Both the position numbers and the translations under genes were made by a program. From Polyangiaceae bacterium (GTDB lineage: Bacteria > Myxococcota_A > Polyangia > Polyangiales > Polyangiaceae), in contig JADLAB010000020.1 in assembly GCA_020848455.1 (NCBI GenBank), positions 1 to 34,630 of the forward strand: DNA of 34,630 bases, given 5' to 3'. The notes below the pieces were generated by a model. The model searched no databases. It saw only the letters and a list, made by a program, of their open reading frames with translations, and was not told where the DNA came from. Within the stretch, counting starts at the first letter, position 1, and each line of letters opens with the position of its first letter. Below are positions 1-34,630 of this stretch, one piece after another.

Positions 1-1656
1 CGTCGAGAGAACGGCACCGGTCTCGGCGTCCACACGCCGGAGTGCGGTGAAGCCGAGGTCCCACACGACGTGCCCGTCCTCGCCGAGCCCGAGCGGCCAC
101 GCGACCCGGGCGCCGGTCGGCAGCGATGGGTCCGACGTCTCGGAGGCGGCCACGTCCGTCAGGCCCAGATTGCCGACGAGCGTGCGCTCGTCGGCGGAAA
201 GGGCGAAGACGCCTCCGGCTTGCGGCGCGATCCGGCGGCGGGCCCGCGACGCGGGAGCCCACAGGTAGAGTCCGTCGGCACAGGAGGCGAGGACCCCCCC
301 GTCCCGGCGCAGGGCGACACGGGAGCAGTCGCGGGAGCCCTGCAACGCTTCCGACGTCGGCGCGGCGAGCGACCACACGCGCACCTCGTCGGCGCTCGCC
401 GTGACGAGCGTGACGCCGTCCGTCGCCACACCAGAGAAGGGCAACGACCGGGACCCGCGCGGTACGAGCTCCTCGAGGTCGGGCGGCATCGCGTGCTCCA
501 CGTGGGCGGCCGTCGAGAGGTCCGTCTCGGTGCGCAGGAGCGCTCCGGTCTCGAGCGCGTGGATCGCCACCGAGCGCGGCGCCGCGATGCCTTCCGGGTC
601 CGCGAAACGGGGCTCCCAATCGTCCGACGCCGGGAGCGCCGTGCATAGCCTCGGAGCGGCGGCGCCAGGCGCGGCCTCGGAGCCGACGGCGCAGGCGAGA
701 CCCTCGATTCGATGACGGCGCTCGCCCGTCGCGAGGTGCCAGCTCTCGAGCTCGCGCGGGGTCGCGAGCCAAAGCTCCTCGCCGTTCTTCGAGAACGCGA
801 GCGCCTTGTGTCTCGAGTACGGGACGAGCAAGCGCCGAGCTCGCTCTCCGCGCTCGGTGTCCCATACGTCGACGTAGTCCTCCGCGGCGGCGGCGACACG
901 GCTGCCATCGGCGGCGAGGGCGACCGCCTGCCATGGGGAGTAGCCTGCGATGGGATCCTGAGCGACCCGGAGGTACGCGCCGCGGAGCGCGCGATCGACG
1001 ACGAAGATCTTGCGATCGACGCCGACCGCCACGAACCGCCCGTCCGGAGTCTCGCTCGTGTCGGTGCGGCGGAGCGACCGGTCGAAGTCCTGGTCCGTGC
1101 TCGCGAGCTCCACGCGGCCGCCGAGCTCCTGCTCGAAGCTGACGAGCGCTCGCTCCCAGAGCCGTTGCGCGGCGGCTTCATCGGGGGTCGCGACGGCTGC
1201 GAGCGCCAGCTCGTCCCCGCTCCGTCGTGGCGTGCGCGCCAGCGCCTCGGCCCGCTCGAGGGCCCCACGGAGCGCCGCGTCACCGGGCGCGGCGCGGCGG
1301 AGCTCCGCGGCGAGCGGCTCGAGCGACAGCCCGAGCCGAGCGCGCGTCTCGAGCTCGAGCGCCATGTCCTCGGGCGTGGCGGAGCACACCCGCCGAGCGC
1401 GCTCGAGGGCGCGCAGGGTCGCGTCGAGTCGCCCGCGCTCTGCGAGAACGCGCGCACGCTGGCGGTCCGCGTCGGCAGCGGTGCAGGCTGCGGGTGCGGG
1501 CGCGGGCTCGCGCGCCTCCCTGCGGAGCTCCACGGGTGCGCAGCTCGAAAGCGCGACGATGCCGACGGTCCCGATGGTTCCGATGCGCCCGACGCGCCCG
1601 GTGCGCCCAATGGTCCCGATGGTCCCGATGCGCCCGATGGTCCCGATGCGCCTCAT
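1..1656 (-). CDS. WD40-like beta-propeller lipoprotein, 3' end outside window
   Basis: A continuous frame of 552 codons runs from the ATG at 1656 to the left edge with no stop, so the C-terminus is missing. The ATG overlaps the stop of the upstream gene (ATGA), so the two are probably translationally coupled. The N-terminus is odd: residues 4-32 are an Ile-Gly-Thr/Ile-Gly-Arg tripeptide repeat, followed by IVALSSC, which makes Cys39 the likely lipid-modified residue. An Ala/Arg/Glu-rich helical region follows (about 40-185), then propeller blades with VALAADGSRVAAAAEDYVDV and GVFALSADERTLVGNLG type strands. It resembles the upstream gene in layout (lipobox, helices, propeller), so the two look like paralogues. 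The role is unknown; it is probably anchored in the envelope. No enzymatic motif was seen. Confidence 0.8.
   Translation of the reverse strand, partial: MRRIGTIGRIGTIGTIGRTGRVGRIGTIGTVGIVALSSCAPVELRREAREPAPAPAACTAADADRQRARVLAERGRLDATLRALERARRVCSATPEDMALELETRARLGLSLEPLAAELRRAAPGDAALRGALERAEALARTPRRSGDELALAAVATPDEAAAQRLWERALVSFEQELGGRVELASTDQDFDRSLRRTDTSETPDGRFVAVGVDRKIFVVDRALRGAYLRVAQDPIAGYSPWQAVALAADGSRVAAAAEDYVDVWDTERGERARRLLVPYSRHKALAFSKNGEELWLATPRELESWHLATGERRHRIEGLACAVGSEAAPGAAAPRLCTALPASDDWEPRFADPEGIAAPRSVAIHALETGALLRTETDLSTAAHVEHAMPPDLEELVPRGSRSLPFSGVATDGVTLVTASADEVRVWSLAAPTSEALQGSRDCSRVALRRDGGVLASCADGLYLWAPASRARRRIAPQAGGVFALSADERTLVGNLGLTDVAASETSDPSLPTGARVAWPLGLGEDGHVVWDLGFTALRRVDAETGAVLST
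1563..1651 (-). repeat. 9-nt tandem repeat coding (I-G-T/R)n in a signal peptide
   Basis: On the minus strand the nonamers ATCGGGACC and ATCGGGCGC and close variants repeat about nine to ten times in frame right after the start codon. They encode the Arg-rich n-region and the first part of the hydrophobic core of a lipoprotein signal peptide. Confidence 0.85.
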
Positions 1657-3402
1657 GGCTCCTCGAGCGTCGGATCGCCTTCGACGGCGCGCTGGCGCAG
1701 ATTCGGCTCGCTCACCCGTTCACGGCAGAGGTCGTAGGGGTAGGTCGCGGCGCCGAAGCGGCACAGCGGCTCACGGGTCGTCGCGCCTACGACCTCGACG
1801 TGCCCGGCCGGCGTCGTCACGAGCGCGGCCCCGTCCGGCAGCCCGTGCTCCCAGGCCACGAGCGTGCCTTGCCGCGTCGTCACCGGGCGCTTCGCGGCCT
1901 GCGCGTAGAGCTGCTCGAGCGCGAGCGAGGGTACGCGCGCCCCGGCGTTCTCCGGGGCATCGAGCGGCACCCGCCCCCCTTCGAGCGCGCGGGTCGTGTT
2001 GGTCACGGGGTCCCACACGCGCGCTCGATGGGGCAGGACCACCTGCCGCCCGAGGAAGGTCGCCGGGCCACCGCAGATCTCGCAGTCGCGCAGGAGGCGC
2101 CCCGTGGCCACCTCCCAGACGCGCGCCCTCGCCTCGCAGGACGCGAGGAGCAGGCGTCCGTCGCTCGAGAGCTCGAGGCCGAGGCAGATCGGTCCGGGCC
2201 TGAGCGCGTCGGCGGGCGGGCGCTCCATGCGCCGCACCGGCGTGCCACGCTCCGCCGAGCGCACCTCGTACACGATGTCTCCCGTGGTGCCGTCGACCGA
2301 CTCGAGCGCCACGAGGCGTCCGTCCGCCGACAGGGCAACGGCCTGAGTCGCCGCCGGGATGGCCAGCACGCCCGCGGTGCGCGCCGTGTCGAGATCGATC
2401 CACGCGAGCGACACGGCCGGGGTGACGGCGCCAGGGTAGGAGGGCAGGGTGGTCCGCGCGGCCGTGGCTCGCATGCGGCCGCGCGCATCGCGCTCCACGA
2501 GCCACGCCCCGCGCTCGGCCGTGCGCGCGATCGTGACGGTGCGCCGCCGCGACGCGATCTCCCAGCGACCGAGCTCGGACCCATCCCAGGCGTTCCGCGT
2601 GCTCAGCCACAGCGACGCGGCGTCGGAGCTGAAGACGAGGTGCTCGCACAGCTCGGTCGGCACGAGCTCGGCGACCGGCGCGCCCGTGCGGCCGTCCCAG
2701 ATCCGAACGCTGCCGCCGTCGACCACGCCGGCCACACGCTCGCCGCCGCGCGAGATGGCGACGGCCGTGACCGCGGCCGACTCGCTCGTCGCGGCGTTCA
2801 GGCGCAACCGCTCCCGCCCGCTCTCGAGATCGAGGACATGGACGTCGCGCGCCCGCGAAGGCGACGGAGCGCCCGTCGGCCGAGACCGCGAACGCCCCCC
2901 CGATCGGTCGCTCGACGATCGGCAGCTCCACCGAGAGCGGCGACCCCGTCTCGCGCTCGAGCGCGGCGATGGCGCGATCCCGGAGCCGCTGCGCCTCGGG
3001 CACGCGCCCGGCCGCGGCCTCCACCGACGCCAGCCGGTAGAGCTCTGCCCCGGTCGAGCCCCCGGGGTCGAGCGCGGCAAGCGCCGCCGCGCGCGGCCCG
3101 TCGCTGTCCGCCCGAGAAGCGGGGCAGAGCTCGTCGGCCCGCAACAGCACCCGCAACGCGCGTCCGAGCCGCCCCTGCCGCAACAGCTCCGGCACGTGCG
3201 CGCGCCGATACCCGGCCGCGACCTCGCAAGGCTCCGGCCGCGCCGACGCATGCGGGTCCGTAGGTGGCGGGGGCGTAGGTTGCGGGGACGCACTCACTGG
3301 AGGCTCGACCCTCGAGCCCGCCGGCGTCGGAACCGGGCAGCCCGCGAGCCCGGCGAAGACGAGGCCGGCGCACGCCCGCAGTCCCTCCCGAAGTGCACCC
3401 AT
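1653..3402 (-). pseudogene. Frameshifted beta-propeller lipoprotein
   Basis: The N-terminal frame starts at the ATG at 3402 with a clear lipoprotein signal (LVFAGLAGC, Cys22), a Pro-rich linker and a helical, TPR-like region (about 45-165). It reaches the first propeller strand, AVSADGRSVAFAG, and at about 2857 the coding frame moves by one base. The next blades (ARDVHVLDLESGRERL, then VRIWDGRTGAPVAEL and ARVWEVATGRLLRD) continue in another frame down to the stop at 1653. Taken as one gene the span is 1,750 nt, which is 583 codons plus one base, in a GCGCGCG run. Either the gene is a recent pseudogene or this is a one-base sequence error. Uncorrected, the first frame would end at 1771 in an Arg-rich non-coding-like translation. 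It overlaps the next gene by ATGA. Family: WD40/PQQ-like propeller; function unknown. Confidence 0.7.
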
Positions 3403-3722
3403 GGTGTGGCTCGAGGTGAGTCGCGAGCCGTGAGCGAAGCAGCCCGACTGGGCGGAGTCAACCGCGGGGCAGGTGACGGGCGAGGCTGCGGTCCGTCGCG
3501 CGCGTCGAGGGCGCGGTAGCGCTCGGCGAGCTCGGTCAGGCGCCGCACGCGCTCCGCGTGGCCGAGCGACTCCGTGCGGCTCCGGCGCCGAGCGTGACCC
3601 ACAGTCACGCCCTGCCCGGGACCGCGACGCGGCTGTCAGGGCTCGCGCGCGGGCGCCGCCCGCTCGAGCGCGGCGGTCGTCGGTATTTCCGCGGTGGTAC
3701 GCTTCGTGCCTTGCGCCCCACC
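3403..3722. other. Divergent intergenic region
   Basis: This 320-nt spacer separates two divergent lipoprotein genes. A minus-strand stretch at about 3473-3560 reads like protein (LGHAERVRRLTELAERYRAL) but has no convincing start or end; it may be a gene remnant. A -10-like hexamer for the plus-strand gene lies at 3698. Nothing else was recognised. Confidence 0.4.
3698..3703 (+). promoter_or_regulatory. Putative -10 element TACGCT
   Basis: TACGCT lies 19 nt before the ATG at 3723 and 7 nt before an in-frame TTG at 3711. The 7-nt spacing matches other genes in this window, so a leaderless start at the TTG is possible. No good -35 was seen. Confidence 0.35.
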
Positions 3723-5087
3723 ATGAATTTCCAACCCTTGTCTTGGCTCGGTGCGGCGCTCCTCGGCGGCGCAGTGGTGCTCGGCGGCTGCAACTTCGGG
3801 GGGCTCAACGACGCCATCCACAAGCCCGGCGACGAGCCCGGAGGCGTGCAGATCGCCCAGGGCAACCTCGCCGTCTCGCCGACGGGCGACTACTTCCTCT
3901 TCGATCGCGACGGCAAGCTCGCCATCGGGTGGGTGGCGACGGGCGTCGTCGAGGACCTGCCGGTCGTCGCGCCCGCGCGCCTCGCGTTCTCGAAGGAGCG
4001 GCGCTTCGTGTACGTCACGACCTCGACGTCCAGCGTCTACGCCGTCGACATCGACGCGCGCGCGGTCGCGTGGTCGCGCCCCGTCGGCTCGACGCTCGAC
4101 CCGCTCGTCGTCTCGTCCACGAGCGACACGCGCGTCGCGGTGGGGGGTGGCCTCGTGGTCGACCTCTTCGACGCGGCCACGGGCGAGGTCGTGGCGAGCC
4201 ACCCGCTCTCCCGGCCCATCGTCGATCTCACCGTGCTGCCCGACGACGAGCGCCTGCTCGCCGTGGAGGGCCACGTCTGGGCGGGCAGCGCGCCGAGCAC
4301 CACCGTCGTCGTGATGGACCTCGCCGCGGGCGACACGCGCGACATCGTCGTGCCGAACTGCAGCGATCACATCGTCGTGCCGAAGAGCGGCGGCAGCGCG
4401 CTGCTCGCGCCCACCACGTGCCAGAAGGATCCGATCAGCACCCTCGATCTCACCCCGGGCGCCGAGAAGTTCGTGAAGAACCTGCCGGGCTTCGGCCCCG
4501 TCGCGCTCGGGCCCGATGGCGAGACCGCGGTGGGCTTCCTCGACCACACGAAGATCGACGCCACGCTCTTCGAGGATCCGGCGGACATCCCCGCGGACCC
4601 CACTCGCTACCAGCTCATGGTCATCGACACCTCCACGATGGCGTACGAGTTCTACCCGTGGGGCGAGGCCATGCCCCGCTACGCCATGACGCCGAACGGC
4701 CAGGTGCTGCTCGTCGACGAGTGGCTCACGTCGGGCTCCGCGCGCCTCTTCGATCTCGCGGGGCGCGTGTTCGAGGCCATCTCCGGGCCGGCCGCCACGT
4801 TCGAAGAGCTCGTGTTCAGCGCCGACTCGAGCCACGCCTACGTGCTCTCGGACCCCGTGACGCACGCGGCCACGTCCTCGACGGACATCTGGACCGACTA
4901 CGAGCTCTTCGCCCTCGACCTCGGCGGCCCGGCGTTCTCCGCCCTCACGACCGACTTCCGGCCGCGCAACGTGAACATCGCGCCCGCCTCCGACAAGCTC
5001 TTCCTGCGGCGGGACGCGGCGAGCGTGTGCGTCTACGACCTCGCGACGCAGACGTGTGATCGGCTCGTGGACCTCGCCACGATGTGA
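3723..5087 (+). CDS. Beta-propeller lipoprotein
   Basis: 454 residues. The ATG at 3723 is chosen because it opens a textbook signal peptide (LGAALLGGAVVLGGC, Cys23); the frame stays open upstream but that stretch is Arg-rich and not protein-like. An in-frame TTG at 3711 is the alternative. The mature protein has repeated beta-strand units such as NLAVSPTGDYFLFDRDGKLA, FVYVTTSTSSVYAVDID and SHAYVLSDP, typical of a six- or seven-bladed propeller, and no transmembrane segment. No catalytic or metal-binding motif is evident. It stands alone on the plus strand, divergent from the two propeller lipoproteins at 1-3402, and is probably a related but diverged envelope protein. Function unknown. Confidence 0.85.
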   Translation: MNFQPLSWLGAALLGGAVVLGGCNFGGLNDAIHKPGDEPGGVQIAQGNLAVSPTGDYFLFDRDGKLAIGWVATGVVEDLPVVAPARLAFSKERRFVYVTTSTSSVYAVDIDARAVAWSRPVGSTLDPLVVSSTSDTRVAVGGGLVVDLFDAATGEVVASHPLSRPIVDLTVLPDDERLLAVEGHVWAGSAPSTTVVVMDLAAGDTRDIVVPNCSDHIVVPKSGGSALLAPTTCQKDPISTLDLTPGAEKFVKNLPGFGPVALGPDGETAVGFLDHTKIDATLFEDPADIPADPTRYQLMVIDTSTMAYEFYPWGEAMPRYAMTPNGQVLLVDEWLTSGSARLFDLAGRVFEAISGPAATFEELVFSADSSHAYVLSDPVTHAATSSTDIWTDYELFALDLGGPAFSALTTDFRPRNVNIAPASDKLFLRRDAASVCVYDLATQTCDRLVDLATM

Positions 5088-5099
5088 TCAGGCGCTCGT

Positions 5100-5417
5100 T
5101 CAGGGCCCCGGAGGCGCGGGGCCGTCGCCGCCGTCGGTCGCGGCGCCGCCGTCGGTCGCGGCGCCGCCGTCGGGGGGCGCGTGGTAGGGCTTCGACTTGC
5201 CCCCGAGGGTCACGAGCCAGGGGCCCAGCGCCCGGGCAGCGACCCGACGACGGACGTGCTGGCGTAGGCGCCGACACCTACCCAGTCGAGTTCGAGGGTC
5301 GTGCAAGAGCCATTGCGGCAGGCGTCCGCGCCGAGCGCAACGGGCTCGGTCGCGGGTACGCCGAGCGGGCCCGAGACCGTCGTGGCGAGCTGGGATCCAT
5401 CCGCGCGCGGGCTGCAA
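5100..5417 (-). pseudogene. Decayed minus-strand coding remnant
   Basis: Two adjoining minus-strand frames read as one protein. The first, from about 5400, has SQLATTVSGPLGVPATEP and CRNGSCTTLELDWVGVGAY. At about 5220 a one-base shift leads into PWLVTLGGKSKPYHAP and a Gly/Ala/Thr/Asp repeat tail ending at the stop at 5100. The first part has no ATG or GTG in frame; the only ATG nearby (5400) lies in a third frame. It therefore looks like the degraded end of a small secreted protein gene, with at least one and probably two frameshifts. The family was not recognised. Chance open frames are possible in DNA this rich in GC. Confidence 0.35.
5127..5173. repeat. 18-bp tandem repeat, 2.6 copies
   Basis: The unit GCCGCCGTCGGTCGCGGC is perfect at 5127-5144 and 5145-5162, with an 11-nt partial third copy. 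On the minus strand it encodes the DGGAAT repeat of the remnant at 5100-5417. Confidence 0.85.
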
Positions 5418-5420
5418 GCG

Positions 5421-5450
5421 CGTGTAATGGCGCGTAATGGCGCGTAATGG
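5421..5450. repeat. 10-bp tandem repeat, three copies
   Basis: CGTGTAATGG, CGCGTAATGG and CGCGTAATGG follow each other directly, 48 nt before the start of the downstream lipoprotein gene. One mismatch in the first copy. Confidence 0.85.
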
Positions 5451-5497
5451 CGTCCGGGGGCGCCCCGTGGTGCGCTGGGGGCACGGCGGAGGAGACC

Positions 5498-8400
5498 ATG
5501 CGGGCAGGCAAGTGGTGCGTGGCGTTCCTGTTGGGCTGCGTGTCGGTGCTCGGGTGCGGTGTGGCCCAGTTCCACTACGTGGAGCAGGTCGGCGCGTCGG
5601 CAGCGCGGAACGAGCAGAAGGCGGCGCCCGTCGAGGTGCTGAGCGTGCACGACGAGTATCGGCTCGAGCTCGACGGCACCTTCGTGCACACGTTCCGGCA
5701 ACGCTACCGTATCCTCGAGCAGGCCGGCGTGACGGGGTGGGGGGCCACCGAGGCCCACTGGTCGCCGTGGTACATGGACCGGCCGGAGATCACGGCCACG
5801 GTGACCTCGCCTTCGGGCGAGCAAGCGGCGCTCGACCCCACCACCATCGCCGACAGCGCGGCCTACCCGGAGGCGCCCGACGTGTACGGGGACAGCCGGG
5901 TGCTGCGCGCGCCGCTGCCGAACGTGGGGGTCGGCTCGGTCGTCGAGGAGGTCATCGTCCGGCGCGCCAGGCAGCCGTTCCTCGGCCAGGCCTACACCCA
6001 CCAGGTCATGTTGCAGGGCCCGGTGCGGCGCGGTGAGGTCGAGGTGGTCGTCGACGTGCCCGAGGGGGCGCCGCTGCAGTACGAGCTGCTCGACGCCAAG
6101 GTCGACCCGAGCGAGAGCACCGAGAACGGCCGCCGGCGCCTCACCTTCCGCGGCGGATCGTACGCCGGGCTCGAGCCCATCGAGCCCTTCGCGCCCTCGG
6201 ACGTGCCGGCGTGGCCGAGCCTCGCGTTCACGCTCGGCGAAGCGTGGCAGCCGCTCGCCGCCCGGTACCGCGCCATCGTCGACGAGAAGATCGGCGCCCT
6301 CGGTCTCGACGACGTGGTCGCGACCGTGGTCGCACCGGGCGACGAGCGCGACGCAATGGTCGCGAAGCTCTTCGCGTGGGTGAAGAAGCGCGTGCGCTAC
6401 GTGGGCATCGAGTTCGGCGAGTCGTCGGTGCTGCCGCGCGCTCCGAGCGAGACGCTCACGCGTGGCTACGGTGACTGCAAGGATCAGGCGACGCTGCTCG
6501 TCGGCCTGCTGCGGGCGGCGGGCATCGACGCGAAGGTCGCGCTCCTGCGCGCCGGCACGCAGGAGGACGTCCGCGTCAAGCTGCCGGGGCTCAACGTCTT
6601 CAACCACGCCATCGTGGTCGTTCCCGGCGACCCGCCCTCGTGGATCGACCCCACGATGGACTACGGCCGTCCGGGTGAGCTCCCGATCGCGGACTGGAAC
6701 CGGCTCGCCCTCGTCATCGACGACGCGACGGCAGGCCTCACCCGGACGCCGACGCCCGCGGCCGCCGACAACACCTACCACGAGGTCCGCACGCTCGAGC
6801 TCGCCGAGCTCGGCCGCGCCAGGGCGCACGAGGTGTCCGGCGGAACGGGGCTCGTCGACCGCGACCTGCGCGGGCGCTCGGTCGGGCCGCGCGACGACCT
6901 GACGAAGGCGTACGAGCGCTACGCGCAGCAGGAGTACAACGCGAAGTCGGTCGCGGGGGTCGAGGTGTCGAATGCCGAGGACCTCACGCGGCCCTTCGAG
7001 ACCCGCATCGACGCCGAGGGTGCACGCATCGCCATCACCTCGCTCCTCGGTGCCGACGCCATCGTCGGCGGCGATGCCGTGTTCTCGTGGCTGCCCTACG
7101 AGCTGCGCGACGGCGAGGGAGAGCGGCGCACGGACCTCATCGTGCCCGTGCCGTTTCGCGCGGAGGTGAGCTGGGTCGTCAAGCCGCCCACCGGCTTCGT
7201 CGCGAAGGACGTGCCGCCCGCCCGCCGCGAGGCCATCGGGCCGGGCGACTACGAGCGCAGCGCGCAGGTTCGCGCCGACGGCGCGGTCGAGCTGCGCTAC
7301 GCGCTCACCCTCTCGGGCGCGCGCATGAAGCCTGCCGAGGTCGTCGCCTTCCGCGAGGCGGTGAAGAAGCTGCGCGCCGAGCCGACCCCGCGCGTGACCT
7401 TCGTCCACGAGGCGAAGGCGCACTTCGACGCCGGCCGCCAGCGCGAGGGCCTGGCGAGCCTGCGCAAGCAGGTCGAGGCGCAGCCGAAGAGCGGCGCCGC
7501 GCTCATGCGCCTGGCGGCGAGCCTGGCCGAGCTCGGGCTCGGCACGAGCGCCCGGCAGCTCGCGGCGCAGGCGGTGGCGCTCGAGCCCGACAGCGCGATC
7601 CTGGCGTTTCACCACGGCGACATCGCGTCGCGCGATCTGTTCGCGCGCGCGTTCCACGAGGGGTTCGACCGGGACGCGGCGCTCGCCGCCTACCGCCGGG
7701 CGGTCGAGCTCGATCCGGACGACACCGCCTCGAAGCTCGAGATCGGTGTCCTGCTCGAGCACGGACCCACCGGCGAGCGCTACGGTCGAGGCAGCGACCT
7801 CGAGGCGGCCGTCGCCGCGTACGACGCCATCGGTCCCGAGGCGGTGCGCAAGCACGACCCCACCTACCTGCCGAACCCGCTCTATGCGCTGCTCTGGGCA
7901 CAGCGCTTCGACGAGCTCGACAAGCGCCTCGCCGCCCTGCCCGCGGGCGAGCGGCCGCCGGTCCTCGTCATCGTGTCGGCGGCGGCGCGCGGCGGCGCGA
8001 ACGAGGGTCTCGCTGCGGTGCGCGGCCTCGGCCTCGCCGCCGACGCGCGCGCGGCGATCATCGGCAGCGCAGCCGACACGCTCGTGCGCCTGCGGCGCTA
8101 CCCGGAGGCGGCGGCACTGAGCGAGCTCGCGGCCGACGCCTCGGGCGACGCGCGCGTACGGCTGCAGGCGGCTTTGCGCGGCCGGCTCACGCGCGTGGAC
8201 CCGACCAGGCTTCCTGCCGACAGCGCCGCGCACGCGGTGGTGCGGGGGTACGTGCAGCTGCTCTCGCTGCCGAACGCGCAGGCCCGCGACTACGTGGTCG
8301 CGCGCTCCTACGGCTCGGACGGCGTCTCGGCGGCGGCGGACCTCCTCGACGGCGCCGTCACGACGGCGCGGCGCTCCGGCAACTCGAACGAGGTCCTCGC

Positions 8401-9490
8401 GGACTCGGCCGCCCTCATGGAGGTGACCGAGGAGGGCAGCGACGACGAGGGCTACCGCGTCGTCATCCGCTCCGACCTCGCGACGGCGACGCAGCTCGCC
8501 TTCGTCGTGCGCGAGGCCGGCGCCTACCGCATCGTCGCCTTCGAATCGGCGCCGTCGGAGCTCGGCTGCGAGGCCCTGTCCCTCGCGAAGAGCGGCAAGC
8601 CGCGCGCGGCCAAGCGCTGGCTCGACTGGGCGCACGAGCTCGTCGGCAGCAGCCCCGGCCAGGATCCGCTGCGCCTCCAGCCCTTCCTCGAGCTCTGGGT
8701 CGACGGCAAGGGCGATCTCGAGCTCGCGTCCGCCGCCCTGTGCGCGCAGGGCCACCTCGCCGAGCGGGCCGTCCCGGTGCTCGAGGCGGCGCGTGCCAAG
8801 GCCGCGCCGGCGCTCGCCCTGACGATCGACCACGCCCTCGTCCTCGCCTACGACGACCGGCACCGGCAGGACACCCTCGGGGCCGCCGAGCGCCTCGAGA
8901 AGGCGTTCCCCACCTCGTTCACCGCGCGCGCCTTCGTGGTGGGCGCCCTCGTCGCGCTCGAGCGCCACGACGACGCCCGCCAGCGCGTCACCGGCTACCT
9001 CGCGGGCGCGCCGGACGACACGGCCGCGCTCGCCATGCTGGCGCACGTCGAGGAGGCCGCCGGCCGGCGCGTCGAGGCCCGGCAGGCGGCCGACAAGCTC
9101 ATCGCCACCGGGCACGCCACGCCCTCGACGCTCAACGGCCAGGCGTGGCGTGGGCTCGTCCTCGGCAACGTCCGCGACGAGGACCTCCGCTACGCCCTGC
9201 TGGCCGTGCAGCGCGCTCCGGCCGACGACGCCGCCCTGCACACCCTCGGGTGCCTCTACGCCGACCTCGGCCGCATCGACGAGGCGCGCCAGACCCTGAT
9301 GAAGCTGCTCGCCATGCGGCCCGGCGGCAACCCAGCGAGCCTGGACTGGTACATCGTCGGCCGCGTGGCCGAGCACCTCGCCCTGCCCGACGAAGCGCGA
9401 GCCGCCTACGCCCGCATCGACAAGCCGAAGCGCGTGACCCCCTCGATGGTCTATGCGCTCGCGGCGAAGCGGGTGGCGGGGATCAAGTGA
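5498..9490 (+). CDS. DUF3857 / transglutaminase-like / TPR lipoprotein
   Basis: 1,330 residues. The ATG at 5498 has a strong GGAGGAG ribosome binding site 4 nt upstream and opens a lipoprotein signal (CVAFLLGCVSVLGC, likely Cys20; Cys14 also fits a lipobox). After a DUF3857-type beta domain (about 45-250) comes a transglutaminase-like core with the catalytic triad visible: Cys327 in RGYGDCKDQATLL, His370 in NVFNHAIVVV and Asp384 in WIDPTMDYG. A second beta-rich part (about 400-640) is followed by a long helical array to the C-terminus with TPR features, such as RAVELDPDDTASKLEIGVLLE and LGCLYADLGRIDEARQTL. DUF3857-transglutaminase proteins are common in Bacteroidota and Myxococcota; substrates are mostly unknown. 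Here it should face the periplasm or cell surface. It is a single gene with no obvious operon partner. Confidence 0.9.
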   Translation: MRAGKWCVAFLLGCVSVLGCGVAQFHYVEQVGASAARNEQKAAPVEVLSVHDEYRLELDGTFVHTFRQRYRILEQAGVTGWGATEAHWSPWYMDRPEITATVTSPSGEQAALDPTTIADSAAYPEAPDVYGDSRVLRAPLPNVGVGSVVEEVIVRRARQPFLGQAYTHQVMLQGPVRRGEVEVVVDVPEGAPLQYELLDAKVDPSESTENGRRRLTFRGGSYAGLEPIEPFAPSDVPAWPSLAFTLGEAWQPLAARYRAIVDEKIGALGLDDVVATVVAPGDERDAMVAKLFAWVKKRVRYVGIEFGESSVLPRAPSETLTRGYGDCKDQATLLVGLLRAAGIDAKVALLRAGTQEDVRVKLPGLNVFNHAIVVVPGDPPSWIDPTMDYGRPGELPIADWNRLALVIDDATAGLTRTPTPAAADNTYHEVRTLELAELGRARAHEVSGGTGLVDRDLRGRSVGPRDDLTKAYERYAQQEYNAKSVAGVEVSNAEDLTRPFETRIDAEGARIAITSLLGADAIVGGDAVFSWLPYELRDGEGERRTDLIVPVPFRAEVSWVVKPPTGFVAKDVPPARREAIGPGDYERSAQVRADGAVELRYALTLSGARMKPAEVVAFREAVKKLRAEPTPRVTFVHEAKAHFDAGRQREGLASLRKQVEAQPKSGAALMRLAASLAELGLGTSARQLAAQAVALEPDSAILAFHHGDIASRDLFARAFHEGFDRDAALAAYRRAVELDPDDTASKLEIGVLLEHGPTGERYGRGSDLEAAVAAYDAIGPEAVRKHDPTYLPNPLYALLWAQRFDELDKRLAALPAGERPPVLVIVSAAARGGANEGLAAVRGLGLAADARAAIIGSAADTLVRLRRYPEAAALSELAADASGDARVRLQAALRGRLTRVDPTRLPADSAAHAVVRGYVQLLSLPNAQARDYVVARSYGSDGVSAAADLLDGAVTTARRSGNSNEVLADSAALMEVTEEGSDDEGYRVVIRSDLATATQLAFVVREAGAYRIVAFESAPSELGCEALSLAKSGKPRAAKRWLDWAHELVGSSPGQDPLRLQPFLELWVDGKGDLELASAALCAQGHLAERAVPVLEAARAKAAPALALTIDHALVLAYDDRHRQDTLGAAERLEKAFPTSFTARAFVVGALVALERHDDARQRVTGYLAGAPDDTAALAMLAHVEEAAGRRVEARQAADKLIATGHATPSTLNGQAWRGLVLGNVRDEDLRYALLAVQRAPADDAALHTLGCLYADLGRIDEARQTLMKLLAMRPGGNPASLDWYIVGRVAEHLALPDEARAAYARIDKPKRVTPSMVYALAAKRVAGIK

Positions 9491-9636
9491 GGCCGCATGG
9501 CTCCTCGGGCGCCGGATGAGCGACCTCGCCTCCGTGCCCCCGCGCTCGCACCTCGGCCCCGCGTCGTGGTAAGTCGTGCGTCCCCGCCTACGTGCCGCGC
9601 TAGTTGCCGCGTGCTCACCGCGTACGGAGAACGTCC

Positions 9637-11241
9637 ATGTCCGAGCCAGTCACCCCGCCCCCCGCCACGCCGGCCGATGCGTCCGCCGCCAAGTCGATGG
9701 ACAAGATCATGGCGCTCTGCAAGCGCCGCGGCTTCATCTTCCAGGCCTCCGACATCTACGGCGGCCTCAACGGGTTCTGGGACTACGGGCCGCTCGGCGC
9801 GCAGCTGAAGAAGAATCTCCGCGACGCGTGGTGGCAGGACGTCGTCATGAGCCCGTGCTCGGGCCTGCTCGGGCCGGACGGCCAGCCGGTGCAGATCGTG
9901 CCCGTCGACACCTGCATCATCCAGCACCCCAAGGTGTGGGTGGCCTCGGGGCACACCGAGACCTTCAACGACCCGATGGTCGACTGCCGCGAGACGAAGT
10001 CGCGCTACCGCTTCGACCACCTGCTCGTCTACGTGAACGCCGACGAGGCCCCGACCGACAAGCCGTACTTCGCCTTCGTGTCGGGGACGCCGAGCGAGAC
10101 CAAGCAGAAGAAGAAGGCCGAGAAGGCCTTCGGCGAGGTCAAGGTCCTGCCGCTCTCCGCCGTCGACAAGGACCGGTGGCCGCGCGTGCTCGCGCCCGAG
10201 GCCGAGAAGGTGGGCTCGCTCACCGAGCCGCGTGCCTTCAACCTCATGTTCAAGACCTACGTCGGCGCGACGGCGACCGAGGACGACGTCGCCTACCTGC
10301 GGCCCGAGACGGCGCAGGGCATGTTCGTGCAGTTCAAGAACGTCGTCGACTCGACGCGCGTGCGCATCCCCTTCGGCATCGCCCAGGTCGGCAAGGCCTT
10401 CAGGAACGAGGTCACGCCGCGCAACTTCACCTTCCGGTCGCGCGAGTTCGAGCAGATGGAGATCGAGTTCTTCTGCCATCCGAGCGAGGCGCACGCCTGG
10501 TACCGCTTCTTCTGCGAGTGGCGCCTCGGCTGGTGGAAGCGCATGGGCCTCGCGGGCGAGAACCTGCGCCTGCGCGTCCAGGCGCGGGACGAGCTCGCGC
10601 ACTACGCCAAGGACGGGGCGGGCACGAGCGACATCGAGTACCGCTTCCCCTTCACGGCGCCCGATTTCGGCGAGATCGAGGGCGTCGCGCACCGCGCCGA
10701 CTTCGACCTCGCGACGCACCAGCAGCACTCGAAGACGAAGCTCGAGTACTTCGATTCGGAGCGCGGAGAGGTCCTGCCGAACGGCGGGCGCAAGGGCGAG
10801 CGCTATCTGCCGCACTGCATCGAGCCCTCGGCCGGGCTCGATCGCGGCGTGCTCGCGGTCCTGTGCGAGGCCTTCACGGTCGACGCGTCGCGGCCGAGCC
10901 CCGAGCTCCTCAAGATCCACCCGCGCCTCGCGCCCATCAAGGCGGCGGTCTTCCCGCTCGTCAACAAGGAGGGCATGCCCGAGGTGAGCGCGAAGCTCCA
11001 CCGCGCGCTCGCCGCGAAGTTCGCCCACCTCGGCTTCGTCGAGCACGACGTCAAGGCCACGATCGGCAAGCGCTACGCGCGCATGGACGAGGCCGGCTGC
11101 CCGGTGTGCTTCACCGTCGACGGCGACACCCTGAAGGATCAGACGGTGACGGCCCGCGACCGCGACACCGGCGCGCAGGTGCGCATCGCGCTCGACGCCG
11201 TCGAGGGCTACCTCCGCGACAAGCTCACGACCGACGGGTGA
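9637..11241 (+). CDS. glyS: Glycine--tRNA ligase (dimeric, eukaryote/archaea-like type)
   Basis: 534 residues. It charges tRNA-Gly with glycine in the cytoplasm. It is the single-chain alpha2 class II type, not the alpha2beta2 GlyQ/GlyS type. Signatures in order: FQASDIYGGLNGFWDYGPLG near the N-terminus, YLRPETAQGMFVQFKN (about 218-233), motif 2 FRNEVTPRNFTFRSREFEQ (about 254-272), motif 3 SAGLDRGVLAVL (about 399-410), and a C-terminal anticodon-binding domain from LLKIHPRLAPIKAAVFPLV to VRIALDAVEGYLRDKL. The ATG at 9637 follows GGAG with 7-nt spacing; an upstream in-frame start would add an unlike Arg-rich leader. The length is normal to slightly long, with about 20 Lys/Glu-rich residues (QKKKAEKAFGEV) inserted after the first catalytic segment. 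It converges on the glutathione S-transferase gene. Confidence 0.97.
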   Translation: MSEPVTPPPATPADASAAKSMDKIMALCKRRGFIFQASDIYGGLNGFWDYGPLGAQLKKNLRDAWWQDVVMSPCSGLLGPDGQPVQIVPVDTCIIQHPKVWVASGHTETFNDPMVDCRETKSRYRFDHLLVYVNADEAPTDKPYFAFVSGTPSETKQKKKAEKAFGEVKVLPLSAVDKDRWPRVLAPEAEKVGSLTEPRAFNLMFKTYVGATATEDDVAYLRPETAQGMFVQFKNVVDSTRVRIPFGIAQVGKAFRNEVTPRNFTFRSREFEQMEIEFFCHPSEAHAWYRFFCEWRLGWWKRMGLAGENLRLRVQARDELAHYAKDGAGTSDIEYRFPFTAPDFGEIEGVAHRADFDLATHQQHSKTKLEYFDSERGEVLPNGGRKGERYLPHCIEPSAGLDRGVLAVLCEAFTVDASRPSPELLKIHPRLAPIKAAVFPLVNKEGMPEVSAKLHRALAAKFAHLGFVEHDVKATIGKRYARMDEAGCPVCFTVDGDTLKDQTVTARDRDTGAQVRIALDAVEGYLRDKLTTDG

Positions 11242-11368
11242 ACGAGTCCGCAGCGTCGATGCTGTCGGCGCGCCGATGGTGGCAGCCGACGGCACTGGCG
11301 GTGAACGCCCGGCAGGACCGTGAATCGGCGCGGTGGTTCGGCTCGGCAACGCCAGCGCTCGAAGGGGC

Positions 11369-11998
11369 TCACGTCCACGGGGCGACGGCCGTGGACGCCC
11401 AGGCGGGCACGGCGCTCATGCGCCCGAGCCACGCGGCGATCGCCGGGTGCTCCTGCCCGGGGAACCCCGTCGCCGCGAAGTACGTCGTCATGCCGGCGAG
11501 CGAGAAGTCCGCGAGCGAGAGCTCCGGCCCGCACACGTAGCCACCCGCCTCGAGCGCGGCGCCGAGCACGGCGAGCAGAGCGCCGAGCTCCCGATCGTCC
11601 CACGGCACGGGCGTCGGCGCCGCGTCGGGCGACGGGAACAGGAGCTGCGCGACGCGCGGCGCGAGGACGCGACTCAGCGTCGGCTGCCAGTGCGCCGACT
11701 CCCAGAACATCCAGCGCAGGAGATCGGCGCGCCCCCTCGCGTCCGGCGGCGAGAGCGCGCCGCCGCCGAGGTGCTCGGAGAGGTAGACGAGGATGGCGTT
11801 CGACTCCCAGAGCACGAAGTCCCCGTCGACGAGGGTCGGGACCTTGCCCCACGGGTTGAGCGTGCGGTACGCGGCCGCCTGCCCTTCGCCGCGGTAGACG
11901 TGCACGGTCTCCACCCTGAGGTCGAGCCCGAGGTGCCGCGCGAGCGCCAGCGCCTTGCGTCCGTTCGCCGAGACGGCGGTCGTGTAGAGCGTGGTCAC
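11369..11998 (-). CDS. Glutathione S-transferase family protein
   Basis: 209 residues. The N-terminal thioredoxin-like domain (1-80) has TLYTTAVSANGRKALALARH, with a candidate catalytic Ser/Asn, the cis-Pro segment NPWGKVPTLVDGD and the glutathione-binding WESNAILVYLSEH. The all-helical C-terminal domain contains LSLADFSLAGMTTYF, the usual N-capping and hydrophobic staple region. It is a cytoplasmic enzyme that conjugates glutathione, or a glutathione-like thiol, to electrophiles; the true substrate cannot be told. Start: GTG at 11998, with GGGGTGG upstream; an in-frame GTG at 12007 is the alternative and lies 11 nt after a TAGGCT hexamer. It is convergent with glyS, with 127 nt between them and no gene in the gap. 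Confidence 0.9.
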   Translation of the reverse strand: MTTLYTTAVSANGRKALALARHLGLDLRVETVHVYRGEGQAAAYRTLNPWGKVPTLVDGDFVLWESNAILVYLSEHLGGGALSPPDARGRADLLRWMFWESAHWQPTLSRVLAPRVAQLLFPSPDAAPTPVPWDDRELGALLAVLGAALEAGGYVCGPELSLADFSLAGMTTYFAATGFPGQEHPAIAAWLGRMSAVPAWASTAVAPWT

Positions 11999-12067
11999 GC
12001 GTTCCACCCCGAGCCACCAGCCTACCGGACGACGCCGGGTCCCCGCCAACCCCTCCCCGCGCGGGTG

Positions 12068-12073
12068 TACGCT
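12068..12073 (+). promoter_or_regulatory. Putative -10 element TACGCT, leaderless spacing
   Basis: TACGCT ends 6 nt before the ATG at 12080, which would place the transcription start at or next to the A of the ATG. It is preceded by TG. No Shine-Dalgarno fits in the gap (CGGGGA) and no -35 is evident. Confidence 0.5.
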
Positions 12074-12079
12074 CGGGGA

Positions 12080-13981
12080 ATGAACGGACGCTCGCTCGGC
12101 CTCGCGCTCCTCGCTGCGATTGCGGTCTCCGTCACGGTCGGCTCGATGCCCGCGTGCAGCGGGAGCTCGGAGTCGACCGCGGCCGGGCCGACCAGCCTCG
12201 ACGGCCTGGTCGCGCTCACGGTGTCGCCCGGGGCGGCGAGCCTCGAGATGAGCTGGGGTGCGACCGCGACGCAGGCGTTCGTGGCCGTCGGGAGCTTTGC
12301 CGACGGGACGAGCGGCGACGTCACGAGCCTCGTCGCGTGGACGACGGCCCTGTGGGGCGCGGACGTCGCGGGCGGCGTGTTCTCGACCACGCTGCCCGGC
12401 ACGAGCACCGTGACGGCCTCGGGGCTCGGGGTCTCGGCGAGCGCCACCGTCACGGTCAAGGTCGTGGGCGAGGCGGTCCTGCCGAACACGCCCCCGGGCG
12501 CGAGCGGAGCCCTCGACGGCACGCCCACGGCCGGGGCCAAGCCGGCCATCGCGTATCCGCTCGACGGCGCGCTCTTTCCGCTCAACCTCGGCAACACGGA
12601 GCTCCACCTCGCGCAGGGCGACGCTGCGCAGACGGTCGGCCGCATCGACGTCTCGGGCGATCTCATCGAGCTTCGCATCGTGGGGCCGTGCGTCGCCATC
12701 GCGGGGGTCGCGCCGCCCGGGGGGTGCGCGCTCACGCTCGACGACGCGCTCGTGCCGATGCTCGCGGGCGCGAGCGAGGGCGAGAGCATGAGCGTGCGCG
12801 TGCGCCTCGCGGCCACGGACGGGAGCGCGCTCGGCGAGAGCGACGCCATCGACGTGCGCTGGACCCAGACGCCCGTCGGCGGCGGGCTCTACTACTGGAG
12901 CGCGCGCGACAACGGGCCGACGTACATCTTTCGCTACGATCTCGACGCGCCGGGCACGCCGCCGGCCCAGTTCTTCTCGAACGCCGAGTCGCCGGATCTG
13001 CACGACGGCACGCCCGAGCCGTGTGTCGGCTGCCATGCCGTCTCGCTCGACGGCCGCAAGATGGCGCTCACCTTCGGCGGCTCCGACGCGTCGGACTTCG
13101 AGCTGCTCGACGTCGCCACCAAGGCGCAGCTCGCCGTGCGCAACACCGACCCGGCGGGCTTTGCGACCATGAGCGCGCTGTCGCCGGACGGCGCGTACCT
13201 CGCGACCTCGTTCCGCGGGGCGCTGTCGCTGCGGGCGGCCGACGCGACGCTCGGCGAGCAGGCGACGGTGTCGGGCGGGGCCGCGGTCGGCGAGGCGCTG
13301 AGCCAGCCCTTCTGGTCGGCCGACGGCACGAAGCTCGCCTTCGTCGGCTGGGTGCCGGGCGACAACGGCGCCAACGCCTCGACGAACGGCGACGTCGTGC
13401 GCGGCGCGCAGATCTTCGTCGCCGACGTGAACGGCGCGACGGCGGGCACCCCGGCGCTCGCGATCGCGCGCGTGGCCGGGCGCTCGAGCTACTACCCGGC
13501 CCTCTCGGACGACGGCGCGTGGCTCGTCTTCAACCAGTCGCGCTGCGATGGGCCCGCGGGCTTCCATGCCTACGGCAACGACGCCTGCGACGGCTACGAC
13601 GACGCCTCGGCCGAGGTGTACGTCGCGCCGGTCACGGGCGGCACGCCGACCCGCCTCGCGCGCGCCAACGGGCCCGAGACGTGGACCAACTCGTGGCCGC
13701 GCTGGAGCCCGACGCACGGGACCTTCCGCGGCAAGAGCATCTACTTTCTCGCGTTCTCGTCGAAGCGCCCCTATGGCCTGCGCCTGCCGGGCTCGACCGA
13801 CGGCTCGACCCCGCCGCAGCTCTGGCTCGCGGCGGTCGCGCTCGAGCCCGGCACGCCCCCCGGCGCCGTCGATCCGAGCTTCGCGCCGGTGTGGCTGCCC
13901 CTTCAGGACTCGGACATGGCGAGCCCGACCGGCAACCACGTCCCGCAGTGGGCGGCCGCGGCGCTGCCCATCCCGAACTGA
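12080..13981 (+). CDS. Lipoprotein with Ig-like N-terminus, CxxCH motif and TolB-like propeller
   Basis: 633 residues. The signal peptide (ALLAAIAVSVTVGSMPAC) gives Cys26 as the probable lipid site, with a weak lipobox. Residues about 40-145 look like a bacterial Ig-like (BID2-type) domain, judged from GLVALTVSPGAASLEMSWGA to GTSTVTASGLGVSASATVTV. A linker and a second beta domain follow. Cys315-Val-Gly-Cys-His319 (EPCVGCHAVSLDGRKMAL) is a c-type haem attachment motif at the start of a propeller with blades such as MSALSPDGAYLATSF, FWSADGTKLAFVGW and YPALSDDGAWLVFNQSRC. A single haem and possible electron transfer are inferred; a structural role is also possible. The start at 12080 is fixed by the signal peptide and by the -10-like hexamer just upstream. 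It is followed 21 nt later by the immunity-like gene. Confidence 0.85.
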   Translation: MNGRSLGLALLAAIAVSVTVGSMPACSGSSESTAAGPTSLDGLVALTVSPGAASLEMSWGATATQAFVAVGSFADGTSGDVTSLVAWTTALWGADVAGGVFSTTLPGTSTVTASGLGVSASATVTVKVVGEAVLPNTPPGASGALDGTPTAGAKPAIAYPLDGALFPLNLGNTELHLAQGDAAQTVGRIDVSGDLIELRIVGPCVAIAGVAPPGGCALTLDDALVPMLAGASEGESMSVRVRLAATDGSALGESDAIDVRWTQTPVGGGLYYWSARDNGPTYIFRYDLDAPGTPPAQFFSNAESPDLHDGTPEPCVGCHAVSLDGRKMALTFGGSDASDFELLDVATKAQLAVRNTDPAGFATMSALSPDGAYLATSFRGALSLRAADATLGEQATVSGGAAVGEALSQPFWSADGTKLAFVGWVPGDNGANASTNGDVVRGAQIFVADVNGATAGTPALAIARVAGRSSYYPALSDDGAWLVFNQSRCDGPAGFHAYGNDACDGYDDASAEVYVAPVTGGTPTRLARANGPETWTNSWPRWSPTHGTFRGKSIYFLAFSSKRPYGLRLPGSTDGSTPPQLWLAAVALEPGTPPGAVDPSFAPVWLPLQDSDMASPTGNHVPQWAAAALPIPN

Positions 13982-14002
13982 CGCGGCGCGGTCGCAGGCG
14001 CG

Positions 14003-14530
14003 ATGACTCGCCGACCCCGCCGCGTCGCGTCCGACTCTCGCCCCTCCACGGCGGAGGTGCTGGAGATGAAGCGGCTCGTCGGGGCGCTCGACCGGCCCGC
14101 GGCCGCGCGCTTCGCGGCCGCGTGTGCCGAGCGCGTGCTCGCGTTCTTCGAGGCCGCCCACCCCGAGGACGACCGCCCGCGCACGGCCATCGAGGTGGCT
14201 CGCGCGGGCGCTCCGGTCGCCGTCGCGCGCGCCGCTGCCTCGGCCGCGCATGCCGCCGCCCGGGCCGCAGCGGACGCGGTAGCGGACCCGCCAGCGGGCG
14301 CCATCACGGCCGTCCGCGCCGTCTGGGCTGCCCGCGCCGCCGGCCACGCAGCCGCCTCGCTCCACGTCGCGACGCACGCCGCCGCCGCGGCCCATTACGC
14401 CGCGCGCGCCGCCGCCGACCCCGCCGAGCGCCGCTGGCAGTGGGAGCGCCTTCAGCGCGTGGTCGGCAGCTGCCAGCGCTCCACGGTCGGCGTCACGTCC
14501 GCGAAGGGGGCCGGGATCTCGAGGGCGTAG
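14003..14530 (+). CDS. Imm5-like putative immunity protein
   Basis: 175 residues, all helical and very Ala-rich. The series FAAACAERVLAFFE, HPEDDRPRTAIEVARAG, ASAAHAAARAAADA, VRAVWAARAAGHAAASLHV, AAAAHYAARAA and DPAERRWQWERL matches my memory of the Imm5 'putative immunity protein' family, whose members normally protect against a polymorphic toxin. No toxin gene lies nearby, so it would be an orphan. Family resemblance stops at about WERLQ (14450). The last 20-odd residues (GSCQRSTVGVTSAKGAGISRA) are read from the antisense strand of the convergent lipoprotein gene, overlapping it by 79 bp. The original C-terminus may have been lost. The ATG at 14003 is 21 nt after the previous stop, so co-transcription is possible. 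Confidence 0.7.
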   Translation: MTRRPRRVASDSRPSTAEVLEMKRLVGALDRPAAARFAAACAERVLAFFEAAHPEDDRPRTAIEVARAGAPVAVARAAASAAHAAARAAADAVADPPAGAITAVRAVWAARAAGHAAASLHVATHAAAAAHYAARAAADPAERRWQWERLQRVVGSCQRSTVGVTSAKGAGISRA

Positions 14531-15870
14531 AGCCAGCCGTTCTGGGCGATGGCGATGCGCGCGGGGCTCGCCGCGCTCTCGAACGGGGCGCCGAGGCCGC
14601 TCGCGTCGTAGCGCCAGATGGCGCCGTCGCGCCGCGCGACGTAGGTCGAGCCGTCGAAGAAGTCGCGCACGAGGCCCGTCACCGGGCTCGAGGACGTGGC
14701 CCACGGGCTCGAGGTGGCGCTCGGCAGGTGGAGCAGGCGGAGCTCGCCGCCCTCGAGGGCGACGAGCATCGTGACTGCGTCGAAGGCCGTGGAGGCGTGG
14801 ATGCGCGCGCCGAAGGTGGTGACGAGCGTCTGGGTAGCGGTCGCGAGCTCGAGGCGATGGTAGTCGCCGTTGACGTCGACGTTGCCGACGTAGAGCACGC
14901 GGTCGGTGCCGTAGGCGAGCCCGGCCGGGCCCGTGTCGAAGACGACGGAGCCGAAGGGGCCCGAGCCGGTCGTGAAGGTCTGCGACGGCACGACGAGCGG
15001 GATGAGACTCGTGAGCGGCTCGAGGCGCGCCACGCCCTGCGGCGTCGAGGCGAGCTGGCAGCCGCAGGTCGCGCAGCAGATGTACGTGAGCGCGACGTCG
15101 AGGTCGGGCAGCGGATCGAGGTGCACGGGCGCGGCGGGCAAGGCCGGGATCGCCATGCGCTGCAGCACCGCGACCTCGCCCATGTTGAGGTTCGTGACGC
15201 CGGTGATGGATGCGACGGTCCCCGCCGGGGCGATGGAGCGGAGGTAGTCGGGCCCCGACTTGAGCGTCGCGCCCCACGCCGTGCAGGTCGGGTCGAAGTC
15301 GAGATCGACGACGCCCTGGAGGAAGGCCGCATCGTGGAGGGTCCCCACCTCGCCGGGCGCGCCGAGGGGCGCGGGCTCGCAGCCGCTCGGGCGCACGCAG
15401 GCGCACGCGGTGCCGAAGCACCCGGTGGCATCGCACGAGACGCCGCCACACGGGACGCGCGGGTAGCACTTGCCGGCGCCGTCACAGGCCGAGCCGGGGC
15501 CGCAGACCTTCGTACCGCAGGGCTCGGGCACGGAGGTGGTGACGCATGGCGCGGCCGGATCGACGCACGCGCCCGGGCTCGCGTCGGAGGCGTCGCACAC
15601 CGTGCTCGGCGGGCAGGGGCTCGCGTCGGCGCGGCGGCAGTCGGGCGTGCACACGCCCGCGATGCACGCCTCGCCCGCCCCGGTGCACGGGACGTCGGGG
15701 CAACCCGGCGCGCCGCCGCTCCCTCCGCTGCCGGCGGTGCTCGAAGACGTGCCGCCCGCGCCGCCGCTCCCCTCCTCGTTCGTGGCGCACGCCGCGAGGC
15801 TCGCGGCCGCGAGACTCGCCGCCGCGAGGGAGGTGGCCGCGAGGGAGGTCCACACCGAGGCGCGGTTCAT
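14452..15870 (-). CDS. Cys-rich surface lipoprotein with C-terminal beta-propeller
   Basis: 472 residues. The ATG at 15870 begins MNRASVWTSLAATSLAAAS and runs to a LAAC lipobox (Cys28); the frame is open upstream but not protein-like. A Gly/Ser/Thr linker follows, then a Cys-rich zone (about 55-175) with pairs such as CTGAGEACIAGVC, CPPSTVC, CGPGSACDGAGKC and CGGVSCDATGC. These are probably disulfide-bonded knots of a kind seen often in myxobacterial surface proteins. The C-terminal part (about 190-472) has propeller-like strands, including AGLAYGTDRVLYVGNVDVNG and AIWRYDASGLGAPFE. Function unknown. Its 3' end overlaps the convergent Imm5-like gene by 79 bp. Confidence 0.85.
   Translation of the reverse strand: MNRASVWTSLAATSLAAASLAAASLAACATNEEGSGGAGGTSSSTAGSGGSGGAPGCPDVPCTGAGEACIAGVCTPDCRRADASPCPPSTVCDASDASPGACVDPAAPCVTTSVPEPCGTKVCGPGSACDGAGKCYPRVPCGGVSCDATGCFGTACACVRPSGCEPAPLGAPGEVGTLHDAAFLQGVVDLDFDPTCTAWGATLKSGPDYLRSIAPAGTVASITGVTNLNMGEVAVLQRMAIPALPAAPVHLDPLPDLDVALTYICCATCGCQLASTPQGVARLEPLTSLIPLVVPSQTFTTGSGPFGSVVFDTGPAGLAYGTDRVLYVGNVDVNGDYHRLELATATQTLVTTFGARIHASTAFDAVTMLVALEGGELRLLHLPSATSSPWATSSSPVTGLVRDFFDGSTYVARRDGAIWRYDASGLGAPFESAASPARIAIAQNGWLYALEIPAPFADVTPTVERWQLPTTR
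15790..15849 (-). repeat. 15-nt tandem repeat coding (SLAAA)n in a signal peptide
   Basis: Four in-frame 15-nt units encode SLAAT, SLAAA, SLAAA and SLAAC and make up the whole hydrophobic core of the lipoprotein signal peptide. The units are imperfect at the third and fourth codons. Confidence 0.8.
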
Positions 15871-15876
15871 GGGGCC

Positions 15877-15882
15877 AGCGTA
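15877..15882 (-). promoter_or_regulatory. Putative -10 element TACGCT, leaderless spacing
   Basis: Read on the minus strand, TACGCT is followed by TGGCCCC overlapping its last T, leaving 6 nt before the ATG at 15870. No Shine-Dalgarno is present, so a leaderless mRNA is likely. Confidence 0.5.
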
Positions 15883-15934
15883 CGCGTTCGCGCGGGCGGG
15901 CGCGTCGCAGTTCTTTCGAGGCGGGGAGCGTGAA

Positions 15935-15983
15935 GCGGCCGTAACTCGGGGTAGACCGAAGGTTCGGGGGCAGTTACGGCCGC
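15935..15983. repeat. Perfect 12-bp inverted repeat (copy 1)
   Basis: GCGGCCGTAACT at 15935-15946 pairs with AGTTACGGCCGC at 15972-15983 around a 25-nt loop. This could form a strong stem in RNA or bind a dimeric protein. No T-run follows, so it is not a typical intrinsic terminator. Confidence 0.8.
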
Positions 15984-16083
15984 TTGCGGTCGGGTGTGCG
16001 CCCGGTTGCGGGCGGGTGCGGCCGCGCAAGTGCGCGATGCGTGGTCGCGTCCCGTGGAGGTCCGCGCAGGCGTGCGGCTCGAA

Positions 16084-16132
16084 GCGGCCGTAACTCGGGG
16101 TAGACCGAAGGTTCGGGGGCAGTTACGGCCGC
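16084..16132. repeat. Perfect 12-bp inverted repeat (copy 2)
   Basis: The same arms as copy 1, at 16084-16095 and 16121-16132, with an identical loop. Arms and loop are better conserved than the remainder of the direct repeat. Confidence 0.8.
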
Positions 16133-16268
16133 TCGCGGCCGGGTGTGCGCCCGGTTGCGCCTGGTTGCGGCCGGTTGCGCCCGCGCAAGTGCGCGATGCG
16201 TGGTCGCATGCGCGCGGAGGTCCGCGCCGGCGTGCGGCTCGAAGCGGGTGGCTCGAGAACCGACCACG

Positions 16269-16282
16269 GAAAACTGAAAACT
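16269..16282 (-). repeat. Heptamer pair AGTTTTC after the helicase stop
   Basis: Read on the minus strand, AGTTTTC occurs twice, 5 nt after the helicase stop codon at 16288. It is related to the AGTTRTC heptamers at 34321-34537. Confidence 0.6.
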
Positions 16283-16287
16283 GACCG

Positions 16288-18597
16288 CTACCCGAGCCAG
16301 CTCGGGATGAGCTTGCTCGGCGCGCCGCTCGACACGATCCAGAGCTGGTGCGCGGCGCGCGTGGCGCCGATGTGCAAGAGGTAGCGCGAGGCGTCGTCGG
16401 TGGGGTAGGTCGCGGCGTTGACGTCGACGAGGATGACGTAGTCGTACTCGAGGCCCTTGACCTGCCGCACCTCGGTGATCTCGACGCCGGGCCGGAAGAT
16501 GAAGTCGTAGTGGCGCACGCGCCGCAGGTTCGGGACCTCGGCCATGCCGAGCGCGTCGTAGTAGGCGTCGGCCTGCTCGGCGTAGCGGGCCAGGATGGCG
16601 ACCGTGGCGCGCGGCTCGCGGACGGCGAGCGGGCGCAGGGCGTCGGCGAGGAAGGCGACGGCGGCGCCCGGGCCCGGGAAGTGGTGGTGCTCGACCGGCG
16701 CGCCGGAGCGCGGGGCGACGGGCGGGATCGGGTCGGCGAGCGGGCCGAGCACGTCGCGCGCGAAGTGGAGCACCTCGCGCGTCGAGCGATAGGCGATGCG
16801 CAGGGGCTCGATGGCGGTGTGCTCGAGGCCGAGGTCCTGCAGCACCTGGCGCCAGTCGTTGAAGCCCGAGTCGGTGTTGAGCCGTTGCGAGGTGTCGCCG
16901 GCGAGCGTCACGCTGCGCCGCTCGGTCGTCGTGTGCAGCAGCACCGCGAGATCGACCGGCGCCAGATCCTGCGCCTCGTCGACGAACACGTGGTCGTAGA
17001 GGCGCGTGCCCTTGCGCGTGCGAACCGGGCCGCACACGAGCTGGAACGCGCGCAGGAGCAGGGCGTCGTCCTCGGCGTCGAGGGTGGCGTGCTCGTCGGG
17101 CCCCTCCTCGACGATGCCGTCGTCCGTCTCGGCGGGCTGGCCGCGCTCGCCGCGCTCGCCGCGCTCGCCGCCCTCCTCGCCGCGGTCGCCGCGCTCGCCG
17201 CGCTCGCCGCGGTCGCCGCGCGCCGGCTCGTCGTCGGAGCGCGGTGCGAGCGAGTCGTGCTCGCGCTCCTCGCCCTGGTGCTCGAGCACGGCCGGGCAGC
17301 GCTCGGCGCAGTAGCGGAACGCGCGCGCGAGGTCCTCGCGGTTCAGCCGGCCGGTGCCGTGCTCCTCGAAGGCCCGCTCGAGGGCGCGCTCGTCGGTGAG
17401 CACCTCGGCCCAGAGCCACAGGGCGTCGCGCGGCGTGCGGCGTCCCTCGGCCACGAGCTCGCCCGCGCGCCGCTCGAGCAGGCGCAGCAGGGCGCCGTCG
17501 GTCTTCAGGCGCGTGACGGCGGCCGGGGTGTTCTCCTCGACGGGCACGTCGAGCCACTCGAAGCACTTCTGCCGCGCCTTCTTCGCCCACTCGGCGAAGG
17601 TCTCGACCTTGACGGCGTCCATGTCGAGCGCCACGAGCAGCTCGCCGATGTAGGCCCGGAGCGCGGGGGAGCCGACGATGACGAGCATGCGCTCGGGCGC
17701 CATGCGCTGCGCACCGGACTGGTAGGCGAGGAACGCGAGCCGGTGCACGCCGATGGTCGTCTTGCCGCTGCCCGCTCCACCGTGGATGACGACCAGGCCC
17801 GTGTCGGGCTGCGAGATGAGCTCGAACTGGCGCGGATCGAGCAGGGCGGCGATCTCGGGCAGGCGCCGGTTCGTGCGCTGCGCCTCGGGGATGCCGCCGC
17901 CGATGACGCCGCGCATGTGGTCGGGGCGGATGGCGCTGCGCTCGCCGCCGGCGAGCGCGCTCTGCTGCGTCGCGAGGGTGTCCCAGCCGCCCTCGGCGTT
18001 CTTGACGAAGGTGCCCTGCGGCGAGGCCACGCGCGCGAGCTTGCCATCCTGGATGGTGACGGTGCGGCGCGCGAGGATCCTGCCCTCGACGTCGCGCTCC
18101 CCGAAGGTCTCCTCGTAGCTCGCGCCCTCCTCGTAGCGGTAATAGAGCTGGCTCACGGGCGCGTGGCGCCAGTCGACGATGCGGATGCCGAGGCGCGGCT
18201 CGATGAAGGTCGTCTTGCCGATGAGCACGTCGCGCACGCCGCGGCCCGGCTCGTCGAGGCGCAGGTGGCCGAAGTAGGGCGTGCCCGGATCGACGGGCTC
18301 GAGCGCCTGCTGGCCGCGCTGGTTCGCCACCGCCGAGACGCGCTCCATCGCCGCCATGAGCGCCGGCACGTCCTCGAGGCGCGCGGTCGCGATCTCGTCG
18401 CGCAGCGTGATGAGAGCGCGGTCGTCCTCGTAGCGCGGCGGCGGGCGCGAGGGGCGCGGCGTACGCACGTGCGCGACGACCTTGTCGCAGAGCGCTTCTT
18501 CCTCCTGCACGATGCGCTCGTGCTCGCGGGCCGAGCCCGGGGTACGGCCGTGGCCGCGCTCGGGCGGGTGGTCAGGGGTGCGTCGCGTCGAGGGCAA
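16288..18597 (-). CDS. HelD/UvrD-like superfamily 1 helicase
   Basis: About 769 residues. N-terminal helices (HERIVQEEEALCDKVVAHV) fit the coiled arm of HelD-type proteins, which remodel stalled RNA polymerase; DNA helicase IV-like repair enzymes share this layout. Walker A is HGGAGSGKTTIGVHRLAFL (Lys279), Walker B is YDHVFVDEAQDLAPVDLAV, and then come VTLAGDTSQRL, LRIAYRST, VRQVKGLEYDYVILVD and LLHIGATRAAHQLWI. All main SF1 motifs are present. Between them is an Asp/Arg/Glu/Gly-rich linker of Gly-x-Arg-Gly-Glu type. The start is uncertain: no ATG lies close to the conserved region. TTG 18597 is my choice, GTG 18510 is an alternative, and ATG 18669 would overlap the divergent gene's start. 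The true role, transcription recycling or repair, cannot be decided from sequence alone. Confidence 0.85.
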   Translation of the reverse strand: MPSTRRTPDHPPERGHGRTPGSAREHERIVQEEEALCDKVVAHVRTPRPSRPPPRYEDDRALITLRDEIATARLEDVPALMAAMERVSAVANQRGQQALEPVDPGTPYFGHLRLDEPGRGVRDVLIGKTTFIEPRLGIRIVDWRHAPVSQLYYRYEEGASYEETFGERDVEGRILARRTVTIQDGKLARVASPQGTFVKNAEGGWDTLATQQSALAGGERSAIRPDHMRGVIGGGIPEAQRTNRRLPEIAALLDPRQFELISQPDTGLVVIHGGAGSGKTTIGVHRLAFLAYQSGAQRMAPERMLVIVGSPALRAYIGELLVALDMDAVKVETFAEWAKKARQKCFEWLDVPVEENTPAAVTRLKTDGALLRLLERRAGELVAEGRRTPRDALWLWAEVLTDERALERAFEEHGTGRLNREDLARAFRYCAERCPAVLEHQGEEREHDSLAPRSDDEPARGDRGERGERGDRGEEGGERGERGERGQPAETDDGIVEEGPDEHATLDAEDDALLLRAFQLVCGPVRTRKGTRLYDHVFVDEAQDLAPVDLAVLLHTTTERRSVTLAGDTSQRLNTDSGFNDWRQVLQDLGLEHTAIEPLRIAYRSTREVLHFARDVLGPLADPIPPVAPRSGAPVEHHHFPGPGAAVAFLADALRPLAVREPRATVAILARYAEQADAYYDALGMAEVPNLRRVRHYDFIFRPGVEITEVRQVKGLEYDYVILVDVNAATYPTDDASRYLLHIGATRAAHQLWIVSSGAPSKLIPSWLG
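17140..17225 (-). repeat. Low-complexity GERGDRG-type linker repeat
   Basis: In-frame 9-nt repeats encode about 28 residues of Gly-Glu-Arg/Gly-Asp-Arg triplets inside the helicase. The segment is collagen-like in composition, highly charged and probably unstructured. Confidence 0.8.
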
Positions 18598-18667
18598 GGT
18601 CGGATCGTCCGATCGGTGAGTCGCCGCCAGGAGCGGCCGGGTGTAAAAACGGAACTTGAGGGTTAGC

Positions 18668-19138
18668 ATGAATGCGGCAGCGGTGAAGCGCCTCCTCGCA
18701 GGCCTCGGCGCGGTGGTGGTCCTCGGCCCGGGCGGGCTCGCGGGCTGCGGCACCAACCTGCAGGCCGCCTACGAGGGTGACGTGCGCTTCGAGCACTGCA
18801 TCGCGCTCGACGCCCGGGCCGAGGTCCGGAGCGAGATCCGGCGCGCCTGCTGGAACGAGTGGGTGGCCTTCTACACCTACGGCCAGACCCGGGACCGGCT
18901 CGTCCACGCCTACCGGCGCATGCGCGAGCTCGGCGGGGGTCCGGCGTCGAGCGAGACGGAGCTCGCCGACCTGTCCACCGACGCGCCGGAGCCGTCCGCC
19001 GACACGAGCGGCCCGACCCAACGCTGCGAGCTCGACTGCCGCTCGGTGCTCGACGCCTGCACCGACGGCTGCGACAACCGGGCCTGCCAGACGGCCTGCA
19101 CGGCGGGCTACCGTTCCTGTGCTCGGGGCTGCCGGTAG
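18668..19138 (+). CDS. Small Cys-rich lipoprotein
   Basis: 156 residues. ATG 18668 follows GAGGG with 6-nt spacing. The signal peptide LLAGLGAVVVLGPGGLAGC gives Cys27 as lipid site. The middle part is helical and charged (ALDARAEVRSEIRRACWNEW, TRDRLVHAYRRMREL). An acidic Ser/Thr/Pro linker leads to a C-terminal Cys cluster, CELDCRSVLDACTDGC and CQTACTAGYRSCARGC, with an even number of cysteines, suggesting disulfide bonds in the envelope. The family was not recognised. It is divergent from the helicase and is followed by the racemase gene 87 nt later. Confidence 0.8.
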   Translation: MNAAAVKRLLAGLGAVVVLGPGGLAGCGTNLQAAYEGDVRFEHCIALDARAEVRSEIRRACWNEWVAFYTYGQTRDRLVHAYRRMRELGGGPASSETELADLSTDAPEPSADTSGPTQRCELDCRSVLDACTDGCDNRACQTACTAGYRSCARGCR

Positions 19139-19225
19139 GGGGCAGCCCTTACCCCTTGCCGCCGCCGGTCACCCTGCTAGAAACGGACTCCGGCGGAATC
19201 TTGGCCGTTTTTGCGGCGTTCCACT

Positions 19226-20545
19226 ATGCGAGGAACCGTGCCCACCCACACCGCCAAGTCCCGACTCGACGAGGACGAGGTCCCGACCGCAGCCACCCTG
19301 CGGGTGCTCCGGCCGCGGCGCGCCTCGCCCACCGACGTCGCGCGCCCGACGCGCGCCGAGATCAACCTGGCGCACGTGCGCCACAACCTGCGCGAGCTCG
19401 AGGCATGCCTCGGGGAGGGCACCGGCACGGGGGCGGCGCGCGCGCCGCGCACCGAGGTGTGGCCCGTCCTCAAGGCCGACGCCTACGGGCACGGCGCGCC
19501 CGCCATCGCGCGCACCCTCGAGCGCGCGGGCGTGAGCGGCCTGTGCGTCGCGCTGCTCGAGGAGGGGCTCGAGCTGCGCAACGCCGGCCTCGGTTGCCCG
19601 GTGCTCGTGATGGGCGGCTACTACGGCCGGCACCGCGACGGCGTCGAGGCGCTCGTCGAGCACAATCTCACGCCGGTCGTGTACGAGGCGAGCCAGATCG
19701 AGAGCCTGGTCTCGGCGCTCCGCTATGTGCGCTCCGCCCCCGACCGCAACGGCCCGTCCGAGCGCCTGGCCGTGCACCTCAAGGTCGACACCGGCATGGC
19801 GCGGCTCGGCGTCACCGAGGCGGACATCGCGCCCGTGCTCGCCGCCCTGCGTCAGGCGCCCGAGCTCGAGCTCGTGGGCCTGATGACGCACCTCGCCTGT
19901 GCCGACGGCGAGACGCTCGCGTACACCGACGAGCAGCTGCGGCGCTTCGCCGCCGTCGACGCGCTCGTGCGACGGGCCGGCTTCGCCCCGCGCGTGCGCC
20001 ACGCGGCCAACAGCGCCGCGATGCTCCAGCGACCGGACGCGCGCTTCGAGCTCGTGCGGCCGGGCCTCGCGATCTACGGCGTCGATCCGTGCCCGGCCCT
20101 GCCGCGGGCCGGGCTGCGCAGCCCGCGCCTCCGGCCCGTGATGGAGGTCGTGACCGAGATCGTGGCCCTGCGCGACGTGCCCGAGGGCGCGTGCGTGGGC
20201 TACGGCTACACGTGGAAGGCGGCGCGTCCGAGCCGCATCGCCACGATCCCGATCGGCTACGCCGACGGGCTGAGCCGCGCCTTGTCGAACCGCGGCGCGG
20301 TGCTCGTCGGGGGGCGCCGCGCGCCCATCGTCGGCACGGTCTCGATGGACCTCACCATGGTCGACGTCACCGACGTGCCCGGCGCCGCGCTGCGCGAGCC
20401 GGTGGTCGTGCTCGGCCGCCAGCGCGGGCGCCTCGGCGAGGACGAGATCGGCTCCGCCGAGCTCGCCGAGAAGACCGGCACCATCGCCTGGGAGTGCCTG
20501 ACGAGCATCTCGCGGCGCGTCCCGCGCATCTACCGCCAGGCCTGA
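19226..20545 (+). CDS. alr: Alanine racemase
   Basis: 439 residues. This PLP enzyme interconverts L- and D-alanine and supplies D-Ala for peptidoglycan. The N-terminal barrel has the PLP lysine Lys83 in WPVLKADAYGHGA, HLKVDTGMARLGV, VGLMTHLACAD, VRHAANSAAML and FELVRPGLAIYG. The C-terminal beta domain has the second catalytic Tyr326 in CVGYGYTWKA, and IATIPIGYADGLSRAL and VGTVSMDLTMVDVTDV. It has an extra leader of about 35 residues (SRLDEDEVPTAATLRVL) compared with usual Alr proteins of 360-380 residues. The start is not certain: ATG 19226 is chosen, TTG 19211 and GTG 19238 are in frame, and no clear ribosome binding site distinguishes them. It converges on the next gene with only a 9-bp gap. 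Confidence 0.96.
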   Translation: MRGTVPTHTAKSRLDEDEVPTAATLRVLRPRRASPTDVARPTRAEINLAHVRHNLRELEACLGEGTGTGAARAPRTEVWPVLKADAYGHGAPAIARTLERAGVSGLCVALLEEGLELRNAGLGCPVLVMGGYYGRHRDGVEALVEHNLTPVVYEASQIESLVSALRYVRSAPDRNGPSERLAVHLKVDTGMARLGVTEADIAPVLAALRQAPELELVGLMTHLACADGETLAYTDEQLRRFAAVDALVRRAGFAPRVRHAANSAAMLQRPDARFELVRPGLAIYGVDPCPALPRAGLRSPRLRPVMEVVTEIVALRDVPEGACVGYGYTWKAARPSRIATIPIGYADGLSRALSNRGAVLVGGRRAPIVGTVSMDLTMVDVTDVPGAALREPVVVLGRQRGRLGEDEIGSAELAEKTGTIAWECLTSISRRVPRIYRQA

Positions 20546-20554
20546 GCGCCCGGC

Positions 20555-20983
20555 TCAGTGACACGCGCCCGGGACGGGAGCGGGCGAGGCGGCGGCGCGG
20601 ATCTGCGAGATGGCCCGCGTGCGCGGGACGCTGCCGTCGCGCACGCCCTCGACGGCGCGCAGGCACACGCCCGCCGCCTGCCGCAGCCGCTCGGCCTCGT
20701 CGTTCTTCACCGACACGCGCGCCGCGCGGTGCAGCTCGTTGCAGCACGACTCGATGCTCGAGCCCCCCATCGGCTTGGCGCTCGAGGTAGGCGGCGGCGG
20801 TGGGGGCGCGGAGGCGGTCTCGGTCGGCTCCGGGGGCGGCGGCTGCATGGGCTCGGGGGGAGGCGGCGGCTTCTGGTTCAGCGGCACCTCGACCGGGTCG
20901 GGATCCTTCTTGCCGCAGCCGAGGCCCGTGGCTCCCGCGAGCGCGAGGACGGCGACGACGAGGAGCGGGCCCGGAGCGCGCAT
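20555..20983 (-). CDS. Pro-rich small lipoprotein
   Basis: 142 residues. The signal peptide LLVVAVLALAGATGLGC puts Cys23 as a possible lipid site, although the residue at -3 is Gly. A long Pro/Glu/Thr linker (QKPPPPPEPMQPPPP) probably spans the periplasm or cell wall. The C-terminal domain is helical with conserved-looking cysteines: SSIESCCNELHRAARVSV, AAGVCLRAVEGV and a terminal GACH. ATG 20983 is preferred over ATG 20992 because TAGGAT sits 7 nt before it. Function unknown. It is convergent with alr. Confidence 0.75.
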   Translation of the reverse strand: MRAPGPLLVVAVLALAGATGLGCGKKDPDPVEVPLNQKPPPPPEPMQPPPPEPTETASAPPPPPPTSSAKPMGGSSIESCCNELHRAARVSVKNDEAERLRQAAGVCLRAVEGVRDGSVPRTRAISQIRAAASPAPVPGACH

Positions 20984-20990
20984 GGGCCAC

Positions 20991-20996
20991 ATCCTA
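20991..20996 (-). promoter_or_regulatory. Putative -10 element TAGGAT, leaderless spacing
   Basis: On the minus strand TAGGAT lies 7 nt before the ATG at 20983. The same bases (AAGTAGGAT) could instead be read as a weak Shine-Dalgarno, so this example is ambiguous. Confidence 0.4.
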
Positions 20997-21048
20997 CTTG
21001 AGTTGTCGCGCGCTGCCAGTCCCGCTCGCGCGGGCGCGCGTGACGCCG

Positions 21049-21930
21049 TCACGGGCCCCGGCGGGCCCCCGAGCCGCGCCGCGCGAGCGTCACCACGACG
21101 GGCACGTGGTCGCTCCGGCCGCCGTCGAGGACGCGTGCGGCCACGAGCTCGAAGGCGTCCGCGCGGTAGGCGACGTGATCGAGCTGCGCCTCGAGCTCGG
21201 TGCCGGCCCAGTGCCACGTCGGCGCGCGCACGCCCGCGCCGGGCAGCGCGTGCGCGAAGCCGGCCGCATCGAGCGCGCGGAAGACGTCGCCCTCCGGCAC
21301 CTCGTTGTAGTCGCCGACGACCAGGGCGGGGGCATCCGGGGGGAGCTGCCGCAGGTACGCCTCGAGCTCCTGGCGCCGGAGCGGGCGCGTCTCGCGGTGC
21401 GTCGCCCACCACGTGTCGGACCCCGCGACGGCGGGGCGCAGGTGCACGTTCACGACCTCGACCGCGCCGCCGGGGGCCTGCCACGTCAGGCGCTGCGCGG
21501 GAAACCAGCCGACGGGCGACGCGAGGCTCGTGTCGGCGACAAGCGGCTGGCGCGCGCAGGCCCCGAGCCCCTCGGGCAGGTAGCGCCGCGGCGCGTGGAA
21601 CGTGCAGTAGGGGTAGCGCTCCGACAGCCTGGCGCGCAGGGCCGCCTCCCAGGTGTCGTTCGTCTCCTGGAAGAGGACGAGATCCGCCTCGAGCGTGCGC
21701 GCGCGCTCGAGCGTCTCGGGGTCCGCGGCGCGCGCCGGCTCGACGCCCTCCTTGGCCTCGGCGAGCGCGTAGAGCACGTTGTAGCTCGCGATGACGAGCG
21801 TCGTCGGCGCCGCGCTCGGCTCGGGCGCGGCGCTCGGCTCGGGCGCGGCGCTCCTCGCGGGCGACGAGGCCTCGCTCGAGCCACACGCGACCGAGGTGCC
21901 GGCGAGCAGGACGAGCGCGATCGACCGCAT
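21049..21930 (-). CDS. Endonuclease/exonuclease/phosphatase family lipoprotein
   Basis: 293 residues. The signal MRSIALVLLAGTSVAC gives Cys16, followed by a Ser/Ala/Pro linker with two AAPEPS units. The EEP fold is clear: LVIASYNVLYALAE (metal/phosphate Asn), LEADLVLFQETNDTWEAAL (metal Glu), VEVVNVHLRP, PALVVGDYNEVPEGDVF (catalytic Asp and Asn), EAQLDHVAYR and GRSDHVPVVVTLA (Asp-His). All catalytic residues appear present. Secreted EEP proteins cleave nucleic acids or phosphoesters such as phospholipids; this substrate is unknown. Its first codons and upstream region lie inside the 256-bp repeat whose second copy is at 24835, where the EEP gene is cut after six codons. Confidence 0.88.
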   Translation of the reverse strand: MRSIALVLLAGTSVACGSSEASSPARSAAPEPSAAPEPSAAPTTLVIASYNVLYALAEAKEGVEPARAADPETLERARTLEADLVLFQETNDTWEAALRARLSERYPYCTFHAPRRYLPEGLGACARQPLVADTSLASPVGWFPAQRLTWQAPGGAVEVVNVHLRPAVAGSDTWWATHRETRPLRRQELEAYLRQLPPDAPALVVGDYNEVPEGDVFRALDAAGFAHALPGAGVRAPTWHWAGTELEAQLDHVAYRADAFELVAARVLDGGRSDHVPVVVTLARRGSGARRGP

Positions 21931-22169
21931 GATCGCGCATCGCGCGCGGCCGACGGATCGTGACGGCGCGCCGCACCGGCCGTCGGCGCGCTGCTCGGAG
22001 CCTCGCCGCGGCGGCCGCTCTGCTACGCTCGGGCGCGTGGTGGGCCGCGCGTGGACTCGTGACCTCACCTTGGGCTCGCGCCCGCGCGCCGCGTTCGCAT
22101 GGGTCGCGCTCGCAGCGGTGGCGCTCGGTCTCGGCGGCTGTCGGGGCGAGCGCCGGCCCGACGCCGCAC
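21914..22169. repeat. 256-bp direct repeat, copy A
   Basis: It matches 24835-25090 without indels (offset 2,921), with about 7 mismatches, so roughly 97% identity. It covers the first six codons of the EEP gene, the divergent promoter region and about 44 codons of a lipoprotein start. Confidence 0.92.
22037..22169 (+). pseudogene. Truncated 5' copy of the 24958 lipoprotein gene
   Basis: GTG 22037 is followed by VGRAWTRDLTLGSRPRAAF and a complete LGLGGC lipobox, the same as in the intact gene at 24958. Similarity stops abruptly after RRPDAA at 22169. Beyond that the frame is Arg-rich and runs to 22423 without domain character. The -10-like TACGCT (22024-22029) is retained, so a short secreted peptide could still be made. 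Confidence 0.75.
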
Positions 22170-22361
22170 GGCCGTGTCGGCGGGGGTGCCGGTGCCCGCG
22201 CTGTCGGCCTCCCTCGCGTGGTTCGACACCATCCGCCTCGGCCGGGGGAGCGCCGCGCTCATCCAGGCCCAGCGCGATCTGTTCGGCGCCACACCTACCG
22301 CCGCGTCGAGGCCCCCGACGCGCCGGTGCACACCCACTGGGACGGCCTCGACCAGCTCTGA
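22168..22361 (+). pseudogene. gnd: C-terminal fragment of 6-phosphogluconate dehydrogenase
   Basis: The plus strand encodes AGVPVPALSASLAWFDTIRL and then ALIQAQRDLFGA. After a one-base loss at about 22290 (a CCC run shortened to CC) it continues HTYRRVEAPDAPVHTHWDGL and stops at 22361. This is the familiar 6PGDH ending (LIQAQRD.FGAHTY...HT.W). Only the last about 62 codons are present, starting exactly where repeat copy A ends, so it is a rearrangement junction with a dead gene piece. The pentose phosphate enzyme itself must be encoded elsewhere if it is present. Confidence 0.85.
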
Positions 22362-22582
22362 TCCCGCGCACCCTCCCCGATCCGTCCCCCGACGGCGAGA
22401 GGACCCGAAGTCTGGCAACGTGACCAGCTGCCACGCGCCAGCCACGTACAAGATTGCCGGCCAGGTCGCGAGTGAGCCGGACGACCGCCCGAAAGCCGAG
22501 TTTCGACTTCAGATCGGGAAGGACGCGGACACGAAAGGCATTCAGATGCCCGGCCGTGACCGCGGCACGGACCCCTCGGCGG
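22362..22582. other. Non-coding or unassigned segment of lower GC
   Basis: The stretch from about 22420 to 22570 is visibly less GC-rich than its surroundings. Both a plus-strand frame (YKIAGQVASEPDDRPKAEF) and a minus-strand frame (LPDLKSKLGFRAVVRLTRDL) look protein-like, but neither has a recognisable start or family. It may be imported or decayed DNA. Confidence 0.4.
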
Positions 22583-22909
22583 TCATGGCAGCTCGATCTC
22601 GCGGCGCACGCCGAGCACGCCGAGCGCGACGAGCAGGAGAAACGGCACGACCCCGACGAGGAAGGTGAGCCCGAAGAGGATCGTGACGTTCTCGACCGCC
22701 GGGCGGTAGCCCTCCGGTGCCCGCACGCGCCGGACGATGCCGGCGACAACAGCGGTCAGCGACGACGCGACGCTCACGCCGACGGCCACCCACTGCAGGC
22801 CCACGAAGAGCACGAGCAAGCTCGAGAAGGCGGCCACCATCGAGCCGCCCATGAACCTCTCGCTGCGCGCCTGGTAGCGCGGCATCCCCACGGTCGCGCG
22901 CTTCGTCAT
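22583..22909 (-). CDS. Small membrane protein with three hydrophobic segments
   Basis: 108 residues. A basic N-terminus (MTKRATVGMPRYQARSERF) is followed by hydrophobic helices at about 25-42 (VAAFSSLLVLFVGLQWVAVG), an adjoining one to about residue 58 (VSVASSLTAVVAGIV), and one at about 76-99 (VTILFGLTFLVGVVPFLLLV), with the loop RRVRAPEGYRPAVENV between. It is probably an inner-membrane protein. The family was not recognised. ATG 22909 is the first of several in-frame ATGs; a TAGAGT hexamer is 12 nt upstream. It lies inside the block bracketed by the 256-bp repeats. Confidence 0.75.
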   Translation of the reverse strand: MTKRATVGMPRYQARSERFMGGSMVAAFSSLLVLFVGLQWVAVGVSVASSLTAVVAGIVRRVRAPEGYRPAVENVTILFGLTFLVGVVPFLLLVALGVLGVRREIELP

Positions 22910-22921
22910 GGCGCGCGCAGT

Positions 22922-22927
22922 ACTCTA
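22922..22927 (-). promoter_or_regulatory. Putative extended -10 TGCTAGAGT
   Basis: On the minus strand TGC precedes TAGAGT, giving an extended -10 pattern 12 nt before the ATG at 22909. The leader would be very short. Confidence 0.35.
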
Positions 22928-23009
22928 GCACCGGCACCGCCTTGCTCCACTTCCCGGCGAGGTCGTCATCGTCCGGGAGCGCCGGCCGCGTGTGCAGCCG
23001 GAGCTCAGG

Positions 23010-23231
23010 TCATCCGCGCCGTGGCGAGTTGCCTCCGATGCGGCCCTCGATCGTCGTCTGGTATCCGTCCCCGACGAACCGGCGCGGCACCTCGATGTAG
23101 TCGAAACGCCCCGGGTCGTTCCGCTCCTGCCACGAGAGCTCGGCGACGCTGGCGGCCTTGCCGTGGTGGACTGCGCCGTCCGCGTCGGCCTGCGCTCGCC
23201 CGTCCGCGCGTGCGGCACCGCTCGCCGCGCA
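23010..23231 (-). pseudogene. Fragment of a small secreted protein with an in-frame stop
   Basis: The minus-strand frame reads LTCAASGAARADGRAQADAD, then VAELSWQERNDPGRFDYIEV and RFVGDGYQTTIEGRIGG before a TGA at 23010. Past the TGA the same frame stays protein-like (PELRLHTRPALPDDDDLAGK to PVLEY, about 22925). It has no start codon in a sensible place and begins against the 3' end of the next propeller gene (stop at 23234). It may be a lipoprotein whose signal peptide has been lost, cut further by a nonsense mutation. The family was not recognised. Confidence 0.4.
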
Positions 23232-23233
23232 AG

Positions 23234-24724
23234 TCAGAGCGCGATCACGCCGGGTGGGTGGAGCTCGAGCTCGCGCACCTCGCCCGGCCGGAGATCCGAG
23301 CAGCAGGCGGTGTGGCGCGCCCACCAGCGACCGCGCGCGTCGCCACGCTCCACGAACAACATGACAGCCGGGAGCGGGGGCACTTCGTCGATGCGGAAGG
23401 CTCCGCTCGCGTCCGACTTGGTCACGATGCGCTCGGGCGACTTGGGGCACGGCAGCTCCCCCGCGCCCGTGACGACGAGGTCGTCGCCCTCGTCCGTCTC
23501 GCCCATGCACAGGGCGACGGGGACCGGGCGACCCGCTGGCACCCGCCCCGTTAGCGTCCCGCGCACCTTCGGCGCGAGCTCGGGGAGCTCGGGACCGTCG
23601 CCGCTCAGCGCGATCTTGTGGACGGGTAGGAGGGGCAGGCCGGCGACGCGCCCAGGCTCCCAGTGCTCCACCGTGCCGTTCGGCATGCCGACGAAGACAC
23701 CCACCGCGGTCGCGAGCCACACCCTATCGCGCGCGTCCACCGCGAAGTCCTCGATCGCCTCGTGCACCGTCATGGGGGTGCGGTTGACGAAGAGCGACCC
23801 TGCGAGCAGATCCAGCGAGCGCTCGTTTGCGAAGGCGGCGTCGACGAAGCGCACGCTGCCGGCGAAGTCGTCGAGTAGCGCCAGGCCGCCGTGGGCGCGT
23901 CCGCGCGGAGCGAGGTGGTGAAGGTCCAGCGGCTCGCCGAGGGCGCCGTTCGCGACCTCCCTCAAGGTCCAGCTCGCCTCTAGCCACACCTTCCCATCGG
24001 AGGTCGCGAGGAGCTCCGGGTATTGGGCCGGCGGCTCGATGGGGATCTGCTGCCACCCGCCGGCGTCCCGCGCCAGGAGCAGGTTCGGTGCGGCGACGTA
24101 GGGTCGCCCGCGCGTGTCGACCGCGACGGAGCGCCACGCCCGCCTGAGACCGCCGCGCGCGAGCATGGCCCGCAGCTCTCTTGCTGTTTCGCGCACGAAT
24201 TGCTGGCCGTCGTGGTGCAGCAAGAGCGCCTCGTCGTGACCGTGGAACGCGTCGTCGCACAGTGCCCACAGGCTGCGGTCGGCGCCGCCGAAGAAGCGCG
24301 GTACGCTGCAACCCTCGATGGTGATGGCCCGCGGCGTGCGATCGGTCACCTCGTAGATCTGGTTGGCGCTGCATGTGACGTAGGCTCGGCCGTCCTCGGA
24401 GACGGCCAGGTCGCGGATAGGACCATCACATGGGGTGAGCTCGACGCGCTCCACGCGGCCGCCGCCGACGCGGAGCAGCGACTCCGTTCCGCTGCGGCGC
24501 CCCATGATGAAGCGCGGCGCATCGACGGCGAAGTAGGCGACGCCCGAGCCCGCGCGGAGCGCCGGAGCGGTCGGCGCGGCGGAGCCCGCGGAAGCCACGC
24601 TCGCGGCCGCGCCTTCGACCGAAGCCGCCTGCGAGGGCGCCTCGTGTCCCGAACGGCACCCGCTCGCGGCGAGGAGCCAGCACGCGCAGAGCCGGCGCGC
24701 GCGGCGGTTGTTGGATCGACGCAC
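23234..24724 (-). CDS. Beta-propeller lipoprotein (ligand-binding propeller type)
   Basis: 496 residues. GTG 24724 starts MRRSNNRRARRLCACWLLAA and ends the signal at SGC (Cys23). The body has repeated short blades: DLAVSEDGRAYVTCSANQIY, SVAVDTRGRPYVAAPNLLL, ELLATSDGKVWLEASWTL and DFAVDARDRVWLATAVGVF, similar to the propellers of two-component-type sensors (Reg_prop). From about residue 400 a separate C-terminal beta domain (KVRGTLTGRVPAGRPVPVAL, then FRIDEVPPLPAVMLFV) looks like a carboxypeptidase regulatory-like or prealbumin-like fold. There are no transmembrane helices after the signal and no kinase part. Function unknown. A TAGGCT hexamer lies 6 nt before the GTG. Confidence 0.85.
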   Translation of the reverse strand: MRRSNNRRARRLCACWLLAASGCRSGHEAPSQAASVEGAAASVASAGSAAPTAPALRAGSGVAYFAVDAPRFIMGRRSGTESLLRVGGGRVERVELTPCDGPIRDLAVSEDGRAYVTCSANQIYEVTDRTPRAITIEGCSVPRFFGGADRSLWALCDDAFHGHDEALLLHHDGQQFVRETARELRAMLARGGLRRAWRSVAVDTRGRPYVAAPNLLLARDAGGWQQIPIEPPAQYPELLATSDGKVWLEASWTLREVANGALGEPLDLHHLAPRGRAHGGLALLDDFAGSVRFVDAAFANERSLDLLAGSLFVNRTPMTVHEAIEDFAVDARDRVWLATAVGVFVGMPNGTVEHWEPGRVAGLPLLPVHKIALSGDGPELPELAPKVRGTLTGRVPAGRPVPVALCMGETDEGDDLVVTGAGELPCPKSPERIVTKSDASGAFRIDEVPPLPAVMLFVERGDARGRWWARHTACCSDLRPGEVRELELHPPGVIAL

Positions 24725-24730
24725 GGGCGG

Positions 24731-24736
24731 AGCCTA
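24731..24736 (-). promoter_or_regulatory. Putative -10 element TAGGCT, leaderless spacing
   Basis: On the minus strand TAGGCT is followed by CCGCCC and then the GTG at 24724, a 6-nt gap with no ribosome binding site. This supports the GTG as start. Confidence 0.5.
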
Positions 24737-24834
24737 CCCGAAGCGCGGACGCGGGCCCACCGATCGCCGGCGTCCGCCTCGCGGCTCGGGCTATCGAGAG
24801 CGCGCGCGGTGGGCGCGTGCAGGCCGAAGCCAGA

Positions 24835-25090
24835 AGCGCGATCGACCGCATGATCGCGCATCGCGCGCGGCGCACGGATCGTGACGGCGCGCCGCACCGG
24901 CCGTCGGCGCGCTGCTCGGAGGCTCGCCGCGGCGGCCGCTCTGCTACGCTCGGGCGCGTGGTGCGCCGCGCGTGGACTCGTGACCTCACCTTGGGCTCGC
25001 GCCCGCGCGCCGCGTTCGCCTGGGTCGCGTTCGCAGCGGTCGCGCTCGGTCTCGGCGGCTGTCGGGGCGAGCGCCGGCCCGACGCCGCAC
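24835..25090. repeat. 256-bp direct repeat, copy B
   Basis: It is the partner of 21914-22169. Here the lipoprotein side is intact (gene at 24958), while the EEP side is cut after ATG plus five codons and continues into unrelated sequence. Confidence 0.92.
24945..24950 (+). promoter_or_regulatory. Putative extended -10 TGCTACGCT, leaderless spacing
   Basis: TACGCT, preceded by TGC, ends 7 nt before GTG 24958. It is conserved without change in repeat copy A (22024-22029). Confidence 0.5.
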
Positions 25091-25824
25091 CGGCGCCGAC
25101 GGTGCTGTCGAGCGTGGCGCCCGCGCGCGCCGAGGAGCCTCGGCCGAGCGCCGTCGTGGCCCCGAGCTCGACTCCCGACTGGTCGCGCCAGGTGGGGCGC
25201 TGCGTGCGCCTCGAGGGCTACGCGGGGGGCGCCAAGATCGGCCCGCAGCTGCTCGCCCCGGGCTTCGCCATCGGCGTCGTGCTCGACGACCCGCGGGGCG
25301 ACGAGGCCTGGGCGAAGCTCCCGACGAGCGGCCGGGTGCGCGTCGAGGGCGTCGTGACCGAGCGCGCCGATCTACCGGTCTTCGTCCCGAAGCCGGGCGA
25401 GCCCATCGAGCAAGGGATCCCGGTCCCCGAGGGCACCGACCTCGAGGCGGCGCGCCGGCGCTACGTCGTCGAGCGCGCGCGGGTCGAGCTCCTGCGGCGC
25501 GTCGCCGACGTCGAGACCGAGCTCGGCGCGGCCGTCGGCCGCGAGCTCGCGCTCGGCGGCGTCGTGTGGTCGATGAACGGCCACTACTGGTTCGTGCACG
25601 ACGGCGTCGAGCTCCACCTCGAGGGGGCCGAGCCCGAGGGCGGCTGGGGCGCGTTCCACGGTCGCACGCTCGAGCTCCGCGGCCGGCTAGCGCGCCGGCC
25701 GATGCCGCGCCTCGATCAGCTCCTCGAGAAGCCGAAGCCCGACCTCGCCGACGCCTTCGTCCTCGACGTGAGGTCGACCGCCCCGCACCCGCCGTGGCCG
25801 CCCGCGCCGTGCGCCGCGCCCTGA
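24958..25824 (+). CDS. Lipoprotein of unknown function
   Basis: 288 residues. GTG 24958 (or the adjacent GTG 24961) opens a long Arg-containing n-region and the hydrophobic core FAWVAFAAVALGLGGC, with Cys35 as the lipid site. After an Ala/Pro linker the mature part has a beta-rich unit (GRCVRLEGYAGGAKIGPQLL to RVRVEGVVTERADLPVF) and a helical region (AARRRYVVERARVELLRRV). A second beta unit (GGVVWSMNGHYWFVHDGVEL, then TLELRGRLARRPMPRL) resembles the first, so this may be a duplicated small barrel (OB-like). No catalytic motif. Its 5' end is inside repeat copy B. It converges on the PAP2 gene. Confidence 0.82.
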   Translation: MVRRAWTRDLTLGSRPRAAFAWVAFAAVALGLGGCRGERRPDAAPAPTVLSSVAPARAEEPRPSAVVAPSSTPDWSRQVGRCVRLEGYAGGAKIGPQLLAPGFAIGVVLDDPRGDEAWAKLPTSGRVRVEGVVTERADLPVFVPKPGEPIEQGIPVPEGTDLEAARRRYVVERARVELLRRVADVETELGAAVGRELALGGVVWSMNGHYWFVHDGVELHLEGAEPEGGWGAFHGRTLELRGRLARRPMPRLDQLLEKPKPDLADAFVLDVRSTAPHPPWPPAPCAAP

Positions 25825-25851
25825 GCTTCGCCGGCGGTCTCGAAAGCGGAA

Positions 25852-25949
25852 CGAGCCGAACCACGGAGCCACCGAGACGCGGAGCGTCACACGGAGGAGC
25901 CCCCGAACCTCGTCGGCTCGGGACGGCTCTCCGTGCCGTGCCTCCGTGG
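25852..25949. repeat. Octamer repeats and inverted repeat between convergent genes
   Basis: Left arm: CCACGGAG, CCACCGAG, ACGCGGAG at 25861-25884 and CACACGGAG at 25888. The right arm has the complement (CTCCGTG at 25929, CTCCGTGG at 25942). CGAGCCGA (25852-25859) also pairs with TCGGCTCG (25913-25920). The stretch lies between the stops of two convergent genes and could act as a bidirectional Rho-independent-like structure, though no T-run follows. Confidence 0.6.
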
Positions 25950-25987
25950 TGGTCTGCCGGGCACCTCGAGGGGAGTCCCGACCGCCG

Positions 25988-26857
25988 TCAGAAGCTGCCC
26001 TTGAAGCCGAAGGTCCCGCCCGCGCGGGCCGCCGACGCGTACACGCCCGACACCTCGGCCGCCGCGGCGCTCGGCCGGTGCAGATAGGGGACGAGCACGC
26101 CGATGCCCGAGCCGACGAGCATGCCGGTGAGCACGTCGGTGAAGTAGTGCTTGTCCGCCGCGATGCGCAGCCACCCGGTGATGGCCGCGGCGCTCACGCC
26201 GCTCGCCCAGATGACGGGCGCCATGCGGTAGCCGCGCAGGCTCGCCACCATGCCGCTCGAGACGGCGAGCGAGAAGCCGAGCGTCGTGTGGCCCGAGAAG
26301 AAGGACAGGTTGTTGTCGCTCGGCTGCTCGGTGTCGTCCTTGTCGTCGGCGCCGAGGACGTGCACGAAGGGGCGCTCGCGGCCCACCGCGAACTTCACGA
26401 GCTGGTTCAGATCGGCGGCGACCATGGCGCTCTCGGCGATGACGAGCGCGTCCACGGCCCAGTCCTCGGCCGAGCCGTGCTCGACGGCCACGGCCACGGC
26501 GTCGAGCCCGAAGGCGAGGGCCGGCCCGAGCCCGAAGCCCGTCACGTTGCTCGCCATGTTGGCCGCCCGCTGCGCGCTCCTCGAGCCGAGCGGGCCTCGC
26601 AAGGCCGCGTCGAGCGCGTTCAGGGTGTCGGTGCCGTCGTCCGCGCGGTCGCACCAGCGGCAGCTCGCGGGCGCGAGGTAGCCCTTCAGGATCTCGCTCG
26701 TGATCCAGGCGCTGGCGCCGATGAGCGTGATCGGTAGATCGGCGCGCAGATCGAAGGCGAGCTCGTGGATGTGCGAGGGCGGCTCCGGCTCCTGGGCCCT
26801 CGCGACCGAGGTCGAGAGGCCGAGCGCGAGCACCGTCCCGAGCGCGACGCGGTTCAT
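25988..26857 (-). CDS. PAP2 superfamily phosphatase
   Basis: 289 residues. The signal peptide VALGTVLALGLSTSVARAQ ends in an Ala-x-Ala site, so this part is exported and not lipidated. The three PAP2 signatures are in order: KFAVGRERPFVH (K-x6-RP), LSFFSGHTTLGFSLAV (SGH) and GWLRIAADKHYFTDVLTGML (R-x5-H-x3-D). Hydrophobic segments around and after these, ASGVSAAAITG and GMLVGSGIGVLVPYL, suggest a membrane-bound enzyme acting on lipid phosphates such as undecaprenyl pyrophosphate or phosphatidate; the substrate is inferred only. The ending GGTFGFKGSF, terminating in Phe, resembles an outer-membrane targeting signal. ATG 26857 is supported by a TAGCAT hexamer 7 nt upstream. Confidence 0.9.
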   Translation of the reverse strand: MNRVALGTVLALGLSTSVARAQEPEPPSHIHELAFDLRADLPITLIGASAWITSEILKGYLAPASCRWCDRADDGTDTLNALDAALRGPLGSRSAQRAANMASNVTGFGLGPALAFGLDAVAVAVEHGSAEDWAVDALVIAESAMVAADLNQLVKFAVGRERPFVHVLGADDKDDTEQPSDNNLSFFSGHTTLGFSLAVSSGMVASLRGYRMAPVIWASGVSAAAITGWLRIAADKHYFTDVLTGMLVGSGIGVLVPYLHRPSAAAAEVSGVYASAARAGGTFGFKGSF

Positions 26858-26864
26858 CGCCGCG

Positions 26865-26870
26865 ATGCTA
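26865..26870 (-). promoter_or_regulatory. Putative -10 element TAGCAT, leaderless spacing
   Basis: On the minus strand TGTAGCAT is followed by CGCGGCG and the ATG at 26857. The gap is 7 nt and contains no Shine-Dalgarno. Confidence 0.5.
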
Positions 26871-26904
26871 CACCGGGCGCGCCCGCGCCGCGCATCCCGC
26901 CGTC

Positions 26905-27201
26905 TCAGCGCTGCCGCAGGAGCGAGATGCGCATCGGCCGCACCTCGGCCCGGAACACGCCCGCCACGACGGCCGGATCGGCCGCCATGAGCGCGCGCGC
27001 CTCGGCCTCGGTCTCGGTCTCGAAGATGCCGAGGCCGAGCGAGCCGTCGAGGCACGGGCCCGCGAGCAGGAGCTGCCCCCTGGCGAGCAGCTCCTCGAGG
27101 TAGTGGAAGTGCCGGTCGATGGTCTCGGCCTCGACCGGCGTCAGCGTGGCCGGCGAGAAGCCCGGGCGCGTCGGGTAGAGCAGGTACGCGAAGTGGCTCA
27201 C
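26905..27201 (-). CDS. YciI-like protein
   Basis: 98 residues. It is a small dimeric alpha-beta fold. Segments: SHFAYLLYPTRPGFSPATL, then HFHYLEELLARGQLLLAGPC, DGSLGLGIFETETEAEARAL, and MAADPAVVAGVFRAEVRPMR. The His before YLEEL and the GPxxDG turn match the YciI family, whose members have poorly known, possibly lyase or dehydrochlorinase-like activity. GTG 27201 is chosen because protein character begins there; upstream is a CGCACC repeat. It follows nrdJ by 43 nt on the same strand and may be co-transcribed with it. Confidence 0.85.
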   Translation of the reverse strand: MSHFAYLLYPTRPGFSPATLTPVEAETIDRHFHYLEELLARGQLLLAGPCLDGSLGLGIFETETEAEARALMAADPAVVAGVFRAEVRPMRISLLRQR

Positions 27202-27233
27202 GGTGCGGGTGCGCGTGCGGGTGCGCGGGTGCG
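27201..27233. repeat. Hexamer-type simple repeat GTGCGG
   Basis: GGTGCGGGTGCGCGTGCGG and similar units fill the gap between nrdJ and the YciI-like gene, possibly hiding or replacing its ribosome binding site. Confidence 0.7.
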
Positions 27234-27244
27234 AGCGGGACGCC

Positions 27245-30200
27245 TCAGCTGCAGCCGAGGGAGTTGCCGCAGTTGAGGCACTTGTAGCAGGCGCCGTTGC
27301 GGACGGTGATGTGGCCGCAGGCGTCGCACACCGGCGCGTCACCCATCATCTCCTCGAGCTGGGCGTCGAGCCCGCCGACGCGCACCTCTTCGGGTGCGGG
27401 CGGCGCGATGCTCGTCGTCATCATGAGGGCGCGCGGCGCGCTCGTGGTCTCGCCCGCGTGGTCCTTCTCCGACGGATCCTGGATCGGGGCGGCCGGCGGC
27501 ACGTGCGCGAGCTCGTAGCGCTGCAGGTACTCGACCCCGATCACGCGGAACACATAGTCGACGATCGAGGTCGCGAACTTGATGTTGTCGTGGCCTTCGA
27601 CCGGACCCTGCGGCTCGAAGCGCGTGAAGGTGAACTGGTCGACATAGGTGTCGAGCGGCACGCCGTACTGCAGGCCCACCGACACCGCCATGGCGAAGCA
27701 GTTCATGAGCGAGCGGAAGGCGGCGCCCTCCTTGTGCATGTCGATGAAGATCTCGCCGAGCGCGCCGTCGAGGTACTCGCCGGTGCGGAGGAAGATCTTG
27801 TGGCCGCCGACCTTGGCCTCCTGCGTGAAGCCGGTGCGCTTCTTCGGCAGGCGCACGCGCACCCCGGTCGGGTGCACGTCGGGCCGCGGCGCGAGCGTCG
27901 TCACCGGCGGAGGCAGGCTGCTCGCCGCGGGCGCGGTCTTGGCGACCTCGTCCTTCTTCTCGTCGCTCGAGTTCGACAGCGGCTGCGAGGCCTTGCAGCC
28001 GTCGCGGTACAGGGCGACCGCCTTCAGCCCGAGGCGCCAGCCCTCTTCGTAGATGCGCTGCACGTCGTCGACCGTCGCCTCGTTCGGGAGGTTCACGGTC
28101 TTGGAGATCGCGCCCGAGAGGAAGGGCTGCACGGCGGCCATCATCTTCACGTGCGACATCGGCTCGAGGAAGCGCACGCCCGTGCGCCCGCAGCGGTTGG
28201 CGCAGTCGAAGATCGGCAGGTGGGCGGGGTCGAGGTAGGGCGCGCCCTCGATGGTCATGCGCCCGACGATCACGTCCGAGGCCTCCTGGATCTCGTCCGT
28301 CGAGAAGCCGAGGTGGCGGAGCAGGCCCACGCTGCCCTTCTTGGCGGTGGAGCCGCTCGCGTCGGCCGCGTAGCCGGGCACGCCGAGGCGCGCGTAGCAC
28401 GCCTCGCCGACGACCCACGGCGAGAACGCCTGCTGCAGATCGAAGGCGCTCGGCAGCGCGGCCTCGACCTTGTCGACCTCCTCGACCGTGAGGCCGCGGG
28501 CGAGCAGGCTGGCGCGGCTCACGTGGGGTGCCGCGAGCAGCGTGTTCGTGCCCGAGATGTAGGCGACGATCTCCTGCACCTGCGCCTCGGGGTAGCCGAG
28601 GGTGCGGAGCGCCAGCGGGACCGAGTTGTTGACGATCTTGAAGTAGCCGCCGCCGGCCAGCTTCTTGAACTTCACGAGCGCAAAGTCGGGCTCGACGCCC
28701 GTCGTGTCGCAGTCCATCAAGAGGCCGATGGTGCCGGTCGGCGCGAGCACCGTCGCCTGGGCGTTGCGGTAGCCGTGTCGCCGGCCGAGCTCGACCGCCA
28801 CGTCCCAGTCGTCACAGGCCGCGCGCCACAGCGGCGCCGGGCACTTCTCGCGGTCGATGGCGTAGGCCGCCTCGCGGTGCATGCCCATCACGCGCAGCAT
28901 GGGCTCGCGGTTCTTGGCGAAGCCCGCGAAGGCGCCCTTCTTGTCCGCCATCTCGGCCGAGACGCGGTAGGCATGACCGCACATGATGGCCGTGAGCGAG
29001 GCGGCGACGGCGCGCCCCTCGTCGGAGTCGTAGGCGAGCCCGAGGCGCATGAGCAGCGTGCCGAGGTTCGCGTAGCCGAGCCCGAGCGGCCGGTAGTCGT
29101 GCGAGTTCTTCGCGATGAGCGGGGTCGGGTAGCTCGACAGATCGACCAGGATGTCCTGGGCCACGAAGAAGACGCGGACGGCGTGGCGGTAGAGCTCGAC
29201 GTCGAAGGTGTTGTCGTCGCGCAGGAACTTCGTGAGGTTGAGGCTCGCGAGGTTGCAGGCCGAGTCGTCGAGGAACATGTACTCGCTGCACGGATTCGAG
29301 GCGCGGATCGCGTCCGAGTTCGGGCAGGTGTGCCAGCGGTTGATGGTCGAGTCGTACTGCACGCCCGGGTCGGCGCAGGCCCACGCGGCCTCGGCCAGGG
29401 TGTGCCACAGCTCGCTCGCCTGGTACTCCTCGACGACCTCGCCCGTCGTGCGCGCGCGCGTCTGCCACACGCCGGTCGGCGCGTCGGCGCGCAGCGGCAG
29501 GCCGAGCGCGGCGCTGCCGGTCGTGGCGGCCGACCCGAGCGCGGCGCGCATGAAGGCGTCGCTCACGCGCACCGAGTTGTTCGAGTTCTGGCCGCTGACC
29601 GTGTGGTAGGCCTCGCCGTTGAAGTCGGCGTCGTAGCCTGCCGCGATGAGCGCCTTGGCCTTCTTCTCCTCGCGCACCTTCCACTGGATGAAGTCGGCGA
29701 TCTCGGGGTGGTCCATGTCGAGACACACCATCTTGGCGGCGCGGCGCGTGGTGCCGCCGCTCTTGGTGGAGCCGGCCGCGCGGTCGAAGACCTCGAGGAA
29801 GCTCATCAGGCCGCTCGACGTGCCGCCGCCCGAGAGCTTCTCCTGCTTGCCGCGGATGGCGCTGAAGTTGGTGCCCGTGCCGGAGCCGTACTTGAAGAGG
29901 CGGGCCTCGCTCTTGACGAGGTCGAACATGCTCATCAGGTCGTCCTGGATCGACTGGATGAAGCACGCCGAGCACTGCGGGCGCTCGTAGGCGTTGTCGA
30001 TCTCGATGACCTCGTCCTTGGCCGCCTCGGCCTCGCAGCCCGTCGGCAGCGGCGTGTTCGCGCCGCGCGCGACGTAGTCGAAGGCGTAGTTGCCGCCCGT
30101 GCCGCGGATCTCGTAGGCGTGCCACAGGCCGCAGTTGAACCACACGGGCGAGTTGAAGGCGCCGTACTGGTTCACGAGCAGGTAGCCGAGCTCGGCCTCG

Positions 30201-30841
30201 AAGGCGTCGGCGTCGGCGCGCGTGGCGAAGTAGCCGCCCAGGCTCTCGCCCGCCTCGCGGATGGTGTGGGCGATGCGGCTGACCACCTGGCGCACGCTGG
30301 TCTCGCCCGTGCGCTTGTCGCCGTGCAGGCCGGCCTTGCGGAAGTACTTGGAGACGACGATGTCGGTCGCGAGCTGCGACCAGCCGGCGGGGATCTCGGC
30401 CCCCTCCATCTTGAAGACGATGGAGCCGTCGGGGTTCGTGATGACGCTCGAGCGGCGCTCCCAGCGCACCTCGTCGAAGGGGTCGACGCCGGGCCGCGTG
30501 GTGCGGCGCTGGAACTCGAGGCCCACGCGCCCGCGCCGCGCCGCCTTGCGCTCGGCGTGCGTGCCGCCGCCGCCCTTGCGCGCGCGCTCGTTCTTCGTCT
30601 TGGTTGCCGCCCCGCGCTTCGTCTCGGCGACGAGCGCGAGCCCGGCGCCACTCGAGCCCGCGCGGCCGCTCGCCGCGCGGCCCATGTCGGCGGTCTCGAA
30701 GCTGCGCGGCGGCACGCTGTCGGCGCGCGCCCGCCCGCTCGCGGGAGCGACCCCGTCGTGCTCCGAGCTCGGGCCGCCGTCCGCGCGCCCCCGCTTGTGG
30801 CTCATGCCGTTACCATTGCCCACGATGTTCGCCTGCGCCAT
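27245..30841 (-). CDS. nrdJ: Adenosylcobalamin-dependent ribonucleotide reductase (class II)
   Basis: 1,198 residues. It reduces ribonucleotides to deoxyribonucleotides with coenzyme B12, independently of oxygen. Signatures: [51 protein letters not shown], the active-site [19 protein letters not shown] (Asn516, Cys518, Glu520), [20 protein letters not shown], and a C-terminal redox/zinc tail with CDACG and [13 protein letters not shown]. The C-terminal extension (about 930-1198) with [20 protein letters not shown] is the usual long NrdJ type. The N-terminal about 45 residues are Gly/Arg/Ser-rich and poorly conserved; ATG 30805 is a possible later start. GGAGACAGG lies just before ATG 30841. 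It is preceded by a 646-nt divergent intergenic region. Confidence 0.97.
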
Positions 30842-31083
30842 TGCCTGTCTCCGATCCCCCGGCGCCCGCCGTCCGGCTGCGCCGTCGCCTTGCCGCCGAC
30901 CCTACGAAACCCGGCGCGCGCGCTCGCGCGCGCACCGCTCCACCCGACGTCTTCCCCTGCCGCTTCGCTCGACCGCTGCGCCCGGGCTGCTCGGCGTCCG
31001 AGCCGCCCGGGGCCTACGCAAGCTACGAAAGTGGACGCGCGCGCTCGCTCGGGCCAGCCGCGGTGTCCGCCGCGCGACCGGCC

Positions 31084-31335
31084 CGACGCTGGTCCCCGGG
31101 ACGAACAGCGTCGCCGGGGCCCGGTGACGAAGGAAGCTTCAACGATCGACGCGCTGCTGACATGTCTGCGTCCGACCCCCCGTTGCCCTCGCCTGCAGTC
31201 GTTCGAAGCCGCGTTGCCTTCGCTCCCGGCACTCGCGTCGGGAGCCGTGATTACTACCCCAATGTCTAGTGGCGGAGCAAACCAAAAAAGGGGGTCTCGG
31301 GCCAAGTCCTCGGAAAGCCGCGGGACTTTTTTTTT
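31084..31335 (+). ncRNA. Candidate structured RNA or RNase J leader ending in a terminator
   Basis: The plus strand has a strong hairpin CGACGCTG/CAGCGTCG (31084-31113, with inner GTCC/GGAC), a hairpin GCTCCCG/CGGGAGC (31222-31245) and a terminator with nine T residues at 31304-31335. No plus-strand gene lies upstream, so the terminator must serve a small RNA or attenuate the leader of the RNase J gene 150 nt later. The 5' end is not known; the start given is simply the first strong hairpin. No known RNA family was recognised. Confidence 0.35.
31304..31335 (+). terminator. Intrinsic terminator
   Basis: AAGTCC pairs with GGACTT; CGG pairs with CCG inside, with a small internal loop and a four-base loop AAAG, followed by a run of T (31327-31335). 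It is the clearest intrinsic terminator in the window. Confidence 0.7.
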
Positions 31336-31487
31336 GGCGCGGCGGCCCGCCTGAACGGACGACGCCTAGACACAAGCTACGCGGAACAAGTGCGCAGATT
31401 ATCAACAATTTCTCCCGAGCTTGCCCACCGGGTGGCGCGCGCGCCCGCAGCTCACCTGCGCCGCGCGCGTGGTGGTAACGGGGAGCC

Positions 31488-34313
31488 ATGACCGAGCCCG
31501 CGCCTCAGCTCTCCCTCGTGGCGCTCGGCGGCCTCGGGCAGGTGGGCATGAACGCGCTCGTGCTCGAGGAGCCGGGCGGGCTCGTGCTCGTCGACTGCGG
31601 GGTGACCTTCGGTGGCGGCGAGCTCGGGGTCGAGCTCTACGAGCCGCGCTTCGACTACGTGCTCGAGCGCGCCGATCGCCTGCGCGCGATCCTGCTCACG
31701 CACGGACACGAGGATCACATCGGCGCCGTACCCTCGCTGCTGCGCGCGCTCGTCGCGGCGCGCGAGCCCGTGGCGCACGGCGCCGCGCGCGGGCCGCACG
31801 ACCCGGTGCCGCGCCCGGTGAGCGGGCCGCTGCCGACCGTGTGGGGGCCGCCCTACGCGCTCGAGCTCTGCGCGCGACGGCTCGGCGAGGACGCGCCCGA
31901 GCTCGTGTCCGAGGTCGAGCTCCGGCCCATCGTGCCGGGCGAGCGCTTCACCGCCGGGCCGTTCACGGTGGAGCCGCTGCGCGTCACGCACTCGATCGTG
32001 GACGCGGCCGCGCTCGCCTTCGAGACCGTGGCCGGGCTCGTGGTGCACACGGGCGATTTCAAGCTCGAGCAGGAGCCGCTCGACGGCCAGCCGACCGACG
32101 AGGAGCGCCTGCTCGCGCTCGGGGCGCGCGGCGTGCGCCTGCTGCTCTCCGACAGCACCAACGTGCTCGCGCCGGGCTCGAGCGGCAGCGAGCGCTCGGC
32201 CGCGGCGGCGCTCGAGGCGGAGGTCGCCGCCGCCGAGGGCCGCGTCGTCGTGGGGCTCTTCGCCTCGAACGTGCACCGCCTCGGCGCCCTCGGCGAGCTG
32301 GCGCGCCGCCAGGGCCGGCGCGTGTGCCTGCTCGGGCGCAGCGCGCGCACCCACTTCGAGGCGGCGAGCAAGCTCGGCCTGCTCGCGTGGCCGAGCGAGC
32401 TCGTGGTGTCGCCGCAGATGGCGGGGAGCCTCGCGCGCCGCTCGGTGCTCTACGTCGTCACGGGCACGCAGGCCGAGCCGCGGAGCGCGCTCCGGCGCCT
32501 CGCGAGCGGCCTGCATCCCGAGCTGCGCATCGGGCCGGGCGACACGGTGCTGCTGTCGAGCCGCGCCATCCCGGGCAACGAGCGCACCGTGTTCGCGATG
32601 GTGGACGATCTCATTCGCCTCGGGGCGCGGGTCGTGACGCGCCAGCACGCGCCCGGCATCCACGTGAGCGGGCACGCGCACAAGGACGAGCTCGCGCGCA
32701 TCCTCGAGCTCGTGCGCCCGCGCGCCTTCTTGCCAGTGCACGGGGCCTTGCACCACCTGGTCGCCCACGGCGCGCTCGCGCGCGAGCTCGGCATCGCCGA
32801 GGTGGTCGTGGCCGAGAACGGCGTGCGGCTGGCCCTCGGCGCCGTCGAGCCGCTGCGGCGCGTGGGCGAGGTGCCGGCGGGGCGCGTGGCGCGCACGCTC
32901 GGGCGCGCGGTGCCGCAGGAGGTGCTGCGCCAGCGCCTCGAGCTGTCGCGCTCGGGCGCGGTCGTGTGCCACGTCGTGGTCGCGGACGACGGGCGCCTCT
33001 GCGCGGTGCGCGTCGCGGCGCCGGGCTCGGGGCTCGGGGCGACCGCCTGCGCCGCCCTCGAGGCGACGGTGGTGCGCGACTTCGTGTGGCCGGGGCGCGA
33101 CGCGACGGAGACCGAGCTCGGCGAGCTCGTGCGGCGCGAGCTCCGCCGGGCGCTCAAGGCCGACTTCGAGCGCCCGCCCCACATCGAGGTCCTCGTGACG
33201 CGCCTGCCGCGGCCGAGCGTCGTGCGGTCGCGCGCCCACGCGGTGATCCGGCAGTCCGTGCAGGCGCACCTCGCGGTCGCGCGGAGCGGGGCGGAGCGAC
33301 TCGCGGTGGTGGCCCCGAGCCCGCCCGAGGGGGACGCCGCGTCGGCCGCCGCCGAGGCCAAGCCGCCGGGGGCGCCGGGCGACGACGCGGCGGCCGAGCT
33401 GCCGGGCGACGCGGCGGGCTCGACGGCGGCTGCGGTGCCCGACCCCGAGGCGGTCCACGATCTGCGCGTGGGCCTGCGGCGGCTGCGCACCGTGCTGCGC
33501 GTGGCGCGCCCGCTCTACGGCGAGGTGGAGCTCGCCGAGCTCGGGCGGGGTCTGCGCGGCTTCGCGCGCGCGACGGGCGAGCTGCGCGACGCGGAGGTGC
33601 TGCTCGAGACGCTGCTCGAGGTGGCGCGGCGCGGCCAGCCTGCCAGGGGAGCGCCGCCGGCCGCGGCGGCCGAGGGCACGACCCGGCCGGCCGTGGACCT
33701 CGAGCTCGCGGGCGCGTCCCCGAGCGAGCCGCGCCCCGGCGATGCGGCGGTCCCCGTCGACCTCGCGGCGGCGATGGAGCCCTGGCTCGAGCGCATCCGG
33801 CGCGGGGAGCGACGCCTGCGCAGCCGCATGGTCCGGCGCGTCGCGCGGCCCGACTTCGAGCGGCTGCTGCGCGAGGTCGAGCGCGCCATCGAGCGCGGGC
33901 CGCTCGACCGCGCGGCGAGCCACGGCTTCCAGAAGCGGGCGCTCGACACTGCGCTCGCCGACGTGCGCGAGCTCATCGCGGTCGACGGCGACGACGTCGC
34001 GGGCCTCCACGAGCTGCGCATCCGCTTCAAGCGGCTGCGCTACACCGCCGAGATGCTCGCCGGGGGGGCCGACGCCGCGCACCGGCCCGCCGGCCAGCGC
34101 CTGGCGCGCATCGCCGAGCTCGCCGCGCGCATGCAGAAGCTGCTCGGCGATCTGCACGACGTCGACGTGGCGGCGGACGCGGCGGGGGCGACGCGGCGCC
34201 TCGACGAGGCGACACGCGCGCTCTTGCAGGCCGCGCTCCGCGCCCGGCGGCTCGAGCTCGTGGCGGACGCGCTGGCCGAGCGCGTGCGGATCGCGCGCGC
34301 GCTGCGGCTGTGA
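31488..34313 (+). CDS. RNase J-like ribonuclease fused to a C-terminal CHAD domain
   Basis: 941 residues; normal RNase J has about 550. Residues 1-590 are RNase J: metal site His72-x-His74-x-Asp76-His77 in LTHGHEDHIGAVPSLL, VTHSIVDAAALAFE, HTGDFKLEQEPLDG, LLLSDSTNVLAPG, GLFASNVHRLGALGELA, TGTQAEPRSALRRLA, LLSSRAIPGNERTVFAMVDD, HVSGHAHKDEL (His392, His396) and FLPVHGALHHLVAHG. A C-terminal RNase J domain ends near PPHIEVLVTRLP. From about 600 a CHAD domain follows: QSVQAHLAVAR, VHDLRVGLRRLRTVLRVARP (His657), GELRDAEVLLETLLEV, and after an Ala/Pro linker GLHELRIRFKRLRYTAEML (His841) and KLLGDLHDVDVAADA. CHAD domains bind polyphosphate. A ribonuclease tethered to, or regulated by, polyphosphate is inferred. 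GGGGAG precedes the ATG. Confidence 0.93.
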   Translation: MTEPAPQLSLVALGGLGQVGMNALVLEEPGGLVLVDCGVTFGGGELGVELYEPRFDYVLERADRLRAILLTHGHEDHIGAVPSLLRALVAAREPVAHGAARGPHDPVPRPVSGPLPTVWGPPYALELCARRLGEDAPELVSEVELRPIVPGERFTAGPFTVEPLRVTHSIVDAAALAFETVAGLVVHTGDFKLEQEPLDGQPTDEERLLALGARGVRLLLSDSTNVLAPGSSGSERSAAAALEAEVAAAEGRVVVGLFASNVHRLGALGELARRQGRRVCLLGRSARTHFEAASKLGLLAWPSELVVSPQMAGSLARRSVLYVVTGTQAEPRSALRRLASGLHPELRIGPGDTVLLSSRAIPGNERTVFAMVDDLIRLGARVVTRQHAPGIHVSGHAHKDELARILELVRPRAFLPVHGALHHLVAHGALARELGIAEVVVAENGVRLALGAVEPLRRVGEVPAGRVARTLGRAVPQEVLRQRLELSRSGAVVCHVVVADDGRLCAVRVAAPGSGLGATACAALEATVVRDFVWPGRDATETELGELVRRELRRALKADFERPPHIEVLVTRLPRPSVVRSRAHAVIRQSVQAHLAVARSGAERLAVVAPSPPEGDAASAAAEAKPPGAPGDDAAAELPGDAAGSTAAAVPDPEAVHDLRVGLRRLRTVLRVARPLYGEVELAELGRGLRGFARATGELRDAEVLLETLLEVARRGQPARGAPPAAAAEGTTRPAVDLELAGASPSEPRPGDAAVPVDLAAAMEPWLERIRRGERRLRSRMVRRVARPDFERLLREVERAIERGPLDRAASHGFQKRALDTALADVRELIAVDGDDVAGLHELRIRFKRLRYTAEMLAGGADAAHRPAGQRLARIAELAARMQKLLGDLHDVDVAADAAGATRRLDEATRALLQAALRARRLELVADALAERVRIARALRL

Positions 34314-34320
34314 GGGAGGC

Positions 34321-34362
34321 AGTTGTCAGTTATCAGTTGTCAGTTGTCAGTTATCAGTTATC
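34321..34362 (+). repeat. AGTTRTC heptamer array, six units (left arm)
   Basis: AGTTGTC, AGTTATC, AGTTGTC, AGTTGTC, AGTTATC, AGTTATC, starting 7 nt after the RNase J-CHAD stop. Its end (AGCCC) matches the end of the inverted right arm. Confidence 0.92.
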
Positions 34363-34441
34363 AGCCCAGAGCGGGCCGCGCGGCGCTGCCGGTGCTGGTC
34401 GTCTCGCCGAGCGAGGCACCAGAGCGGCCCTGCGGGCCGAG

Positions 34442-34462
34442 CGACTGACGACTCACGACTGC
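34442..34462 (+). repeat. CGACTSA heptamer array, three units
   Basis: CGACTGA, CGACTCA and CGACTGC lie between the two AGTTRTC arms and share their 7-nt period. Confidence 0.7.
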
Positions 34463-34509
34463 CAGCTTCCGAGCCGGGAGCGGATGCGCGCCTCTCCGAC
34501 TCCGGGGCT

Positions 34510-34537
34510 GATAACTGACAACTGACAACTGATGACT
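34510..34537 (-). repeat. AGTTRTC heptamer array, four units (right, inverted arm)
   Basis: Read on the minus strand: AGTCATC, AGTTGTC, AGTTGTC, AGTTATC, then AGCCC. It begins 1 nt after the thiolase stop and can pair with the left arm over about 28 bp. Confidence 0.9.
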
Positions 34538-34538
34538 C

Positions 34539-34630
34539 TCACGCCCGCTCGAACACCGTGGCCACGCCTTGGCCCACGCCCACGCAGAGCGAGGCGAGGC
34601 CGATCTTCGCCTGGCGGCGCCGCATGGCCC
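34539..34630 (-). CDS. Acetyl-CoA acetyltransferase/acyltransferase (thiolase), C-terminus only
   Basis: Only the last 29 residues are in the window: RRRQAKIGLASLCVGVGQG, then VATVFERA and the stop at 34539. This is the thiolase C-terminal motif with the second catalytic cysteine (LC-x-G-x-GQG). Family members condense or cleave acyl-CoA in fatty-acid or polyhydroxyalkanoate metabolism; which one cannot be told from this piece. It converges on the RNase J-CHAD gene, with the heptamer repeats between. Confidence 0.85.
   Translation of the reverse strand, partial: AMRRRQAKIGLASLCVGVGQGVATVFERA

Follow-up and report, generated by a model that had tools for sequence, protein, structure and literature searches.

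An RNase J–CHAD fusion in a Polyangiaceae genome and its putative link to polyphosphate

Results

A single frame encoding RNase J and CHAD

The DNA analysed here (the window, 34,630 nt) belongs to a 742-contig draft genome of 9.2 Mb from a soil-dwelling genus allied to Sorangium, its placement in the family Polyangiaceae being judged by named relatives. According to the ORF listing and translation, one plus-strand frame near the end of the window (31488–34313) runs from ATG to TGA over 941 amino acids with no internal stop, as the first-pass annotation had read it, and encodes an RNase J followed by a CHAD domain (Table 1). It is the sole RNase J and the sole CHAD detected in the genome, besides a contig-edge copy of its last 84 codons. 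The local DNA is 72–80% GC and holds other long frames (901 aa on the minus strand, 1034 aa on the plus strand), and because such GC-rich DNA keeps other frames long, frame length alone proves nothing; the coding reality of the fused frame rests instead on profile matches, a structure model and dN/dS. Frame length was accordingly rejected as evidence of fusion, the CHAD frames of relatives staying open over RNase J, which lies in another frame, at up to 976 aa, yet being unfused.

Table 1 Features of the fused gene and its upstream neighbour (window coordinates)
Feature	Position	Strand	Basis or remark
Class II (B12-dependent) ribonucleotide reductase, divergent upstream gene	27245..30841	-	Same neighbour in about 14 related loci
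GGGGAG, weak Shine-Dalgarno-like stretch ahead of ATG (candidate)	31480..31485	+	Sequence alone
Fused gene RNase J–CHAD	31488..34313	+	941 aa; ORF, translation, Pfam
RNase J part, residues 1–573 (metallo-beta-lactamase, beta-CASP, RMMBL, C-terminal domain)	31488..33206	+	Pfam, PDB matches
Stretch of ~30 residues (88–117), absent from most relatives	31749..31838	+	Split matches, 2–88 and 118 onward
Beta-CASP domain, residues 250–375	32235..32612	+	Pfam PF22505
GAGG five bases ahead of in-frame GTG (residue 570), putative internal start	33186..33197	+	Sequence
Junction, window reads on where relatives' RNase J ends in TGA	33204..33209	+	..VLVTRL then PRPSVV..
Predicted first CHAD helix, residues 582–608	33231..33311	+	AlphaFold2 model
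Ala/Pro/Gly-rich low-confidence linker inside CHAD region	33312..33437	+	AlphaFold2 model
CHAD Pfam match, residues 651–898, including H657, R660, R664, R700, R851, Y852	33438..34181	+	Pfam, alignments

Elsewhere in the window lie a gene for a large protein with DUF3857, transglutaminase-like and TPR domains (5450–9490, plus strand) and one for a UvrD-like helicase (16291–18756, minus strand); defence-system models gave no match. Just 3' of the fused gene are short tandem units (CAGTTGTCAGTTATCAG..; 34319–34364 and 34508–34532), which recur inverted about 150 bases on, where none would be expected by chance. Another contig of the same genome (L036, G000:C264:1 onward) overlaps window positions 34059–34630 with a few base differences and another repeat count, differences such as would arise from strain variation.

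The RNase J half

The stops of relatives' RNase J genes align near window residue 573. Up to this point, Lactamase_B (3.4e-11), RNase_J_b_CASP (9e-36, residues 250–375) and RMMBL (1.3e-07) exceeded their curated Pfam cut-offs, RNase_J_C fell below its own (15.9 bits vs. 23.8) in an alignment spanning almost the full model, and the NCBIfam RNase J model TIGR00649 reached 317.8 bits in two stretches, under its curated cut-off of 400, perhaps owing to the insertion at residues 88–117. This insertion is weakly constrained (dN/dS 0.45 against a second species of the genus), whilst RNase J overall gave 0.12 in the same comparison. The catalytic motifs anticipated from the letters alone were located, namely HGHEDH (72–77), HTGD (187–190), HVSGH (392–396) and PVHG (416–419), along with THS (167–169), and in a PDB sequence search solved RNase J proteins ranked first, with E down to 2e-85. 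The fused protein is predicted to carry an intact RNase J, sharing the MBL/beta-CASP core and catalytic motifs with the enzymes of S. coelicolor (5a0t), D. radiodurans (4xwt) and B. subtilis (RNase J1, 3zq4). Unlike these solved proteins, it has a C-terminal CHAD of ~360 residues and the insertion of ~30 residues, and it lies below the NCBIfam RNase J cut-off.

The CHAD half

The profile search placed a CHAD domain (PF05235, E = 7.7e-34, 118.1 bits vs. a gathering score of 25.6) inside residues 600–941, where the first-pass annotation had expected it, with both His657 and His841 as it stated, and the C. tepidum CHAD matched the C-terminal part of the fused protein in the PDB sequence search. 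An AlphaFold2 model of residues 573–941, built from an alignment of 35 CHADs, has a mean pLDDT of 85.4 and a pTM of 0.82, with two low-confidence linkers within the region. It matched the double helical-bundle fold in the PDB, the best hits being the C. tepidum CHAD structures 6qva (polyphosphate-bound), 6qv7 and 3e0s (TM 0.57–0.59 by query, 0.68–0.71 by target), followed by a plant CHAD (6qv5) and PptA (6rn5).

The C. tepidum protein (CtCHAD) binds polyphosphate with contributions from H253, R256, R260, R296 and R418/Y419, mutation of which weakens binding (Lorenzo-Orts et al., PMC6537752). These residues align to H657, R660, R664, R700 and R851/Y852 of the window, and no variation occurs in the contact columns when 13 or 35 CHADs of RNase J-linked loci, the window's among them, are aligned; the sister species (G001), however, has Asp at Y852, an otherwise invariant Tyr. 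The CHAD core (residues 766–941) gave a dN/dS of 0.21 between the window and this second species. From alignment and model, CHAD is judged intact with its polyphosphate-contact residues kept, and it shares both these residues and the helical-bundle fold with CtCHAD (6qv7/6qva), the R. communis CHAD (6qv5) and PptA/phosin (6rn5). A TTM (CYTH) domain precedes CHAD at the N-terminus in about half of known CHAD proteins, and several CHAD proteins are encoded in polyphosphate-enzyme gene clusters (PMC6537752); the partner here, in contrast, is a ribonuclease.

An overlapping gene pair in relatives

A CHAD-pattern search of named genomes gave 80 loci, in 43 of which RNase J immediately precedes CHAD in the same orientation. 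These 43 are all in records labelled myxobacterial, deltaproteobacterial or proteobacterial, and the CHAD loci from other phyla in the set have no RNase J within about 8 kb. All but two of the pairs (41/43; the exceptions are L077 and L080) overlap by 4 nt, the RNase J stop TGA sharing bases with the CHAD start as ATGA, GTGA or TTGA, so that the CHAD of these relatives sits one base back in frame relative to RNase J. The separate, overlapping pair occurs in many related genera, for instance in Sorangium cellulosum So ce26 and So0157-2, Polyangium and Minicystis rosea. The GTGA overlap of one locus (L079) was read from its copy, L052 (G002:C397). In this draft-genome copy an in-frame TAG breaks the CHAD gene.

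By comparison with these relatives, the window gene is a fusion of a conserved pair of separate, overlapping genes, and the two genes of the overlapping pair are probably translationally coupled. The functional link between RNase J and CHAD that the fusion had suggested on first reading gains stronger support than was then apparent, the two genes being 4-nt-overlapping neighbours in most CHAD-bearing genomes of the family.

Our search covered 144 genomes of the class, with a check for fused frames in 60 genomes of the family. CHAD was present in 45 of these 60 (not detected in 15), directly after RNase J in 31 of the 45 (window included) and, as far as the contigs show, away from it in 14, one of which is the sister species, where a contig break splits the two. 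In other families of the order CHAD never adjoined RNase J (coordinates compared by eye). One family genome (G025) keeps CHAD whilst RNase J is missing, which indicates that CHAD can outlive its partner. Its CHAD (L135, G025:C12, ~6870–7920) lies beside a likely divergent ribonucleotide reductase gene, RNase J being found neither there nor genome-wide. As CHAD is absent or located elsewhere in many family members, the partnership is dispensable and the role of CHAD is not essential to RNase J.

The surroundings of the pair differ by subgroup. Upstream is a divergent class II ribonucleotide reductase, which is the window's case, or else an ArsA-type ATPase, and downstream is either a thiolase or an FHA/zinc-ribbon protein plus a NUDIX protein. 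Because these flanking genes vary, conservation of the pair appears to exceed that of its neighbourhood, with the reservation that the loci share descent and that the comparison is informal. The FHA/zinc-ribbon and NUDIX hydrolase genes follow CHAD in L064, L070, L073, L098 and others. If the predicted NUDIX enzyme acts in trimming the 5' ends of RNA, it would go well with RNase J.

The junction and a second species

The alignment of relatives to the window RNase J ends at ..VTRL, from where the window proceeds through PRPSVVRSRAHAVIRQ.. into CHAD. Given the frame offset of CHAD in relatives, the fusion would have been made by an indel, beyond a mere change of the stop codon. The second species passes the old stop in the same frame and continues for ~30 codons into CHAD helix 1, covering most of this predicted helix before its contig ends at about residue 604; its CHAD part begins another contig, and residues 605–734 are missing between the two. 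The fusion in this species is thus seen as readthrough to about residue 604, with the remainder split by the contig break. Across the 27 aligned codons of residues 574–604, the two species differ by four synonymous changes and one non-synonymous change (dN/dS 0.09, from small counts), which suggests that the reading frame beyond the old stop is under purifying selection.

A frame in which RNase J runs into CHAD was found in two of the 60 family genomes, those of the window and the second species. In the midpoint-rooted RNase J tree the two fused rows cluster together (100/100) and fall within a well-supported set (100/95; long branch) that includes RNase Js overlapped by a CHAD gene. Among the sampled genomes the fusion keeps to one genus, with no spread across Myxococcota. 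Matches that ran past the RNase J TGA in several genomes look like out-of-frame extensions, CHAD lying in another frame there; an apparent in-frame RNase J-TAG-CHAD arrangement in G025 was rejected, as this genome lacks RNase J and the match is of low complexity; and when separate RNase J and CHAD rows were aligned jointly with the full protein, the result was misaligned and set aside.

The first-pass annotation had named a frameshift between residues 590 and 640 as the event that would separate the halves, and a false indel joining two genes during assembly or sequencing is conceivable in a single draft genome of 742 contigs with a GC-rich linker, the more so as the contigs of the second species break inside this linker. 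That species, however, crosses the junction without a stop and in the same frame into predicted CHAD helix 1, and its differences from the window are mostly synonymous, so that an artefact is highly improbable and we regard the fusion as real with near certainty.

The in-frame GTG at residue 570, with its GAGG upstream, is common to both species of the genus and could yield a free CHAD beside the fusion. Motifs such as GAGG plus GTG are, however, frequent in GC-rich DNA, and we consider such dual products quite improbable, albeit compatible with the polyphosphate-based explanation discussed below.

The pairing could also reflect a shared operon for expression and nothing further, the fusion being a neutral accident of the 4-nt overlap. 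Overlaps of this length are common in bacterial operons, and part of the family can dispense with CHAD; against this, the pair stays whilst flanking genes change, the fused frame appears to be under purifying selection past the old stop, and the tail is tolerated on what is the sole RNase J detected in this genome, which together make co-transcription alone unlikely.

Discussion

We infer that an RNase J tethered to, or regulated by, polyphosphate is the best explanation of the fused gene, at a probability of roughly 55%. CHAD would hold the nuclease on polyphosphate chains or granules, and RNA decay would be positioned or restrained as polyphosphate accumulates. RNase J normally assembles into dimers or tetramers, so each particle would bear several CHADs, which could give multivalent binding to a single chain. 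Polyphosphate might thereby localise or switch the nuclease in starvation or development, as proposed on first reading, and PPK1 is encoded in the source genome.

The effect could take two directions, in that tethering may place decay at polyphosphate bodies, or polyphosphate may keep the nuclease inactive. PPK is reported to co-purify with the E. coli degradosome (Blum 1997, as cited in PMC3997798), and polyphosphate in E. coli promotes the association of RNase E with Hfq foci (PMC13193609). The E. coli work leans towards restraint, because polyphosphate antagonises RNase E decay in vitro and the authors speculate that in polyphosphate-Hfq foci the degradosome is held in a sequestered, inactive state (PMC13193609). 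Both the degradosome with PPK and the polyphosphate-Hfq-RNase E bodies likewise tie polyphosphate to the RNA decay machinery, but through a separate PPK or Hfq, whereas in Polyangiaceae a predicted polyphosphate-binding domain is encoded within or beside the RNase gene. Counting against the mechanism, loss of the Ralstonia CHAD proteins or of E. coli ygiF gave no apparent phenotype (PMC6537752).

CHAD might instead be a structural or RNA-handling partner, acting in assembly or RNA grip, with polyphosphate not its physiological ligand. As a basic helical domain attached where the C-terminal domain of RNase J ends, CHAD would fit such a role, and conserved pairing alone does not name the ligand. 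Yet two characterised CHADs lack detectable ssRNA or ssDNA binding (PMC6537752), which speaks against a simple RNA grip, and the residues that do not vary here are the ones assigned to polyphosphate contact, hence we give this partner role only a small chance.

Our literature search (most subscription journals lying outside its coverage) found no paper naming both RNase J and a CHAD domain, and no title or abstract on CHAD with ribonucleases or on RNase J with polyphosphate that proposes the pairing, in keeping with the first impression that the architecture lacked a prior description. The E. coli evidence on the action of polyphosphate in RNA turnover is indirect, and CHAD proteins are without a settled physiological role; a pair that overlaps in most CHAD-bearing family genomes, with a fused form in a single genus, identifies a specific nuclease as the partner of CHAD. 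The link between polyphosphate and RNA decay can thereby be put to the test using a single purified protein and simple mutants, and Sorangium cellulosum So ce26 and Minicystis rosea are cultured species with the unfused pair.

The conserved pairing suggests that in this family RNA decay is under the direct control of polyphosphate or is positioned by it. More tentatively, and at somewhat less than even odds, Polyangiaceae may possess a dedicated polyphosphate-sensing RNase J subunit, a CHAD supplied from overlapping genes or by fusion that sequesters or switches RNA decay with rising polyphosphate. If true, the phosphate and energy store of the cell would directly set RNA lifetime.
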